A DNA stretch of 64,000 nt, taken from the NCBI GenBank assembly GCA_018334075.1, contig JAGXSC010000044.1:131591-195590 (forward strand), read 5' to 3'. How positions within the stretch are numbered: position 1 is the first letter of the stretch; every line of letters starts with the position of its first letter. The notes under the pieces are model-generated. The model searched no databases and was not told the origin of the DNA. It saw nothing but the letters and a program-made list of their open reading frames with translations. The DNA is from Actinomycetota bacterium (GTDB lineage: Bacteria; Actinomycetota; Coriobacteriia; Anaerosomatales; UBA912). This document shows, one piece after another, positions 1 through 64,000 of the stretch. The translations under genes were made by a program, and so were the position numbers.

Positions 1-58
1 TAGGAGCGTCAAGCACCTCTAACGCATGCAAGCGCAAGCCAGACCCTGCTTGTGACAC
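1..58 (-). CDS. recG: Start of a probable ATP-dependent DNA helicase RecG (partial)
   Basis: Only the first 19 codons are inside the window; the gene continues beyond base 1. A GTG start at 56-58 follows an AGGAG ribosome site with a 6-nt spacer. The visible N-terminus ends LHALEVLDAP, which resembles the N-terminal wedge-domain lead-in of RecG. RecG follows the DAK2/DegV genes in many Gram-positive genomes, and that context is the main support. RecG reverses stalled replication forks and Holliday junctions. With so little sequence the identification is tentative. Confidence 0.5.
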   Translation of the reverse strand, partial: MSQAGSGLRLHALEVLDAP

Positions 59-67
59 CGGATACTC

Positions 68-922
68 CTATGCAATAGGGTGATACGCACAGCCAATCGC
101 ATTCGGCCCGCCGTATGTGCCGATTACAGAGCCTACCCAACCGCCTACTTCGATCTCGCACTCAAAATCAGCCTCTTTGACCAGACTTTCAAATTCACCG
201 ATAAGATCGGGCGCGTCGGCTTGAAAGATTGTGACCTTCAAAGGACCCAGCGCCTTAGAGTCCGAAACAAGTTGTGTCACCATCTCGTGCATAGCCTTGC
301 GGGTGCCTTTGACCTTTTTGAAGGGCGCGACCACGCCCTCCGGAGTAAGCGTGAGGATTGGCTTGATATTGAGAAGTGATGCGGCGAGTCCTTGAGCTTT
401 GCCGGCACGACCACCCTTGACCAGGTACTCGAGTGTATCCAGGACAAAGAACATACGGGTCTGAGAGACGACCTTTAGCGTTCTAGCCTCGACCTCCTCA
501 CCGCTTACTCCTGAGTTCCTCGCCTCGACCGCACTCTTGACCGCAAGCCCGGTAGCCTGGCTGACCGCTTTTGTATCGACGATCCGAACCGGCACCGAGG
601 CATCATCGGCGGCCATACGCGCGGATTCACAAGTCCCGGATATAGCCTGACTAAGATGGATGGACACGATTTCCTCGCAGCCCTGCCGAGCCAGCTCGGC
701 ATAGACCTCGCTGAACTCCAGGGGTGACGGTTGAGATGTCTTGGGGAGCGTCTTTGTGGTCACGAGCTTGTCGTAGAACTGCTTGGGCGAGAGATCTAGC
801 CAGTCCCTAAAGGTTTCTTCGCCAAAGAGGACCTTGAGCGGAACCATCTTGATGTCATTCGCATCACACCACACTGGCCCTAAATCACATGTGCTGTCGC
901 ACACCAATCCAACTTTCCCCAT
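68..922 (-). CDS. fakB: DegV family fatty-acid-binding protein (FakB-like)
   Basis: DegV/FakB proteins bind a fatty acid and present its carboxyl group to the kinase FakA for acyl-phosphate formation. The family pattern is clear: LVCDSTCDL at the N-terminus, SQAISGT near residue 100 (fatty-acid carboxylate-binding region) and LEYLVKGGRAGKAQ near residue 170. It is about 284 aa, normal for the family. The ATG at 922 is chosen because GGAGG lies 5 nt upstream; the frame is open to 943. It directly follows the DAK2 kinase gene, so the two form a FakA-FakB pair that would recycle exogenous or released fatty acids into phospholipid. The specific fatty acid bound cannot be told. Confidence 0.88.
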   Translation of the reverse strand: MGKVGLVCDSTCDLGPVWCDANDIKMVPLKVLFGEETFRDWLDLSPKQFYDKLVTTKTLPKTSQPSPLEFSEVYAELARQGCEEIVSIHLSQAISGTCESARMAADDASVPVRIVDTKAVSQATGLAVKSAVEARNSGVSGEEVEARTLKVVSQTRMFFVLDTLEYLVKGGRAGKAQGLAASLLNIKPILTLTPEGVVAPFKKVKGTRKAMHEMVTQLVSDSKALGPLKVTIFQADAPDLIGEFESLVKEADFECEIEVGGWVGSVIGTYGGPNAIGCAYHPIA

Positions 923-942
923 CGTAGCCTCCATTCGTCCCA

Positions 943-2577
943 CTATTCTGCTGAGATAATTATCGGGTAAAGAGGCTGTTCGCCACGGTAGGTTTCGACT
1001 TCAACCTTGGGATATGTCTCTTGAATGCGAATTCTCAATTCCTCCATCTGCTCATCCGAAAACTCCTCGCCTGCAAAGAGCGTAAGAGTCTGTAAATCTC
1101 CGATCATTACAGCCACGAGCTGCTCGGCGACGTCGAACACATCCGCGCCAACCACCGCAATCTGGTCATCGGCGATGCCAATGATATCGCCCTTCTTGAT
1201 GACATGGCCGTTGGCCTTGGAATCTTTTATCGCAGTAGTTATCTCCCCGGTTCTGACACCCTCGATCGCTTCAGCCATATTAGCGACGTTCTCTTCAAGT
1301 GACAGGCCAGGGTCCATCTCGAGTATGGCCGTAAGTGCTTGAGGAATCGAGCGAGTCGGAACCACAGAGATTGGGAATTCGGCGTGTTCGGCTGCCTGCC
1401 GAGCAGACATTATGACATTCTTGTTGTTAGGCAGGATTATGACCGAGTCCGCGCTTATCCGGGAAGCGGCCTTGAGCAGCTCGGCCGTTGAAGGATTCAT
1501 CGTCTGACCCCCGCTGACGACCTGATCTACGCCGAGGCTTTTGAATATTGCCGAGATACCATCACCGGACGCCACGGTTACAATGCCAATCGGCTTGTGA
1601 GGTTCACTTTTTGCCGCAGCAGCAATACCTTCTGAGCGCTGCGCGCTTTGCCGGCGCATATTGTTGACGTGGACATCGGATATCTCGCCGATCGTCGTCA
1701 TATACGACAAGATAGCCCCGGGGGAATCGGTATGGACATGAATCTTGTACTGCCCCTGATCCCCAATGACCAGCTCAGAGCCACCATGCTCCTGAACGAA
1801 ATCTGAAACGGCGTCCTTGTCGATATCTTCGCCATAGAGAAGAAACTCTGTGCAGTACAGATATTCGCTGTCGTCCCAGTCGTCCACTACCTCTATTAAG
1901 AGGCCGGAGGCACCCGCTATCGAAACATCGGGAACGATAACCTCCTTGCCCTCATAGGCGGCAAGTAGTCCCTCGCCGAGGATGGCCAGGCCATATCCGC
2001 CGGCATCCACAACATTGTTCTCTTTCAGTACCGGGAGCAGTTCGGGTGTTCGTTTCACCGATTCGAACGATTCTTGAACGGATGCCTCCAGCAGTTCATC
2101 GAGAGAGGCGCCGAGGCCATGAACTTCCTTCGCTTTCTTTGCCGTGTCGCGCAGAACCGTCAGTATAGTGCCCTCAACTGGCTTCCTGACTGCCTGAAAC
2201 GAAACTTCGACCGAGCGTTGCAGCGCCGAGGCAACCACGCCGCTGTCAATGAGCGTCTCGGCAGCAAAGGACTCACACAAACCTCGTATGATCTGACTCA
2301 GAATCACGCCTGAGTTGCCTCGCGCGCCCATTAGTGACCCATGAGTGATCGCTTTGCATACCGCTGGAATGTCAGCGTCGTCAGGAAGAGCGGTAAGCGC
2401 CGAAATTACCGCCTCCATCGTTAGAGACATATTGGTCCCGGTGTCGCCATCGGGAACGGGAAATACGTTTAGTCGGTTGACCTCCTCGACGCGATCGGAG
2501 AGTGCCGCCGCAGCTGCTCTGACGAGGACGCTTGCAATAGATTTCGGGGATGGGTCTGCTACGTTGGCCTCGATCAT
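943..2577 (-). CDS. fakA: DAK2 domain fatty acid kinase (FakA/YloV)
   Basis: This 544-aa protein matches the YloV/FakA family, the ATP-dependent kinase that phosphorylates FakB-bound fatty acids. The N-terminal DAK2 (DhaL-like) nucleotide-binding domain carries NVFPVPDGDTGTNM near residue 40, the Asp/Thr set that holds Mg-ATP, and a GARGNSGVILSQ stretch near 85. The C-terminal half is the FakB-interacting region seen in full-length members. Its start overlaps the stop of the upstream Asp23-like gene by 4 nt (ATGA), and fakB follows immediately, so the three genes are probably co-transcribed. Length and domain order are typical. Confidence 0.9.
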   Translation of the reverse strand: MIEANVADPSPKSIASVLVRAAAAALSDRVEEVNRLNVFPVPDGDTGTNMSLTMEAVISALTALPDDADIPAVCKAITHGSLMGARGNSGVILSQIIRGLCESFAAETLIDSGVVASALQRSVEVSFQAVRKPVEGTILTVLRDTAKKAKEVHGLGASLDELLEASVQESFESVKRTPELLPVLKENNVVDAGGYGLAILGEGLLAAYEGKEVIVPDVSIAGASGLLIEVVDDWDDSEYLYCTEFLLYGEDIDKDAVSDFVQEHGGSELVIGDQGQYKIHVHTDSPGAILSYMTTIGEISDVHVNNMRRQSAQRSEGIAAAAKSEPHKPIGIVTVASGDGISAIFKSLGVDQVVSGGQTMNPSTAELLKAASRISADSVIILPNNKNVIMSARQAAEHAEFPISVVPTRSIPQALTAILEMDPGLSLEENVANMAEAIEGVRTGEITTAIKDSKANGHVIKKGDIIGIADDQIAVVGADVFDVAEQLVAVMIGDLQTLTLFAGEEFSDEQMEELRIRIQETYPKVEVETYRGEQPLYPIIISAE

Positions 2578-2921
2578 TTGCGAACCTTTATGCCTTGTAC
2601 GTGAACTTCCACAGACTCAACAGAGACATCACCGATCGAAGTTAGAACATAACGAACCCTGTCAGCGAGATTGCGTGAGACCTCGGCCAGCTTGGTGCCA
2701 TGCTCGATGATGACGTGCAGGTGAACGATCGCACCCTCAGTTCCTGTCGAGATACGAACGCCTTTTCTGAGTTTATCTCTCGAAAGCACCTGCGCTACAT
2801 CGTCGCGAACGGATGGATTAGCCATACCGACAACCCCATAGCACTCAAGTGCTGCATAGCCCGCAATATCTGCGAGCACCTCGTTAGCGATGCTTATTTG
2901 ACCGTCAATAGTCTGGTCCAT
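2574..2921 (-). CDS. Asp23/Gls24 family envelope stress protein
   Basis: A small 115-aa Asp23/Gls24-family protein (DUF322). Visible family features are ISIANEVLADIAGYAALECYGVVGM at the N-terminus (read as ANEVLADIAGYAA then GVVGM) and VHLHVIIEHGTKLAEVSRNLADRV in the middle (VIIEHGTKLAEV then a helix). Members are cytoplasmic or membrane-associated and linked to cell-envelope homeostasis; their biochemical role is unclear. An AGGAGGT ribosome site precedes the ATG. It lies just upstream of fakA, a widely conserved arrangement in Gram-positives, and is the first gene of the minus-strand operon diverging from rpmB. Confidence 0.85.
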   Translation of the reverse strand: MDQTIDGQISIANEVLADIAGYAALECYGVVGMANPSVRDDVAQVLSRDKLRKGVRISTGTEGAIVHLHVIIEHGTKLAEVSRNLADRVRYVLTSIGDVSVESVEVHVQGIKVRK

Positions 2922-2969
2922 CAGAAAATACCTACCTCCTCGGCGATATCTGGCTCAGATGTCCAGTGA

Positions 2970-2975
2970 AGTATA
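2970..2975 (-). promoter_or_regulatory. Possible -10 element for the Asp23-fakA-fakB operon
   Basis: On the minus strand a TATACT hexamer, a good sigma-70-type -10, lies about 50 nt upstream of the Asp23-like start in the intergenic region shared with divergent rpmB. No convincing -35 is seen at 16-18 nt. The call rests on sequence resemblance and position only. Confidence 0.3.
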
Positions 2976-3101
2976 ATCGAAAGCCGTATTCTTGCGGATG
3001 CACTTCTTGTTATGTTATCGTCTTCAGGCTTTGCGCCGAGTGGCGACGACAACTTGTAGCTCAAGTAAACCTTGACTTGATTTCGATGAATGGAGCCTGG
3101 T

Positions 3102-3290
3102 GTGTCTAGGGTATGTTGCATATGCGGTAAGCATCCAAGTGCGGGCAGAAATGTCAGCCATTCACATCGTGTGACCAATCGTATGTTTACTCCAAACATT
3201 CAAAAGATCACCGCGATAGTGGAGGGCAGCACTAAAAAGGTCAATGTATGCACCAAGTGCATGAAAGCCGGCAAGATTCAGCGCGGCTAA
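3102..3290 (+). CDS. rpmB: 50S ribosomal protein L28
   Basis: L28 is a small large-subunit protein. The sequence shows CCICGKHPSAGRNVSHSH followed by FTPNIQKI and a C-terminal NVCTKCMKAGKI, so this is the Cys-containing (C+) form with two CxxC pairs able to hold zinc. I place the start at the GTG at 3102 because GGAG lies 6 nt upstream; an in-frame ATG at 3090 would add four residues and has no ribosome site. The resulting 62 aa is normal for L28. It is transcribed divergently from the Asp23-fakA-fakB operon, a common arrangement. Confidence 0.93.
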   Translation: MSRVCCICGKHPSAGRNVSHSHRVTNRMFTPNIQKITAIVEGSTKKVNVCTKCMKAGKIQRG

Positions 3291-3337
3291 ACCGGGTGTA
3301 GTCAGGGCTAAGCCATCTCCGCGGCGTCTGGCGCCAA

Positions 3338-4843
3338 TCAGCAGGAAGCGTGACCTGTATCTATCATCGGGCAAAACAGCTCAACGATAGCTGGGTCAAA
3401 CTGCGTGCCGGCGCACCTCTTGAGTTCTTGGATGACCTCTGTAGACGTCATGGCCCGGCGATATGGTCGATGAGCGGTCATGGCCGCAAAAGCGTCTGTG
3501 ACGGCCAGAATCCTGGCTCCAAGCGGAATCTCAGTTCCGGCCAATCTCGCCACATAACCACTGCCATCAAACCGCTCATGATGATGAAGGACGATCGGTA
3601 TGGCTGCCTGCATCACATTGGCCTTCTCAAGGATCTCAGCGGCGAGCAGAGGATGCATCATCAATAATCCTCGTTCGTATGTGGTCAACGGCCCACCGGA
3701 GCCACCTGCGAGCGCCGAAAAATCGATACCCATGTCGTACAGCACGGACGCCACTTCCAGCGCCTCCAGGTCTTCAGGTGCCATGCCAAGCTCGATTCCG
3801 AGTCGCGATGACCACTCGACTACCCGGCTCTTCCCGCCCGCAGCATGCGGATAGTTCAACTCCAAAGCCAAAGCTAATGCTTTCAGTGTGGTTAAATGTG
3901 TTTGCCGAGAGCGCCTTGATCCATCTGCCACTCGCAAGGCGGTGGCAAGATGCGTCAGAAACATATTCAGATGTTCCCGCTGATGGCTCAAAAAGCCTTC
4001 CTGGCTTTTTCTGCCTATATTGATCACGCCGATAAGACCAGAGTCATCCATAATTGGCGAGGAAAGGGCGATAAGGACCCCGTGTCGCCCGCCGTTGGCA
4101 CGTCCGGTCTTGGCGACGTCTTCGATGACCAAAGGTTTTCCTGTAGCAGCGACCCAACCGGATACGCCCTCACCAACCGCTACAGTCGTTCGGCTGCTCA
4201 ACTCCTGTGGTAGGCCGCGAGAAATAGCAATTCGCAGCACCTGTCTGTCTCCATCGAGCAACATGATGCTACCGGTATGACCCTTGAGGAGAGCCATCGC
4301 GTGATTGAGTGCGACACGCAATATCGACTCGGAATCAACTGCAGTGGCCAGCTCCTGAATTCCCAGGGATAAGGCACGTACAGAGTCCTCCCGCGCTTGA
4401 GTGCAATGAAAAGCAAGGGCGCCGAGGAGAACCATCCTGTGATGCTCGACTGCTTGCTCAAATCGCTCTATCTCCGGCAGGGTATCCGATTCTATGCCAA
4501 GGGTCACTACGCCTCGAACCGTGCCAGAGCCAAGTGGCATAGCATACTGCCAAAGCCCCGATGACTCCCCGTGCGTGCTTGTTTCGGGTGCTGCGCGCAG
4601 TATCGACATACCGCTTTCCAGCGCTTCAAGAACGATGTCTCCGTCGGAAAGCTGCTGCGCAACAACCCCGCCCTTTTCATCGCACGATGCGATGATATGA
4701 ACTCGACCGCGATCTGAATCCAATATCCAAAGATTGGCGCTTACAGCTGAAATGTAGGATCTGGAGAAATCAAAAAAAGCGCAGATTACAGCGGAACTAT
4801 CCACTGGATCGAAAAGAGCAGGCTGGGTGCGACTAGCTTTCAT
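3338..4843 (-). CDS. GAF and HD-GYP-like domain protein with degenerate metal site
   Basis: About 501 aa from the chosen ATG (purine-rich GGGTGGGG upstream); the frame stays open to an ATG at 5041, which would add 66 residues without recognisable domain character. One or two GAF-like sensor domains occupy roughly residues 20-320. The C-terminus is an HD-GYP fold: HHHERFDGSGY, ARILAVTDAFAAMTAHRPYR and GTQFDP are all family landmarks of cyclic-di-GMP phosphodiesterases. The usual GHS and HD(I/M)GK metal ligands are replaced by GKS and YDMGID, and GYP reads GYV. It may therefore bind a ligand rather than hydrolyse it. It lies downstream of thiN in the same direction. Confidence 0.8.
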   Translation of the reverse strand: MKASRTQPALFDPVDSSAVICAFFDFSRSYISAVSANLWILDSDRGRVHIIASCDEKGGVVAQQLSDGDIVLEALESGMSILRAAPETSTHGESSGLWQYAMPLGSGTVRGVVTLGIESDTLPEIERFEQAVEHHRMVLLGALAFHCTQAREDSVRALSLGIQELATAVDSESILRVALNHAMALLKGHTGSIMLLDGDRQVLRIAISRGLPQELSSRTTVAVGEGVSGWVAATGKPLVIEDVAKTGRANGGRHGVLIALSSPIMDDSGLIGVINIGRKSQEGFLSHQREHLNMFLTHLATALRVADGSRRSRQTHLTTLKALALALELNYPHAAGGKSRVVEWSSRLGIELGMAPEDLEALEVASVLYDMGIDFSALAGGSGGPLTTYERGLLMMHPLLAAEILEKANVMQAAIPIVLHHHERFDGSGYVARLAGTEIPLGARILAVTDAFAAMTAHRPYRRAMTSTEVIQELKRCAGTQFDPAIVELFCPMIDTGHASC

Positions 4844-5044
4844 CGATTCCCCACCCTTGGCGTCAAGAGATGGTGCACTGTACAGGCGTAGTCTAGCGCG
4901 AGCGCTTTCTGTTAATAGCTCACTAGCTCCAGTTTCGACAGGCGCTATGGGCATACTGCGGCAGCCAGGCGTGACTACTACCCCCTCTCGCACAGACCCA
5001 AGTCCTCCTTCAAGATCAAGCGCCAAGCACAGATCAAGCATACC

Positions 5045-5698
5045 TCAAATGTCGGTCAAAGACATTAGCGTCACCAGAATCACACCCGAGTGCACCGTGA
5101 TCCTCGAATCAAATCTCTCCACAACATTACTTATAGCAAACGATGATAGCGGGTCGATCACGCCTCTGGAAAGCGGATAGCGAAAGCCATCCAGGGAAAC
5201 TGTGGCCTCCCCAATCGCGGTAACAATCGATACAGTTTGACCGATCATTGAAAGAGAAAGAGTGCTCAAGCCAGAAGGCGCTAAAATCCATCCATGAAAG
5301 CCAGGCTCAGATATCCTCGGACTCAGGTGGGCATGCCTGAAAAGCGATCCAACGCATGCCAGTGAATGATCCAGCCGTCCAGAAAATGCAGCCGTCACGT
5401 TAACGCGCGGGGAGCCCATATCCGCTGCGTACTTCAGTGCTGCATCCAGGTCGCTAAAGTCCTTATCTGTCGAAAGGCGCACTATCTTTGCTCTGGAGGC
5501 TTCCGCCCACTCAATCCCATCCAGGGTAGCGGAGTCGAAATCGCCTATTACGACATCCGGAACTCGCCCAAGAGCCTTGCACAGGTCGACTCCGCCATCA
5601 ACGGCGATCAGACACTTTGCCTCGGCTATGACGCTTTTGTATGCGGAGGCGGTAACATAAGGGGCCGCTGCAACCAAAGTGCACTCCTGGCCCATCAT
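5045..5698 (-). CDS. thiN: Thiamine pyrophosphokinase
   Basis: Transfers pyrophosphate from ATP to thiamine, giving the cofactor thiamine pyrophosphate in the cytoplasm. At 217 aa it has the expected family motifs: LIAVDGGVD near residue 31, DVVIGDFDSA near 50, STDKDFSDLDAAL near 75 and AFSGRLDHSLA near 104, which together form the ATP and thiamine sites. The start overlaps the stop of thiT by 4 nt, so thiamine uptake and activation are translationally coupled. A TPP riboswitch might be expected upstream of the operon but none was recognised. Confidence 0.92.
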   Translation of the reverse strand: MMGQECTLVAAAPYVTASAYKSVIAEAKCLIAVDGGVDLCKALGRVPDVVIGDFDSATLDGIEWAEASRAKIVRLSTDKDFSDLDAALKYAADMGSPRVNVTAAFSGRLDHSLACVGSLFRHAHLSPRISEPGFHGWILAPSGLSTLSLSMIGQTVSIVTAIGEATVSLDGFRYPLSRGVIDPLSSFAISNVVERFDSRITVHSGVILVTLMSLTDI

Positions 5699-6288
5699 CT
5701 CGAGCTCCGACTATCAGATTGAGGAAAACCATGCCTGGCAAGGGCGGGCAACACAACCGCCGCCGCTGCGAAAACACCCAAGGCAGATACTGGGACAAAG
5801 AGATTGTAAAGCAGCGTATAAACGATCACCGGCTGTCCCTCGGGCGCGTACTCTGCAAAAAAGATATATCCAGAAGCAGCGTGGAATACGTAGCGCGCAA
5901 ACGTTGCAACGATCACGGCAGGCAGAACTGCGGACCAAATCGCATCTTTGGCGCGGTTGGCCAATACGCCACGCTGCCACTTGGCATGGAATATCCCAGC
6001 AAGACCAAGGGCGCCAAATGCGAGAGGATAGTCGAGCAGCACCTGAGCGGGATGGACGATCATCGGCTCGATCATGAGCTCAATCAATCCGTATCCCGCT
6101 CCTGCAATCATTCCGGCCAGAACACCGCGCCGCAAAGCAATGACTATCAATGGCAACATCACAAGCGAAACGGTGCCACCATAAGGCATCTGAAAAATTC
6201 TGACCGCGTTCAAAACCGCTGCCAACGCTATGCACAGCGCGATTTCAACGAAAATCTGTGTAGGGAATTGCCTTATCGGCATATTCAT
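5695..6288 (-). CDS. thiT: Thiamine transporter S component ThiT (ECF type)
   Basis: A 197-aa integral membrane protein with about six hydrophobic segments, matching the ThiT/YuaJ family. ThiT is the substrate-binding S component that captures thiamine and works with a shared ECF energising module (EcfA, EcfA', EcfT), which is not in this window. Typical features are the N-terminal helix IALCIALAAVLN followed by PYGGTVSLVMLPL and the segment YGLIELMIEP. It overlaps thiN, which converts imported thiamine to the cofactor, and lies 1-2 nt downstream of the SbtA-family gene. Confidence 0.88.
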   Translation of the reverse strand: MNMPIRQFPTQIFVEIALCIALAAVLNAVRIFQMPYGGTVSLVMLPLIVIALRRGVLAGMIAGAGYGLIELMIEPMIVHPAQVLLDYPLAFGALGLAGIFHAKWQRGVLANRAKDAIWSAVLPAVIVATFARYVFHAASGYIFFAEYAPEGQPVIVYTLLYNLFVPVSALGVFAAAAVVLPALARHGFPQSDSRSSR

Positions 6289-6289
6289 A

Positions 6290-7294
6290 CTATATCCCGA
6301 AGACTACCTTTCCCAAATACATGAACAAGGGGATGCCGATACCAATCGCAACCGGGGTTCCTACACCCGTCGAGCTTCCAATATATGCCGAAGGGTTAGC
6401 CGAGGGGATACCGCTTCTAAGTGTTGGAGGGCCAGATACATCGGAGTTGGAAGAAGCAAGAATCGCGAGCATGATAACCCCGCCCGGCGAGAACCCGACC
6501 AGCAAGTGTGCGATATATCCAAGGCCGAATCCCGCCAAGCCGTGCACTAATGGAGCTACGGCAGCATAAAGAGCATACCAGTGAGCGACCTTAAAAAGAT
6601 CTCTCAAACTACTATAGGCATCCATGCCCAGTGTCAGCATCAAGACAGACAGAAAGCCGATGAAGAGCTGATCGTAAAAACCCTCGAAAACCGCACTTGG
6701 CTGCGCCAATAGACCCACAAGTATTCCCGCAAAAAGAGTTGTTACCGCCATTCCCTGAAACGTCTCTTTGGTAATTGCGAGGATGCTCACGCCTTGGGCC
6801 GTCCCGGATTTTTTCTTCAGATGAAGGTTAGCAAGAACGATCGCGGTGACCAGCGCTGGAGTATCCATGAATGGATATAGCGCCGCAACCCAGCCTTCGA
6901 ACGCTATTCCGGCATCCTCCAAAGCAAGTGTTCCTGCGATGAAGGTTCCGGAGGAGACTGCACCAAACAAGCCGGTAGTGGCTATCGCGTCTACAGGCTT
7001 GACTCCCGGAAGGCGCGTCAGTATCGCCGAACCTACCAGCACCACTACAATTCCTATTACCACACAGATCAGGGCAGGGAGCAAGATTGCCGAGATATCG
7101 GCATTACGCATCTCCATACCAGCGTTCAAGCCGATTCGCATTAGCAGAACAAAGACGGTAAATTGATATACCGCGTCAGGAATACGTAGCTCGCTTTTGA
7201 CAGCGGCGACAAGCATTCCAAGTATAAGGAAAGCAAGAGTGGGCGTCTGCAGCATCTCAAAAAACTTTGACAAAAAGCCTAACAATACCTCCAT
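6290..7294 (-). CDS. SbtA-family sodium-dependent bicarbonate permease
   Basis: This protein of about 334 aa, with roughly ten membrane segments, belongs to the SbtA family (PF05982/DUF897). In cyanobacteria SbtA is a Na+/HCO3- symporter. Landmarks are PTLAFLILGMLVAA at the N-terminus, MRIGLNAGMEMRN, the re-entrant-type GLFGAVSSGTFIAG near residue 120 and GLGYIAHLLVGFSPGGVIMLAILASSNSD near the C-terminus (GFSPGGVIMLAILASS). The ATG at 7294 is chosen for the GAGGGAGAGGG ribosome site; upstream in-frame codons to 7339 lack one. It is first in an apparent operon with thiT and thiN. Bicarbonate as substrate is inferred from the family; no SbtB-type PII protein is adjacent. Confidence 0.8.
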   Translation of the reverse strand: MEVLLGFLSKFFEMLQTPTLAFLILGMLVAAVKSELRIPDAVYQFTVFVLLMRIGLNAGMEMRNADISAILLPALICVVIGIVVVLVGSAILTRLPGVKPVDAIATTGLFGAVSSGTFIAGTLALEDAGIAFEGWVAALYPFMDTPALVTAIVLANLHLKKKSGTAQGVSILAITKETFQGMAVTTLFAGILVGLLAQPSAVFEGFYDQLFIGFLSVLMLTLGMDAYSSLRDLFKVAHWYALYAAVAPLVHGLAGFGLGYIAHLLVGFSPGGVIMLAILASSNSDVSGPPTLRSGIPSANPSAYIGSSTGVGTPVAIGIGIPLFMYLGKVVFGI

Positions 7295-7627
7295 AGATCC
7301 CTCTCCCTCTGCAAATAGCGATAGCCATACGATAGGCAACCACGCACATTGGACATTATACGACTTTTCGCAGTGTGCCCTAAAGTAATCGCGCTAACCA
7401 CCAAACCCGCGAGCAACTCGCTTAAGCGGTAGAAACCGGTCGGTGAACGGTATCTGCCAAGATTGGCATCCCTCGGATTTACCGCAGACCGCCACTAGAG
7501 CGCCTTTGCCCGAAGAATGCGCCCTTATGCGACAGATTTATCGCCTGAATTGCGAAACACGCCTAACTTTATGCCAAGGCTAGTACGTATGGAGCCGTGG
7601 TTATTCGTCCTGGAAGGAAGTGGAGAA
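7295..7627. other. Divergent intergenic region between the SbtA-family gene and the OFA transporter
   Basis: 333 nt separate the two divergently oriented starts. No credible coding sequence, tRNA or TPP riboswitch pattern is seen. It must hold the promoters of both flanking units, but no strong sigma-70 hexamer pair was found. Confidence 0.5.
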
Positions 7628-8890
7628 ATGTCAAGTACGGTTGTAGCAACGAGTCCGCCCACATATATTGTATCCCGGTGGAGTATACCGATCGCCGGGT
7701 TGCTGCTGACCCTGATGGGCGGAATCGCGTATGCGTGGGGCGTTTTTATTGTGCCACTGGAGACGACATATGGCTGGACCAGGGCACAGGCGGCTATGCC
7801 GGTGTCGATTTATCTTGCAGTGTTTAGCGTGACAATGATATTCGGTGGCATGTTGCAAGATAAGTACGGCCCCAGGGTGGTCGCCGTTTCTGGAGGCGTA
7901 CTCTTCCTGATCGGATATCTGCTTGCAACACAAGTTGAGCGTTTCACCGACGTATGGTGGTTGGTTCTTACATACGGAGTTATCGGTGGACTTGGATGTG
8001 GTCTTGCATACTGTGTCGCGGTACCCACAATCCGGAAATGGTTCCCAGATCGAGTTGGGTTCGCAATCACTGTAGGACTGATCGGCTTTGGAATCGCCTC
8101 GGCAGTGTTTGCGCCCTGGATAACCCGTCTGATTGCTACAGTGGGAATCCCCAACACTTTTTTGGTGCTGGGTATTATCACCAGCTTGGTTACATTCTTT
8201 GCTGCTTGGCTGATAAGATTGCCCGCGCCAGGCTGGTCGCCACCAGGTTGGGACAGCTCTCCAGGGGCGAACGGCAACGGCTTGCTTGCGCCTCGAACAG
8301 AAGCCACCTTAGCTGAAGCAATGAAAACACCCAAGCTCTACCTTATATGGATAGGGTTCGTATTGATCATCTTCGGTGGGTTGATGGCCATGACCCACGT
8401 TGCCCCTTACGGAGTCTCAATCCTGGGACTCGAAAAAACAACGGCCGCTCTCGCAATGACCTTCTTTGGATTGGCAAATGGATTTGGCCGACCGGTTGCA
8501 GGCTATCTAGCCGAGAAGATCGGGCCCGTCAACGTGATGCTCGGCACATACCTGATCACCGCAGCCACTTACTTTGCCTTCAACACCTTTGCCACTAGCG
8601 CCCTTACCCTGTACATAAGCGCGTTTATATTGGGCTTCGGTTTCGCTGTAACCCTGGGATTGTTCCCGGTACTGACCACCGTGTCATTCGGAGTAAAGAA
8701 TCTAGGTGCCATCTATGGTGTGGTGTTCACGGCATTCGGTGTGTCTGCATTCTTTGGCCCACAGGTTGGAGCCAGGCTTTACGACGCAACCGGCACATAT
8801 GTGGTTCCATTTGCGGTGGCGGGAGTATTCACCCTTATAGGCTGGCTCTTGGCTCTGTTCGCTTACAAGCTGAAGTACAAGCTTCCCTAG
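7628..8890 (+). CDS. OFA family MFS transporter (oxalate/formate antiporter-like)
   Basis: 420 aa with about twelve hydrophobic segments. The OFA-type MFS pattern is visible: GGIAYAWGVFIVPLETTYGW in helix 1, GGMLQDKYGPR in the 2-3 loop, and GGLGCGLAYCVAVPTIRKWFPDR, which includes the family YCVAVPTIRKWFPDR segment. The ATG at 7628 is preceded by GGAAGGAAGTGGAG; the frame extends to 7517 but those residues are hydrophilic and lack a ribosome site. The family exchanges small carboxylates such as oxalate/formate in Oxalobacter, but many members have other, mostly unknown monocarboxylate substrates. The gene is monocistronic and ends at a strong hairpin. Confidence 0.83.
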   Translation: MSSTVVATSPPTYIVSRWSIPIAGLLLTLMGGIAYAWGVFIVPLETTYGWTRAQAAMPVSIYLAVFSVTMIFGGMLQDKYGPRVVAVSGGVLFLIGYLLATQVERFTDVWWLVLTYGVIGGLGCGLAYCVAVPTIRKWFPDRVGFAITVGLIGFGIASAVFAPWITRLIATVGIPNTFLVLGIITSLVTFFAAWLIRLPAPGWSPPGWDSSPGANGNGLLAPRTEATLAEAMKTPKLYLIWIGFVLIIFGGLMAMTHVAPYGVSILGLEKTTAALAMTFFGLANGFGRPVAGYLAEKIGPVNVMLGTYLITAATYFAFNTFATSALTLYISAFILGFGFAVTLGLFPVLTTVSFGVKNLGAIYGVVFTAFGVSAFFGPQVGARLYDATGTYVVPFAVAGVFTLIGWLLALFAYKLKYKLP

Positions 8891-8919
8891 GACTTTTGAC
8901 ACAACAAACCACGGTAACA

Positions 8920-8953
8920 AGAAAGCGGGTCCACAAATTGTGGATCCGCTTTC
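8920..8953. terminator. Terminator-like hairpin after the OFA transporter
   Basis: A 17-bp near-perfect inverted repeat (AGAAAGCGGGTCCACAA and its complement with one G-T pairing), with essentially no loop, lies 30 nt after the transporter stop. The downstream T-run is short (TTTCTGCTTT), so it could end transcription from either side. It also marks the left boundary of the restriction island. Confidence 0.7.
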
Positions 8954-9021
8954 TGCTTTGGTGGGGGTGGGTGAGAAGATCTACGAACTTACTGTGCGAT
9001 CCAGCTGTCACCGGAACACAG

Positions 9022-9213
9022 TCAGCCGACTGCGCAAGTCCCGAGGTGTTGCGCTTCGGATGACATCGATGACAGACAAGCAGATCGCCGATGCCGTGAC
9101 CCGTACGAATCCGGGCTGTCGATCGCCAAGATGAAGTTAACCTCGAGAGTTCTTGTGGTCGGGTCATAACCGACCGACGCACAGTTGCTGCTTATGACCG
9201 GAATGCGCTGCAT
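9022..9213 (-). pseudogene. KTSC-domain protein fragment
   Basis: The first 28 codons encode a clear KTSC-domain start: MQRIPVISSNCASVGYDP then TLEVNF, matching the family pattern of a short strand, SSN..SVGYD and LEV.F. The conserved YxY centre and the C-terminal half are absent: after LEVNF the reading frame continues with unrelated, Ser/Arg-rich residues to a stop, as expected after a frameshift or deletion. KTSC was named for a domain at the C-terminus of some lysyl-tRNA synthetases and is suspected to bind RNA. It follows the DUF2130 gene by 15 nt in the same direction and has GGAAGGGG upstream, so it was part of the defence operon. Some neighbouring frames may hold the lost half, but I could not reconstruct it. 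Confidence 0.55.
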
Positions 9214-9227
9214 CACTCATCCCCTTC

Positions 9228-10526
9228 CTATTCCTCGCTTGAGTCTGCCTTCTCCAGCTCCGCGAACTTCGCTGCCATAGTCGGGTTGCCGCGCGTCAAC
9301 TTCTTGATCGACACATCTTGGGCCTTGTTGTTTGCCAGACGGAGGTTGTTCTCGGAACCAAGAAGTTCGGCCTTCGTTTTCTCGAGACTCTTGATGGTCT
9401 TGTCAATCTCAGCGATGGCGTTCTGGAACTTCCGTGAAGCCAAGTCATAGTTCCTGGCGAAGCCTGACTTGAACGCCTCCAGGTCCTCCTCGAAGTTGGT
9501 GATGTCGATGTTCTGAGCCTTCATCAATGTAAGCTCCGACTTGTACTTCAAGGCGTTCTGCGCAGCATTGCGAAGTAGAGTGATCATCGGAATGAAGAAC
9601 TGTGGTCGGATGACGTACATCTTCGGATACCGGTGAGACACGTCCACGATGCCCGTGTTGTAGAGCTCGTTGTCCGGCTCCAGCAAAGAAACGAGTACGG
9701 CGTACTCGCAGCCCTTCTCGTTACGGTCCTTGTCGAGTTCCTTGAGGAAGTCCTCGTTCTTCTTTTTCGTCGCGGTGGTGTCGCACTCGTTCTTCATCTC
9801 AAACATGATAGACACACACTCGGTGCATGCTTCGTCGGAGTCGCGGAATATGTAGTCGCCCTTGCTGCCGCTGCTGCCGTCGTTGTCCTTCTCGAAGTAG
9901 GCGCGAGGGAAGGCCGTAGCGCGGATCTTGTTGAACTCCGTTTCGCAGTGCAGCTCCAGGGTCTCGCCGACCAACTTGGTGGACAGCTTGGCCTTCAGGT
10001 CTTTCAGGCGTTCGATGGCATCGTCGCGATCCCTGATCTGTGTCTCGTACTTCTCCTTGAGTGACGACTCGATCAACTTCTGCTGGGCATCCTTGACCTC
10101 TAGGTCACGTCTGAGATCGTCGCGCTCCTTCTCAACAGTGCCGAGTGCCTCCTTGAGCTCAAGTTGCTTGGCGACGTCGGCCTTCTCCAGTTCCGCCTTC
10201 AGGCGAGCTATCTCTGCGTCCTTCTTCGTAGCCTCCTCCTTGAGCTCGCCGGTGGCCTTCGCTTGAGCCAGCTCGACGCTCGTCTTCAATTCCTCTCTGA
10301 GGCGCTCGATCTCCGCATCCTTCTTGGCTGCTGCCCTCTCCATCTCGCTGGCGACCTTGGTCTCTGCGAGTTCAACGGCTTGCTTCTTGTCTTGCTCGGC
10401 TAGCACTAGCCGATCGTGCAGAGCCTGGTCGAAGGCTTCGTCGCGTACCTGCTTCAAGATGTCCGCGTAACCGGCCTCATCAATGTTGAATGTCTTGCCG
10501 CAATGCGGGCATTTGATCTCGTGCAT
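9228..10526 (-). CDS. DUF2130 protein: zinc ribbon, coiled coil and PD-(D/E)XK-like domain
   Basis: 432 aa. Residues 5-20 carry [12 protein letters not shown], half of a zinc-ribbon-like motif. Residues about 25-185 are a long charged coiled coil rich in Ala, Glu and Lys. The C-terminal part is the DUF2130 (PF09903) domain. There GDYIF (Asp224) followed by FEMKNE (Glu243-x-Lys245) fits the D...ExK signature of PD-(D/E)XK nucleases, and the long coiled coil resembles RmuC. This suggests a DNA-processing or nuclease role; it is not proven. It starts 2 nt after the AAA ATPase and is the last full gene of the restriction island, so a defence function is plausible. Confidence 0.75.
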
Positions 10527-10528
10527 AA

Positions 10529-12958
10529 TTACACCTCCTCTTTGGATTCATCATATTCTTGAGCATCTTCAACCGCCCCGAGCTCGTCGGAAGCAGCAGG
10601 CAATACATCTTTCGGATCAACTCCGGTCACGATGCATAGGCCCGCAAAATGAGGGCCGTCAATCTGGTTCATGAACTCGAAGACAGCCTCTATAGCCGTC
10701 TTGACCTCATCGGGACTCACAGTCGTATCGGTCGCGGGGCTCTCGCTATGTGAGTAGGCGTGCGTGTATCGGGTCAGACGCAGCCGCAGAGCGCCTGCAT
10801 CACCTTGGTAGCCAGCCTCACGAAGAAGATCTGCCGAGTTGTGCATGGCCAGAGTGAAGTTGCCAACCCACTCGGGGTGCTTAAAGGCTAGAAACGTCTC
10901 CAACATTCGTCGGATCACGTTGGGAAACAGCAGCTGCGCATCTAGCCGGTTTTCCATCGAGTCATCAGCCTGGAGATCCTTGAGCTTGTCGACTGTAGCA
11001 ATGAATGCGTGGTGATACGTCGAGCGTACCTTCTTGCGAGTGGCCTCGGTAGGAGGCCACTCGGCGATGACGGGCGAACGCCTCGTCTTGCTCAAGCGCG
11101 TCACATGCTTGGACTTAAGCTCGTAGAACGAAGCCGGGCAGAGGTCCCTCATCTTCTTGCTGGTCGTCTTGTCTCGCCCTGAGTTGTGAAGCGCTTCTAT
11201 CTGTATGTCCCACTGCCGGAATAGCTCGAAGTTGTGGGTCAACAAGATCAGCTGGGCAATGTGATCTTTGACAACTGCTTCGTTCCATATGTAAGTGGAG
11301 ACACCCATGAAGATCTCGTTGTCGAGGCTGGAAACAGGATCATCGATTACGACGATGGGCTTGCCTATGCAGGCATCGCACCGCGCTACCACTTCCAGAA
11401 AGTGAACGAGAGTAACAGCGGTTCGCTCGCCTACGCTAAGTCCAGTGGCTGGTTCGCCGTCTCGAGTCACTTGGTACTTGCCGTCGACGGCCTCGAACTT
11501 CAGTTCGTTTCGCCCAAGCAGCCGCGCAACTTCTTCGGTTAACACCTTGGCACTCGGAGTCGGGTCACCATCAACCGCTTCCAGCGCCGTGACTTGATTG
11601 GTCAGCTTCAAAAGCTCTTCGTTGAGCTTGTCGGCCGCCGCCTTCTGCTTGACCGACTCGGCCTTCTTCCCAGCAACCTCCGACTCGCCCTTCTTCAAGT
11701 AGTGCAGTTCGACGGCCTTCGCTGCAGCTTGAACAACCTCATCGTGCTTAGAGACCCGATCGTTATGTTCATCGCGCAGTTTGATGAATTCTTTGCCTTC
11801 CACGGTCGACGGTGCATCAACCTCGGGATCAACCGGCATCAGAACATTCGCCAGCTTCGCCTCCAACCTCTTCTTAACCCCATTTGTCCATGCCTGTAAG
11901 GAGCCGAGTTCCTCGCGGAGCTTTCCTTCGGATTCGTCGTATCTGGCGCGCAGATCTTCAAGAAACAGGCCCTTGCTCGGTACGGCCCGAAGCGAGGATT
12001 CCACCTTCGACTCGATGCTCGCGAGTTCGGTCATGATTCCGCGCAACTCGCGCTGCAGTTGTTGCACGGCATCCGAAAAATGCTGATCAATCTGGGAACG
12101 GCGCTCATCGCTGAGAGAAGATCCGCAAAAAATACACGTATCCACTCCTTCGTGGTGGTGCCGACCTTGATCCACCCATTCGGTGGCGTCCGGGTGTGTC
12201 TGCAACGTGTCGAGGATGATCGTGCTAGGCGTGGTCCCGAGTGCAGCCGAGATTCTGTGCCGGATGTCGTCCGGTACGCTGACCACCAGCTCTTCTTCGG
12301 GAAGCGCCTCCGCTTTGTCAGCGTTGATGATCCCCGTCTTCTCCTGGAATTCCTGCTTAGTAAGCTCAGTCCAAGTCGCGTGGTCTTGGCCGAACATCGT
12401 TCGGACCATGCGTGTGCTGAAATTGCTGCGGGAGTGATACCTGCCCCCGGCCTTGCTGGCGGCATCGACGACCTGCTGTGACACCCGGCTGTAGGTAGTC
12501 TCTATCGCCTGATTGGCAGCACGCTCCGTATCCACTGCAGCGTCGCGCTCTGCGGTCTTCGCGGCGACCGTCGTTCGCAGATATTCGAGCTGTTTCTCCA
12601 CGTCGGCTGCCTTCTCGCCGATCGTGAGTACAGCAGTCATCTCTGCTTCTGCGGGCGTGAACTTGTGGCTTCTAGACACATAGCACTCACTGAACACATG
12701 AACCCGCTCGAAGAACGGGTTGTCATTACCGTTGGTCGCTATTGAGGTTCCATTGTCATCGATGGTCACCGACAACTTCTTGTAGCCTTTTCCGTCGTCG
12801 GCGTTTCGCAATCCGTCAAGTGCATCCGAGAGTGAGGTCTTGCCGGTGCCGTTGGATCCATAGATCACGTTGATCCGAGCGAGATCGGGGAGACCCGCGC
12901 CCCAGCGGTAATCCTCAAAGATGCCGCAGGCCTTAATGGAGTCCAGCTTGCGGAGCAT
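10529..12958 (-). CDS. AAA_13 ATPase, candidate RloC/PrrC-like anticodon nuclease
   Basis: About 809 aa from the ATG at 12958 (GGAG 6 nt upstream; an ATG at 12970 is also in frame). Numbering from the 12970 ATG: Walker [10 protein letters not shown] at 38-46, a long coiled-coil middle with CIFCGSSL (Cys279, Cys282) like the zinc hook of RloC, ABC signature LSVGERTA at 511 and Walker [12 protein letters not shown] near 541. This is the split ABC ATPase layout of AAA_13/PrrC/RloC proteins. The C-terminal domain (about 640-775) has RRMLE (Arg687, Glu691) and RYTHAYSH (Arg734...His741), compatible with a HEPN-type RNase and with the Arg-Glu-His order of the PrrC tRNA-cleaving triad. The start overlaps the end of res. 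Such nucleases guard restriction systems by cleaving tRNA when restriction is inactivated. Confidence 0.72.
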
Positions 12959-15936
12959 CACAATCTCCATTCATCCGGCACGCTGACCGCATAGCCCGGG
13001 ACGGTATCAGTGCCAATGCCCAGCTGCTTGAAGTGTTCCGTTGCGGCCTTGATCTTGGCGTTCTCAGTCGGGCGGCGCTTGGACTCATCCCACGTGCTCT
13101 TGGTCTCGCGGATCATATAGATACGATCCTCGCCATTCTCGTCCTGCTTGATAATCGCCCAGTCAGGGTTATACGGCCCCACGGGCGTCTCGATCTTGAA
13201 CTTGCTGGGCAGCTTCATGAAGAACTTCACGTCTTCGCGCGAGTCCAGTTTTGCAGCGAACTGGCGCTCCGGCGCATCTGCCCCTTCAGAGTCAATCTGG
13301 ATGTAGTCGAAGTCGGTCTTCTCGGTGTGCTCGACCTTGTAGACGCGATCCAGGAACAGGTCACGCTCTTCGGCGCCGTCAGCCTGCAGTTCGCGCAACT
13401 CGTAAACGTAGCCGCCGATCTTCTCGTACTGAACGCCTTCCTGAATGGCGGCGGCCACCACGTTTTGCAGGTTGCGCTTGACCATCGCTATGAAGTCGTT
13501 GGGATTGCCGATGAACTCATCAAGCTTGCCCGAGCGCGTTAACACGTCCACCAGTGTTTTGCGAGTGAGTGACGTTGCCTCCTGCAGCTCAGCAATGATG
13601 TCGGGCAGCTGGTAAGTACCTGCCAACTCCGCCGCCCGCGTGGCAGTCTCCGATGTCTTCGTGCCGCCACGCACCAACTTCACGCCTGCACGGGTTACTT
13701 GTACTCGAAGAGGCAGAATGGGCTGCTCAGCCTTGATCCTGTTGACGGCGTTTTCGATGACTTCATCTCGCTTGAGCGTCACGCGGTAGGTGGTCTTCTG
13801 CGAAATTGTGCGCCAGAAGTCCTCGAACCACGGCGACGAGTAGATCTCCTTGTTCAACTTGCGCGACACACGTTTGCGCTGAGTCTTCACGATGCGCTCG
13901 ATGCGACAGTTGAGCATCACATCGATGATGTCGTCTTGGGGCCAGAAGAAGTCGGGCACTGGGCCGAGTGTGAAGCCGAGCGTTTCGGGACGGAAGTTCG
14001 CGGTGACTTTGCCTTCCTTGTCGATGAAGCTACGTTCGACCAATTCGTCCCAGATCAACTTGGAGCCTTGGAAACCCAGGCGCTTTTCCTCGCCAGTGAC
14101 TTCATCCGTCGTCCAAATCTTGGCAAATTCACCGGGACGTACCAAGCCGATGCTAACGCCAGAATCGCGGTACTCCTTCTGCAGGCTGTCAGCGAACTCG
14201 CGATACGATTCGTTGGCCACGACGGTCAGTTGCGCGATGCCCTTGTCGGGCACCCTCTCACCAGATTGGTTAACCGGCAGACGCAAACCACGTCCAATTG
14301 TCTGGCGACGCTCAGTGGCTTCACCCATCTCCCGTAGAGCGCAGATCTGAAAGACGTTGGGGTTGTCCCAACCCTCTCGCAGAGCGGAGTGGCTAAAGAT
14401 GAACCGCACCGGCTCACTTTCATCCAGCAACCGCGCCTTGTCGCGCATGATCAAGTCGTAGGCATCATCATCAGCCTTCGAGGTACCGCTAGTGTCTTTG
14501 AACGTGTCATGCTGACCTTTCTTGCCTTTGATAGCCGAGAAATAAGCGCGGCGGTACTCAACCGGGTCGAGAGGTAACGCTTCCATCCATTTGCTATTCT
14601 TCGAACGTTCCTCTACTAGCAGCTCATCGAACCACATCACGAAATCACCGTTAGCTGTGTTGTTGCTGTACCCATCGCCGAGAAAGCTCGCGACCTTATC
14701 CACAAAAAACAGGCTGAGCACCTTGATGCCGTGCGGTCGAAGCATCTCCTCTTTGCGCAGGTGTTCACGAATTGTCTCGCGGATCATCTCGCGGTAGATG
14801 GAATCGTTGGAGCCACCGATGGTCTCACCCGCCTGAATCCACCCATGCGGGAACAGCTCGACTGATTCAGGCTCGATGCTCAGCTCATTGACCCGCCAGC
14901 CTTCATAGGCGGAGTTATCAGTGACCAGTGCGAGGTCCTGGCCGTTCTTGACGTTCAGCGTCTTGCGCTTGATGGCACCACCCGTCTTATAACGCACGGC
15001 CAATTCCATGCAGGCAAGAAAACCCCTGTCATTACGAACTGACTGGAGCTTTACGTACGGCGTGGCATCAGCGCCTTCCTGTAGGGCTTCGGCCACCACG
15101 ATCTGTTTGACCAAGCCAAGTTCGTGAGCGTCAACAGGGTCAAGCCGGTAAACAACGTTGCGCGTCTTGCGATGCGTTGCCGAGTATCGAAGGGTGCACA
15201 ACGGATTGAGTTCCCCTACTGCAGACTGGCTCAGTAACGACTCCATGTTCTGCGGCTCGTCCATGATGAGCACCGGATGTGTGGCCTTCAGGTAGTCGAT
15301 GGGCCGCAGTCCGTTGAGCTTTTCGCGGGTCTGGTAAATAACACGTGTGTTTTTGTCACCACGCAGCGAGTCGATGGTCATTACCATGATCTGCACACTC
15401 GTGGAAGTGGCGAAGGACTGGACCTCTTCCGGCGTGCTGCCGCTGTAAACGAACAAATCGAACGGCGTGGCGTAGAGGTCTTTGAAGTGATTGGTCATCA
15501 GCTTGATGCTGGTGGTCACACCCTCACGGATGGCGACGCTCGGCACGAGGATAATGAATTTGGTGAAGTTGTAGTTCCTGGCCAGTTCGAAGATGGTACG
15601 CAGATACACATACGTCTTACCGGTGCCGGTCTCCATCTCGATGTCGAAATCTAGCGATCCCCCAGCCAGCTCACTCACTACTTCGAGGCCGTTGCGGTCC
15701 TGCACGGCTTGTAGATTCTGCAATATGGTGGCTTCGTCGAGTATTAGGTTGTTGCCGACCGCGCCGACCTCGCTGGCTATCTCAAAAGCCCGCACTTGGT
15801 CACCGGAGTCCGGCGTCATGCCCTGTAATGTCGTCATCAGCGACGCAGCGTCACTGGGCTGGCCATCGAATAGATCAACCACTGCGGCAATGGCGTCCTG
15901 CTGAAACTCCTGGTGGGCATCAAACTTGAACTCCAT
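12958..15936 (-). CDS. res: Type III restriction endonuclease, Res subunit
   Basis: 992 aa superfamily 2 helicase-nuclease. Visible motifs: Walker A METGTGKTY at 101-109, the DEPQ box at 226-229, motif VI ATERRQTIGRGLRLPVN around residue 570, and a C-terminal PD-(D/E)XK nuclease with NPDWAIIK followed by RETKS. With Mod it forms a type III restriction enzyme that translocates or diffuses between inversely oriented unmethylated sites and cuts DNA about 25 bp away. Mod lies immediately upstream and the AAA_13 gene overlaps its 3' end by 1-13 nt, implying a single operon. Length is typical for Res, and no motif is broken. Confidence 0.93.
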   Translation of the reverse strand: MEFKFDAHQEFQQDAIAAVVDLFDGQPSDAASLMTTLQGMTPDSGDQVRAFEIASEVGAVGNNLILDEATILQNLQAVQDRNGLEVVSELAGGSLDFDIEMETGTGKTYVYLRTIFELARNYNFTKFIILVPSVAIREGVTTSIKLMTNHFKDLYATPFDLFVYSGSTPEEVQSFATSTSVQIMVMTIDSLRGDKNTRVIYQTREKLNGLRPIDYLKATHPVLIMDEPQNMESLLSQSAVGELNPLCTLRYSATHRKTRNVVYRLDPVDAHELGLVKQIVVAEALQEGADATPYVKLQSVRNDRGFLACMELAVRYKTGGAIKRKTLNVKNGQDLALVTDNSAYEGWRVNELSIEPESVELFPHGWIQAGETIGGSNDSIYREMIRETIREHLRKEEMLRPHGIKVLSLFFVDKVASFLGDGYSNNTANGDFVMWFDELLVEERSKNSKWMEALPLDPVEYRRAYFSAIKGKKGQHDTFKDTSGTSKADDDAYDLIMRDKARLLDESEPVRFIFSHSALREGWDNPNVFQICALREMGEATERRQTIGRGLRLPVNQSGERVPDKGIAQLTVVANESYREFADSLQKEYRDSGVSIGLVRPGEFAKIWTTDEVTGEEKRLGFQGSKLIWDELVERSFIDKEGKVTANFRPETLGFTLGPVPDFFWPQDDIIDVMLNCRIERIVKTQRKRVSRKLNKEIYSSPWFEDFWRTISQKTTYRVTLKRDEVIENAVNRIKAEQPILPLRVQVTRAGVKLVRGGTKTSETATRAAELAGTYQLPDIIAELQEATSLTRKTLVDVLTRSGKLDEFIGNPNDFIAMVKRNLQNVVAAAIQEGVQYEKIGGYVYELRELQADGAEERDLFLDRVYKVEHTEKTDFDYIQIDSEGADAPERQFAAKLDSREDVKFFMKLPSKFKIETPVGPYNPDWAIIKQDENGEDRIYMIRETKSTWDESKRRPTENAKIKAATEHFKQLGIGTDTVPGYAVSVPDEWRL

Positions 15937-15938
15937 CG

Positions 15939-17852
15939 TTAGGCCGTCCAGAGTTCCACGCCGCGTGACCTACATTCTTGAACAAGGTTGGTTTTGAGCT
16001 CGTCATCACCGTGGAATACGTCTTCGAGGATGATGAGGCGGGCTGGCTTTTCGGCAATTACCACACGCAGCTGCTCTAGTGACGGCTTGGTGCGCTCGTC
16101 GAGGTACGCGAGCACAAGTCCCTCACCGACTGTCTTGAGCTTGAGGCCCGAGACTTCAGTGTCCCCGATCCGCTCGGTGAGTGAATAGCCCTGCTTGAGC
16201 AAGATCTCGGTCAGCAAGGCCTCAGGCGTTGCCTCGTCAGCCGCGCTGTCGCGCAAGTCGAGTAGGTGCTGCTCTAGCGTTGTTGCATCTGTCTCGCTTG
16301 CCACGCGCCACTTCGAGAAGTTGGTGTCAGCGAGGCAGTACGCGCGAAATCCTAAGTCTAGCGGAGTCTCGCGCAAATCCAATCGCGTCGAGTCTTCGTC
16401 GGCAATGTGCTCCGCAGCGAGCTCAATGCGACGTCGTGAAATCTCTGCGATCGTTTCGAAACCCGCACTGCGAGCGATAGAACCTTCGGGGGTCGGTTCA
16501 GGCAGCTGAACCTGGATATGAACTCGATTCCCGCCATCGACGAGATTCTGCTTCATCACGGCGTGCGCTGTCGTTCCTGAGCCAGAGAAAAAGTCTAGGA
16601 TGATCGAATCTCTGTCAGAGCCGATCTGGATTACCCGTTGGATCAGCCCAGTCGGCTTGGGCGAATCGAATACCTTCTGGCCGTCGAAGAGTCCGCGAAC
16701 CTCACGCGTGCCCTTCTTATTGCCGTCCACGTCGGTCCAGAGGTTCGACGGACGCTTGTCGCGACCTTCAAGGTAGAACTTCTGATAGGGATGCCATTCA
16801 GCCACAGAGCTGCGCTCGATCAGCCTCCACTCGACGAGTCCCTCGGCTTCCATCTCCGCGAAACGGCTCCTGCCGCAGATCCATCGGCTCTCATACCCGC
16901 CAGGACCAATCGGGAACACCTCTACGCCATCTGGGGACTTCACCCCGTAATACATACTCGGCCTGTCTTCACGCCGGTCCTCGCCTCCCGTGCGGCGGAG
17001 GGAACGTGTGAGGTACTTGCCGCGCGCATCCTCCTCGTTGTAGATGGCGGCATCGCTCTCGCCAAACTCCAATCCATTCAGTATCGCAACAGGACTTCGG
17101 CGATAGACAACCATGAAGTCAACGGTGTTCGTCAGCCCGTCGAACCCACCACCCGTCGGAGTACCTGTCGCTCGCGTGATGAGACCGACAAAGTTCGACT
17201 CACCGAACACCTCATTTCCAAGCTTGCGCAGGTTATCGAGTTCGTGATCATCGATAGCGATGAAGATGACGCCATCTTCCGTCAGCAGGTTTCTTGCGAG
17301 CTTGAGTCGCGGGTACATCATGTTGAGCCAGTTAGAGTGATAGCGACCCTCGGTCTCGCTGTTGGTACTGACCTTCTTGCCTTCCTCGTTGACCTGGCGG
17401 GTCCACTCCAGATAGGTTTCCAGCCCCTCTTTGTAGTTATCGGGGTACACAAAGTCCCTACCGGTGTTGTACGGGGGATCGATGTATATCATCTTGATCT
17501 TGCCGTGATAGTGCTTCTGCAGGATCTTGAGCACTTCGAGGTTGTCGCCCTCGATGAAGACATTCTTGGTGGTGTCCCAGTCCTTCGAGTTCTCGAAGTC
17601 GGGCTTCAGCGTCGCCGTGGTAGGCTCCTGCGCTGCACGCAGCGCGCGTTTCTTGCCCGGCCAGAACAACCCGAAGCGCTCACGGTCGTCACCCGCATCG
17701 TCACCAAGGAGCTCCTTGAGCTTCTCGACATCGACCTTGCCATCGGCAATGGCCTCAGGAATCAGCTCAGAGAGTTGCGCGGCAAGCTCAGTCTTGAAGT
17801 TCGGTGTAGTGCGCGGGGTTTCATGGATGTCCTGTAAATCGTCACTGCTCAT
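15939..17852 (-). CDS. mod: Type III DNA methyltransferase, Mod subunit
   Basis: 637 aa adenine-N6 methyltransferase. The catalytic motif DPPYNTG sits at 125-131 and the S-adenosylmethionine motif FFSGSGTTAH at 421-430, so motif IV precedes motif I as in the beta class that type III Mod enzymes use. The central part between them holds the target recognition region, so the recognised sequence cannot be read off. Mod protects host DNA and also supplies sequence recognition for Res, whose gene begins 2 nt downstream. A purine-rich site precedes the ATG. No simple-sequence repeat suggesting phase variation is visible in the gene. Confidence 0.92.
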   Translation of the reverse strand: MSSDDLQDIHETPRTTPNFKTELAAQLSELIPEAIADGKVDVEKLKELLGDDAGDDRERFGLFWPGKKRALRAAQEPTTATLKPDFENSKDWDTTKNVFIEGDNLEVLKILQKHYHGKIKMIYIDPPYNTGRDFVYPDNYKEGLETYLEWTRQVNEEGKKVSTNSETEGRYHSNWLNMMYPRLKLARNLLTEDGVIFIAIDDHELDNLRKLGNEVFGESNFVGLITRATGTPTGGGFDGLTNTVDFMVVYRRSPVAILNGLEFGESDAAIYNEEDARGKYLTRSLRRTGGEDRREDRPSMYYGVKSPDGVEVFPIGPGGYESRWICGRSRFAEMEAEGLVEWRLIERSSVAEWHPYQKFYLEGRDKRPSNLWTDVDGNKKGTREVRGLFDGQKVFDSPKPTGLIQRVIQIGSDRDSIILDFFSGSGTTAHAVMKQNLVDGGNRVHIQVQLPEPTPEGSIARSAGFETIAEISRRRIELAAEHIADEDSTRLDLRETPLDLGFRAYCLADTNFSKWRVASETDATTLEQHLLDLRDSAADEATPEALLTEILLKQGYSLTERIGDTEVSGLKLKTVGEGLVLAYLDERTKPSLEQLRVVIAEKPARLIILEDVFHGDDELKTNLVQECRSRGVELWTA

Positions 17853-17864
17853 TGAATGTTTCCT

Positions 17865-17924
17865 CTATCCAGATTGCCAAAGTTCGTAGGCGTAGTACTT
17901 AGACTGGTAGGCAGTGAGGCTCAT
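17865..17924 (-). pseudogene. Remnant of the N-terminus of an SNF2-type helicase
   Basis: A 19-codon stub, MSLTAYQSKYYAYEL followed by WQSG and a stop. The first 15 residues resemble the start of large SNF2/RapA-like helicases (LTPYQAKYFAHEL-type) that occur beside mod/res pairs in extended type III-like systems. Everything after that is missing and mod begins 13 nt later. I read this as a deletion that removed a helicase gene. The match is short, so the reading is tentative. Confidence 0.4.
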
Positions 17925-18033
17925 CGACACCCCACGCCACCAAGTGGCAATTGATTGCCCCCAGCTCATCAGCGGCCTTCCGCAGTCGCTGTACAGGTGT
18001 CTTGTTGTGCTTCGCCTTGCTTGAGCGCGCCAT
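17899..18033 (-). CDS. Small unrecognised ORF at the head of the restriction island
   Basis: A 44-codon frame starting MARSSKAKHNKTPVQRL and ending HCLPV, overlapping the helicase stub in another frame. It is basic at the N-terminus and has no family I recognise. It could be a short leader gene of the original operon or a gene truncated with the helicase. No strong ribosome site is seen. Coding status is uncertain. Confidence 0.3.
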   Translation of the reverse strand: MARSSKAKHNKTPVQRLRKAADELGAINCHLVAWGVDEPHCLPV

Positions 18034-18299
18034 ATTCCGTGCTCCATCCTATTAGTCCGGGATAAGATCCCCGGCGACCTTCAGCAGTCCCCCTCGATTA
18101 TAAGCCCAGCCACTGACATGCGGGCGCAAGAATGCAGCGGATCAGAAAGCAACGCGGATACCTACATTTAAAATATCACATGGATAAATCGTCACAAACG
18201 TGTGAGCGGCGAGGCATTCAGAAGCCTATATCGCGATCTGATGAGGTCTAGGAGTACTTCGTCTGTCTCGGCCGCTAAAGGGATTGCAACAGACTCTTT
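18034..18299. other. Non-coding stretch between the restriction island and tRNA-Ala
   Basis: About 266 nt with no credible gene. The middle (about 18160-18200) is locally AT-rich (TTTAAAATATCA) and may contain the promoter of the minus-strand restriction operon. No integrase, insertion sequence or long inverted repeat is seen. Confidence 0.45.
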
Positions 18300-18375
18300 T
18301 GGTGGAGCCTAGGGGGATCGAACCCCTGACCTCTTGGCTGCCAGCCAAGCGCTCTCCCAGCTGAGCTAAGGCCCC
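18300..18375 (-). tRNA. tRNA-Ala (anticodon GGC)
   Basis: A complete 76-nt cloverleaf: acceptor GGGGCCT/AGGCTCC with the alanine identity pair G3-U70 and discriminator A73, D-stem GCTC/GAGC, anticodon stem CTTGG/CCAAG with loop CTGGCAG (anticodon GGC), T-arm AGGGG TTCGATC CCCCT and an encoded CCA. It lies between the ABC cassette and the restriction island, with its 3' end facing the island, the usual orientation for integration at a tRNA gene. Confidence 0.97.
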
Positions 18376-18414
18376 ATCACTGACAAATTGCAACGAGCGT
18401 TAGTATATCAACCA

Positions 18415-18466
18415 TAAGACACAGGTCAAGATTGCGAGCGTCGCGCGCTTATTCGCGCATCATCGC
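18415..18466. repeat. 52-bp direct repeat, copy 1 (distal side of ABC cassette)
   Basis: This 52-bp segment begins TAAGACACAGGTCAAGATTG and matches 20189-20240 at 49 of 52 positions in the same orientation. It lies just outside the ABC permease stop. Read on the minus strand it duplicates the last codons and downstream flank of the EamA gene. Confidence 0.9.
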
Positions 18467-18484
18467 CGCTGTATCCCCGTTATA

Positions 18485-19282
18485 TCAAAGGGGCAACCTT
18501 TTCTTATTAAATACCATCACCGCGCCCGCAAACAGCACAGTAATAATCCCGATGTAGGCTAAGTTTATTCCCCACGCAGCGTCTCCGGCAACCAGGTTGA
18601 CCGGATCATAGAAGCCAAATATGGAGATGTCGGATAGGATCTTCAAGTCGGGCGCGGATCCGCCGAGCATATTCATCAGAAAAAAGGTAACCGGGATTCC
18701 CGCCCCAAAACTAAGCGACAGCCTTGTTTCATTGAACAGGCATGAGAAGAAAAAAGTTATCATCATCACTACCATGTTTACGAGCATCGTTGTTACATTA
18801 AGCCTGAAAAAGGCGTTTATGTTTAGCTCTCCCGGAAACATAGCCTCGGCAAACAGCACACCTACGGTAAATAGTGCTATAAAAAGGATGAGAAGTGATG
18901 TGAGCGCGTAAATGCCTTGGGTGACTATGATTTTGACCCTCGAAGTAGGCGTAGATAGCAGATAGGCGAACGACCCATTGTCTACCATTTTGGCAACTAG
19001 CGCATTGCCCAGAATAATTGAATACACCATAGGGAAGCCAATCATCAACATCCCATAGAGCCAACTGGCCAAATAACCCGTCAGTTCCATGACCAAGGCG
19101 TCAAACCCAAGCGCAGCCCTGAGACCCTCAGGGAATGCCTCGATCATGCCAATCAGCCCCGCCATATCCTCCGGGTTATACATAGAAATCATCGTGGTCA
19201 TATACATGGTCAGCACGCCGAAAAAAATTACAAGTAATGTCCAGCTTCGCTTCAGGGTATATTTGAAAAGGGCTAAGCTCAT
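18485..19282 (-). CDS. ABC-2 type transporter permease
   Basis: 265 aa with about six hydrophobic segments, beginning with a positively charged amphipathic lead (LFKYTLKRSW) typical of ABC-2 permeases. Internal landmarks are FAYLLSTPTSRVKII, the conserved cytoplasmic coupling region, and a C-terminal basic FNKKRLPL. A GGGAG ribosome site precedes the ATG, and the gene starts 7 nt after its ATPase partner. Such pairs export drugs, peptides or lipids; the substrate is unknown. Together with the ATPase it lies between two 52-bp direct repeats and is somewhat more AT-rich than its surroundings, so it may be acquired. Confidence 0.85.
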   Translation of the reverse strand: MSLALFKYTLKRSWTLLVIFFGVLTMYMTTMISMYNPEDMAGLIGMIEAFPEGLRAALGFDALVMELTGYLASWLYGMLMIGFPMVYSIILGNALVAKMVDNGSFAYLLSTPTSRVKIIVTQGIYALTSLLILFIALFTVGVLFAEAMFPGELNINAFFRLNVTTMLVNMVVMMITFFFSCLFNETRLSLSFGAGIPVTFFLMNMLGGSAPDLKILSDISIFGFYDPVNLVAGDAAWGINLAYIGIITVLFAGAVMVFNKKRLPL

Positions 19283-19288
19283 GGCTGC

Positions 19289-20173
19289 TTACTCCCCCTT
19301 ACCGTAATAGTTGATAAAGATGTCCTCAAGAGATTGGTGCTTGACGCTAAAGCTCAGCACTGTAAACTTCGCGGCTGTTTTGAGGAAAGCGTCTACTTTT
19401 TCACCCGATACAACGATTTCGAACACCCCATCCGGCTCAACACGTGTTTCAAAACCCGCAGCTTTAAGTATGCCGGCGGCGACATCAGCTTCGCCGGGCC
19501 TTAGAACGAAAACTTGGCGTTGCTCGCCTTTGAGCTTTCGTACATCCGCCTGCTCAACTATTCTCCCATCCCTGATGATCAGAACACTGTCGCACATCTT
19601 TTCCACTTCTTCGAAAATGTGGCTGGACATAAGAATGGTTTTGCCATTAGCTCTTTCGCGTAAAATAAGCTCTGCAAATCGGTTTTGCATTAAAGGATCA
19701 AGGCCGCTTGTGGGCTCATCCAAGATGAGCACTTCGGGATTGTGCATGAAGGCCGCTACTATTCCGAGCTTTTGCTTCATCCCTTTCGAAAACTTCTTTA
19801 TTTTGCCCTTCGGATCCAGCTCAAACATTTCAAGAAGCCGATCTTTGTGCTCCGCGCTTTTGGTTCCTCGCATGGCACTCATAAAGGACAGGAACTCGTC
19901 ACCGCTCATACCATCAGGGAAAGAGATTTCTCCCGGTATGTAGCCTAATATTTTTTGTATCTGCGGCGCCTGCTCAGCGCAATCAAGATCCCCTAGTCGG
20001 CACTTGCCGCTGTTTGGCCGCATGAAGCCCAGAAGCGCCCTGATCGTGGTGGTTTTGCCCGACCCGTTAGGGCCTAAATAGCCCATCACCACCCCTTCTG
20101 GAACAGTAAAGTTTAAATCAAAAACCCCTTTTCCGTTTGGGTAGGTAAGAGTCAACCCTGAAACGGTAATCAT
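19289..20173 (-). CDS. ABC transporter ATP-binding protein
   Basis: About 294 aa. The nucleotide-binding domain shows Walker A GPNGSGKTTTIRALLG near residue 37, signature FSKGMKQKLG near 134 and Walker B VLILDEPTSGLD near 155, followed by SSHIFEEVEKMCD (H-loop). A C-terminal extension of about 80 residues matches DrrA/CcmA-type exporters. The ATG at 20173 follows a strong GGGAGGAG site; the frame is open to 20203. It energises the permease encoded immediately downstream. The promoter must lie within or very near the 52-bp repeat, or transcription comes from the EamA gene. Confidence 0.92.
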   Translation of the reverse strand: MITVSGLTLTYPNGKGVFDLNFTVPEGVVMGYLGPNGSGKTTTIRALLGFMRPNSGKCRLGDLDCAEQAPQIQKILGYIPGEISFPDGMSGDEFLSFMSAMRGTKSAEHKDRLLEMFELDPKGKIKKFSKGMKQKLGIVAAFMHNPEVLILDEPTSGLDPLMQNRFAELILRERANGKTILMSSHIFEEVEKMCDSVLIIRDGRIVEQADVRKLKGEQRQVFVLRPGEADVAAGILKAAGFETRVEPDGVFEIVVSGEKVDAFLKTAAKFTVLSFSVKHQSLEDIFINYYGKGE

Positions 20174-20188
20174 AAATACTCCTCCCTG

Positions 20189-20240
20189 TAAGACACAGGT
20201 CAAGATTGCAAGCGTCGCGCACTTATTCGCGTATCATCGC
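20189..20240. repeat. 52-bp direct repeat, copy 2 (overlaps the EamA gene 3' end)
   Basis: Direct-repeat partner of 18415-18466 with three substitutions. This copy contains the final codons and stop of the EamA transporter gene (AMIRE then stop on the minus strand) plus its downstream flank, so it is probably the original copy. Confidence 0.9.
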
Positions 20241-21152
20241 TACGCTTGGACCCTCGATCGTAGTCTCATGAACGATAGTGCCTCTATCGGCCTTGCGCAA
20301 CGACACTATCTCGGAAAGTATCATGCCTGCAAGGATGAGCGCCGCTCCCGCAATGGCGCCAATGGTAAACACATCTCCAGCCAGCCAACCAAACACTCCA
20401 CCGAAAGCGGGCTCGGTGATCAGAATCAAAGCGGTTCGAGCTGGCGAAATATGTCGTTGGGCATACGTCTGAACCGCGAATGCGACCGCCGAGGCTAGAA
20501 CGCCGGTAAACAAGATGGCCAGCCATACCGAACCGGCGCCAGGAAGAGCTATCGGCTCGGTGACGAGAGATACACCCGAGCAAACAACCGCCATGAACGC
20601 CAGCTGCACGAAGGTCAAAGGCAGCACCGCATGTCGGCGGCCGATGCTACCCAAAATGATAATGTGAGCCGAATAAGCGAATGCCGCGACCAGAACTGAG
20701 GTGTCCCCCGCCTGCCAGCTGCCATTGTTCCCACCGGAGAGAAACCAAAGCCCGACGAGTGCAATAAGCGCACCGATGGCCACCATGGCGCTCGGCATAC
20801 GGCGAAGTAGTAGCGCTTGAAGCAAGGGAGTGATCACAACGAACATGCCGGTTATAAATGCGGCCCGGCTCGCTGTTGTGCCTTGAAGTCCAATAGTCTG
20901 AAAGACAAAGCCCAGACAGAGGAATGCGCCGGCGAATATCCCGACAGCAATCGTTTTTCGATCAAGCTTCCTTAGGACAGATGGAAATATCAGAAGAAAC
21001 GCTATGACAGCGATCCAGAATCTCCACCCCAGGAAAGCAAAGACGGGATATATCTCGATTGCGTCCTTGACGACAACAAATGTGCCGGCCCAAACAACTG
21101 CGACCCCCACAAGCGCCAGAGAAACCCAGATACGGTTGGTAAAAGCGCTCAT
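20223..21152 (-). CDS. EamA/DMT family permease
   Basis: 309 aa with ten predicted membrane helices arranged as two EamA repeats, the usual drug/metabolite transporter architecture. Visible markers include AVVWAGTFVVVKDAIEIYPVFAFLGWRFW at the start (GTFVVVKDA and FLGWRF), GLQGTTASRAAFITG after helix 3, and SPARTALILITEPAFGG near residue 240. Substrates of this family are usually amino acids or related metabolites, not predictable here. It starts 1 nt after rsfS, at the downstream end of the nadD cluster. Its 3' end lies within the 52-bp repeat. Confidence 0.85.
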   Translation of the reverse strand: MSAFTNRIWVSLALVGVAVVWAGTFVVVKDAIEIYPVFAFLGWRFWIAVIAFLLIFPSVLRKLDRKTIAVGIFAGAFLCLGFVFQTIGLQGTTASRAAFITGMFVVITPLLQALLLRRMPSAMVAIGALIALVGLWFLSGGNNGSWQAGDTSVLVAAFAYSAHIIILGSIGRRHAVLPLTFVQLAFMAVVCSGVSLVTEPIALPGAGSVWLAILFTGVLASAVAFAVQTYAQRHISPARTALILITEPAFGGVFGWLAGDVFTIGAIAGAALILAGMILSEIVSLRKADRGTIVHETTIEGPSVAMIRE

Positions 21153-21518
21153 TTACGCGCCGGAATTTATTGCTGCGGGCAGCTCGACTCTCTCGGCGTC
21201 GCTCCAAAGCTTCTCGAGCCTGTAAAACTCGCGCTCGTTTGGCTGAAATACGTGGACGACCACATCAGCAAAGTCCAGCAGGATCCAGGATCCCTCGGTT
21301 TCGCCCTCACGGCCGATCGGCTTGATCCCACAGTTATTCCGAAGCTGATCCTCGATCTCATTGGCGATTGTTTTGACCTGGCGGTCAGTGTTGCCCGTGC
21401 AGATCACGAAGTAGTCGGTGATCACGATCTGCTCAGACACACGCAAAACAACGATATCTTCGGCCTTCTTGTCGCTCGCTGCGCTAGCAGCAGCCAACGC
21501 AATCTCTACAGTCTCCAG
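21153..21518 (-). CDS. rsfS: Ribosome silencing factor RsfS
   Basis: Binds ribosomal protein L14 and blocks subunit joining during starvation. Core motifs are DKKAEDIVVLRVSEQ, DYFVICTGNTDRQVKTIANEI, EGSWILLDFADVVVHVF and REFYRLEKLWSDAE. The start is unusual: no ATG or GTG exists in frame. A CTG at 21518 has GGGAG 6 nt upstream and restores the expected first helix (LETVEIALAA); a TTG at 21497 would shorten it. The proposed ribosome site overlaps the end of the upstream LytR_C gene. It belongs to the conserved nadD-yqeK-rsfS cluster. Confidence 0.9.
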   Translation of the reverse strand: METVEIALAAASAASDKKAEDIVVLRVSEQIVITDYFVICTGNTDRQVKTIANEIEDQLRNNCGIKPIGREGETEGSWILLDFADVVVHVFQPNEREFYRLEKLWSDAERVELPAAINSGA

Positions 21519-21529
21519 TTTAATCTCCC

Positions 21530-22675
21530 TTACTCGCTTGGCAGGCTCGGTGGCCTGTAATCTTTCCCGATGATCACTACTACATCCGCAACCCGCTGAT
21601 CAGCCGGCTGCTCTATGACCTCTCCGGCTCCCAACACCTCTGCAACTTGATGGCCATTGGTAACCGGTCCATTCTGCACGATTATGCTTGTAGCCGCATA
21701 GTCAAACCTGTCGGCGTTTTTCGTGTCAACGACGCGCACTCCGCCGCGGATCAATTGCTGAGCGGCGATGCCCGCAATACCCGGCACCCCGGAGCCATTG
21801 TAGACTATGACCCTCGTGGCTGCCTGTTGGTCCTCGATCTCCACTCCCCACCACGTTTTGAGCAAGTCGGCGATTTCATCGCGCCTGGGCTCAAAGAAAG
21901 TCTGCTCGCCGAGGGATATCGGCTTTACCGGCAAGGGCACCACAGCGACATCCTCAGACAAGGTCGTATCGAAAAGCTCGGTGAATCGGGTGACAGCATC
22001 CTGGGTGAGGTTTGTGTCGAGCGTACCCTCTGGAACCGACGCGAACGACTGATCGGTCAATATTTTGGTGTACGTGTCCGGAGAGACCGTGATATATGAG
22101 AGGAATGGAACGCCGATAAAGTTGGAAACCATGTCGAGTGAAACACTCTCACCCACCTCCCAAGATGCCGATGCTTGCTCGAACCCCCTTCCGGGGATCT
22201 CGAGAAATGCGGACTCGGGTATCGCGACGCCAAAGATCGAATCTGTCTTCGGGTCGAAGCGCACCGCCATGAATCCTTGCGCCTCATTGTTTTCGCCGAC
22301 GGACACTATGAGCAGATTGTCACGAGCTTCATCGTTTTGAACCTGAGCGGCGCCGTTCGGTGAGGCGACGCGTAGGGCATTCCACCTGGCGACGCTGTTG
22401 ATACCCAATGACAGGACCAATAACACGACAACCAGCGCAGTAAATCCGCCCAACAAAAACCCGAGAATGTAACCGACGCCTGAGACTTCTTCTCGAAGTC
22501 TGGAGATGAAAGACTCCGCGCGCTCACGCACACTGCTTAGACGTAGAGCCATTCGCGCCTTTCGTAGCTGTGTGCCGGAACGCCGAGACCCCCGCCAGCC
22601 GGAGGGAAGCGCCGGTGTAGTAACAGGGGGTTTGCGTTTGCCGCGGGAGGATCTTGGTGCTTTTCGCGATCTCAT
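21530..22675 (-). CDS. LytR_C domain membrane protein
   Basis: About 381 aa. A basic, Pro/Ser-rich cytoplasmic tail of about 70 residues leads into one membrane helix (GFLLGGFTALVVVLLVLSLG), then a large extracytoplasmic region that looks like a diverged LytR-CpsA-Psr-type domain, and a C-terminal LytR_C domain starting RVIVYNGSGVPGIAGIAA. LCP proteins attach glycopolymers to peptidoglycan; the key Arg/Asp set of active LCP enzymes was not obvious, so catalysis is doubtful. The ATG at 22675 overlaps the yqeK stop as ATGA. The position between yqeK and rsfS is common in Actinobacteria and Clostridia. Confidence 0.75.
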   Translation of the reverse strand: MRSRKAPRSSRGKRKPPVTTPALPSGWRGSRRSGTQLRKARMALRLSSVRERAESFISRLREEVSGVGYILGFLLGGFTALVVVLLVLSLGINSVARWNALRVASPNGAAQVQNDEARDNLLIVSVGENNEAQGFMAVRFDPKTDSIFGVAIPESAFLEIPGRGFEQASASWEVGESVSLDMVSNFIGVPFLSYITVSPDTYTKILTDQSFASVPEGTLDTNLTQDAVTRFTELFDTTLSEDVAVVPLPVKPISLGEQTFFEPRRDEIADLLKTWWGVEIEDQQAATRVIVYNGSGVPGIAGIAAQQLIRGGVRVVDTKNADRFDYAATSIIVQNGPVTNGHQVAEVLGAGEVIEQPADQRVADVVVIIGKDYRPPSLPSE

Positions 22676-23271
22676 GACACCTGAATCCACTGCTCGGGCA
22701 TGGCATCGACGATGGCGTTCCATGCATCGACCGTTGTGGGGTGAAGATGCTTGCGCTCACGAATCAACTGACAAAACGACATTTGATAGGAGCTTGCGTA
22801 CAGCTCAAAAAGAGTGACGTCGCCGACGAGTGAGCGAAGATGCGTGGCGCCCTCGTAGCGTCTCCCAGGTTCGATCATGTCGGCAATGTAGATAACCATA
22901 TCAAGCTCGCTCATGCTCACCGCACCAAGAGTGTGTCGGCGAATCGCTTCAAGCACTGTCGGTGAGATTCCCGCAAAGCGCGCGCCAAGCTCGTAAGCGC
23001 CGACATCGGCGTGAAGCAGATACGGCACTGCCATCTCCACGGGACCGACAGGAACTCCTATCTCTTGGGCTCGCCTGATCAAGTACGCCGAAGCATCTTC
23101 TCGGGCCCAATCGTGTAGAAGTCCAGCGAGATAAGCGCCGTGCGAATCCACGCCATAGACCTTTGCAAGCAATTCGGCAGTGGCCGCAGTTGCCTCGCAA
23201 TGCTCAAGCGAGCTCGCACTCACTCTCTCGGCGATCGCCGATCTTGCGATATCGAAGTTGAGTTCAGACAC
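22672..23271 (-). CDS. yqeK: YqeK family HD-domain diadenosine tetraphosphate hydrolase
   Basis: 199 aa HD phosphohydrolase. The metal-binding pattern is complete: LEHCEATA (His), LLHDWARED (HD motif), LLHADVGAYE (His) and ADMIEPGR (Asp). YqeK enzymes split Ap4A symmetrically to two ADP, limiting this stress alarmone. It overlaps the 3' end of nadD by 8 nt, and the two are often adjacent or fused in Gram-positives, which supports the assignment. Confidence 0.9.
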   Translation of the reverse strand: MSELNFDIARSAIAERVSASSLEHCEATAATAELLAKVYGVDSHGAYLAGLLHDWAREDASAYLIRRAQEIGVPVGPVEMAVPYLLHADVGAYELGARFAGISPTVLEAIRRHTLGAVSMSELDMVIYIADMIEPGRRYEGATHLRSLVGDVTLFELYASSYQMSFCQLIRERKHLHPTTVDAWNAIVDAMPEQWIQVS

Positions 23272-23890
23272 CGTGTGAGTTCCCTCGATACAGATTGTAC
23301 TTGTGGATGTAGGATACGACCGGTTCCGGGGTCAAATAGCGAATCGGATGACGCTGCTGAACACGTTTTCGTATGTCAGTCGAGCTTATAGCCAGTGATG
23401 GGACCTCGATAAACTCTATCGAGAGATGGGAAAGGGTCGTGCCGTGCTCTTCTAAGGCGCTCTGCAGATCGTAGCCGGGACGAGTCGCCGAGATAAATGT
23501 GCAAAGCCCCTCGAACCGGTTCGCATCCTTCCAGGTTGCGATCTCCCACACTGCGTCAGCGCCGGTGATAAAGTACAGCTCGGCCTTGGGGCCATAGGTC
23601 TCCCTGAGGGCGAGCATCGTGTCGATCGTATAGGTAGGGCCCCCTCTGTCAATTTCATCACGCGAGACATCGAAATCCGGATTTGCCGAGGTCGCTATGA
23701 CGCTCATGAGGTAACGATGCTCGGGGCGGGTAACAACCACATCTGGCTTGTGTGAAGGCTGACCGGCGGGCATGAATATCACCTTGTCCAGGTTGAACTG
23801 AACCAGCGCTTCTTCAGCGGTTACCAGATGGCCAAAGTGTATGGGATCGAATGTCCCTCCCATTATCCCGAGCCGCATGGGTTTCCTCAC
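23264..23890 (-). CDS. nadD: Nicotinate-nucleotide adenylyltransferase
   Basis: Converts nicotinate mononucleotide and ATP to deamido-NAD in NAD synthesis. The 208-aa sequence has the nucleotidyltransferase GGTFDPIHFGHL (HxGH-type) near residue 10, the FMPAGQPSHK loop, YFITGADAVWEI and the C-terminal ISSTDIRKRV (SSTxIR). It overlaps the end of proA by 4 nt and is followed by yqeK. All key residues are present. Confidence 0.94.
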   Translation of the reverse strand: MRKPMRLGIMGGTFDPIHFGHLVTAEEALVQFNLDKVIFMPAGQPSHKPDVVVTRPEHRYLMSVIATSANPDFDVSRDEIDRGGPTYTIDTMLALRETYGPKAELYFITGADAVWEIATWKDANRFEGLCTFISATRPGYDLQSALEEHGTTLSHLSIEFIEVPSLAISSTDIRKRVQQRHPIRYLTPEPVVSYIHKYNLYRGNSHGV

Positions 23891-25140
23891 TCCCGGATCT
23901 GCCCATCTCCGTACGCAACATACTTTGTCGAGGTCAACGCAGCCAGGCCCATCGGGCCGCGAGCATGAAGTTTTTGGGTCGAGATGCCTATCTCGGCGCC
24001 AAGTCCGAACTCTCCGCCGTCTGTAAACCGGGTGGATGCGTTGACGTATACCGCAGCAGCATCCACCTCGGCAAGGAACCGCTGGGCCGCCTGATAATCT
24101 GAGGTGACGATCGCCTCCGAGTGTGCGGATCCGTACTTGTTGATGTGGTTGATCGCCTCGTCAAGACCGGCGACTACCTTGACCGATATCTTGAGATCGA
24201 GGTACTCGGTATACCAGTCCCCCTCGGTCGCTGCCTCAATCCGCATAACCGCTCCAAGAGCCCTTGTGGGCTCATCGGCGACTATCATGACCCCTAGCTC
24301 TTCGAGCTCCTTTAGTATCGGCGGAAGTATTTCCTGGTAGCAAGACTCGTCTATCAGCAAAGACTCCGCCGCGTTGCACACGCCGGGCCTTTGGGTCTTG
24401 GCATTGACAACGATTCTTTGCGCCATCCTCTGATCGGCGGACGCGTGAATGTAAATGTGGCAGTTTCCGACCCCGGTCTCAATTACAGGGACTTTGGAGT
24501 TTTCGACAACATTCCGTATAAGGCCGGCGCCGCCGCGAGGTATCAACACGTCGATATGCTCGTGCAGGCCCATGAGTTCCTCGGCGGCCTCCCGCGAAGC
24601 CGAATCGACAGCGGAGATGCAGCCCTCGGGCATACCGCCTGCGATGGCGGCGGTGGAAAGGATTCGCGCGAGAATCGCGTTGGAGCTGGCGGCAAGCGAG
24701 CCGCCGCGCAATATCACTGCGTTGCCCGTTTTGATGCAAAGTCCGGCTGCATCGACAGTGACATTGGGCCTCGCTTCATAGATCATCGCGACAACGCCTA
24801 GCGGTACACGAACCTTCATCAAGCGTATTCCGTTTTGCAGCGTGCTTCCCTCGATGATCTCGCCGAGCGGGTCGGGTAGCAGCGATAGTGCTCGCAGGGA
24901 CTCGGATGTCGACTTCAGCCTTGCGGGGTTCAGCTCCAGCCGATCGATGAGGGCCGCGGCAACTCCTTTGCCTCGCGCAGCCTCAACATCACTGGCGTTG
25001 GCGGCAAGAATCTCCTCCTGATTGTGTGTCAGCGCATGCGCCATCGCCAAAAGAGTCCTGTTACGCTGCTCCGACGACGTAGTAGCCAACCGCCGAGCAG
25101 CGGCTTTTGCCTTGATCGCAATCGACTTGACCTCAGACAT
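23887..25140 (-). CDS. proA: Gamma-glutamyl phosphate reductase
   Basis: Second step of proline synthesis: NADPH reduction of glutamyl-5-phosphate to glutamate semialdehyde. 417 aa, full length. Landmarks are the nucleotide-binding YEARPNVTVDAAGLCIKTGN region near 120-140, and VNAKTQRPGVCNAAESLL near 250, which holds the catalytic Cys. HARGPMGLAALTS near the C-terminus is typical. proB lies 36 nt upstream in the same direction, and nadD overlaps its end. Confidence 0.95.
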   Translation of the reverse strand: MSEVKSIAIKAKAAARRLATTSSEQRNRTLLAMAHALTHNQEEILAANASDVEAARGKGVAAALIDRLELNPARLKSTSESLRALSLLPDPLGEIIEGSTLQNGIRLMKVRVPLGVVAMIYEARPNVTVDAAGLCIKTGNAVILRGGSLAASSNAILARILSTAAIAGGMPEGCISAVDSASREAAEELMGLHEHIDVLIPRGGAGLIRNVVENSKVPVIETGVGNCHIYIHASADQRMAQRIVVNAKTQRPGVCNAAESLLIDESCYQEILPPILKELEELGVMIVADEPTRALGAVMRIEAATEGDWYTEYLDLKISVKVVAGLDEAINHINKYGSAHSEAIVTSDYQAAQRFLAEVDAAAVYVNASTRFTDGGEFGLGAEIGISTQKLHARGPMGLAALTSTKYVAYGDGQIRE

Positions 25141-25176
25141 AGTTAAATGGTCCTTTCAAATACCAATCGCCAATTC

Positions 25177-27682
<2,506 letters not shown>

Positions 27683-27701
27683 TTATGCCCGAGCGAATCC
27701 C

Positions 27702-27959
27702 TTATTGGCCTTCGAATGGGCGTACGTGTACGCGCCTCTTCAGGCCTCGAGTGAACTCGACAACGCCGTCGATGACCGCAAACAGAGTGTCGTCACCTCC
27801 ACGACCAACATTCTCACCTGGGTGAATTCTGGTGCCCCGCTGGCGAACCAGAATGGAGCCCGAGGTCACAACCTGTCCACCAAACCGCTTGACACCAAGA
27901 CGTTTAGCCTTGGAGTCCCGGCCGTTCCTTGTGCTTCCCATGCCCTTCTTATGAGCCAT
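27702..27959 (-). CDS. rpmA: 50S ribosomal protein L27
   Basis: 85 aa. Starts [20 protein letters not shown], then LGVKRFGGQ and [14 protein letters not shown]-type [16 protein letters not shown]. The N-terminus reaches the peptidyl-transferase centre. There is no cleavable pro-sequence as seen in some Firmicutes (FFASKKGV-type). It follows rplU by about 58 nt and a terminator comes after it. Confidence 0.97.
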
Positions 27960-28017
27960 CAGTTATCAACTCACTTTCATTTTGTATCAACTACAGAGTA
28001 TATCGACGCAGCGTGAA

Positions 28018-28530
28018 TCATTCAGCGGATTTTTTGGAGTGCACACCGCAGTAGTGCGATCCATCCTTGGCCTTGTTGGCGCAAGGCTCACCACTGGATT
28101 TGGTAGCGCAGCACAGTGCATCTGGGGCTGCTTCTTTCGGTGTATCTACCTTGTCCTTCGGAATGTCTGCTTTTGGAGCAGCCTTCTTTGGAGCAGCCTT
28201 TGCCTTGTCGGCAGAGGTGCCGCCGAGCACAACATCAGTAACCTGAATGCGTGTTTGCAGCTGACGATGGCCCTTGGTTCTCTTGTATCCCTTGCGCTTC
28301 TTGAACTTGAAGACCTTGATTTTTTCTCCCGAAAAATGCTCCAGAACCTTAGCCTTGACGGTTGCTTCAGAACCGGCTTTGGCTCCAGTAACTATCACAT
28401 CATCGCTGGATACGAAGAGTACATCGAGTGTAACGACTTCGCCAACATCGGCATCAAGTTTCTCAACTACGGCCACGGATCCTTCTTCGACCTTCAGTTG
28501 TTTTCCGCCCGTAGAAACTACAGCATACAT
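28018..28530 (-). CDS. rplU: 50S ribosomal protein L21 with a Lys/Ala-rich, Cys/His C-terminal extension
   Basis: 170 aa, against about 103 for ordinary L21. Residues 1-102 are standard: MYAVVSTGGKQLKVEEG at the start, KKRKGYKRTKGHRQ near 77-90. Residues 105-137 form a Lys/Ala/Pro-rich linker, and the tail 138-170 has a compact motif C140-C141...C150...YCGVH (C161, H164), a likely zinc-binding knuckle. Starting at the ATG at 28530 fits L21; the frame is open further upstream but the residues are unrelated. Related tails occur as separate small Cys/His domains in other proteins. The extension may bind rRNA or another factor; its role is unknown. Confidence 0.92.
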   Translation of the reverse strand: MYAVVSTGGKQLKVEEGSVAVVEKLDADVGEVVTLDVLFVSSDDVIVTGAKAGSEATVKAKVLEHFSGEKIKVFKFKKRKGYKRTKGHRQLQTRIQVTDVVLGGTSADKAKAAPKKAAPKADIPKDKVDTPKEAAPDALCCATKSSGEPCANKAKDGSHYCGVHSKKSAE

Positions 28531-28621
28531 TCTTTGTAACCTCTCTAGATAGCTGGTTGTGCAAGAGCACATAGTACCAGCACGGCAAGTAAGCGTCAAA
28601 CACATTGGAGGGCCATGAAGG

Positions 28622-30097
28622 TTATGAGGGGAGCCCCTTCTTGCCCTCAATCAACACCCTGACTTCAGTGCGGGAACAGCTCTCATCCGGGATGATAGTA
28701 ATTTGGCGATTTGTTGCAGCTCGCAAGCGAGCTATTAGATTGTGTCCGGGGGCCATCGACAGTTCATAAGTTTCAGGGTGCAAGCCAATCAGATACGCAC
28801 TAGAGCGGCCTGAGCTGACTATCTCGCGAAGTTTGCGCTCTACAGTTATGCGCCTGGTCGCGACCGAAGGAACCCTGCCTTCGCCATTGCAGCAAGCGCA
28901 CTGCTCGGTCAGGATCGCATAGAGACCGTCGGTAACGCTTTTGCGAGTTATCTCCAATAGTCCGAACTTGCTAATCTCGCCAATTTTGTAGCGATTCCTG
29001 TCTCTCTCAAACTCGGCGGATAATTGACGCACCACCTCCTGGCGATGGAACGCATCCTTCATGTCAATGAAGTCCACTACGATGATGCCGCCGATGTCTC
29101 GCAATCTGATCTGCTGCGCGATTACCCTTGCGGCCTCTAGGTTGGTTCTGTAAACAGTATCCTCCAGATTCTTTCCACTAGTAAACCTGCCAGTGTTCAC
29201 GTCTACAACTGTAAGTGCCTCGGTTTGATCGATGCAAATATAGCCACCACTTGCAAGCCCTATGTTCTTTGAGAAGACTCGATCGATTGCGGAGTCAACT
29301 TTGTATGCTGCATAGATCGACTCGCTGTCTTTGTGCAGGTGAACCCTGTTGAGCAGATTGGGTGATGTCCTTTTCAGAAACGACGTAACCTTTGCGTGAA
29401 CCGCCTTGTCGTCGATAACGAGCCGCTTGAAGTCGGTGGAAAATACATCGCGAACTAGCTTCAGGGCCAGATCCATCTCACTGTAGATAACCTCAGGCGC
29501 AAGTCCCTCATTCGCCTGATGGCTGACACGCCTCCAGAGTCGGAGCAGAAACTCCAGATCGGCAAGCATATCTCGCTCACTTGCGCCCGACGCGGCTGTA
29601 CGGATTATCAGCCCTGTATTCGGCGGGACGTGAGGTGCGACGATCTCTTGAAGTCTTGCCCTTTCTCCATCGCCGAGCTTACGGGAAGCTCCAAAAACAT
29701 CAGCGTTTGGCACCAGAACCAAAAAACGCCCGGGAAATGTAATTCCTGTAGTGACCCTCGCGCCTTTTGTTCCTGCGGGATCTTTGATGACCTGTACGAC
29801 GATAGTTTGGCCGGGGTGTAATAAGGAGCGTATGTCGCGTTTTGAGAGCACCTCGATACCATCGAGGGCTACCCTTTCATCGACAGCAAGAAACGCATTT
29901 TTTTCAAGGCCGATGTCGATGAAGGCGGCTTGCATTCCAGGCAAGACATCCTTTACCTGCCCGAGATAAACATTTCCAACGACAGAGCGTTTTGGCCGCG
30001 CGATGTAGAGTTCAACCAACTCTCGGTCTTCAAGAATCGCCACTCGTGTCTCATTTAGGTCGTGCGAGATCAACATTTCTCGCAGCAACTTCCCCAT
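28622..30097 (-). CDS. rng: Ribonuclease E/G family protein
   Basis: 491 aa endoribonuclease acting in rRNA maturation and mRNA decay. The S1 domain begins near VGNVYLGQVKDVLPGMQAAF; the catalytic domain has VVDVNTGRF and VVDFIDMKD (Mg-binding Asp residues), and CACCNGEGRV provides the zinc-link Cys pair. It lacks the long scaffold of E. coli RNase E, so it is closer to RNase G. AGGAG precedes the ATG. It sits between the radical-SAM pair and rplU, an arrangement conserved in many Actinobacteria and Clostridia. Confidence 0.92.
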   Translation of the reverse strand: MGKLLREMLISHDLNETRVAILEDRELVELYIARPKRSVVGNVYLGQVKDVLPGMQAAFIDIGLEKNAFLAVDERVALDGIEVLSKRDIRSLLHPGQTIVVQVIKDPAGTKGARVTTGITFPGRFLVLVPNADVFGASRKLGDGERARLQEIVAPHVPPNTGLIIRTAASGASERDMLADLEFLLRLWRRVSHQANEGLAPEVIYSEMDLALKLVRDVFSTDFKRLVIDDKAVHAKVTSFLKRTSPNLLNRVHLHKDSESIYAAYKVDSAIDRVFSKNIGLASGGYICIDQTEALTVVDVNTGRFTSGKNLEDTVYRTNLEAARVIAQQIRLRDIGGIIVVDFIDMKDAFHRQEVVRQLSAEFERDRNRYKIGEISKFGLLEITRKSVTDGLYAILTEQCACCNGEGRVPSVATRRITVERKLREIVSSGRSSAYLIGLHPETYELSMAPGHNLIARLRAATNRQITIIPDESCSRTEVRVLIEGKKGLPS

Positions 30098-30109
30098 TGT
30101 ATTCTCCTG

Positions 30110-30805
30110 TCAGATGGGCGCTTTCAACTCTCCTGAATCTAATTCGACAAGAGTATCAAGCCGGGTCACGGATTGGATCACGGACCTGCCCGAAAAGCGA
30201 GAGAGTGCGGCTGTCACGAGCGAGTCTGGTCTCAAGGAGCCTTCCTGTCCCATGCGGATAACCACACTTAGAGCAAGAGTATCCGAGCCAGAAGATCTGA
30301 CCACGATCTCCTTCGGGAGAGCGTGTGAGAGATCAAAAACTTTGGTTTTACCTTTTTGCTCGATGCGCAGCTCGCCTTCGTTCACGATCTGGACAAGCGC
30401 GTTTTCCAGGTCAGTCTGTGTTTCGATATCACCTCCCAAAATGACCTCATATAGCGCAATAGTACACTGTGCAGCCAAAGATTTCTCTGTGCTGCTGACA
30501 TATCTGGCTTCTTCCGGAGCAATCTCTGGTGGCATGGCCAAACTAAGCGCCGAGATGACCTGCTCGGCCGGTATATATTGTCTCAGCCAAAGATCAACGT
30601 ACTCGCGCAGGCCAATAGTGCCCACCGGTAATGCCGGGGCAAACGAAAGCTTCATTCGTGGGTTGAACCCTTGCGTCACTACGTAAGGAAGATTCGCGCG
30701 CCGGATTCCGCGTTCAATCGCGTGTGTGTACTCTAGGTGCGAAAGAAACCGGAGTCGGCCTTGCTTCCGGCAACATAGCCGCAGGCGATAATCGCTAGCT
30801 CGCAT
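30110..30805 (-). CDS. TIGR03936 family radical-SAM-associated protein (DUF2344)
   Basis: About 231 aa. The N-terminal pattern YRLRLCCRKQGRLRFLSHLE followed by RAIRRANLPYVVTQGFNPRMKLSFAPALPVG-type residues (TQGFNPRMKLSFA) defines the DUF2344/TIGR03936 family. Its function is unknown but it occurs with a TIGR03960 radical SAM protein, either fused or adjacent, and close to RNase E/G and L21. The ATG at 30805 overlaps the radical-SAM stop by 11 nt; an earlier in-frame start at 30880 is less likely. A role in modifying a ribosome-related target is a neighbourhood guess. Confidence 0.85.
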   Translation of the reverse strand: MRASDYRLRLCCRKQGRLRFLSHLEYTHAIERGIRRANLPYVVTQGFNPRMKLSFAPALPVGTIGLREYVDLWLRQYIPAEQVISALSLAMPPEIAPEEARYVSSTEKSLAAQCTIALYEVILGGDIETQTDLENALVQIVNEGELRIEQKGKTKVFDLSHALPKEIVVRSSGSDTLALSVVIRMGQEGSLRPDSLVTAALSRFSGRSVIQSVTRLDTLVELDSGELKAPI

Positions 30806-32663
30806 CGCGTCGCCCGGCCAATACGGTACCGATTCCACCCGGAAGCGTGGTGCAAGCCTTACAGCCTGTACATCTCTCAACCGTGCAATCCAGAGTCAAC
30901 ACCTCTTGCTTTGATCGCTCCCACTCGCTCCAGAGGTATTCGGCAGAGACTCCACAAGAGATGTGGCTCCATGGCAAAACCTCGGAGATATCGAACGTGC
31001 GCTGAGCGATTACATCTACATCCAACCCTGACTCCTTGTAAGCCTGCTTCCAGATCTCAGCTGAAAACTGTTCGCGCCATGCGTCAAATCTGGCGCCCAA
31101 TCTCCAGGCACGCTCGATGACTGCTGAACTCTCCCGCCCTCCACGAGCGAGCGCCGCCTCAAGGACCGATAGCTCGACATCGTGCCATGAAAGATCAACC
31201 GTTTTGCGAGGAATACGACTTCTAAGCAGATTTTGACGCCGGAGTATCTCCTCGCGGGCGACTTGCCCGAACCACTGAAAGGGGGTATGTGCTTTCGGAA
31301 CAAAAGTGGATACCGATACAGCAATCCTGATGGCGCCGCGTTGATCGGGGCGGGTAACAGCTTTAGCGGCGGCCATCACCTTTTCCACGATATCCGCTAT
31401 CCCCACAATGTCGGCATCCGTCTCGGTGGGCAAGCCGATCATGAAGTACAACTTAATCTTTCGCCTGCCGTTTTTGAACGCGCGCTGTACGGCGCTGAGT
31501 AACGACTCCTCGGTAACATTCTTGTTTATGACATCGCGCAATCGCTGTGAGCCGGCCTCGGGCGCCAGCGTAAGACCCGCATTGCGCCCTGAGGTCGAGG
31601 CAAGCAGGGACATCTTGACCCCATGCTCATCCGCTCTCAGGCTGGGCAAGGAAACAGAGACGCCGGTAGTTTGAAAGTGACTCTCCAGCCGCCTTAGTAT
31701 TCGCTCTATCTGAGAGTGGTCAGTCGTTGACAGGGAGGTCAGGGACACTTCGCTGTAGCCGGAGCAGCGAACTCCGCTGGTGGCTCTTCGGACGATCTCA
31801 TCTTCATCCCGCTCACGCACGGGACGGTAGATCATGCCAGCCTGACAGAATCGACAGCCACGCGCGCACCCACGCATGATCTCTATGGGGAGTCGATCGT
31901 GAACGACCTCCATGTAGGGAACAACCGGTTCCGGTTGGATCGCCGTCATCATATCCGCAACGATGCGCTTGACTACAGTGTGACTCGGTGAGTGCTGGCC
32001 GGTGTCATTGAGCTTGAGCAGTCGACCTTTCTCATCAAGCTCATAGTGTGCGGGCACATACACCCCAGGGATGTCAGCGAGCTTGCGTAGCGTCTCTGCC
32101 CTTGAGGCCCCTCGGCGAAGGCAGTTGCGGTGGACTTCAACGAAATCCCTAATCGCCTCTTCGGCCTCGCCGATCAGAAATGCGTCGAAAAACTCCGCCA
32201 TCGGCTCAGGATTGAACGCACAGGGGCCTCCACCGAGAACCAGCGGGTCTCCTTCACGGCGCGAAGCCGCGTTTATGGGGATGCCGGCAAGGTCAAGCAC
32301 ATCCAGCACATTGGTGTAGGTCAACTCATTCTGAAGGGTAATGCCGAGAAGATCGAACTCCCCAAGCGGCGAGCAAGATTCGAGGGAAAATAGTGGCACG
32401 CCCTCCTCGCGCATGAGATCGATCATGTCTATCCAGGGCAAATATGCTCGCTCCGCCGAACAATCCTCGATAGAGTTAAGCTGCGAATACAAAATCGCGA
32501 TAGCTTGGTTGGCCATCCCGACCTCATAGACATCGGGATAGATAAGCGTCGCGCGATAAGAGGCGTCGCGGCCGGTAACTGAGCCCCACTCCCTGTTGAT
32601 GTATCTTGCTGGGCGCTCGACTCGCGGCAGAAGTGGCTCAACTCTCTCCCAAATACTACCCAC
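30795..32663 (-). CDS. TIGR03960 family B12-binding radical SAM protein
   Basis: About 622 aa. A B12-binding-like N-terminal domain is followed by a radical SAM domain with the cluster motif RGCARGCRFCQAG (CxxxCxxC) near residue 275, and a C-terminal part with RCTGCKACT. I chose the GTG at 32663, which gives the family-like start SIWERVEPLLPRVERPARYI and overlaps the previous gene by 8 nt; the frame is open to 32774. The reaction is unknown. It is paired with the TIGR03936 protein. Confidence 0.87.
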   Translation of the reverse strand: MGSIWERVEPLLPRVERPARYINREWGSVTGRDASYRATLIYPDVYEVGMANQAIAILYSQLNSIEDCSAERAYLPWIDMIDLMREEGVPLFSLESCSPLGEFDLLGITLQNELTYTNVLDVLDLAGIPINAASRREGDPLVLGGGPCAFNPEPMAEFFDAFLIGEAEEAIRDFVEVHRNCLRRGASRAETLRKLADIPGVYVPAHYELDEKGRLLKLNDTGQHSPSHTVVKRIVADMMTAIQPEPVVPYMEVVHDRLPIEIMRGCARGCRFCQAGMIYRPVRERDEDEIVRRATSGVRCSGYSEVSLTSLSTTDHSQIERILRRLESHFQTTGVSVSLPSLRADEHGVKMSLLASTSGRNAGLTLAPEAGSQRLRDVINKNVTEESLLSAVQRAFKNGRRKIKLYFMIGLPTETDADIVGIADIVEKVMAAAKAVTRPDQRGAIRIAVSVSTFVPKAHTPFQWFGQVAREEILRRQNLLRSRIPRKTVDLSWHDVELSVLEAALARGGRESSAVIERAWRLGARFDAWREQFSAEIWKQAYKESGLDVDVIAQRTFDISEVLPWSHISCGVSAEYLWSEWERSKQEVLTLDCTVERCTGCKACTTLPGGIGTVLAGRRDAS

Positions 32664-33558
32664 CGGTGGAGTTTTCGCTATCTTTGGGAGCCAATCCCTT
32701 GGCGAAGAGGTCATCGAATCGATTCTTGAGCGATCCGGGACAATCACCTCTTTCAAAGTAGGCGATCGCGGCATATCCCATGGCTATGGTTCCCGAGTAG
32801 GCGATCCCGCCCTTCATCGCCCATCCTAGCGCCGGAACAATTCCAGCCGCCTGCCTGGCGATCGAGCGCATAGTCAATCCGCCGCCGACAACGCCGAGAA
32901 GTTCAACGCTGCGCCTCAGGCCAAGAGTCTCCCCGTAGGCAGCGGCGATTTGAAGGATCATCTTTGCCTGATTGGCCGTCATAACCGGCAGATCGGCGCC
33001 CGGAACTATCACAAGACCACCGACGAACGCATTTTGAAGAGCAGTGCTTTTGACATACTCCATCGATACGGCTCTCCTGATGAAAGGAAAGTTGTTCGCG
33101 AGCAATAGCTTCTTTTTTGGCAGGTGCTTTATGAGCCATTCGCCGAGAGCTTGCGCCAGTGGTGCTTTTGAGGCATCGGCGCAAAGCAATACATCGGTAT
33201 CGGGTAGCCCAATTGATTCGGGCACCGACCCCAGATCGTCACCATCCATCAAGGCAACAACCGGTGTCAAAGTTCTTTTCGCCTCGGCGACAAGAACTTT
33301 TGTCGCATGCAAACCGCTACCTACCAGCACTATCACAACATCTGCCGAGTCAAGAAGCTCAACCATAGAGTCGTTTTGAATCAATACAGGCTCAACCAAA
33401 GCGGCAGCTCGTGGCTGGATAAGAGCCTGAGAAAACTCAATAAGCGACTCAGGAGTGTCGACTTCCACCAAGATCTGAATTGCCAAGGGCTGCTCTTGCT
33501 CTCTTAGCAACTGCTTCCTGCTCTTTGATATCTCTAAAATATTTACAGGAAATCGCAT
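32656..33558 (-). CDS. DUF697 family membrane protein
   Basis: About 300 aa. The first ~170 residues form a cytoplasmic alpha/beta region with VVIVLVGSG and LLANNFPFIRRA but no intact GTPase P-loop. The C-terminal ~130 residues match DUF697 (YcjF-like): ALQNAFVGGLVIVPGADLPVMTANQAKMILQIAAAYG (VPGADLPVMTANQAKM) and a final hydrophobic segment. DUF697 proteins are poorly characterised and often attached to GTPase-like modules, which appears degenerate here. It lies between rodA and the radical SAM gene on the same strand. Confidence 0.7.
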   Translation of the reverse strand: MRFPVNILEISKSRKQLLREQEQPLAIQILVEVDTPESLIEFSQALIQPRAAALVEPVLIQNDSMVELLDSADVVIVLVGSGLHATKVLVAEAKRTLTPVVALMDGDDLGSVPESIGLPDTDVLLCADASKAPLAQALGEWLIKHLPKKKLLLANNFPFIRRAVSMEYVKSTALQNAFVGGLVIVPGADLPVMTANQAKMILQIAAAYGETLGLRRSVELLGVVGGGLTMRSIARQAAGIVPALGWAMKGGIAYSGTIAMGYAAIAYFERGDCPGSLKNRFDDLFAKGLAPKDSENSTGG

Positions 33559-33588
33559 GGATACCAATCCTTCCTGACGTCTAGTGTG

Positions 33589-34704
33589 TCACGCACTGTA
33601 GCGGCGACCCCACACCGAAAGTAACATACCGACCGCTGCAAAGTTCACAATCATAAACGATGATCCAAAGCTCATGAATGGTAGCGGCAAGCCCGTGATC
33701 GGCATCAACCCGATGGACATGCCTACATTCTGGAGAATCTGGAAAAACCACATACTGATTATCCCGACAGCTATGAGAGAACCGGTAAGATCACGAGCGC
33801 GCGCAGCGATTCCCAGTGCTGTGATCAACAAGGCCAAAAAGAGTGCAAGCAGCATCATGGTACCCAAAAACCCGAGCTCCTCGCCGAGAACGGCGAAAAT
33901 AAAATCGGTATGCCTTTCCGGGAGAAAGTTCAGGTTCCCCTGCGTGCCAGTGCCCAGCCCCTGTCCGGTCAATCCACCAGACCCAACCGCGATCTTGGAT
34001 TGAGCCAAGTTGTATCCCGCGCCTCTTGGATCGAGATCCGGGTCAACGAAGACCAGCAGTCTGTTTTTCTGATACTCGGCGAGCAGGTCCGCTTGAAAGA
34101 CGCCAAAGATCGCAAGAACGCCCACAAGGGCAATCAACAAAAATAGGCGCGCCCGCAAACCTCCGATCACAAGCATACCCAAAACGATTGCCACAAACAC
34201 CATACCTGTTCCCAAGTCTGGTTGAAGAAAGATAAGGCCTAGGGGTACAGCAAGGTAGCCCATAACTTTTAGCAGATCCTTTGTGCTGCTTATGCTCCCT
34301 TTGTACTTCGCAATCACAACTGCCATTACTAAAATTGTGACGAGTTTTGCTGGCTCTGAAGGCTGGAATAGTCGAACTCCCGCAACCTCTAACCATGATG
34401 TAGCGCCCTTTGCCGTAGCCCCTAATCCTGGTATGTGAGGAGAAATGATCAGAAAGGCATTGAAAAGCATCAGGGGTCCGAACCAACCTTCAAACTTGCG
34501 ATAGTCAATGCTTGCTGCCAGAACAAGAAAGACAAGGCCCAGAGCAACACCAATCAGGTGCCTCTGAAACATGGCGTCACCGGCGCCCATTCCAGAAGTG
34601 GCCGATTGAACCACAACACTACCGAAGATGGCCAGCATCCCAACTATCACCAATAGCGGGATGTTTAGTGTTCGGAGTATCTGATTTTTAACCCCTGGGC
34701 TCAT
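33589..34704 (-). CDS. rodA: Peptidoglycan glycosyltransferase RodA
   Basis: 371 aa SEDS-family membrane protein with about ten helices. Typical motifs are the LIFLQPDLGTGMVF segment after helix 6, AVGSGGLTGQGLGTGTQ and LPERHTDFIFAVLGEELGF, the extracellular loop with the catalytic Asp. RodA polymerises lipid II during cell elongation together with PBP2, whose gene is 3 nt upstream. The block mreB-mreC-mreD-PBP2-rodA shows a rod-shape elongasome. Confidence 0.93.
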   Translation of the reverse strand: MSPGVKNQILRTLNIPLLVIVGMLAIFGSVVVQSATSGMGAGDAMFQRHLIGVALGLVFLVLAASIDYRKFEGWFGPLMLFNAFLIISPHIPGLGATAKGATSWLEVAGVRLFQPSEPAKLVTILVMAVVIAKYKGSISSTKDLLKVMGYLAVPLGLIFLQPDLGTGMVFVAIVLGMLVIGGLRARLFLLIALVGVLAIFGVFQADLLAEYQKNRLLVFVDPDLDPRGAGYNLAQSKIAVGSGGLTGQGLGTGTQGNLNFLPERHTDFIFAVLGEELGFLGTMMLLALFLALLITALGIAARARDLTGSLIAVGIISMWFFQILQNVGMSIGLMPITGLPLPFMSFGSSFMIVNFAAVGMLLSVWGRRYSA

Positions 34705-34707
34705 AAT

Positions 34708-36564
34708 CTACCTTGATTGATCGGTTGCAGTTACTCGCTCTATCGGTAAATCAAAGAGCGCGGAGAAAACCTCTCTGGCCGCTGGAGCAGCTATTGCGCC
34801 ACCACCACCTGCTTGTTCGGCAAGCACAGCAACAACATACCGAGGGTCGTCAGCGGGAGCAAACCCTACAAACCAGGCGAAATCATCGCGATTGGCAACC
34901 TGCGCGGTACCGGTCTTGCCCGCTACTCGAATTGGGAAACCGCCGAAAGCTCCCTTGGCGGTGCCATCTGTGGTTACCCTCTCCAGCATCCGGATCATAC
35001 TTTGGAGATTTTCTGCCGAGGTATCGGGCTCGAAAGCCACCTGCGGTTCTCCCTCAAGCACAGGGTTGCCGTTAGTGTCGAGAACCTGGCGAAAGATAGT
35101 GGGCCGCATAATGGCGCCATCGTTGGCCACGCCGGCGTAGGCGGCGGCCACCTGTAGAGGCGTGGCAAGCACATCTCCCTGACCGATAGCCAAATCTACT
35201 GCTTCACCCGGAAGCCAGGTCTGCTGCTCCGGAAAGTCTCTGAATCTTTCTGCCTTCCACTGCGCATCTGGAATTCTTCCACTCTTTTCGCCAGGAAGAT
35301 CAATACCTGTTTCCGAGCCAAACCCCCACTGCTTGGCGTAATCCTGCAAAGTATTGTCTTCTTGGCGATAAAAAGCATGGCCTAGCTCGTAGAAGACGAC
35401 ATTACAGCTCCTAGACATTGCATCTGAAAAGGAAAGGGTGCCGTGCCCTCCCCTGTCCCAGCAGAACTTCGGCCATCTTTCACCCATCTCCACCCAGCGA
35501 CCCTGACACCTATAGGTCGTATTTATCCCGGTAAGACCATTGGCCATACCAGCGAAACCGGTTACGACCTTGAAGGTCGAAGCGGGTGGATACAGGCCGG
35601 CCAGGACTCTATTTGTAAGAGGATATTCACTGCCTTCGGCGGTGAGCTGTCTCCAGTTGTCCTTTGAAATGCCCCCGACAAACATCTCTGGGTCGTATGT
35701 CGGCAGGCTTGCAAGTGCCAGGACCTCACCGGTTCTGGCATCCATCGCAATCGCTGCAGCGGCCTTGGCATTTTTGTAGCCGTCCAGACGGGCCTCTTGT
35801 AGAGCTCGCGACAAAGCTTCCTCGGCAGCTTTTTGTACCTTCAGATCGATTGTTAGCACCACGTCTCTGCCGGGTACGGGCTCAATCTCCTCGATAACAC
35901 GCTTCAATCTGCCGGAAGCGTCAACCTCTACCCTACGAAAACCCCTGTCCCCCTGAAGCACGGATTCAAACTGCAGCTCCGCACCTGTTTTACCAACTAG
36001 GTCTCCGTACTCATACTCCTCAAAGGCTGAATCGGAAAGCTGAGCATCGGATATTTCACCGGTATAACCAAGCACATGCGCCGCGATGGCGCCATTAGGA
36101 TACTCTCTTACGGGTACAGCTCTGATATCTACCCCCGGGAAATCCTCCTGATTTTCGGCGAGATAGGCAATCGCCTCGGTGCTTACATCAATCGCAACGA
36201 TCCTGGGTTTTAGTGGCGCTTCTCTAACAGACGCAATCCGATCATAAATTTCCTGGTGCGGCATCTGAAGTAGATTGGACAAGGCAACAAGGATATCGTC
36301 GTCATTCTTGACTGAGGACATCGCCACAACAGCCATCGAGGACCTGTTATTTACGAGAAGCTCACCATTACGATCGAGTATGCGGCCCCGTGGGGCATCC
36401 AAAGCGATCTCCCGGATACGATTGTCCTCGGCAAGAGCAGCGTACTCCGCCCCAGAAAGGACCTGCAGGCCCCATAGACGTAGTGCCAAGGCGGCAAATA
36501 CGACAAGTACTATCAGTGTGAAGATCGCAAAGCGATCCTTGAAATCATGACGAAACACCAACAT
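34708..36564 (-). CDS. mrdA: Penicillin-binding protein 2
   Basis: 618 aa class B PBP. An N-terminal membrane anchor (FAIFTLIVLVVFAALALRLWG) precedes the dimerisation domain (APRGRILDRNGELLV) and the transpeptidase domain with PPASTFK (SxxK, catalytic Ser), SRSCN (SxN) and GKTGTAQ (KTG). It cross-links new peptidoglycan in elongation with RodA. It lies between mreD and rodA. All catalytic motifs are intact. Confidence 0.94.
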   Translation of the reverse strand: MLVFRHDFKDRFAIFTLIVLVVFAALALRLWGLQVLSGAEYAALAEDNRIREIALDAPRGRILDRNGELLVNNRSSMAVVAMSSVKNDDDILVALSNLLQMPHQEIYDRIASVREAPLKPRIVAIDVSTEAIAYLAENQEDFPGVDIRAVPVREYPNGAIAAHVLGYTGEISDAQLSDSAFEEYEYGDLVGKTGAELQFESVLQGDRGFRRVEVDASGRLKRVIEEIEPVPGRDVVLTIDLKVQKAAEEALSRALQEARLDGYKNAKAAAAIAMDARTGEVLALASLPTYDPEMFVGGISKDNWRQLTAEGSEYPLTNRVLAGLYPPASTFKVVTGFAGMANGLTGINTTYRCQGRWVEMGERWPKFCWDRGGHGTLSFSDAMSRSCNVVFYELGHAFYRQEDNTLQDYAKQWGFGSETGIDLPGEKSGRIPDAQWKAERFRDFPEQQTWLPGEAVDLAIGQGDVLATPLQVAAAYAGVANDGAIMRPTIFRQVLDTNGNPVLEGEPQVAFEPDTSAENLQSMIRMLERVTTDGTAKGAFGGFPIRVAGKTGTAQVANRDDFAWFVGFAPADDPRYVVAVLAEQAGGGGAIAAPAAREVFSALFDLPIERVTATDQSR

Positions 36565-36639
36565 AAATAGGGCCTTCTTATTTTATCTTGCGTAGCAGGG
36601 GACTCAAGAACGCACGCAAGCACAGCAGGAGGTAAACTC

Positions 36640-37155
36640 CTACCTGCCGATCCTGCGAAAAGTTGTAACTCTTTTATCCTGTCGCAAGATACGAGCCAAC
36701 AGCGAATAAGAAACGACAGCCAACAACCCATTATATATCGAAGACGGAATCACAACTTCGATAAGCGCCGATAGCACGGACACATTCTCCCCGATCAGGC
36801 GTAGCGCTAAAACGTACATACCCTCCGCAAAAAGGCTAGCAAAAAAGGCGACTGTGACAGGCAGGCGCCATCCTTCGGCAAACATATTTTCATGTAACGA
36901 CCCACTGATGTAGCCAACGAAGCAAAAGACAAGTGCGGCCACTCCGATCGGGCCCGTTCCGATCAAATCAAAGATCAAGCCCGCTGAGAAGCCGACAACT
37001 GTTCCCATACGCGGACCCTGAAGCAGGGCGACTGCGATAACAACCAAAAGCACAAAGTTGGGTACTACCTTGGCTATTGTTATATGTGGCGCGACCGCAA
37101 CCTGGAGAATGACTGCCGCAAGTAATGCCAGTACCAGTTGATAGTAGCGGCTCAC
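36640..37155 (-). CDS. mreD: Rod shape-determining protein MreD
   Basis: 171 aa, five or six hydrophobic segments with MreD-like features: LLQGPRMGTVVGFSAGLIFDL and GTGPIGVAALVFCFVGYISG. It is part of the elongasome, linking MreC and the synthases at the membrane. It overlaps mreC by 4 nt and precedes PBP2. Sequence conservation of MreD is low, so context carries much of the weight. Confidence 0.85.
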   Translation of the reverse strand: MSRYYQLVLALLAAVILQVAVAPHITIAKVVPNFVLLVVIAVALLQGPRMGTVVGFSAGLIFDLIGTGPIGVAALVFCFVGYISGSLHENMFAEGWRLPVTVAFFASLFAEGMYVLALRLIGENVSVLSALIEVVIPSSIYNGLLAVVSYSLLARILRQDKRVTTFRRIGR

Positions 37156-38009
37156 TCGCTCCCGCCAATCTCCGGTAGCACCGGGGCGGCCTTTAGCACT
37201 ACCACTTCTTCAATCGTCCAAAGTTGCACGGCCGGACGTACTTGAATTTTTGGAAACAGATCTCCCGGACGAAGTCGGTACTCTGCAACCTCCCCAATCC
37301 GTAGACCTTTTGGATACACCCCGCCCATGCCGGATGTTATAACGGCGTCGCCAACTGCAACCGTAGTTTCCCTACTCACATACTGAAGCACAAGCTCCCC
37401 GTTGACCGATCCACTGACAACTCCGTGTGCTCTGGTTGGCTGTAGTAGCGAAGAAACTCCGCTGCCTTGATCGGTGATCAGGCGGACCTTGGACGAGCGC
37501 TCAGCGACATCGGTTGTTTGCCCCAACAGACCCCCTTCAGCCATAACGGGCATACCAGAGGCGATGCCGTCGTTGGTCCCGCGATCTAAGGTGATATATC
37601 CCTCCCAGGCATTTACGGGTCTTCCAATGATGCGAGCCCCAACGGCACTTATGTCGCCTTGTTCGACGATGCCGAGTAAAGCCTGAAGTCTCTGGTTTTC
37701 AAGGCGAGCCTCCTCCAGCTCGATAATCCTGTTGCGCAATAAGGTGTTTTGCCCACGCAATGCCGTAGCTTGCTCACGATCGACCCCAAACGTCGAAAGC
37801 CACTTTTGGGCACTTCGCAGTGGAGAGAAGAGCGCACTGCCGATACTGGCTACGGGAGCAGTGGCGCTGTGAACCAACAACCTAAGGTTATGCAGTGGCC
37901 CGGCGTCACTTCCGCGGTGATGCACTGTAATCAAAATCAGTGAGGCTATCGTTAGCGCCACCAGAAGCAATGCGGGGTTTTTTGATCTATCAGATCTAGA
38001 TATCCTCAC
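37152..38009 (-). CDS. mreC: Rod shape-determining protein MreC
   Basis: 285 aa. A single N-terminal membrane helix (LLLVALTIASLILITV), a coiled coil near residues 75-110 (LRGQNTLLRNRIIELEEARL region) and two beta-rich domains with SAVGARIIGRPVNAWEGYITLDRG and VGDAVITSGMGGVYPKGLRIG. MreC connects MreB to the PBP2-RodA synthase. It follows mreB by about 18 nt. Confidence 0.93.
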   Translation of the reverse strand: MRISRSDRSKNPALLLVALTIASLILITVHHRGSDAGPLHNLRLLVHSATAPVASIGSALFSPLRSAQKWLSTFGVDREQATALRGQNTLLRNRIIELEEARLENQRLQALLGIVEQGDISAVGARIIGRPVNAWEGYITLDRGTNDGIASGMPVMAEGGLLGQTTDVAERSSKVRLITDQGSGVSSLLQPTRAHGVVSGSVNGELVLQYVSRETTVAVGDAVITSGMGGVYPKGLRIGEVAEYRLRPGDLFPKIQVRPAVQLWTIEEVVVLKAAPVLPEIGGSE

Positions 38010-38027
38010 GGGGCTAAATCATGCCTT

Positions 38028-39068
38028 CTATCGCGTTGCGGTCAAGATTCTCTTGAGTGTGTCAATCTCCTCGAGAGCAAGTGCCGAGCCATCGACAACA
38101 TTAGCAAGGGCATTTTCCGATACATATACAGGCATCCCGGTCTCATGCTTCAGGCGCTCATCGAGACCTTTCAACAAGGCCCCTCCGCCGGTCAGAACGA
38201 TTCCGTACTCCATCAAATCACTTGCAAGTTCAGGTGGCGTCTGTTCCAGAGTGTTCTTCACGGCCGCTATAATTGCCGATAGGGGCTCCTCTAGGGCATC
38301 TCGAATCTCTTCCGATTCCATAGTCAGATTTCTCGGAAGTCCGGTTAGAAGGTCTCGGCCACGAACCTCGACGTCCACTTCCTCCAGAAGGGGCCAGGCG
38401 CTACCGATTTCAAACTTTACTTCTTCTGCCGTTCTCTCACCGATCAAAACGTTATAGGTTTTCTTCACATGATTGATGATCGCCTCGTCGAACTCATCTC
38501 CGGCGATCCTGATAGATTGCGCCACCACGATTCCGCCCAGGGAGATGACAGCTACCTCAGTAGTTCCTCCGCCGATATCTACGACCATATTGCCTGCAGG
38601 CTCCTGGATCGGCAGTCCGGCGCCTATCGCCGCAGCCATCGGTTCTTCGATCAAGAAAGCCTGGCGGGCGCCGGCTTGCATAGTTGCCTCAAATACTGCG
38701 CGCTTTTCAACCTCGGTTACCCCTGAAGGGACACAAACAACCACACGTGGTTTGGGTTGCCACGGAAATCGCTTTACCCTCGATTGGTTTATGAAGTATC
38801 GAAGCATGGCTTCGGTCACCTCAAAGTCAGCGATAACCCCATCCTTTAGCGGTCGTATTGCCACAATGCTGCCTGGAGTTCTTCCGAGCATGCGCTTGGC
38901 TTCCATTCCAACAGCCAACACTCGCTTGGTGTCCTTTTCGACTGCAACCACGGAAGGTTCGATAAGTACTATGCCTCGCCCCCTGACCGACACAAGCGTG
39001 TTTGCAGTTCCAAGATCTACGGCCATGTCGCCGCCTATGGAGTTAAAAAAAATATCGATAAGCGACAC
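38028..39068 (-). CDS. mreB: Rod shape-determining protein MreB
   Basis: About 346 aa actin homologue. Starts (GTG at 39068, GGAAAGGAAG upstream) with [25 protein letters not shown]; nucleotide-site motifs include [28 protein letters not shown] and [17 protein letters not shown]. It forms membrane-attached filaments that direct side-wall synthesis. The frame is open to 39179, but those residues are not MreB-like. radC lies upstream, as in many bacteria. Confidence 0.95.
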
Positions 39069-39200
39069 AGCCGCTTCCTTTCCACCAACAAATAAATAGT
39101 GCAACGCAGCGATTAGTGTAGCACAGGGAGCAGCAGGGATCGGACAACGATGCGTCAACATATCGCAGGTAGACGACATTGACTAGAGGAAAAGGGGTAC

Positions 39201-39863
39201 TTACATCAAACCAAGGTCTTTCAGGCTCGCATAATTTCCAGCATTACCAATCACGACATGATCGAGAACCTCAATCCCAATCAGATCACCCGCGCTCACC
39301 AGTCTCTTGGTCAATTGAATGTCCGCACCAGATGGAGTGGGATCTCCGCTCGGATGATTATGGACAACAACTATTGAGGCAGCGGAAACCCTAAGGGCGT
39401 CTTTGAATAGCTCTCTGGGATGAACTATCGATGCATTGAGGCTGCCTACCGATACCTCTAACGTTTTCAGCAGATGATTTTTTGTCGAGAGGGCCAAAGT
39501 CCAGAAGCGCTCTCTGTCGCTGCCCATAAACTGTGGCCAACACAGATCAAACACGTCTTTTGGGGTAGAAATTATTGGCTTGGCCGGAGATCTCCACATA
39601 CCTGTTCGCCGAGTGATCTCCAGGCACGCCAGTAATCGAGCGGCCCTGGCGGGACCAACGCCCGGAAGAGAGATAAGATCCGGAGCTCTTACCTGCCACA
39701 GCATATCGGGAGTTGGGCAAATTTCCATCACTACATCACGTATACATTGATCAGGAACACCCAAGACCACCGAGAGTAGCCCAGCGTCACTGACTGCTTC
39801 CGGACGATCCTCCAAAAGATAGCGAGCAGGAGATGACTCCCCCCATGCCAAACGTGGCCCCAT
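39201..39863 (-). CDS. radC: RadC family JAMM/MPN-domain protein
   Basis: 220 aa. An N-terminal helix-hairpin-helix segment (LPGVGPARAARLLACLEI) precedes a JAMM metal site VVHNHPSGDPTPSGADIQLTKRL, with the glutamate supplied further upstream. RadC was once tied to recombination repair, but its role is unresolved. It precedes mreB with about 130 nt between. All metal-ligand positions are present. Confidence 0.92.
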   Translation of the reverse strand: MGPRLAWGESSPARYLLEDRPEAVSDAGLLSVVLGVPDQCIRDVVMEICPTPDMLWQVRAPDLISLPGVGPARAARLLACLEITRRTGMWRSPAKPIISTPKDVFDLCWPQFMGSDRERFWTLALSTKNHLLKTLEVSVGSLNASIVHPRELFKDALRVSAASIVVVHNHPSGDPTPSGADIQLTKRLVSAGDLIGIEVLDHVVIGNAGNYASLKDLGLM

Positions 39864-39885
39864 GCACCCACTCCGATCCGCGAAT

Positions 39886-40422
39886 CTACGTGCCTGCTAA
39901 CGACAGTGAGGGAACGCGGGAGAGAATGGAGCGAGAGGCTACTCCGATCACCAGACCCGAAATCAAAGCTAGCGCGAGTGCCCAAGGAGCCAACGCAAGC
40001 ACCGAAATCGAGCCTGTCAGGATAGACACAACGACAAGCTGCGTAACAAGATGTGCAACCGAACCGCCAACCGACCAACCCACAACTGAAAAATGCCTAC
40101 CGAGAAATCGCAAGCCGATCATGGCCACTAACGCAGCAGCGGCGCCCGCAAACGACAATATAAGCGCGGGTCCACCAAAGGTGCCTACAGCCAAAGAAAC
40201 AATCAGTACTCGCGACAGGGAGACGATTACCGCACCTTTAGGACCCAAGTAAGAAAGCGCTATAAGAACCGCTATGTTTGCAAGGCCAATCCGTATGCCC
40301 GGGAATACGCCGGAAGGAATGAGTGTTGACTCGACATAGCCCAATACAGAGGCTGCTGCAGTCAGCAAAGCAGTCAAAACTGTCGGGGTAGAAGCCCTAG
40401 CGCGAAATGACATCGTAGTCAC
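39886..40422 (-). CDS. Gx transporter family protein (Hpre_diP_synt_I)
   Basis: 178 aa, five or six membrane segments. The pattern YVESTLIPSGVFPGIRIGLANIAVLIALSYLGPKGAVIVSLSRVL (IRIGLANIAVLIAL) matches the PF07456 family, historically called heptaprenyl diphosphate synthase component I but resembling ECF S components. It overlaps the NusG-II gene and follows the rnf operon; this pair next to rnf is a recurrent arrangement. A link to quinone or flavin supply is possible but unproven. Confidence 0.78.
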   Translation of the reverse strand: MTTMSFRARASTPTVLTALLTAAASVLGYVESTLIPSGVFPGIRIGLANIAVLIALSYLGPKGAVIVSLSRVLIVSLAVGTFGGPALILSFAGAAAALVAMIGLRFLGRHFSVVGWSVGGSVAHLVTQLVVVSILTGSISVLALAPWALALALISGLVIGVASRSILSRVPSLSLAGT

Positions 40423-40759
40423 TGCTTGCTCCTGATACGTATGCGATGATCCCGTTAGGGGCGCAAACTACCGGTCTTCCTGGTCCAACTGGGCCGGAAG
40501 CCAGGCAAACACCATCGGGACATGACGCTTTGACAGGGTGAAGGGCGCCGCCTCGAACTTCAAACACCACTGTTCCGATCTGGCCCTGAACCGAAATGGG
40601 TGAGTCTGCTGCAGACAGGGAAATTCGGGTCTTGCCATAGGGGCCAATGACAGAGACGTACTCCTTGGACCCCGCAGTTGCCCAGCTCGTGCCGACCAAC
40701 TGCAGGATAATTGCGACTGCAACTATAGCGCCTGACAGTATCCAATCCCATTTGGTCAC
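40397..40759 (-). CDS. NusG domain II-containing protein
   Basis: 120 aa with one N-terminal membrane helix (WILSGAIVAVAIILQLVG) and a small extracytoplasmic beta domain with GQIGTVVFEVRGGALHPVKASCPDGVC and GRPVVCAPNGIIAYV. This is the NusG-II family, common next to rnf and Gx transporter genes; its function is unknown. It overlaps the Gx gene by 26 nt and rnfB by 4 nt. Confidence 0.82.
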   Translation of the reverse strand: MTKWDWILSGAIVAVAIILQLVGTSWATAGSKEYVSVIGPYGKTRISLSAADSPISVQGQIGTVVFEVRGGALHPVKASCPDGVCLASGPVGPGRPVVCAPNGIIAYVSGASSDYDVISR

Positions 40760-41658
40760 TGTTCGACCTCAATAGTTGATGACACCGTGAATCCATCTAC
40801 ATCAGGACCACGCCCATCGGTATCTTGGGCGTGGGCGGCAAGCATAGAGCCTCGTCCCGTCAGGTCGATACACTTTTGCGGACAAACACTTACGCAAGCC
40901 CGACAACCAGTGCACTTGTCATAATCGATGACAGCACAAAGATCGACGACGGTTATCGCATCGTCCGGACATGCCTTCTCGCACTTTTTACAAGCAATGC
41001 AACAGGCAGAACAATAAGCCCTTCGATCCCGAACCTTATCCTTCGAGCAACACCTCACGACGACAGGGGCTTCGGCGGATACCATCGTCAACAAACCCAA
41101 TTTACTACGAGGGCACTGACTGATACACACCTCACAGCCTGTACATTTTTCCAAATCAATTATTGGTAAGCGCCGCTTCCCAACCTCAATGGCCCCGAAT
41201 GGGCACGCTCGAGCGCAGTCCCCATAGCCCAAACAACCGCTCGAGCATTCGAGATCGCCTCCCGCAACTCTGACTACAGCGCTGCATGAAAGTAAGCCGC
41301 TATACTCGAAGCGACGAGAAGCGGCAACTCCCCCTCCACACGCTCGAACGCTAGCCAAAGATTGGATCTCACACCTGTCGACTCCAAGTGCCGTTGCAAC
41401 GGCATCTGCGACAGGCTGTCCCCCGGCTGTGCATAAAGTCACAGCAGCATCAGACTGGACCAGCTTCTCTGCCGCCGTAAAGCATGATGGATTTCCGCAA
41501 GCTCCACAGTTTGCACCAGGCAAAACAGACAAAACGCCCTCTATCCGAGGATCGACTTCCACTGCAAATCGCCTGGAAGCCACCACCAACAACACGGCCG
41601 CTATCATGCCGATAAGGCTCAGGGCCGCAACTGCTTTCAGTACAAGAAACGGATCCAT
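40756..41658 (-). CDS. rnfB: Rnf complex ferredoxin subunit RnfB
   Basis: About 300 aa. One N-terminal membrane helix is followed by the VLPGANCGACGNPSC cluster motif and several CxxCxxCxxxCP ferredoxin motifs (GYGDCARACPFGAI, CTGCEVCISQCPRS, CKKCEKACPDDAI, CTGCRACVSVCPQKC). RnfB accepts electrons from reduced ferredoxin. The ATG at 41658 has AAGG upstream; an ATG 6 nt earlier is in frame. It is the last of the rnfCDGEAB series. Confidence 0.94.
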   Translation of the reverse strand: MDPFLVLKAVAALSLIGMIAAVLLVVASRRFAVEVDPRIEGVLSVLPGANCGACGNPSCFTAAEKLVQSDAAVTLCTAGGQPVADAVATALGVDRCEIQSLASVRACGGGVAASRRFEYSGLLSCSAVVRVAGGDLECSSGCLGYGDCARACPFGAIEVGKRRLPIIDLEKCTGCEVCISQCPRSKLGLLTMVSAEAPVVVRCCSKDKVRDRRAYCSACCIACKKCEKACPDDAITVVDLCAVIDYDKCTGCRACVSVCPQKCIDLTGRGSMLAAHAQDTDGRGPDVDGFTVSSTIEVEQ

Positions 41659-41672
41659 TACCATCCTTACGG

Positions 41673-42293
41673 TCAGAGGCCAAACAGACCAGCGAGGCCA
41701 ACATACCCGATAGATAGAAGGCCAGCGGTTATAAACGAAATCGGTGTTCCTCGCATGCTCGCAGGAACAGGAGCGATCTCAAGCCGTTCCCTCAGCGCAG
41801 AAAAGGTTATGAGCGCAAAACCGAATCCTAGCGAGACGCCGAGTGTATACACAAGAACCTCAGGAAAACTGAATGTATAGTCCAGGTTCATCTTGAAAAA
41901 GCCTGGGCGGACCGCTTCTGTAGCAGTGGCCAGAACCGCGCAGTTAGTCGTAATAAGTGGAAGGAATATGCCAAGGCCGCGATAGAGAGAGGGGCTGACC
42001 TTTCTCAAATAGAGCTCGACAAACTGAACCAGTGATGCGATTACCAATATGAACGCCGGAATGTAAAGAAAGTTTCCGACGCCCAGAGGAACCAACACCC
42101 AATTCCAGAAAACCCACGTAGCTGAAGACGCTAGCATCATGACAAAGATGACGGCGCCAGCCATCCCGATAGACGTACTAAATGAGCCAGAAACCCCGAA
42201 AAACGGGCATAGTCCGATAAATCGAGTCAACAGAATGTTGTTCACAAGTGCTCCGCCGACTAAAAGAAGCGCAAAGTGCGATAGCGTTTCCAT
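41673..42293 (-). CDS. rnfA: Rnf complex membrane subunit RnfA
   Basis: 206 aa, six membrane helices. NNILLTRFIGLCPFFGVS near residue 20 and TTNCAVLATATE near 105 carry the conserved Cys residues that hold the membrane [2Fe-2S] cluster with RnfE. The ATG at 42293 overlaps the rnfE stop; the frame extends to 42323 inside rnfE. It is part of the Na+ or H+-translocating ferredoxin:NAD+ oxidoreductase. Confidence 0.94.
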   Translation of the reverse strand: METLSHFALLLVGGALVNNILLTRFIGLCPFFGVSGSFSTSIGMAGAVIFVMMLASSATWVFWNWVLVPLGVGNFLYIPAFILVIASLVQFVELYLRKVSPSLYRGLGIFLPLITTNCAVLATATEAVRPGFFKMNLDYTFSFPEVLVYTLGVSLGFGFALITFSALRERLEIAPVPASMRGTPISFITAGLLSIGYVGLAGLFGL

Positions 42294-42955
42294 TATTTCT
42301 TCCCCCCGATCTCCATAGTGCAACTCGGTAGAGGCTGAGTGATCCGAGAGGTTGTACGACGGTTAATCGCAGACATTATGGCAATAATAAATCCGAAGAT
42401 AATGAAGGCGCCCGGGAAGAGCATAAGGATTCCAGGGGCTCGATACCATCCCGGCATCTCGAGAATGGGATATCCCATGAAGATAATCTGACCACTACCA
42501 AACAGCTCACGAATGGCGGCAAGTATCACGATGACTATGGCAAAACCCAAACCCATGCCAAGTCCATCGGCAAACGCCAGGCGTGGCGGATTATTGTATG
42601 CAAAAGCCTCTGCACGTCCCAAAATCAGGCAATTCACAACTATCAGAGGAATCCATACTCCCAAGAAACGATATATTTCCGGCAAAAAAGCATGCATCGT
42701 CAAGTCGACCACAGTCACAAATGTCGCTATGACCACAATAAAGACAGGTATCCTTACCGCCGTGGGAACAAAGTACCTCATTAGCGAGACGATAATACTT
42801 GAAGCAATGGTCACAAATATAACTGCGAGTCCCATGAACATTGCGCCGTCAACCTTTGTGGAGACCGCAAGCGTTGCGCATAGCCCTATCATGAGAACGG
42901 TCAGGGGATTGTCGATGGCCAGACCACGCCTGAAAACCGCCAGCCACTCACTCAT
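42293..42955 (-). CDS. rnfE: Rnf complex membrane subunit RnfE
   Basis: 220 aa, six helices, homologous to RnfA in inverted topology. Motifs: NPLTVLMIGLCATLAVST near the N-terminus and IPLIVVNCLILGRAEAFA (conserved Cys) near 105. The last residues overlap rnfA and the start overlaps rnfG. Standard length. Confidence 0.94.
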   Translation of the reverse strand: MSEWLAVFRRGLAIDNPLTVLMIGLCATLAVSTKVDGAMFMGLAVIFVTIASSIIVSLMRYFVPTAVRIPVFIVVIATFVTVVDLTMHAFLPEIYRFLGVWIPLIVVNCLILGRAEAFAYNNPPRLAFADGLGMGLGFAIVIVILAAIRELFGSGQIIFMGYPILEMPGWYRAPGILMLFPGAFIIFGFIIAIMSAINRRTTSRITQPLPSCTMEIGGKK

Positions 42956-43560
42956 TGCTCCTCACCATCCCCACTATCTATCTCAGCCAATAACTCTTCG
43001 TATATACGAGAAACGGCTACAACACCTGCCCTAATGGCATCCGCAGATTTAGTCGCGCCTGTGATGGTGTCATATCCCCGAACCGCCGTTTGAATTTCCA
43101 AAGCCTCCCAGCCAATGAACTGCTGCAAGAACCACGGCTCGGTAATGATCTTTGTTCCAAGACCGGGAGTCTCGTCATGTGTGATGATATTAACCCCTGC
43201 AACTTTCCCATCTCTATCTAATCCCACAATCATCTCTATCGGTCCGCCATAGCCTCTAGGAGCACATCTGACTGCGTAACCTATGAATGCATCATTGGCG
43301 TCGAACGCACTCCATACACCAGCAACCGAGACGTCACCGGCGACCTCAGCAGCGCGATCTAGGTCGATATCCTCTAGTCGCTCAAAGCGAGCGCCTTCCG
43401 TAAGGACAGCGGTCAAGGCGCGGCGTTCCATCTCTCTTTCCTGTGCCGCAATCCTCTCGCGAGTCGCCTCGTATGTGAAGGTCAGGGCGGTAGCCGATAT
43501 CAGGCAAGTTAAAAATACCGTCAGCACCATGCGAAACGGGGTCGACGGCGCTCTATCCAT
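42952..43560 (-). CDS. rnfG: Rnf complex flavoprotein RnfG
   Basis: About 202 aa. An N-terminal membrane helix and a periplasmic FMN-binding domain with DTITGATKSADAI, where Thr of the TGAT motif takes a covalent FMN. HDETPGLGTKI is also characteristic. The ATG at 43560 overlaps the rnfD stop region; frame open to 43617. It follows rnfD and precedes rnfE. Confidence 0.93.
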   Translation of the reverse strand: MDRAPSTPFRMVLTVFLTCLISATALTFTYEATRERIAAQEREMERRALTAVLTEGARFERLEDIDLDRAAEVAGDVSVAGVWSAFDANDAFIGYAVRCAPRGYGGPIEMIVGLDRDGKVAGVNIITHDETPGLGTKIITEPWFLQQFIGWEALEIQTAVRGYDTITGATKSADAIRAGVVAVSRIYEELLAEIDSGDGEEQ

Positions 43561-44560
43561 CACTCTTCCTCCATCCAAAGACTCTTGGAGCTGTAACTTT
43601 ATCGATAAGCGGGACAAGCCCGTTCATGAACAGTATCGCGAAGGTTGTCGCTTCTGGTCCCGGGCCAAACGTTCTCGCGACAATGTTTATAAGCCCGCAT
43701 CCGCAGCCAAAGATGAAGCGGCCGGTTTTAGTCATAGGTGAAGTCACATAGTCGGTTGCCATAAAGAATGCGCCAAGCATGATACCGCCGGCCAGGATAG
43801 TAAATATGGGATCGATCCCAAAAAGCCAGGACAGTGCGCCCACTGTGCCCAGGTAGCCTAGGGGAATTCTCCAATCGATAATTTTTAGCGCAATGAGCAT
43901 CAATCCGCCAAGCAACAAAAGCGCTCCGGATATCTCACCCAAAGAACCCTCAAGATTCAAGAAAAGCAGCGGGAGGTACTGGGCTTGCAGATCAAAGCCG
44001 TATGCTCCCTCCGCAGCCCTGTCAGTGGCCGCAATCGCAAGTCGTGTCGCACCCGTAATGGCATCCAGTCCTTCTGGTGCGGGAAGATCGATACCCCGAA
44101 ACCAGCCGCCTGGAACCGGTTGCTCGGAGAGCACCCCGGCCCATGAAATGGCGATAAAGGCCCTGCCGACAAGCGCAGGATTAAAGAGATTCCACCCGAG
44201 TCCGCCAAAGATCATCTTTCCAAGACCGATCGAAACGATACCTCCAGCCACGGCAACCCACAAAGGAGTGTGTGGAGGAAGCGCTAAGGCAAGTAACAGG
44301 CCGGTAAGTAGCGCGCTTCCGTCGGAGATAGTCTGAGACCTCTTCGCAACAATATTCCAAAGTGCCTCTGTTCCAACGGTAGAACCTATGCAGGCAACAA
44401 GCAGGCCCACCGCAACCATTCCCATGTTCCAGATCGCCCAGGCTGTAACAGGCAACAAGGCGGCTATCACCAGCAACATTATTCGGCTACAACTATTCTT
44501 CGCGCTTATATGGGGCGAGGAAGAAAGCTGGTAGCCTTTGCGGGTCGAGTTTTCATTCAT
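43553..44560 (-). CDS. rnfD: Rnf complex membrane flavoprotein RnfD
   Basis: About 335 aa with ten helices. The flavinylation motif DAITGATRL near residue 185 would carry covalent FMN; GSTVGTEALWN and FMATDYVTSPMTKTGRFIFG are RnfD landmarks. The ATG at 44560 overlaps the rnfC stop as ATGA; the frame extends to 44635 within rnfC. RnfD passes electrons across the membrane with RnfG. Confidence 0.94.
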   Translation of the reverse strand: MNENSTRKGYQLSSSPHISAKNSCSRIMLLVIAALLPVTAWAIWNMGMVAVGLLVACIGSTVGTEALWNIVAKRSQTISDGSALLTGLLLALALPPHTPLWVAVAGGIVSIGLGKMIFGGLGWNLFNPALVGRAFIAISWAGVLSEQPVPGGWFRGIDLPAPEGLDAITGATRLAIAATDRAAEGAYGFDLQAQYLPLLFLNLEGSLGEISGALLLLGGLMLIALKIIDWRIPLGYLGTVGALSWLFGIDPIFTILAGGIMLGAFFMATDYVTSPMTKTGRFIFGCGCGLINIVARTFGPGPEATTFAILFMNGLVPLIDKVTAPRVFGWRKSDG

Positions 44561-45855
44561 GCCCTGGATCCCTTGAGCAGTAATGCCTGTTTTGCAGAGC
44601 GTATCAACTGCAACAAAGGCCTGTTTGTGGGGCACACAAAATCACAGCAGCCACACTCGATACAGCTAAGTGCGTGATACTTCTCAGTGCTATCCCAATC
44701 GCCTCTGTTTGCGTGCAAGCCGATAGCGTATGGCTCCAAAGACATAGGGCACGCATCGACACAGCTCGCGCATCTAATGCATGGTTGATCGCCCATGACC
44801 GCTGGTGCTGTCTCATTTTGCGTCAGGGCCACAATGCCGGAAGTGCCCTTCACCACACCAACCTCGAAATCCGCAAGTCCGGTTCCAGTCATGGGACCGC
44901 CCGCCACCAACCTGCTTACGTTTGGGCCCAGGCCCCCCGCGGCCTCAAGAAGATGTGAAACCGGCGTCCCTAGCAGAGTAAGAAAGTTCGATGGTTTATT
45001 GACTTGGCCGGTAACGGTAATCACTCGCTCCATCAGCGGTTTTCCGCGATCCACAGCATCGGCGATCGCAGCTGCAGTCTGAACATTGTGCACAAGTACT
45101 CCAATGGCCGAGGGCAACTTACCGTGCGGAACCTCTTTACCCAGCGCCGAGAGTATCAGCTGTTTCTCTGCGCCCTGCGGGTACTTTGTCTCAAAAACAT
45201 GTACCTCGACATCGTCACCACTTGCCTTTTGTATGGCCTTGATGGCTTTGTGTTTGTTACTTTCGATACCCACGATAAGTCGCTTTGCACCGACCGCGTC
45301 ACGGACCATACGGCCGCCGGCCAATATCCTTTCCGGCTCCTCCTGCATTAACCTGTCGTCGCAAGTAAGGTAGGGCTCACACTCACACCCGTTGAGGATC
45401 ACCGTATGAATCGAGCCGTGCTGCGCATGCAGCTTCACGCTCGAAGGAAAAGCTCCTCCGCCTAAACCTGATATACCCGCCCTGCGAACGATTTCGGAAA
45501 GACTTTCGGCAGGTGGTATTCGAACATGTGTTGAGGGATCCTGTGTTTCGTCAGGAGCAATTTCAACGACATCTCCAATTGCACCAGAGATCAATCGCGT
45601 ACGGCGAATGGCGATGACCTCGCCGTTGACCGGCGAGTGAACCGGGGCGGAGATCGTCGCTTCAACATCCCCTACTACTTGACCGCGTTCAACCCTTTCT
45701 CCAGGCACAACGGCAGGTGCGCAGGGGGCGCCTACGTGCTGGACCATAGGGAGAAGCAGGCGCTTTGGAAGTCCAGCCCTAACTATAGGCGAACTGCAGG
45801 CAATCTCTTTATTGGGCGGGGGATGCGCCCCGCCGGCGAATCTGCCTAATGCCAC
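44557..45855 (-). CDS. rnfC: Rnf complex NADH-binding subunit RnfC
   Basis: 432 aa. An FMN/NADH-binding region with GISGLGGGAFPSSVKL and NGCECEPYLTCDDRLM is followed by two 4Fe-4S motifs, CIRCASCVDACPMSLEP and CIECGCCDFVCPTNRPL. RnfC reduces NAD+ at the cytoplasmic face. It is the first gene of the operon, 27 nt after ndk. The C-terminal extension of proteobacterial RnfC is absent, as in Clostridia. Confidence 0.95.
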   Translation of the reverse strand: MALGRFAGGAHPPPNKEIACSSPIVRAGLPKRLLLPMVQHVGAPCAPAVVPGERVERGQVVGDVEATISAPVHSPVNGEVIAIRRTRLISGAIGDVVEIAPDETQDPSTHVRIPPAESLSEIVRRAGISGLGGGAFPSSVKLHAQHGSIHTVILNGCECEPYLTCDDRLMQEEPERILAGGRMVRDAVGAKRLIVGIESNKHKAIKAIQKASGDDVEVHVFETKYPQGAEKQLILSALGKEVPHGKLPSAIGVLVHNVQTAAAIADAVDRGKPLMERVITVTGQVNKPSNFLTLLGTPVSHLLEAAGGLGPNVSRLVAGGPMTGTGLADFEVGVVKGTSGIVALTQNETAPAVMGDQPCIRCASCVDACPMSLEPYAIGLHANRGDWDSTEKYHALSCIECGCCDFVCPTNRPLLQLIRSAKQALLLKGSRA

Positions 45856-45882
45856 CTTAGCCCCTATTAACGACGACTGATG

Positions 45883-46284
45883 CTAGCCGAAAAATATACC
45901 TATCTCCCTGCTCGCTGCTTCAGGAGAATCAGATCCGTGCACGACATTTGCGTCAACCTCAAGGCCAAAGTCACCTCGGATCGTACCGGGAGCAGCGTCT
46001 CTAGGGTTCGTCGCTCCCATCAACTTACGACAAACCATTACGGCGTCCGGACCCGATAGAACCATCTTTACAACCGGACCTGAGGTGATGTAGTCGATAA
46101 GCCCTGGATAGAATGGCTTGCCCTCATGCTCTGCATAATTGGTCTGAGCCTGTTCGACGGAAACAACATCCAACTCCAGCTTCTCGATTCTAAGACCCGT
46201 GTTCTCAAAGCGCTGAATGATGTGGGACACAAGGCCCCTTTCAACAGCGTCGGGTTTGATCATAATAAAAGTTCTCTGATTCAA
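45883..46284 (-). CDS. ndk: Nucleoside diphosphate kinase
   Basis: 133 aa. QRTFIMIKPDAVERGL at the start, RKLMGATNPRDAAPGTIRGDF in the middle and NVVHGSDSPEAASREI with the phospho-accepting His. It equalises NTP pools. It precedes rnfC on the same strand; a functional connection is not implied. Upstream is the TPR gene. Confidence 0.96.
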   Translation of the reverse strand: MNQRTFIMIKPDAVERGLVSHIIQRFENTGLRIEKLELDVVSVEQAQTNYAEHEGKPFYPGLIDYITSGPVVKMVLSGPDAVMVCRKLMGATNPRDAAPGTIRGDFGLEVDANVVHGSDSPEAASREIGIFFG

Positions 46285-46336
46285 TTGTGTTTCCTTTCAG
46301 CAATGTGTTCAAACTACAACAGACGAACAACTTACC

Positions 46337-47596
46337 CTATTCCGAAGAATCCTGAGGGGTTCTCCAATAACTGGTGATCCCACTGGCCTTCCACCCAACT
46401 CCCTCGCGAGTCAACGCGATGTCATAGCGCAGCGGAGTACCGCCACCCTTGGGTGTCACTAGTATCCTGACCGAAGACACTCCCGCTGCACGGTCAATAC
46501 CTTCGATAGTGTACTCCTCTATCGGCGGAATTTTTGCCATCTCCGCATCAACATCTCCGCTAGGAACAGCCACCCAATATCCTTCAACCTCTTCACCCTC
46601 GGCTCTTGCCGATAGCATCCCGCTAACGGTCATCTCCTGCGTAGGAAATCCGTATCCGGCAAAGTAGAGTGCCGCGACGGCTCCGACAACAAAGATCAAA
46701 AGTGATGCGATCATTGCCACACGGCGCCAGGGATTACGGCCCGCGCCACGCTCAATTCGCTCCCGCCGCGAAGTCTCCTTGTCGATCGCCTTCATCTCCT
46801 CTTCGGTACGCGTGAAAAATGCGGATACAGAGACGTCCTCAACCGGAGGCATCTCACCCGTCTGCCAACCCTCGATCGTTTCAGAAGGAGCGGTGGCTGC
46901 CTCGGCGATAGCCAGGCGAGACTCTTCCAGAGCCTTTGCCGCGCTTGGGGATAGCGTATGGCCATGAAGCTCGATGGCCTTCTCGAACGCCCGGATAGCG
47001 TCCGCATGTTGTGAAAGCGCCGAGAAAGCGATGCCGAGATTCGCTAGCGCCCTCCCGCGATTGGCGTAACTCTCAAATCCCAAAGCCGCCTTATAGGCTT
47101 CAACTGCATCCGCCGGGCGCCCAAGGGACATAAAGCACAAGCCGAGGTTGTTCAGCGCTTTCCCGGGATCCGGGTTATCCGAGTCCAGAGCAGCCTGGCG
47201 GTAGGCGCCGGCTGCGTCACTGATGCGCCCCATCTCCAATAGCGCCCCTGCAAGTCCTAGCAAAGCCCGATACTGTCTATCGTATCCGGGATCTTGAAGC
47301 GCCTCCTCATAGCAGTGCGCAGCGGCAGCGTAATCGCCTAAGGCAGAGTGGGCTGCGGCCAGGTTGGCAAGTACCGAGCCTCGCTTGTCGTAAAGCTCGT
47401 CTTTCAGCGCATGCCCATAGATGGTAAGGGCGTCGCTGTACCTGCGTAGCCGGAAAAGGGAGTTCCCGGCCATGTGGTAAGCACTGCCATTGCCTTCCAC
47501 ACCCTTTCCGGCGGCCGCAAGAAAACCCTTAGCGGCTGCGCGAAAGTCTCCGCTTTCATAAGCACGTAAAGCTTCCTTATAACGAGCTTCGTCCAC
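46337..47596 (-). CDS. TPR-repeat membrane protein
   Basis: 419 aa. Residues about 1-215 form six or so tetratricopeptide repeats (for example PGKALNNLGLCFMSLGRPADAVEAYKAAL, seen as ALNNLGLCFMSLGRPADAVE). A membrane helix near 295 (VAMIASLLIFVVGAVAALYF) separates this cytoplasmic protein-binding domain from a small exported domain of about 110 residues with no family I recognise. It probably scaffolds a complex. Its start is a GTG. It follows the cyclophilin lipoprotein gene by 8 nt. Confidence 0.75.
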   Translation of the reverse strand: MDEARYKEALRAYESGDFRAAAKGFLAAAGKGVEGNGSAYHMAGNSLFRLRRYSDALTIYGHALKDELYDKRGSVLANLAAAHSALGDYAAAAHCYEEALQDPGYDRQYRALLGLAGALLEMGRISDAAGAYRQAALDSDNPDPGKALNNLGLCFMSLGRPADAVEAYKAALGFESYANRGRALANLGIAFSALSQHADAIRAFEKAIELHGHTLSPSAAKALEESRLAIAEAATAPSETIEGWQTGEMPPVEDVSVSAFFTRTEEEMKAIDKETSRRERIERGAGRNPWRRVAMIASLLIFVVGAVAALYFAGYGFPTQEMTVSGMLSARAEGEEVEGYWVAVPSGDVDAEMAKIPPIEEYTIEGIDRAAGVSSVRILVTPKGGGTPLRYDIALTREGVGWKASGITSYWRTPQDSSE

Positions 47597-47604
47597 AATC
47601 GCTC

Positions 47605-48246
47605 CTACTGCTGATTGGCGTTTTCGATGACCACGGAGCGCTTGACATCACCTGGCGTAATCGCCCGCACAACGTCCATGCCCTCTATAACCTGACCGAA
47701 GACCGTGTACTGTCCATCAAGAAACGGCTGGGGGCCTAAGCAGATAAAAAACTGTGATCCGGCAGAATTTGGATCTGTGGCGCGCGCCATGGAGACCGTT
47801 CCGTCCAAATGCTGCAATTCGTTGAACTCAGCAGCAAGAAGGTAGCCAGGTCCGCCCGAACCTACTCTCGGATCATCGGTTCTGGAAAGCGGGTCGCCGC
47901 CTTGAATAACAAAGCCCGGTTCAACCCGGTGAAACTTGGTGCCGTCATAAAATCCCTGAAGGGCCAGTTCGATAAATGACGCAACGTGATTTGGCGCCTC
48001 GTTCGGATGAAACTTGAACCTTATGACGCCCTTATCGGTTGTAATCACTGCGATTTCATTGCCGTTTGGTTGATATGTCGCTACATGCAAGGGTTTCTCC
48101 TCTTCAATTGGGGGTGCGACAGCTTGCTCGTTGGGAACCGGGAGATCGTTTGATGGTGCGCTGGCACAACCCTGCAACAGCAACGCCGCCGCAAGTATGA
48201 CAAGGATAAACGTGGCCGACAACAAACGTGCTGCTCTCAAGTGCAC
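47605..48246 (-). CDS. Cyclophilin-type peptidyl-prolyl isomerase lipoprotein
   Basis: About 213 aa from a GTG with AAAGGAG 8 nt upstream. A signal peptide ends in the lipobox LLLQGC, so it should be lipid-anchored outside the membrane. The cyclophilin domain (from about residue 70) has KFHRVEPGFVIQGGDP, GTVSMARATDPNSAGSQFFICL and DGQYTVFGQVIEGMDVV, with the active-site Arg, Phe and Gln present. It would aid folding of exported proteins. Frame open to 48285. Confidence 0.92.
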   Translation of the reverse strand: MHLRAARLLSATFILVILAAALLLQGCASAPSNDLPVPNEQAVAPPIEEEKPLHVATYQPNGNEIAVITTDKGVIRFKFHPNEAPNHVASFIELALQGFYDGTKFHRVEPGFVIQGGDPLSRTDDPRVGSGGPGYLLAAEFNELQHLDGTVSMARATDPNSAGSQFFICLGPQPFLDGQYTVFGQVIEGMDVVRAITPGDVKRSVVIENANQQ

Positions 48247-48435
48247 TGAAACGACTCCTTTCCCGCATCGCCCAATCTGGGGCAAGCGTCACTTTCAATC
48301 CATTCTAGCAATGTGTACCTCTCACAATAAGAATTATGTTGTAATGGAGTTCATTATGAAGCAACACGGATTGGGGAATATGCTTATCTGGTAGACGAAC
48401 GCACCCGATGCACCGGCCGCAAGGAGGAGATGTAC

Positions 48436-50499
48436 TTGGGATCACCAGCCACCGAAAAGGTACGAAACGTCGTTTTGCTCGGCCACGGCCAATCAGGCAA
48501 AACATCACTCGCCGAGGCAATGCTACATCTAGCCGGCGTCACGAAGAGGTTGGGCAGCGTTGATTCCGGTAACTCCAACCTGGACTTCGATACCGAGGAA
48601 GTTCGAAGAAAGCTCTCCATCAACCTGGCCCTTGCCCCCTTCGTTCACAAGGGAGTCAAGGTCAACATAATCGACACCCCTGGTTATGCAGATTTCATCG
48701 GCGATGCAATCGCTGGGATAGAAGCCGCGGAGATGGCTCTTTTTGTGATTGATGCAGTCGCAGGGCCACAAGTCCAAACGGAACGCCTATGGCATATAGC
48801 CTCCGATATGGGTATCGCCAAAGCGGTCTTCATCAGCAGGATGGATAAGGACAACGCTGATTTCGCTGAGGCGCTCTCGGCGATCGAATCAAAATTTGGC
48901 CATCGGGTTGGCGCGGTCCAGATTCCCATCGGGCAGGCCTCGGATTTCTATGGCGTAATCGATGTGATCCGTATGAAGGCATACCATCACGAAAGCGATA
49001 AAGAGGAGATTACCGAGATACCCGCCGAGTACGTCGAAAGAGCAGAAGCGGCCAGGGACAAGCTGTGTGAGCTCGTGGCCGAGGCCGATGATGAGCTGAT
49101 GGAAAAGTATCTCGAAGGAAACAGGTTGAGCCAGGAAGAGCTCGAAACGCTGCTGGACAAAGCTATCGCTCAGGGGATATTCATCCCAGTTTTCGTCGGG
49201 TCTGCGCTTACCCTGCAGGGAATAGAAGATCTGATGGACGAGATCGTTACCTTCTTTCCCCCACCAACCGCGCACGGGCCGCTACATACCATCGACGGCC
49301 GAGAGATTCCTGTGTGCTCGGAGGGCGAGGTCACCGCACACGTATTCAAATCACTTTCCGACCCCTATGTTGGCAGGCTCTCCATGCTCAAGGTAGTGTC
49401 GGGCACACTTTCGCCTGGAATAGAGCTTGTCAACCCAAGGACCGGAAAAAAAGAGAGGATCGCCCATATCTTCAACATGACGGGTAAGGAAACTGTCGAG
49501 ATCGATTGCGCGAATGCTGGAGACATAGCTGTATTGACCAAGCTTTCGGATGTGCTGACCAACGACACTCTTTCCACGTCCGGATCGCTATCGTTCACCC
49601 CGCTACCCATACCGGAACCCTTGTACCCGGTAGCGCTTGTCGCCAAGACAAAAGCCGATGAAGACAAGCTTGGAACGGCGCTTCGTAGCATAGTCGACGA
49701 GGATCCCGCATTGCGGCTTGTCAGAAACGAGGAAACACGACAGACCCTCATCTACGCCTTCGGAGCGACAGCGGTCGACATCTTGCTGCACCGTCTTCGC
49801 GATCGCTACCATACGGAAGCGGAGTTGAACGAGCTTCGGATCCCATATCGCGAAACGATCCGCAAAAGCTCACAAGCTCAAGGGCGTCACAAGAAACAGA
49901 CGGGCGGATCGGGTCAGTTCGGCGATTGCTGGCTCAGGCTGGACCCCAATCCAGGCGGAGGCTATGAGTTCGTCGACGAGATTGTCGGCGGACGCATACC
50001 TAGGCAGTTTATTCCGGCGGTAGATAAAGGAGTTCAAGCCGCGATGGCAGAAGGTATCATCGCGGGCTATCCCGTTGTAGATGTAAAGGTCGCTGTCTAC
50101 GATGGCAGCTACCACAGTGTCGACTCAAACGAGATGGCGTTTCGCACAGCAGGTCGAATCGGATTCAGGGCTGCGGCCGCAAAAGCTGACATGGTGCTTC
50201 TCGAGCCTATCGCCACCCTCGAAATCATCGTCCCTGACGATTATTCTGGCGCAGTTATGGGCGACATATCATCGATGAGAGGGCGCATTTTGGGCATGGA
50301 CTCCCCTCGCACCGGATATCAGTCGATCAAGGCACAGGCACCGTTCGCCGAAGTGGCGCACTACTCTCAGCAGCTTCGGTCGATCACTAGCGGCACAGGA
50401 GAATACTCGGTAACGATCGACTCCTACGAGCAGGTGCCGCATGAAATTGCGGCGAAGATCATCGAAAAATACGAGAAAGAACGAGCCGAAGGACATTAG
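48436..50499 (+). CDS. EF-G-like translational GTPase (second EF-G type)
   Basis: About 687 aa with all EF-G domains. G1 is GHGQSGKTS, G3 is DTPGYADF, and the usual NKMD (G4) reads SRMD. This places it with the divergent EF-G2/FusA-like paralogues of Actinobacteria and Thermus/Thermotoga, rather than the canonical fusA. The canonical elongation domain IV end HKKQTGGSGQFGD is kept. GGAGG lies 8 nt before the TTG at 48436 but only 2 nt before the ATG at 48430, so TTG is favoured. It faces the cyclophilin gene and ends 4 nt before tRNA-Arg on the opposite strand. Its specific role is unknown. Confidence 0.85.
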   Translation: MGSPATEKVRNVVLLGHGQSGKTSLAEAMLHLAGVTKRLGSVDSGNSNLDFDTEEVRRKLSINLALAPFVHKGVKVNIIDTPGYADFIGDAIAGIEAAEMALFVIDAVAGPQVQTERLWHIASDMGIAKAVFISRMDKDNADFAEALSAIESKFGHRVGAVQIPIGQASDFYGVIDVIRMKAYHHESDKEEITEIPAEYVERAEAARDKLCELVAEADDELMEKYLEGNRLSQEELETLLDKAIAQGIFIPVFVGSALTLQGIEDLMDEIVTFFPPPTAHGPLHTIDGREIPVCSEGEVTAHVFKSLSDPYVGRLSMLKVVSGTLSPGIELVNPRTGKKERIAHIFNMTGKETVEIDCANAGDIAVLTKLSDVLTNDTLSTSGSLSFTPLPIPEPLYPVALVAKTKADEDKLGTALRSIVDEDPALRLVRNEETRQTLIYAFGATAVDILLHRLRDRYHTEAELNELRIPYRETIRKSSQAQGRHKKQTGGSGQFGDCWLRLDPNPGGGYEFVDEIVGGRIPRQFIPAVDKGVQAAMAEGIIAGYPVVDVKVAVYDGSYHSVDSNEMAFRTAGRIGFRAAAAKADMVLLEPIATLEIIVPDDYSGAVMGDISSMRGRILGMDSPRTGYQSIKAQAPFAEVAHYSQQLRSITSGTGEYSVTIDSYEQVPHEIAAKIIEKYEKERAEGH

Positions 50500-50503
50500 C
50501 TTG

Positions 50504-50579
50504 TGGCGCCCTCTGCAGGACTCGAACCTGCGGCCTTCTGCTCCGGAGGCAGACGCTCTATCCGCTGAGCTAAGAGGGC
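50504..50579 (-). tRNA. tRNA-Arg (anticodon CCG)
   Basis: A 76-nt cloverleaf: acceptor GCCCTCT/AGAGGGC, discriminator G73 and encoded CCA, D-stem GCTC/GAGC, anticodon stem TCTGC/GCAGA with loop CTCCGGA (CCG), T-arm GCAGG TTCGAGT CCTGC. It is on the strand opposite the EF-G-like gene and ends about 4 nt from its stop. Confidence 0.97.
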
Positions 50580-50696
50580 GTGATGCGCGAAATGCTCACG
50601 CAGAGTATCATACACGTCTGTGGCGTTCCACCCTTGACTGCAGGGACGCCCACTTGAGTTCTCGTCTGGCTGGTGCTTGATCACAAGGAGTGCTAC

Positions 50697-51602
50697 TTGC
50701 AAGTAAACCGGATGCTACTAATCGTCAATCCCGTGGCTCGGCATGGCAAATCTGGCCAAATGCTTCCAGTAATCCGGAGGCTCCTGCATCACCAGCCACA
50801 CGAAATTGTGCTCACTAACCAAATGGGTCACGCTTTCGAAATCGCCAGCCAATCTTCGAAGTATGATCTGGTGGTCGCGGCAGGCGGAGACGGAACGGTC
50901 CACGAGGTTCTCAATGGACTCATGTCGATACCGGAAGAAGAGCGTCCAGTACTTGGAGTGCTTCCTACCGGATCCGGCAACGACACATGCCGAACGCTTG
51001 GTGTTCCATTCGACCTTTCCGAAGCCATAATGGTATTGGCCACGGGGCGAACCAGGCGCTTTGACATAGGGGTGTGCAATGGCGTCCACTTCAACAACAG
51101 TTTCGCGGCAGGCTTTGACGCCAAAGTAACCGCGAAAGCTGTAGAACTCAAAACCACCACACAGCTATCCGGAATCTCTCTGTATCTTACCGCACTTCTA
51201 AACACGGTCTTCCGAGATCTGCAAAGCTTCAAGATGCGTATAACCTTCGACGAACAAGCCCCCGTCGAAACCGAAAAACTAATCATTGCAGTAACCAACG
51301 GGCCAACTTATGGAGGCGGCTTTCGCATAACACCTGACGCCTCCCCCTTTGATGGCGTTTTCGATGTATGCACAATCGACCCCCTCTCTCTCTCCCAAAC
51401 GCTCATGCGCCTGCCCTTCGTGATCTTCGGCAAACATGTCAACATGAAACCAGTAAAGATGAGTCGACATACCTCCGTGCTAATCGAAAGTGAGACGCCG
51501 CTACCCGCTCAAATCGATGGCGAAGTCTTTCTCGAAGATCGCTACGAGATACGTATTCTGCCGGCCGCCATAGAGTGCATGGTTCCCAAGGAAAGCAAAT
51601 GA
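50697..51602 (+). CDS. Diacylglycerol/lipid kinase family protein
   Basis: About 301 aa. The DAGK catalytic fold shows LLIVNPVARHGKSGQ, VVAAGGDGTVHEVLNGL (GGDGT nucleotide motif) and LGVLPTGSGNDTCRTL, with the C-terminal QIDGEVF. AAGGAG lies 6 nt before a TTG at 50697; ATG codons at 50673 and 50712 lack a site as good. It phosphorylates diacylglycerol or a related lipid (YegS/DgkB/BmrU family). plsY overlaps its end, so both act in phospholipid metabolism. Confidence 0.88.
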   Translation: MQVNRMLLIVNPVARHGKSGQMLPVIRRLLHHQPHEIVLTNQMGHAFEIASQSSKYDLVVAAGGDGTVHEVLNGLMSIPEEERPVLGVLPTGSGNDTCRTLGVPFDLSEAIMVLATGRTRRFDIGVCNGVHFNNSFAAGFDAKVTAKAVELKTTTQLSGISLYLTALLNTVFRDLQSFKMRITFDEQAPVETEKLIIAVTNGPTYGGGFRITPDASPFDGVFDVCTIDPLSLSQTLMRLPFVIFGKHVNMKPVKMSRHTSVLIESETPLPAQIDGEVFLEDRYEIRILPAAIECMVPKESK

Positions 51603-52348
51603 CCCCAGATACGCAACTTGTGACCCTGGTATTAGTAACGCCGGTACTGGCGTATCTGATCGGAAGTATTCCTTTTGCATATCTTATTGTCCGAAGAGTG
51701 ACCGGGACGGACATCTCCGATCACGGGAGCGGAAACGTTGGCGCCATGAACGTCCGTCGCTCCACCGGATCCTGGAGCTGGTTTACGGTTGCGATGGTCT
51801 CGGATGCGCTAAAAGGTTTCGTACCCGTGGTCTTTGCAAAGTTCGCAGTATTAGTCCTCGCACCCAGCAGGAGTTCGTTCTTTGGGCCCTGGAGCGCACA
51901 GTTCGATGTGATCACCGCCGATTTCGCAAGCCTTCAAGCTCCAATTCCCCTATTAGCGTTTCTTATTCCCATGCTCGCCGTCGCCTCTTCAGTTTTAGGC
52001 CACAACTACTCCTTCTGGATGGCCGTGATGAGGCGGCGCTTTGCGCGCACCGGCAAGGGCCTGGCTACGGGGGGTGGCGCGTTGCTCGCTTATGATTGGC
52101 GCTATTTCGCAGCAGCGCTCATTATCGGCTTAGCTATGATCGCGATAACCAGGTACATGATGGCAGGCCAAGTTGCAGCGGCTATAACAGTTCCCGCAAC
52201 CGCTTTACTGCTTCACTCACCCGACTGGCCATTTGCGCTCTTTGTAGGGGCAGTCGTGTACATCGCCCACCATAGGCGGTTCATGGGGTTACTCAAAGGT
52301 GGCGAGCCGAAGTTATATGTCAACGACTCGATGGGGCCCAGAGGTTAG
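51599..52348 (+). CDS. plsY: Glycerol-3-phosphate acyltransferase PlsY
   Basis: About 249 aa membrane enzyme transferring acyl from acyl-phosphate to glycerol-3-phosphate. Motifs are YLIGSIPFAYLIVR, DISDHGSGNVGAMNVRRSTG (motif 1), KGFVPVVFAK and GLATGGGALLAYD (motif 2-like). It is longer than usual PlsY (about 200 aa) owing to extra loop sequence around residues 90-130. The ATG overlaps the lipid kinase stop. It fits the FakA/FakB acyl-phosphate route encoded at the window start. Confidence 0.9.
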   Translation: MTPDTQLVTLVLVTPVLAYLIGSIPFAYLIVRRVTGTDISDHGSGNVGAMNVRRSTGSWSWFTVAMVSDALKGFVPVVFAKFAVLVLAPSRSSFFGPWSAQFDVITADFASLQAPIPLLAFLIPMLAVASSVLGHNYSFWMAVMRRRFARTGKGLATGGGALLAYDWRYFAAALIIGLAMIAITRYMMAGQVAAAITVPATALLLHSPDWPFALFVGAVVYIAHHRRFMGLLKGGEPKLYVNDSMGPRG

Positions 52349-52368
52349 CGGTAAGGTTAGTGTGCGGA

Positions 52369-52542
52369 TTACATTGTGATCGCGGCGCTCGGGCACGCGT
52401 CAACACAAATCTCGCACTCGGTACAGTCTTCCTCGCGAGCCAGAACAGCAACTGCGGCCATGTCGTAACATCCCATCGGGCACTCATCGACACAAATCCC
52501 ACATGCGGTGCAAAGAGCTGAGTCCACAACCGGAATTGCCAT
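52369..52542 (-). CDS. 2x[4Fe-4S] ferredoxin
   Basis: 57 aa. Two cluster motifs, CTACGICVDECPMGCYD and CTECEICVDACPSAAI, define a clostridial-type bacterial ferredoxin. The ATG at 52542 is preceded by AAAGGGGAAG; the frame is open to 52599 but unrelated. It could serve Rnf, the hydrogenase or radical SAM enzymes. It converges with plsY. Confidence 0.93.
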   Translation of the reverse strand: MAIPVVDSALCTACGICVDECPMGCYDMAAVAVLAREEDCTECEICVDACPSAAITM

Positions 52543-52605
52543 TTTGAGCTTCCCCTTTCGCTTGGTAACTGTAGTGAAAAAGTCAGAGCATAATACCATG
52601 ACTCA

Positions 52606-54183
52606 CTAGAGCATGTCTCTGAAAAGCCGAGGATCGAAAAAGCAGTAGGGATAGTTCCTGTCGCCTAGCACCTTCATGTGCTGCAAACGCGACTCAAGCT
52701 CGGCCACCCTTCGGGCGAGCAAAGCCTCAACCGGCTGTAGTCTTGCGGCTATCTCACTGTTCAGTTCTTTGAGAGCCCTGCCGTACATCGCTTTATTTGC
52801 TCCAGCTTCCTGAATAGCATCAACCATATCCATTTTTTTCTGCACGAGCGCGCGAAGGTCATGAGAATCGCTCGCGCTCAAACCATAGTCAACCTCAATA
52901 CCGCTTTCAGGGTGATGGCGGAAACGCTTCAGCGCAGTCTTTGCCTGGGCAAGCTGCTCTGTGACTGCCTGAAAGTCATCAACAAGGGTCACATTCGCAT
53001 CGACAGAAACCACCACGAACTCCGGAGGCTCTATCCCGTAATACCGAATCATCAGTCTATCGGCAATCTGGTCATAGCGATCTCCGCCAGTACCATGAAC
53101 AAAAAGATCGGCAAGGAACATCCGAGCAAAAATCGTCAGGGCAAGGGCCTTAGGCGCCAGGGGTATCGAAAGCAGCAGCCTGGATATCTCTCCAACATCA
53201 GATGACTCGCTTGCGATGAGTTCGTCTCCGGCGAAAAGGTGCACGCGGCTGTCGGCTTTTCTGGAGAAAACTGGAAGACGTTTTCCGTCTTTGAGGATCC
53301 AGAAAGGTAGTTCATATAAATCGCCGGCCCTTTTCAAATCAGGCAAAGGCTGTGCGGCCGAGCGCAGACCGTGCGATGCCCGATACGCCGCAAGCTCGGC
53401 GTTATATGCAGTCAGATATCGATCGGCTGAGGCGATTATGTCAGCGGCATATACCCGAAAAGAGCTCGTCTCCGTCCACATGGTAACCGGCAATTCGAGA
53501 TAGTTGTTGCCCGAAGCGATCTCGTATCGGCGTCGAGCGAAGGTCATAAGCTCGGCAAGGTTGTTGGCCAGCCCCGCCGAGTCAAGCAACGCACGCCTGA
53601 AAGCTCGGAAACTCTCTCTCCAGGCAAGATCGGGCAAGATCGAAAGCGCCTCATCAATATCGACACAGTAGCTCTCCAGCACACCTGGCTCGGGTACCAA
53701 AGATGCCGCGAAATATTCGGCGGAAGGGCGGCTTTCCAATCTCAGGACATCGAGACCGACCGCTTGACCGTCAATCACTTTTGGGACTTGCACCGAGACT
53801 CCGGAAAATCTGTCGGTATCGACGACTATATCGATGGCGAGCGCACTGTAGCGCGTCGCGAATGCCTGGATCATGAAAACCTTGGACCATATCCCCGGAT
53901 GATAGAGCTCCGGGGCTGCTCCACACATTATTACCAGCTCATTTGTCGCCTTGTCCCCAGGATCAACAAGAGGAACACCCATTCGGCGAGAAAACTCATA
54001 GGCCAGCACTACGCTCTCTTCGCGTACCAGTTTTCGGATTTCGCCGATTGGGACATCGGCGATGCGAGTCTGCCACCTTTGAGCAAGGCGCATGTTTTTC
54101 TCGGCGAGGAGGATCCAGCTATCAAAAGCTGGCTGGATAACAGCTTTCGGAAGAAGCGCGGATTGTTTATCAGCCTTTCGCAC
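52606..54183 (-). CDS. Unrecognised 525-aa protein with BshC-like layout
   Basis: I do not recognise a named family with confidence. A soluble protein with an alpha/beta N-terminal half containing CGAAPELYHPGIWSK (residues 87-101) and VVDTDRFSG, a glycine motif HGTGGDRYD at 363-371, and a helical, probably coiled-coil C-terminus (about 400-505). Similar short motifs occur in uncharacterised Planctomycetes/cyanobacterial proteins. The order of a substrate-handling fold and a terminal coiled coil recalls BshC, the cysteine-adding enzyme of bacillithiol synthesis. It lies 13 nt after a BshB1-like deacetylase gene on the same strand. A thiol or sugar-amine enzyme is a hypothesis only. Confidence 0.45.
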   Translation of the reverse strand: MRKADKQSALLPKAVIQPAFDSWILLAEKNMRLAQRWQTRIADVPIGEIRKLVREESVVLAYEFSRRMGVPLVDPGDKATNELVIMCGAAPELYHPGIWSKVFMIQAFATRYSALAIDIVVDTDRFSGVSVQVPKVIDGQAVGLDVLRLESRPSAEYFAASLVPEPGVLESYCVDIDEALSILPDLAWRESFRAFRRALLDSAGLANNLAELMTFARRRYEIASGNNYLELPVTMWTETSSFRVYAADIIASADRYLTAYNAELAAYRASHGLRSAAQPLPDLKRAGDLYELPFWILKDGKRLPVFSRKADSRVHLFAGDELIASESSDVGEISRLLLSIPLAPKALALTIFARMFLADLFVHGTGGDRYDQIADRLMIRYYGIEPPEFVVVSVDANVTLVDDFQAVTEQLAQAKTALKRFRHHPESGIEVDYGLSASDSHDLRALVQKKMDMVDAIQEAGANKAMYGRALKELNSEIAARLQPVEALLARRVAELESRLQHMKVLGDRNYPYCFFDPRLFRDML

Positions 54184-54196
54184 CTCAGCCCGCCCC

Positions 54197-54877
54197 TCAA
54201 ATTACGGAAGCAATGTCACGCAAACCCACGCTCTCAATCGCATAAAACGGCTCTCCGGCCTCAACTCCGATAAGGCTTCCCCACATTCTTGCACCACTTT
54301 CCATCTGCGCGAGTAGAGACCTGCTCAATGGATTGGATTCAAACTGTGACTTATATGAGGCAAGCGCTTCCATTTTGACGGCAAGGAACCCCGTTACGTC
54401 ATGGATGAAAGATGGTTGCTCGATCAGTTTTAGGTGCACTGCCCTGTAGCGATATACGCTCGGCGGATAGAACGGCTCTCCGCGCATAGTAGTTTTGGTG
54501 AACTTCGCCCAGAAACGGGCCGCCAGACAAATATCGGAAGCCGCAACGTGATCCGGATGAGCGTCCTCCGGGTAAGGAACAAAGATGCGCTGTGGCCTTA
54601 ACTCCCGAAGAATCTCCGCCAGCTGATATCGAGCTTCTACCGTATCGAAAAGCTCACGGTTTGGAAGATCCATGGTGATTCTGGCCGCGCCGAGAACAGC
54701 GGCGGCCTGAAGAGATTCCACCAGGCGCAATTCACGAGTCCCGAAAGGCGTAGGCTCCCCGTCGGTAAGATCAACGATAGTCACACTCAAACCTTGGGCG
54801 ACAAGCTTCGCAATGGTGGCACCCATGCCAATCTCAACGTCATCGGGGTGCGCGCCTATGCATACGATGTCACTCAT
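54197..54877 (-). CDS. PIG-L/LmbE family deacetylase (BshB1-like)
   Basis: 226 aa. The zinc motif AHPDDVEIGMG near the N-terminus, LTDGEPTPFGT, LPNRELFD and the His-rich PYPEDAHPDHVAAS near residue 100 identify an N-acetylglucosaminyl deacetylase of the LmbE family. Its length and the LPNRELFD/PEDAHPDH pattern are closest to BshB1, which deacetylates GlcNAc-malate in bacillithiol synthesis. The related MshB and others are also possible. The neighbouring genes are a GT2 transferase (overlapping by 4 nt) and the unknown 525-aa protein. Confidence 0.82.
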   Translation of the reverse strand: MSDIVCIGAHPDDVEIGMGATIAKLVAQGLSVTIVDLTDGEPTPFGTRELRLVESLQAAAVLGAARITMDLPNRELFDTVEARYQLAEILRELRPQRIFVPYPEDAHPDHVAASDICLAARFWAKFTKTTMRGEPFYPPSVYRYRAVHLKLIEQPSFIHDVTGFLAVKMEALASYKSQFESNPLSRSLLAQMESGARMWGSLIGVEAGEPFYAIESVGLRDIASVI

Positions 54878-55578
54878 ACTCCACCTCCCTCGGCAAGCGC
54901 ACTTCTCCAGACGCGCATGTAGTACTCGAAGCGTACCTCAGGATCGTCCAGCGCTGGCCCGAAGCTTCTGTTGTAGTCATGATATATCCGCTCAACCGGT
55001 GATTCGACCACAATCAGGCCTCGATTGTAAGCTTTTGCCCAAACTTCCAAGGGAAAGCCATATCCTGTTTCTTTCCAGACAAATCCGCTGATAGCGGCCA
55101 ACCGATAAGCCTTGAATCCGCAAAACGAATCCGTAAGTGACCAGCCCGTTACCCGATTGACTTCGCGTGTGACTCTTACGTTGATTTCACTTCTTGAGGC
55201 AGGAGCCCTTCCTATCTCCCTGCTCTCTGGCAGATACCTGCTACCAGAGATGATATCCGCCCCTTGTGAGAGAAGAGAAAAGAAATCGGGTATGTGCGCC
55301 GGTTCATGCTGGCCGTCGCAATCCATGGTGATCAACTCGGAAACTCCTCGGCGAGAGGCAAAGGTGAACCCGACTGATAACGCGGCGCCGTAGCCGGCGT
55401 TGACTGAATTTGAGATCACCGTAACATCGGCCCGAGCAGCCAACACCTCACCCGTGTCATCGGTGGAGCCGTCATCGACGACCAGAATCTCGCCAGAGAA
55501 CTGCCGGCGGACAGAGTCCAGGACGAAGCCGAGGGTCGAGGCTTCGTTGTAAACAGGCAGCAATATCGCACGACTCAT
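54874..55578 (-). CDS. GT2 family glycosyltransferase
   Basis: 234 aa. GT-A fold features: AILLPVYNEASTLGFVLDSV, EILVVDDGSTDDT, LITMDCDGQHEPAHIP (DxD metal site) and SGSRY followed by a single-domain C-terminus with no membrane anchor. It resembles dolichol/polyprenyl-phosphate sugar synthases (DPM1-like), but lacks the membrane domain. The sugar and acceptor are unknown. It overlaps the PIG-L gene. Confidence 0.85.
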   Translation of the reverse strand: MSRAILLPVYNEASTLGFVLDSVRRQFSGEILVVDDGSTDDTGEVLAARADVTVISNSVNAGYGAALSVGFTFASRRGVSELITMDCDGQHEPAHIPDFFSLLSQGADIISGSRYLPESREIGRAPASRSEINVRVTREVNRVTGWSLTDSFCGFKAYRLAAISGFVWKETGYGFPLEVWAKAYNRGLIVVESPVERIYHDYNRSFGPALDDPEVRFEYYMRVWRSALAEGGGV

Positions 55579-55598
55579 AGTGCAAAGACCCGTGCTTT

Positions 55599-56048
55599 CT
55601 AGCTATCAGCCGAGTGCCGCGGCGCTGGCGCCTCGCGAACCGAAAAGGATGTTGTAAGCTTCACGTCGGAGGAGAGCATGCCAGCCACCGAGCAGTATTT
55701 TTCAATAGAAAGCTCGATAGCTCTCGCCACTGCATCTGGTGAGACCTGATAGCCAGTCACAGTATAGTCAACGTTAATGTGTGTATAGATTCTCGGGAAC
55801 TCCTCGGCCCGCTGCTCCCCCTCAACCCTTACCTCAATATCCCTTACGTCCTGTCGCTTCTTTTCGAGAATGGAGACGATGTCCATCGCGCTGCACCCTG
55901 CAAGAGCGGAGAGAAACACCTGCAGTGGCCTCATTCCGGCGCTTTCGCCCTTGAATTCGGGCATGGCATCCATTACCACGGTATGGCCCGCCTCGTCCCA
56001 GGCTACAAACTGTCGATTTGCGCTCCATCTAACTTGAATCTGATCCAT
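55599..56048 (-). CDS. OsmC family protein
   Basis: 149 aa. GHTVVMDAMPEFKGESAGMRPLQVFLSALAGCSAMDIVSIL, summarised as PLQVFLSALAGCSAMD (first redox Cys), and IELSIEKYCSVAGML (second Cys) are family hallmarks. OsmC/Ohr proteins reduce organic hydroperoxides with a Cys pair; this member looks like YhfA-type OsmC. It lies between pilT and the GT2 gene. Confidence 0.9.
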   Translation of the reverse strand: MDQIQVRWSANRQFVAWDEAGHTVVMDAMPEFKGESAGMRPLQVFLSALAGCSAMDIVSILEKKRQDVRDIEVRVEGEQRAEEFPRIYTHINVDYTVTGYQVSPDAVARAIELSIEKYCSVAGMLSSDVKLTTSFSVREAPAPRHSADS

Positions 56049-56112
56049 TAGACCTCCACGAGGTTAGATTGCTCATACGGCACAACACTATAGCGAGCAT
56101 AACCGATGCGCT

Positions 56113-57768
56113 TTACAGTTTACGCCCAACCATTCCTGCGAGTTCCCGCGGATTCTGCGCCTTGCTTATCGCCTCTTCGAAGGTGATTTTTCCGGATTGG
56201 AGCAGAGTTTTTAGATGCTGGTCCAGGGTCTGCATCCCGAGGGAGCCTCCACCTTGGATGATGGTAGCCATTTGGTGGGTCTTGCCCTCCCTAATGAGAT
56301 TGCGTATGGCGGGGATACCCAACATGATCTCCATCGCCATGACCCTGCTTCGCCCGTCGGTGTGCCTGAGAAGGACTTGTGAGAGAACACCTTCGAGCGT
56401 GTTAGACAGCTGCATTCGGACCTGTTGTTGCTGGTGAGGAGGGAACACATCGATAATTCTATCGATGGTCTCAGGCCCTCCCGTAGTATGCAGGGTGGCC
56501 AAAACCAGATGTCCGGTCTCTGCAGCGGTAATCGCGGCTGAGATGGTTTCCAGGTCTCGCATCTCTCCTACCAGGATAACATCCGGATCTTGACGCAAAA
56601 CCCGCTTGAGAGCTGCGGCAAAAGAGTGCGTATCCTCGCCGATCTCGCGCTGGTTGACGTACGCTTTTTTGTTCCTATGCATGAATTCTATTGGATCTTC
56701 CAGAGTAATGATGTGTAGCGGGCGACTTGCATTTATGTGATCAATTACAGCCGCAAGAGTTGTAGATTTTCCAGAGCCCGTAGGGCCTGTAACCAGAACT
56801 AAGCCTCGTGGTCTCTCGGCAAGGAATCTCGCGACCTTTGGCAAAGCGAGTTCATCGATGGTCGGAATCAAAAGCGGAATGACTCGAAATACAGCACCGA
56901 TCGAATTGCGCTGCTGAAAAACGTTGGCTCTAAAGCGTGAGACCCCGGGAATGCTGTAAGCGAAATCCAGTTCAAGCTCAGTCTCGAAACGCCTGCGTTG
57001 CTCCTCAGAGAGCAATCCCATAATCATGGCTTGAGCATCGCGAGGGGTGAGCGGGCGAGAGTTTTCCACAGGGACCAGCTCTCCACGCATGCGAATTCCC
57101 GGTGGACTACCCACCGTGATGTGCAAGTCCGAACCTCCACGTTCAAGCATCAAACGCAAGAGGTCATCGACGTGAAACTCACTGACGCTTGCAGCAGGAG
57201 GCGAAGCGGGTTGTGACACCGCGGGCTGAGGGGCACTCTGCGCAGGAGCGGAAACCACGGGTTGAGGCATCCCGGAGCCAAACTGAGCTGGCGGTGGTGA
57301 CCCAACCGAAGCTGCTTGCGGTGCATGATGCGAGGAAGCCGGGGTCACCACGCTCGCGGGTTCAGCGACTCCGGTGCTGGCATGTGAGACAGGAGCTGCG
57401 GCACCGGCTAGCGCTAGAACCTTTGAGACAATCGCGTCAAGCGAACCTTCGGAGTGCAGGTGCGCAACCGCTCCTGCCTGTCTGGCCATAAGCGCTGAAG
57501 CTTCACCTGGCTGCCTCGATACTATGATCACTTGCGAGTTAGAGTGTGGGCCTGACTTGATTTGTTTGGTTAGCGAATAGCCATCCATCCCCTCGAGATC
57601 TGCGTCGACCAAGATGATCGATGGGCGATGCGACTCGATCAGCCCGAGCGCTCGGGGACCCGACAAAACACTGGAGACCTCAATATCGGAGCCAGCAGCA
57701 CGTAGCCCTTCTCTGATCCCCTCAGTAAGCTTGACGTCCTCATGAACCACTAGAATCCTGTTAGCCAA
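56113..57768 (-). CDS. pilT: PilT-type retraction ATPase fused to a receiver-like domain
   Basis: 551 aa. Residues 1-120 are a response-regulator-like domain: NRILVVHED, LVDADLEG with Asp55 at the phosphorylation position, but the conserved lysine near residue 105 is missing (AVAHLHSEG), so it may be a pseudo-receiver. Residues 125-195 are a Pro/Ala/Ser-rich linker. The rest is PilT: GPTGSGKSTTLAAV (Walker A), DPDVILVGEMRD (Walker B), the His-box region and the AIRNLIREGK motif that separates retraction ATPases from PilB. It powers pilus retraction. No pilin genes are nearby. Confidence 0.9.
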   Translation of the reverse strand: MANRILVVHEDVKLTEGIREGLRAAGSDIEVSSVLSGPRALGLIESHRPSIILVDADLEGMDGYSLTKQIKSGPHSNSQVIIVSRQPGEASALMARQAGAVAHLHSEGSLDAIVSKVLALAGAAAPVSHASTGVAEPASVVTPASSHHAPQAASVGSPPPAQFGSGMPQPVVSAPAQSAPQPAVSQPASPPAASVSEFHVDDLLRLMLERGGSDLHITVGSPPGIRMRGELVPVENSRPLTPRDAQAMIMGLLSEEQRRRFETELELDFAYSIPGVSRFRANVFQQRNSIGAVFRVIPLLIPTIDELALPKVARFLAERPRGLVLVTGPTGSGKSTTLAAVIDHINASRPLHIITLEDPIEFMHRNKKAYVNQREIGEDTHSFAAALKRVLRQDPDVILVGEMRDLETISAAITAAETGHLVLATLHTTGGPETIDRIIDVFPPHQQQQVRMQLSNTLEGVLSQVLLRHTDGRSRVMAMEIMLGIPAIRNLIREGKTHQMATIIQGGGSLGMQTLDQHLKTLLQSGKITFEEAISKAQNPRELAGMVGRKL

Positions 57769-57901
57769 TTTCGCCTACTCCTCTACATGTGAGATTACAG
57801 TTTAGAACCGCAGGTGGCGGGATTCCATTTCTATCGGCTAGCATCTCTTTTTACTGTAACAGTTTCAGACAAAGTTACCTCAAGCCCGCTGATGTTGCAT
57901 T

Positions 57902-59089
57902 ATGATGTCACTTACCAAAAACGAGAGGTTTACTGAGATAAAACCTTCATCTCCCACTATACCCAAATGCCAGTATTTCGGCGTCTGCCTTGGTTGCCAA
58001 TCGCAAGATATCGACTACGGAACCCAACTCAAGGCAAAAACAGACGCCGTTGTCGGCGTCATGGCAGATAGCGGAGTGGCAAAACACGGGCTTGTCACCG
58101 ATTGCCTTCCCTCTCCAAATGAGTACGGCTATAGAAACTGCCTTGACCTTGCTATAACACAAGATGACAACGGCAAAGTCCGGGTGGGGATCCATAGCGC
58201 ACACGCTCACTACGCCGATATCTTGCCTGTCGAAGCCTGCGCTCTGCTCCCGGTCCGTGTTGCCGGACTGCCAAAATCCATCGGGGGAGCTCTTGGGTAT
58301 CTATTCGGAGCCAATCGGGATTTGCCAGTAGACAGGGTGCGGATTCGAGTGTCGAAGCATCGCAGCAATCTGGATATATCACTTTGGACCGGACCAATGG
58401 CTTTTCCTCGGCATATGGTGGCAAAGACTCTCGCCTCGGCGACCAAAGCGAGCTCCATCACTCGCGTTATCTTCAGCGAGTCCTCATCAGCTCAAAAGGT
58501 TGCGGGCGTAGAGCACCTTGCCGGTCAAAATTCCTGGGTGGAAAGAATTGGTGGGGTCTCCTTTTTTGTGACATCGGTCTCGCCCTTCCCCCACAACACT
58601 GCGGTGGCGGAGATAATGCTTGAGAAGGCAAAAGAAATCACGAATATCTCTCGAAATGATCGTCTTCTTGAATTGAATCCCGGCGCGATAGCATTTTCGA
58701 TCCCAATGTCATTTTCCGCGGGAGAATCGATTGTCGTCGAATCTCGTCGTTTTGCCCTGACGGATATCGCAAGAAGTGCCGAGGCAGCGGGCGCTCCTTT
58801 AGAGATAGTGCCCGGGGACATTGAGCACAGTCTTGAGCCTGCTGGTGATTTCGATGTGGTGATCGCTCACCTCCCAGATAGGGATAGGGCACTAAGCCCT
58901 CAGGCGTGGGCGCGCATCATGGGAACACGCCCCAGGTTACTGCTGTATCGCACAAACCAGCTATCATTTTTGAGCAAGGATATCGGGCTTATCACCCGCT
59001 CCGGATACATCCTCGAAAAGGTGATGCCCTTCGACGTATCTCCTCACACATCAAACCTCGAAGTTCTGGCGCTATTCCAGCGAATGTGA
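57902..59089 (+). CDS. TrmA/RlmD-like protein lacking the catalytic cysteine
   Basis: 395 aa. The N-terminus has CQYFGVCLGC (Cys23, 29, 32) and VEACALLP (Cys114), the four-Cys iron-sulphur set of RlmD/RumA 23S rRNA uracil methyltransferases; RYGTQLKAK-type DYGTQLKAK follows. The methyltransferase half is eroded: the SAM motif region reads LLELNPGAIAFS, QVN becomes PHN, and the catalytic YVSCNP reads LYRTNQ (Thr351). The final KVMPFDVSPHTSNLEVLALF is still family-like. It probably binds RNA or another uracil-containing target without methylating it. The ATG at 57902 has weak AT-rich context. It is monocistronic. Confidence 0.75.
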   Translation: MMSLTKNERFTEIKPSSPTIPKCQYFGVCLGCQSQDIDYGTQLKAKTDAVVGVMADSGVAKHGLVTDCLPSPNEYGYRNCLDLAITQDDNGKVRVGIHSAHAHYADILPVEACALLPVRVAGLPKSIGGALGYLFGANRDLPVDRVRIRVSKHRSNLDISLWTGPMAFPRHMVAKTLASATKASSITRVIFSESSSAQKVAGVEHLAGQNSWVERIGGVSFFVTSVSPFPHNTAVAEIMLEKAKEITNISRNDRLLELNPGAIAFSIPMSFSAGESIVVESRRFALTDIARSAEAAGAPLEIVPGDIEHSLEPAGDFDVVIAHLPDRDRALSPQAWARIMGTRPRLLLYRTNQLSFLSKDIGLITRSGYILEKVMPFDVSPHTSNLEVLALFQRM

Positions 59090-59112
59090 AACTGGCCAGT
59101 TAGCTCGAACGC

Positions 59113-59340
59113 CTACTTCAGGCTCCCAACCAAAGGAAAGTCTGTGATATAAGCATCGTGAGGTGCATCGCCTTGCTCGGCAGTCAAATCCACACCGGCG
59201 TCATGCATCGCCACGTGCTCGCCATCAAGCCACATCGCGCTTTCAGACACGTCGTAAACGAGTCCCTCAAACGCCACGTAAGCCTTTCGGCCATCCTTCC
59301 CGTCGTATTGCGCCAACTCCTCTACTGTAAAGATCTGCAT
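59113..59340 (-). CDS. Cytochrome b5-like heme/steroid-binding domain protein
   Basis: 75 aa from an ATG with GGAGGG upstream (frame open to 59379). MQIFTVEELAQYDG and AYVAFEGLVYDVSES begin a cytochrome b5-like fold; GEHVAMHDAGVDLT and APHDAYITDFPLVG follow, replacing the usual HPGG with His-rich stretches. This matches the short COG4892-type proteins of anaerobes. Heme or ligand binding is inferred. It converges on the TrmA-like gene. Confidence 0.8.
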   Translation of the reverse strand: MQIFTVEELAQYDGKDGRKAYVAFEGLVYDVSESAMWLDGEHVAMHDAGVDLTAEQGDAPHDAYITDFPLVGSLK

Positions 59341-59446
59341 GCCGCCCTCCATTCGGAATTGTAACCATCGGTTGAGCACACGTAATATTGTTCCCGTTTA
59401 CCGCTTGTCGGCAAGCAGGTCCGCAAGTCAAATTATCTAGCTTGCG

Positions 59447-60148
59447 TTAGCCTCGCTCAAGACGCTCGCGCAGTTTTACGATATCCACAACGATCTTCCT
59501 ACCTTTGGTGGCAACAACCTCATCCTTGGCCAGCGAAGATATCACCCTACTTGCGGTTTCACGCGAAGTCCCGGCCAAAAGGGATATTTCGTGGTGAGTG
59601 AAACCCTCGACCGCTGGAAAACCTTTGGCTTCGCAGCAGGCAGTGGCTATATTCAAGATCACGCGCATCACCCTGTGAGTGGCATCCCGAAATGCCATAT
59701 CTTCAAGTAGTGTGATAGCTTCTCGGAGACTCCGAGACAAAGAAGCAACAAGTGCCAGCGCAAGGGTGGGATTGATCTGAATAGCTTCCGCTAGATTCCC
59801 ACTTTCAACGGAGAACAGCTCCGCGTCATCCACTGCAACAACATTTACTGAGTGAGCGCCGGAGTCTATCGGGCTCAGTTCGCCAAAGTGAGTTGGGGCG
59901 CTTAGGTAGCTCAGGACAAGCTCCTTGCCATCAGGAGCTGAAAGGTACATCTTCACCCTGCCTGACAGCAAAATATGCATCGCTGAATCGGGGTGATTTT
60001 GAGACAAAATTTGCGCGCCTTTGAGATGCCGCTCAAATCGGCCCAACCTCATAAAAGCCCGCAAGTCTTCGTCTGAGAGCTCCGCCATTTCCGGGATCGC
60101 GCGAAACTTAACGAGCGCCTGATCTTCTAATGCAAAAGATTTTTCCAT
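59447..60148 (-). CDS. Crp/Fnr family transcriptional regulator
   Basis: About 233 aa. An N-terminal cyclic-nucleotide-binding-like beta barrel (ILSGRVKMYLSAPDGKELVLSYL, then FGELSPIDSG) and a C-terminal winged helix with EISLLAGTSRETASRVISSL. The recognition helix keeps the SRET..R pattern that contacts TGTGA in CRP. No Fnr-type N-terminal Cys cluster is seen; two adjacent Cys lie in TACCEAKG. A near-perfect TGTGA-N6-TCACA-like palindrome lies 25-30 nt upstream, so autoregulation is likely. The ATG at 60148 is chosen; a TTG at 60190 is in frame. Confidence 0.88.
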   Translation of the reverse strand: MEKSFALEDQALVKFRAIPEMAELSDEDLRAFMRLGRFERHLKGAQILSQNHPDSAMHILLSGRVKMYLSAPDGKELVLSYLSAPTHFGELSPIDSGAHSVNVVAVDDAELFSVESGNLAEAIQINPTLALALVASLSRSLREAITLLEDMAFRDATHRVMRVILNIATACCEAKGFPAVEGFTHHEISLLAGTSRETASRVISSLAKDEVVATKGRKIVVDIVKLRERLERG

Positions 60149-60172
60149 GCACTCGCTATCGGCAGACTTTGT

Positions 60173-60190
60173 TTGTGACTTGAGGCACAA
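60173..60190. promoter_or_regulatory. CRP-type operator palindrome between divergent genes
   Basis: TGTGA-CTTGAG-GCACA matches the CRP consensus TGTGA-N6-TCACA at nine of ten core positions, with extra outer symmetry TTGTG-N8-CACAA. It lies between the crp-like gene and the HAD gene, about 25 nt upstream of the former and 52 nt upstream of the latter's ATG. Confidence 0.65.
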
Positions 60191-60242
60191 TTAGCGCATA
60201 ATCAACCGACGGTCTACGCGACTGTAATTGGAGACTGCTCAT

Positions 60243-60941
60243 ATGAAAGCCATTCTTTTTGACCTTGATGGAACACTGCTCGACATCGATATCAATAGAT
60301 TCATCCACCACTATTTTAACAAGCTGTCCGATGTAATTACCGATGTCGCCGGCAGCAGCGATGACCACGACAAGATCGCCGGAGCCTTTCATGCGGCTAC
60401 CGCCGCAATGATGCGCCCACACCCTGGCACAACAAACCGAGAAATCTTTGAAGATATATTCAACCGAGAAGCCGGTGTAGAGATAGAAGAGCTTCTGCCG
60501 ATCTTCGAGCGCTTCTATCTGGAAATATTCCCGTCCCTTGCCGATGGAAGCGGTCCGTCTATCGGCGCACATGAGGCAATGGCCGAAGCATCAAAGCATG
60601 GACTCAGGATCGCCGTGGCGACAAATCCTGTCTTCCCGCTAGCCGCTGTGATTGAGCGTATGCGATGGGCTGGGATTTCGCCTGATGCGGCGCATGTCAT
60701 AACCAGTTACGAGAACATGTACGCTTGCAAGCCCTATCCTGAATACTTCTTGCAGACCGCACAGATGCTTGATGTACGGCCGACTGACTGCCTAATGGTC
60801 GGCGATGATCCTGTGCTCGATCTCGCAGCAGCCGATGTCGGAATGAGTACATTTTTTGTTGGAAATAGTACCGGGGCCGTTGCCGACTATCGAGGCACAC
60901 TCGCCGATCTTGCCCAGCTCATACGTCAGGTGTGCGCGTAA
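60243..60941 (+). CDS. HAD family hydrolase
   Basis: 232 aa. ILFDLDGTLLD (motif I, nucleophile Asp), VATNP (motif II), KPYPEYF (motif III Lys) and LMVGDDPVLDLAAADVGMSTF (motif IV) are intact, with a helical cap between motifs I and II, so it belongs to the phosphoglycolate-phosphatase-like subgroup. The substrate is unknown. The start is MKAILFDL at 60243. It is transcribed divergently from the CRP-type regulator, so control by the shared palindrome is possible. Confidence 0.85.
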   Translation: MKAILFDLDGTLLDIDINRFIHHYFNKLSDVITDVAGSSDDHDKIAGAFHAATAAMMRPHPGTTNREIFEDIFNREAGVEIEELLPIFERFYLEIFPSLADGSGPSIGAHEAMAEASKHGLRIAVATNPVFPLAAVIERMRWAGISPDAAHVITSYENMYACKPYPEYFLQTAQMLDVRPTDCLMVGDDPVLDLAAADVGMSTFFVGNSTGAVADYRGTLADLAQLIRQVCA

Positions 60942-60947
60942 AGCTGT

Positions 60948-61217
60948 TCAGACTCGACGTTTTCGAATCAGCGCCACCCATGCGCCATCAAGTCTCTGAT
61001 CGTAGTAGTACTCGAACATGCCTTTGGTTTCTTTGCGAAGATCAAGTTGATACCCGAGCCCGGCTGGCTCATGATCGCAAATAACAACGAGACTTTCTTC
61101 AGATTCCAGCTCGACCATCTTGTCGATGATGGAAAAGACCAAAGGACGCCTGAGTCCTGGGCTAAATCCACGAACATCTACAACTAGTCCGCTAAAAGAA
61201 TTTCCGCTTACACTCAT
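60948..61217 (-). CDS. DUF2249 domain protein
   Basis: 89 aa. VVDVRGFSPGLRRPLVFSIIDKMVELES followed by LVVICDHEPAGLGYQLD is the DUF2249/TusA-like pattern (DHEPAGLGYQL). Such small proteins are found in redox and denitrification-related settings; a function is not established. It converges on the HAD gene with a 6-nt gap and lies upstream of, but opposite to, the hydrogenase genes. Confidence 0.8.
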   Translation of the reverse strand: MSVSGNSFSGLVVDVRGFSPGLRRPLVFSIIDKMVELESEESLVVICDHEPAGLGYQLDLRKETKGMFEYYYDQRLDGAWVALIRKRRV

Positions 61218-61632
61218 CTACTTACGACTCCCCAATAAGTCCGAGTTTGGAGTTGCGCATATCTAGGTGTTCTCGCTTGCGGTGAGTTTTCCTTGATATT
61301 TAGTGTAACTCCTTGAAGGCATCGACCCTAATCGTATTGTGGCAGGATTCATTATGGTGCTATAGAATAGTTTCACAAGGCAGTTTACAAACGAGGGTGT
61401 GGTTGGGTGGCAGTGATCTATGTGCCAACATCCATAGCTGTTGAGGGGAGTCCAGTTAGAGCCTCCTCGGCAGAGCCGCCTTGGCGACATGTTATCGAAT
61501 CTCAATGAAGGGAGGGCATCAAGCACAGAGCCTCGTGTTGCGGCTAGCGGATGCCAGGATTTCCCGGTGCTCCGGCAAGCCCAAAGAGTTCGTTATGCAA
61601 TGGCTATACGATCTAGCAAGGAGGTGTATGAC
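61218..61632. other. Long intergenic leader before the hydrogenase operon
   Basis: 415 nt without a credible gene. It holds a candidate promoter at 61337-61366 and then a leader of about 260 nt, inside which short repeats such as GTTGG...CCAAC near 61411-61430 and the GC-rich 61458-61490 stretch could fold. No known riboswitch pattern was recognised. The reading frame of the small subunit stays open across much of it but encodes nothing recognisable. Confidence 0.5.
61337..61366 (+). promoter_or_regulatory. Candidate sigma-70-type promoter of the hydrogenase operon
   Basis: TTGTGG at 61337-61342 and TATAGA at 61361-61366 are separated by 18 nt, a reasonable -35/-10 pair. Transcription would begin near 61373, giving a leader of about 260 nt before the small-subunit ATG. 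No mapped start supports this. Confidence 0.4.
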
Positions 61633-62808
61633 ATGACGCATGAGGACCACGACGTACTTCAGTCCCATCTGGACTTTCACGGAGTAACGCGTCGCGATTT
61701 CCTCAAGTTCTGCGGTTCGGTTGCCGCCATTCTGGGCCTTTCTGAATCGATGGTTCCCCAGATCGCAGCAGCAGTTGAAAAAGGTGCAAGGCTAAAGCCC
61801 GCGTTATGGATCCATGGCGGTAGCTGCACAGGCTGTACAGAATCGATCGCGCAGGTAGACACTCCAGACGTTGCCACAATTGTTCTTGATATTCTTTCGC
61901 TAAAGAATATGACAATCGCCATGGCGCAAGGCGATGACATCAAGAAAATCGTCGATGAGACCATGGCAGACGCTGAAAGAGATCCCGAGAACAAAGGATT
62001 CATCCTCATTTACGAGGGTTCCATCATGCGAGGGGCAAACGGGAACACCCTCAGGGAGTTCGGGGAGCCTCAGATCGACCGCCTCAAGAAGAAGGCGCAG
62101 GCCGCTGAGGCAATCGTTGCTGTCGGTTCATGCGCTGTTGATGGTGGATTTGTCGCCGCCAAGCCGAACCCAGCGGACGCCACGGGCATGGTTCAGTTCC
62201 TGAAGGACGCGGGTATAGATACACCCGTTATCAACCTACCGACGTGTCCCGTGAACCCTGAGTGGGTAGTCGCGACCGTTATCAACGTCTTGATGCTTGG
62301 CCGTCTCCCCGAGATGGATTCATTCAACAGGCCTAAGTTGATATTTGGTCACCCAATCCACGATCTTTGTCCTCGGCGCGGACACTTCGAAAACAGTGCT
62401 TTCGTGTACGAGTTCGGTAGCAAGGAAGAAGAGATGGGATACTGTCTTTATCCCGTAGGCTGCAAAGGCCCTCAGACGTTCACCAACTGTCCTATTGTCA
62501 GATGGAACCGGCGCGCATCCTGGTGTGTGGAATCAGGTTCACCTTGTATCGGGTGCGGAGTTACCAGTCCGACTCCTGGCGGCAACTGGGTTGACGTGAA
62601 CGCCCCATTCCTGAAGCGACACAGGGACCTGCGCATAGGCGACATGTCCTTCCAGCCATCTACCGCAGCGGTAGTTGTTGGAGCCGCAGCCGCAGCTGCA
62701 CTTGTAGCTCATGGCATCGGCATGAAAGCTGCCGGACGCATGGATGGTGAAGGCGCCCCCTACGAGGAAATGAAGGAATGTGAGCGCAAGAAGGGAGGCG
62801 GTAAATAG
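61633..62808 (+). CDS. NiFe hydrogenase small subunit, Tat-exported
   Basis: 391 aa from the ATG at 61633, with AAGGAGG 8 nt upstream. A twin-arginine signal RRDFLKFCG is followed by the proximal-cluster motif HGGSCTGCTES, GSCAVDGG, LPTCPVNPEW, HPIHDLCPRRG (His and Cys ligands of the outer clusters) and GVTSPTPGG. The C-terminus has one membrane helix (AAVVVGAAAAAALVAHGIG) and a basic tail, so the enzyme is membrane-anchored on the outer face. This is a group 1 respiratory uptake-type enzyme. The large subunit gene overlaps its stop by 1 nt. Confidence 0.95.
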   Translation: MTHEDHDVLQSHLDFHGVTRRDFLKFCGSVAAILGLSESMVPQIAAAVEKGARLKPALWIHGGSCTGCTESIAQVDTPDVATIVLDILSLKNMTIAMAQGDDIKKIVDETMADAERDPENKGFILIYEGSIMRGANGNTLREFGEPQIDRLKKKAQAAEAIVAVGSCAVDGGFVAAKPNPADATGMVQFLKDAGIDTPVINLPTCPVNPEWVVATVINVLMLGRLPEMDSFNRPKLIFGHPIHDLCPRRGHFENSAFVYEFGSKEEEMGYCLYPVGCKGPQTFTNCPIVRWNRRASWCVESGSPCIGCGVTSPTPGGNWVDVNAPFLKRHRDLRIGDMSFQPSTAAVVVGAAAAAALVAHGIGMKAAGRMDGEGAPYEEMKECERKKGGGK

Positions 62809-64000
62809 TGGCACGAGCGGTTATCGACCCAGTGACTCGAATTGAAGGTCATATGCGAGTCGAAGTTGAAGTTGAAGGAGGCGTTGTTAAAGACGCCTGG
62901 GTATCAGGATCCCTCTTCCGCGGAATGGAAGCTATCCTGAAAGGCCGTGCTCCTCAAGATGCCTTCTATATCTCACAGCGCATCTGTGGAGTTTGTCCGA
63001 TCTCTCACGGACATGCCTCGACGAAGTCCGCCGAGGCAGCGATGGGAGTACAGATTCCCGAAGGTGCCCGGATCGTCCGAAACATCATAGAGGGCGCGCA
63101 GTACCTACACAGCCACATCCTGTGGTTCTACACACTCGCGGCACTCGACTATGTTGACCCGGTAAAAGCTCTTCAGGCCAATATCGCCGATACCTACGCA
63201 CTTGCCCAGCAGGCTGGCACGCGCACTGCTGACTTCGGTGGTATAGCTAAGCGACTAGCAGCGTTTGTTGAGCGGGGACAGCTCTCTATCTTTGCAAAAG
63301 GATGGTTCGGTCATCCGGAATACGCCGCTGACATGCCGCCTGAGCTGCACCTTATCGGAGTTGCGCACTATCTTGAAGCACTTGAAATGCAGGCCGAAGC
63401 CGCCGCTATTATCGCGGTAATGGGCGGGAAGTTCCCCCACTTCATGACCTCGGTCAACGGTGGCACCGCTTTTGTGCCAACCGAAGAGAAGTTGGATGAC
63501 GTTCTTTTCCGGCTACTCAAGGTCAATGCATTCGTGCGCGAGGCCATGATCCCCGATACCCTTGCGATTGCGCCGTTTTACATCGATGCCCTGAAGTTCG
63601 GTGGTGGCGCAGGCAACTTCCTGTCGTGGGGCGTTTTCGATGATCCAAGCTTCGAGATGAACAATCGATACCTTCCAGCCGGATTCTCCGAAGGTGCAAC
63701 GTTCAGGTTGGAAGATGCCAACCTTGACGCGGTGAAGGAGTATACGGAGCGCTCCTGGTACAAGTCACCATCGGGGCTGCATCCAAGTGTTGGAGAGACC
63801 GAGCCTGAATTTACCGAGTACGACACCGAGAACAGGTATTCCTGGGGCAAGGCTGTCCGCTACAACGACCTCTCTGCCGAGGTCGGCCCTCTCGCCCGTA
63901 TGGTAGTCGCCTACCTGAGCGGCAATGAGTCGGTCAAAAGCTTGATCGACAGCACGCTTGAGAAGCTTGGTGCGCCCGGTAAGCCCGAAGTGTTGCTCTC
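62808..64000 (+). CDS. NiFe hydrogenase large subunit (partial)
   Basis: A GTG at 62808 overlaps the small-subunit stop (TAGTG) and opens a frame of about 397 codons that continues past the window end. The start RAVIDPVTRIEGHMRVEVE and the L1 motif RICGVCPISHGHAS, which provides two Cys ligands to the Ni-Fe site, are unmistakable. The C-terminal L2 motif (DPCxxC) must lie beyond 64000. Together with the small subunit it oxidises H2 at the outer membrane surface, probably feeding the quinone pool via a cytochrome b expected downstream. The missing C-terminus is due only to the window edge. Confidence 0.95.
   Translation, partial: MARAVIDPVTRIEGHMRVEVEVEGGVVKDAWVSGSLFRGMEAILKGRAPQDAFYISQRICGVCPISHGHASTKSAEAAMGVQIPEGARIVRNIIEGAQYLHSHILWFYTLAALDYVDPVKALQANIADTYALAQQAGTRTADFGGIAKRLAAFVERGQLSIFAKGWFGHPEYAADMPPELHLIGVAHYLEALEMQAEAAAIIAVMGGKFPHFMTSVNGGTAFVPTEEKLDDVLFRLLKVNAFVREAMIPDTLAIAPFYIDALKFGGGAGNFLSWGVFDDPSFEMNNRYLPAGFSEGATFRLEDANLDAVKEYTERSWYKSPSGLHPSVGETEPEFTEYDTENRYSWGKAVRYNDLSAEVGPLARMVVAYLSGNESVKSLIDSTLEKLGAPGKPEVLL

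Follow-up and report, generated by a model that had tools for sequence, protein, structure and literature searches.

The window, by which we mean the whole 64,000-nt stretch of DNA analysed, belongs to a host genome of 1.89 Mb and carries, beside a tRNA-Ala gene, four intact and co-directional minus-strand ORFs in the order mod, res, AAA_13 and DUF2130 (Table 1). Their spacing is 2 nt between mod and res, a 13-nt overlap between res and AAA_13, and again 2 nt between AAA_13 and DUF2130. Pfam and PADLOC agree on the genes, and the dense packing near tRNA-Ala described in a sequence-only reading of this DNA is thus borne out. Promoters and terminators of the operon were also searched for, and the scan gave no signals above those of shuffled sequence.

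Table 1. Features of the operon and its surroundings (positions in the window)
Feature	Position (nt)	Strand	Basis
mod, type III DNA methyltransferase, 637 aa	15939..17852	-	N6_N4_Mtase 110 bits; PADLOC MTase_III 589 bits
res, type III restriction subunit, 992 aa	12958..15936	-	ResIII + RE_endonuc; PADLOC REase_III 867 bits
RloC-type ABC-ATPase/anticodon-nuclease candidate (AAA_13), 813 aa	10529..12970	-	PF13166 424 bits
DUF2130 protein, 432 aa	9228..10526	-	PF09903 307 bits (curated cut-off 26.7)
KTSC-domain fragment	9022..9216	-	Pfam, 20/58 profile positions
Helicase stump, SNF2-type N-terminus	17865..17924	-	Match to gene preceding mod-res in nearest relative
tRNA-Ala(GGC), edge of variable site, upstream of operon	18300..18375	-	

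The first two genes have the sequence make-up that defines type III restriction-modification (R-M), namely a Mod of the N6/N4 MTase family and a Res with helicase and C-terminal endonuclease domains. Catalytic motifs are intact in both Mod (DPPY at 125, FSGSG at 422) and Res (GTGKT, DEPQ and a C-terminal PD...ExK). Directly 5' of mod lies a stump reading MSLTAYQSKYYAYEL, which agrees at 12 of 15 positions with the N-terminal start of the SNF2-type helicase that precedes mod-res in locus L081, where the nearest Mod-Res pair is found. The R-M system therefore appears to be of the helicase-Mod-Res type, the helicase having been lost in the window. A 44-aa ORF overlapping the stump in another frame gave no significant match. 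The KTSC piece, which the sequence-only reading listed in the island as a fragment, was rejected as a working component: it scores 24 bits against a cut-off of 25 (PF13619), covers about a third of the profile and is a fragment.

The site itself is variable. The same-family genome in locus L329 retains the MFS gene (84%) and tRNA-Ala, and has one glycosyltransferase gene between them (3643-5195 in L329 versus 8890-18300 in the window). Two ABC-transporter genes that lie across the tRNA from the island are also missing in L329. No convincing attachment-site repeats were found flanking the island.

By every published sequence criterion that can be tested, the AAA_13 protein is RloC. According to Davidov & Kaufmann (2008, PMC2610378), RloC proteins are 658-897 aa long, have ABC motifs like those of PrrC, bear a CXXC zinc hook within a coiled-coil insert and carry a C-terminal Arg-X3-Glu-X36-52-His triad in which Ser often precedes the His. 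The length of the window's protein falls inside that range. Its ABC motifs comprise Walker A (GSNGTGKT, 38-45), the signature LSVGE (511-515), Walker B with the D-loop (IDDP, 539-548) and the switch H579, and between Walker A and the signature lies the hook CIFC (279-282). The putative nuclease triad is R687-X3-E691-X49-H741, with S740 before the His. These key residues are invariant in an alignment of nine AAA_13 proteins, six of them merely 19-27% identical to the window's, and both hook cysteines are invariant across nine homologues. PrrC was considered and ruled out as its identity, since PrrC proteins are 341-416 aa long, have no hook insert and are linked to type I systems, whereas the window's protein is 813 aa long, has the hook and has type III neighbours. 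The AlphaFold model of RloC was poor (pLDDT 58), and a sequence search of the PDB with the RloC and DUF2130 proteins returned nothing useful. We also observed RloC-like proteins that keep the Arg and Glu and have no catalytic His, all in type III operons (L158 7938-10232, L202 5804-8110 and L209 7908-10214).

The last gene of the operon encodes what is probably a PD-(D/E)XK nuclease, as far as sequence and predicted structure can tell. The protein has an N-terminal CPHC motif. Beyond it, a long helix or coiled coil (30-205) is predicted, then strands on which D224 and E243-x-K245 lie, and finally another helix and strand. The predicted core, helix-strand-strand-strand-helix-strand, has a PD-(D/E)XK-like topology. 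The D...E-x-K residues are conserved, the D and ExK being kept even in the 28%-identical homologue from the viral-contig locus L158. Most of the top fold matches in the PDB are PD-(D/E)XK restriction enzymes; these matches are weak, with a best E of 0.017. DNA-end processing by this protein, as the sequence-only reading imagined, would be a guess going beyond a probable nuclease. PADLOC has no model matching DUF2130, and no DUF2130 match was found in sequenced phages. Among papers searchable in full text, a set outside which lie most subscription papers and all preprints, three name DUF2130 and one names PF09903, and none of the three concerns defence by its title or abstract. As a separate observation, DUF2130 occurs among phage-like genes in five viral-contig loci (L125, L126, L130, L133 and L134).

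The exact four-gene set is rare. AAA_13 was found nearby in 5/96 Res-centred loci and DUF2130 in one, L158; among 79 AAA_13-centred viral-contig loci, 20 had R-M genes and one, again L158, had DUF2130. No closer copy of the set was found by an AAA_13 search of 397 genomes of the window's phylum, or in 297 genomes of the class of G299, the genome that holds L081. The parts, moreover, have relatives in other company. The nearest Mod-Res pair (Res 83%, Mod 61%) is followed by AddB-like, UvrD and NucS-like genes. The nearest RloC proteins (61-63%) come after type I hsd genes and before a patatin and a CD-NTase gene of the CBASS type. That closest relatives keep different neighbours argues for modularity. 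In these latter loci (L002 4107-8814 and L003 6761-11456), where RloC lies between a type I R-M system and a CBASS-like module, patatin and CD-NTase are 89-91% identical between the genomes. DUF2130 genes are frequently solitary, and in the window's class they stand among housekeeping genes such as uvrC, a name given by eye from the sequence.

The sequence-only reading had proposed a search for conserved neighbourhoods and conceded that the grouping would be accidental if homologous operons never kept AAA_13 and DUF2130 together with mod and res. The search was run and the grouping survived it: there are DUF2130/R-M/ATPase groupings in L158, L044, L303 and L045, the first of which holds all four families. 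Locus L158 reads Mod - Abi_C - Res - DUF2130 - RloC - helicase, with every one of the four above its Pfam cut-off; DUF2130 follows Res after 24 nt and overlaps RloC by 14 nt. Its proteins are 25-37% identical to the window's and its DUF2130 falls into a separate, fully supported clade; because of this distance, the two sets were probably assembled separately. Related arrangements with type III genes are OLD-DUF2130-Mod-Res on Enterobacter and Citrobacter plasmids (L044/L316) and DUF2130-OLD-UvrD-Mod-Res on an Aliarcobacter plasmid (L303). The latter plasmid carries, in a single run (7989-16103), DUF2130, OLD and UvrD (a Gabija-like pair), a type III methylase, RhuM and a helicase. Elsewhere DUF2130 and RloC stand beside a type II R-M system (L045), DUF2130 neighbours a Mod/Res-like pair (L040), and type I systems either contain a DUF2130 gene or lie next to one (L136, L304/L313 and L135). 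Such combinations in unrelated bacteria suggest that RloC, DUF2130 and R-M genes probably work together.

A frequent element of these groupings is the adjacency of DUF2130 and an ABC-type ATPase gene, which it adjoins at -14 to +92 nt in the window, L158, L045, L044/L316, L121, L123, L303 and L305/L317. The partner is RloC in the window, L158 and L045, OLD in L044/L316, L121/L124, L123 and L303 (at 1-2 nt), and TrlF in L305/L317. This arrangement is seen in eight of about 30 mobile loci that are distinct from one another, and the eight represent two deep clades of DUF2130; the figure is an estimate from a convenience sample of plasmids and viral contigs and not a census or an enrichment statistic. 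Lactococcus plasmids offer the best evidence that DUF2130 may partner the ATPase and not Res. From one plasmid to another, DUF2130 and a divergent 377-aa gene each show 97% identity, but the gene that follows encodes RloC on one and TrlF on another, the ATPase having been exchanged and DUF2130 kept. The loci concerned span 7464-12623 in L045, 6463-11871 in L305 and 5464-10871 in L317, and the conserved 377-aa gene has no Pfam match.

Part of this picture was already in the literature. Type I or III R-M loci contain 8 of 72 RloC genes (PMC2610378); the coupling of a type III system to RloC, which the sequence-only reading took, with DUF2130 added, for a new arrangement, was thus reported in 2008. 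The logic of layered restriction and tRNase defence was likewise proposed in a survey of HEPN domains (PMC3710099). The sequence 'restriction disabled, then RNA cleavage' is that of PrrC and may fail to carry over to RloC, because the latter is believed to be under the control of its own ATPase and zinc hook and of DNA damage (PMC2610378, PMC3710099, PMC3874168). A search of the TrlF literature found nothing relevant. Of the whole combination, the DUF2130 part alone looks new, and its novelty lies in the repeated company that DUF2130 keeps, within restriction operons, with ATPases of the RloC, OLD and TrlF kinds.

What we observed are the genes present, their motifs and spacing, their recurrence across loci that are unrelated, and the swapping of partners. 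From this we build our interpretation, that of a modular, layered, horizontally acquired operon of R-M and anticodon nuclease with DUF2130 as the partner of the ABC-type ATPase. We put its probability at roughly 0.55. The operon would be transcribed jointly. In the first layer, Mod would mark self DNA and Res would cut unmodified incoming DNA. In the second layer, RloC, a zinc-hook ATPase of the SMC/Rad50-like kind that ends in a predicted HEPN anticodon nuclease, would be restrained by its ATPase and hook and released upon DNA breaks or failing restriction; tRNA cleavage would then stop translation. DUF2130 would most likely be a coiled-coil PD-(D/E)XK nuclease acting with the operon's ABC-type ATPase (RloC here, OLD or TrlF elsewhere), and not with Res, in a Rad50-Mre11-like cooperation that would involve physical contact with RloC.

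We find this layered reading plausible, and part of it has precedents. It draws support from the +2/-13/+2 spacing, the RloC sequence features, the set in L158, the adjacency to ATPases and the Lactococcus swap, as well as from the type III linkage in L044 and L303, the Mod/Res-like pair beside DUF2130 in L040, the PD-(D/E)XK-like prediction and the variable site in the same-family genome. It is weakened by the rarity of the set, the other partners of the nearest Mod-Res and RloC, the solitary DUF2130 genes, the L158 RloC without a catalytic His, the weak fold match of DUF2130 and the lost helicase. Overall, the layered system of the sequence-only reading survives in its RloC component and in its recurrence with DUF2130 and R-M genes, and gives up the novelty of the type III coupling and the KTSC part. 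It is tempting to extend the idea and to suppose that SMC/ABC-type defence ATPases (RloC, OLD, TrlF) have in DUF2130 a general nuclease partner, one repeatedly recruited into restriction operons as a Rad50-Mre11-like effector layer absent from the defence catalogues searched; we advance this broader proposal tentatively and regard it as doubtful.

The same island might instead be a stack of independent defence genes at a tRNA-Ala hotspot, in which R-M, RloC and DUF2130 each act alone and the tight spacing reflects nothing beyond co-transcription. The differing neighbours of each part's nearest relatives would fit such an origin, as would the variable site with its lone glycosyltransferase in the related genome, the many loci with solitary DUF2130 and the RloC genes that, in most genomes, are not part of an R-M locus (PMC2610378). 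However, chance stacking does not readily account for the adjacency of DUF2130 and an ABC-type ATPase in 8 of about 30 mobile loci from two deep clades, for the recurrence of type III Mod-Res with the pair, or for a pairing that survives a change of partner in Lactococcus. We consider independent stacking possible, though unlikely.

Other accounts alter the role of individual parts. DUF2130 might restrain or insulate the ATPase effector, either like an antitoxin or by capturing DNA ends and so preventing self-activation, and cut no DNA. Being co-encoded with potentially self-harming effectors of differing chemistry (RloC, OLD and TrlF) would be guard-like, and the long helix would suit docking onto coiled-coil ATPases; yet the D and ExK, retained in so distant a protein as that of L158, suggest catalysis, and solitary DUF2130 genes are common. 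Such a restraining role seems to us improbable. Much the same holds for a decaying island, whose R-M part no longer restricts and which would owe its remaining activity only to RloC and/or to a Mod serving as an orphan methylase. The SNF2 helicase stump and the KTSC fragment look like traces of decay, but all four genes, rloC and DUF2130 as well as mod and res, retain their full length and their motifs, and classical type III systems require Mod and Res alone.

The interest of the operon is twofold. The main known example of R-M with an anticodon nuclease behind it is PrrC, a type I case, and an operon of type III R-M, RloC and DUF2130, apparently assembled at least two times, offers a compact way to ask whether an RloC that sits in a restriction operon responds to failing restriction or to broken DNA. 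For DUF2130, a widespread family, the recurrent pairing with defence ATPases of the ABC type provides a first concrete hypothesis.

Finally, we would like to set the operon against known systems. PrrC-EcoprrI, a type IC R-M system with an embedded anticodon nuclease, likewise has a second-line tRNase in a restriction operon and the same kind of triad; unlike it, the window combines a type III system with a hook-bearing protein of the RloC type. The RloC of Geobacillus kaustophilus (PMC2610378) resembles the window's in length, ABC motifs, a CXXC hook between helical stretches and the R-X3-E-X36-52-(S)H pattern, and its family is occasionally linked to type I or III R-M; in the window, by contrast, the gene overlaps res and is followed immediately by DUF2130, and the activity is predicted. 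The helicase-type III system of L081 shares the sequence and order of Mod and Res, while in the window the SNF2-type helicase is lost and RloC-DUF2130 lies downstream in place of the AddB-like, UvrD and NucS-like genes. With the type III loci of L044/L316 and L303, finally, the window shares a DUF2130 gene 1-2 nt from an ABC-type ATPase in the R-M operon, although the ATPase there is an OLD/TOPRIM nuclease, followed in L303 by UvrD as in the GajA-GajB pair of Gabija, and here it is RloC.

Follow-up and report, generated by a model that had tools for sequence, protein, structure and literature searches.

The window, which is the whole 64-kb stretch of DNA that was analysed, carries a two-gene ABC exporter between an EamA-family transporter gene and a tRNA-Ala (GGC) gene, with one copy of a 52-bp direct repeat at each side of the exporter. 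All of these features are described on the minus strand. The EamA gene (20223–21152) is an intact host gene upstream of the insert, identified by its ORF, by Pfam model PF00892 and by orthologues in relatives (50–67%). The tRNA-Ala gene (18300–18375; ARAGORN) is the conserved neighbor downstream of EamA, and its promoter (TTGACC-16-TATACT; 18402–18429) was located by a promoter scan and by reconstruction of the empty site in silico, the same motif being present in most relatives. The inserted cassette (18467–20188; 1,722 bp, 48% G+C) is delimited by the repeats, by its composition and by homology to a Dethiobacter locus (L053) over 18481–20185. On the 3′ side of tRNA-Ala lies a type III restriction-modification pair (Res, 12958–15936; Mod, 15939–17852; minus strand, spanning 12958–17852), and accessory genes are thus found on both sides of the tRNA gene. 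The window holds no second copy of the tRNA-Ala 3′ end on the restriction-modification side.

Gene Content of the Cassette and Structure of the Repeats

The region between the repeats consists of one operon encoding an ABC-2 ATPase and a permease, together with a ribosome-binding site, and has no other content. A search of ORFs and Pfam domains finds no transposase or integrase at the site, which bears out the first-pass annotation in its description of a cassette of about 1.7 kb that holds these two genes alone. The ATPase (19289–20173; 294 aa from an ATG start) has an ABC_tran domain (PF00005, E 1.1e-23, above the cut-off), and is DrrA/GldA-like in NCBIfam without reaching the models' curated cut-offs; with the best model, drrA, scoring 185.9 bits against a cut-off of 312.45, the pair is not placed in a known substrate subfamily such as DrrAB. 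The permease (18485–19282; 265 aa) is an ABC-2 membrane protein (PF12679, ABC2_membrane_2; 36.7 bits against a cut-off of 27.2), for which neither an NCBIfam model nor a match in a search of solved structures was found. The ribosome-binding site of the ATPase abuts the EamA-side repeat, and the stop codon of the permease is located 18 bp from the other repeat. Because a promoter scan of the minus strand finds no promoter ahead of the operon, and because the operon starts 49 nt past the EamA stop codon, the exporter genes are probably read through from EamA. In one cassette relative (L054), a frame that on inspection is TetR-like is located directly upstream of the exporter, which makes it plausible that this is a regulated exporter.

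The tRNA-side repeat (18415–18466) and the EamA-side repeat (20189–20240), defined by a repeat search and by alignment of the copies, are 52 nt each, are in direct orientation 1774 bp apart and are identical at 49 of 52 positions (94%), as had been reported in the first reading of this DNA. The pair is the top direct repeat of the window, and there is no third copy in the 1.89-Mb genome. When the 4.5-kb region was simulated 30 times with a Markov-1 model, the best ungapped match of a 52-mer agreed at 29–32 of 52 positions, compared with the 49 observed. The two copies have diverged by 6%, and their longest perfect run is 21 bp. Among 60 relatives, no match to the repeat is longer than 28 bp. 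The possibility that the repeat is an IS end or an att site used elsewhere was therefore rejected, since the genome has just the two copies and those relatives have no longer match. The 52-mer also lacks GTT on either strand, and hence the GTTRRRY core of an integron attC site.

Read on the minus strand, the repeat comprises the last five codons of EamA (AMIRE) and the stop codon, and then 34 nt of what was once the gap to tRNA-Ala. The EamA-side copy completes the EamA gene, in agreement with the earlier statement that one copy holds its last codons. The tRNA-side copy contains orphan EamA end codons and a stop codon, and also the −35 box of tRNA-Ala (18424–18429), and thereby completes the tRNA promoter. 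The duplication has spared both neighbors: EamA retains its stop codon, and tRNA-Ala retains its full promoter because the −35 box falls inside the duplicated stretch.

The Empty Site and the Source of the Cassette

In relatives from the same order, tRNA-Ala (GGC) is located directly downstream of EamA at 23 of 29 loci, mostly with a similar promoter in the gap, and this uninterrupted arrangement includes both examined genomes of genus g2 in the same family. The remaining six loci have longer gaps or inserts, or have no tRNA before the end of the stretch examined. When one repeat and the cassette are removed in silico, EamA is followed by 73 nt and then by tRNA-Ala with an intact TTGACC-16-TATACT promoter, as in the relatives. 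Because the relatives are uninterrupted and this removal restores their gene order, the sequence comparison identifies the cassette as a lineage-specific insertion between EamA and tRNA-Ala with a 52-bp target duplication. The first-pass annotation, which had suggested a comparison with relatives lacking the ABC genes, is well supported both in its reading of an insertion with flank duplication and in its prediction that loss between the repeats would restore EamA–tRNA-Ala directly.

The same gap is enlarged in three relatives: by an insert of about 2.1 kb with a 553-aa ORF in G002 (contig C45, L209), by an insert of about 4 kb in G011 (contig C45, L207) whose genes read as thiamine synthesis, and to about 0.5 kb in G012. 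None of the three has matching flank repeats. The EamA/tRNA-Ala gap may be a tolerant landing site.

The cassette differs from its flank in G+C content (48% vs 56%), and the closest of its 14 relatives in genome contigs are in two Dethiobacter bins. In the permease tree, the window protein nests inside Dethiobacter (Bacillota), grouping with L053 to the exclusion of L052 (support 99/96). Homology to L053 extends over 1,705 bp (18481–20185) at 82.9% nucleotide identity and is gap-free; it stops at the gene ends in both genomes, with unrelated DNA beyond, and its span is almost exactly that of the insert. The nested position of the permease and the end of the homology at the gene ends indicate a Dethiobacter-like Bacillota donor, with just two genes transferred or kept. 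The L053 exporter pair (Dethiobacter sp. CROMO_SB3, JAGXTL010000027.1) has the same two genes in the same order as the cassette, but its neighbors read as PIN-domain toxin-like and endonuclease-III-like genes and it has no flanking repeats. The L053 permease has an in-frame stop near its C-terminus (4810–4812), and this copy may be decaying.

No close copy of the cassette is present in the same-family genomes G001 and G002. A relative with 66% identity (L055) is located beside tRNA-Ser in G003, also of the family UBA912; G+C is 64% on its contig and 55% on the contig with EamA in that bin, and this relative, which may be a contaminant for that reason, is left out of the evidence. Permease relatives are absent from viral contigs and phage records, and the three found in plasmids are distant (22–37%); carriage as phage or plasmid cargo was rejected on these grounds. 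Nothing comparable to the 52-bp repeats surrounds the cassette relatives at the ten loci inspected.

Routes of Joining

A direct target duplication flanking an insert can arise through a transposase, an integrase, a single crossing-over with a circle, template switching, or end joining at a staggered break. The favored route here, held with about even confidence, is capture at a staggered break followed by fill-in and Ku–LigD end joining. As the comparison shows, a 1.7-kb Dethiobacter-like fragment with the ABC-2 exporter operon alone entered between EamA and tRNA-Ala (GGC) in an actinobacterial ancestor. The process would begin with a break in which the two strands are cut about 52 bp apart; both overhangs would be filled in, and Ku–LigD end joining would seal the foreign fragment between the filled ends, leaving 52 bp of target on both sides. 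The genome encodes Ku (PF02735, E 3.8e-40; contig C15), next to which a 782-aa frame reads on inspection as LigD, and Ku is found in 26 of 41 genomes of the order.

In mammalian cells, overhang fill-in and Ku-dependent joining produce small tandem duplications at breaks with 43–49-bp overhangs (PMC8355091). Like the duplication described here, those duplications are direct and about as long as the overhang, and they form independently of sequence and need Ku; the system differs in its mammalian host, its nickase-made breaks, its use of Pol alpha-primase and its lack of a gene-sized insert. For bacteria, a passage in PMC7719229, citing Popa 2011, links end joining to gene transfer. Against end joining, the overhang would have to be long, at 52 nt, and the fill-in of the mammalian precedent is performed by other enzymes. 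Moreover, one sequence cannot reveal a mechanism, and a single crossing-over with a circle or template switching would leave the same footprint; the genome is also a metagenome bin of 78 contigs, which tempers the end-joining case.

In a single crossing-over, a circle carrying the cassette next to the 52-bp stretch would recombine homologously into the chromosome, so that the stretch ends up on each side of the cassette. This would yield exactly the observed layout, and the three mismatches would have been present from the start. In Escherichia coli, circles with shortened homology do integrate and leave duplications of 109–950 bp (PMC3240628), and both the transposase-free joining of foreign DNA in that homology-facilitated illegitimate recombination and the direct target duplications left by single crossing-over resemble the present case. 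That route, however, depends on incoming DNA that is homologous to the target, and the donor relatives show no such homology: the foreign DNA would already have had to hold this particular EamA end and tRNA promoter, yet the Dethiobacter flanks are unrelated. In addition, a 52-bp stretch that matches perfectly over no more than 21 bp is a short substrate for RecA, and a single crossing-over is considered unlikely. Template switching during replication, in which a jump to the foreign fragment and a return about 52 bp upstream would cause the stretch to be copied twice, leads to the same product. The junction has TACAGGGAGGA in common with the upstream DNA of L054, which would permit a two-base microhomology, but two bases are no more than expected by chance; this route is judged quite unlikely.

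Integrase elements typically have long direct repeats by which the end of the target gene is reconstituted. The repeats could accordingly be the attachment sites of a remnant or non-autonomous element that targets the EamA end, with an excisable cassette, and the position beside a tRNA gene would suit such an element. The likeness to tyrosine-integrase elements at gene 3′ ends lies in the long direct repeats that restore the end of the target gene; the site differs in that no integrase gene is present and the insert lies on the promoter side of the tRNA, not at its 3′ end. The genome encodes just two tyrosine recombinases, both of them elsewhere and resembling XerC/XerD. With the repeat found nowhere else in the genome and matched over at most 28 bp in the 60 relatives, and with cassette relatives that lack such repeats, an integrase-type origin is improbable. 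The same evidence opposes the proposal in the first-pass annotation of an excisable cassette with two states, which is unsupported because there is no recombinase at the site and the repeats are diverged, with no perfect run beyond 21 bp. Rare deletion between the repeats is possible, as for any direct repeat. The misjoining of a foreign contig during assembly might be suspected in a metagenome bin with a cassette of foreign composition. However, both junctions lie inside a 52-bp stretch that is native to the locus, the copies differ at three positions, the Dethiobacter homology ends where the two genes end and gives way to unrelated DNA, and the cassette is well inside a 199-kb contig; an assembly artifact is thus very improbable. 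Capture at a staggered break with Ku–LigD end joining accordingly stays the favored route, on the terms given above.

Similar Cases in the Genome and Implications

To see whether the layout recurs, 1.886 Mb of the genome, assembled from contig stretches, was scanned for two-copy direct repeats. Most of these are paralogs or tandem copies, and an inverted-repeat control scan of the genome found one pair compared with 39 direct pairs, an excess that is mostly explained by tandem gene copies. The clearest other case is a 54-bp direct repeat on contig C27 (5939–5992 and 7441–7494), which is 100% identical between copies, holds the 3′ end and stop codon of a VapC-like gene, and flanks a foreign-looking 369-aa ORF (G+C 54% vs 63%). 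In G001 and G003, the end of VapC leads directly into 12 nt or more of the sequence that lies beyond the far C27 repeat, as expected of an empty site. Because genomes of different genera share the VapBC region at 97% identity, the C27 region is either mobile or a shared contaminant. It is possibly a second case of flank duplication of the end-joining type.

A weaker candidate is a 90-bp direct repeat on contig C74 (6975–7064 and 8345–8434), which starts in the 3′ end of tRNA-Ala (TGC), spans its terminator and flanks an ORF for a radical-SAM-like protein of 410 aa; it fits a classical integrase scar equally well. Together, the C27 and C74 cases make a general process possible without establishing one.

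The scan also brought out repeats of other kinds. On contig C74, 85-bp repeats (11996–12080 and 14410–14494) whose ends are attC-like (GTCCAAC/TTCCAAC and GTTAGGC) lie on either side of a pair that reads as an AAA ATPase and an RloB-like protein, possibly a defense system in an integron-type cassette; no integron integrase was found. A 140-bp repeat (94%) on contig C1 (8590–8729 and 10716–10855) covers the start and signal-peptide region in two genes for secreted proteins that differ in all other respects, and contigs C14 and C22 have many-copy short direct repeats of about 38–40 nt, which are CRISPR-like arrays or similar. Several small contigs (such as C2, C26, C48, C57, and C73) have 34–38% G+C in a bin of 56% and are probably mobile DNA or contamination.

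The horizontal insertion at EamA/tRNA-Ala is real and well resolved; it has duplicated an unusually long stretch of its target and carries no genes of a mobile element. It is best regarded as an unusually clear footprint of ordinary gene acquisition, not as a new mobile element, and its joining mechanism is a reasoned proposal. Most bacterial gene transfers leave no trace of the joining. In this case the empty arrangement can be read, as can the donor group and both junctions; this makes the joining step open to testing, and a 52-bp duplication without a recombinase points to break repair. A broader and rather doubtful proposal is that bacteria of this order repeatedly gain naked cassettes in a transposase-free manner, through staggered breaks, fill-in and Ku–LigD joining, with gene-end duplications of about 50 bp as the signature and the EamA/tRNA-Ala and C27 loci as two instances. 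If genomes that encode Ku and LigD were to show long flank duplications more often than genomes that lack them, such duplications would provide a simple sequence marker of gene gain by end joining.
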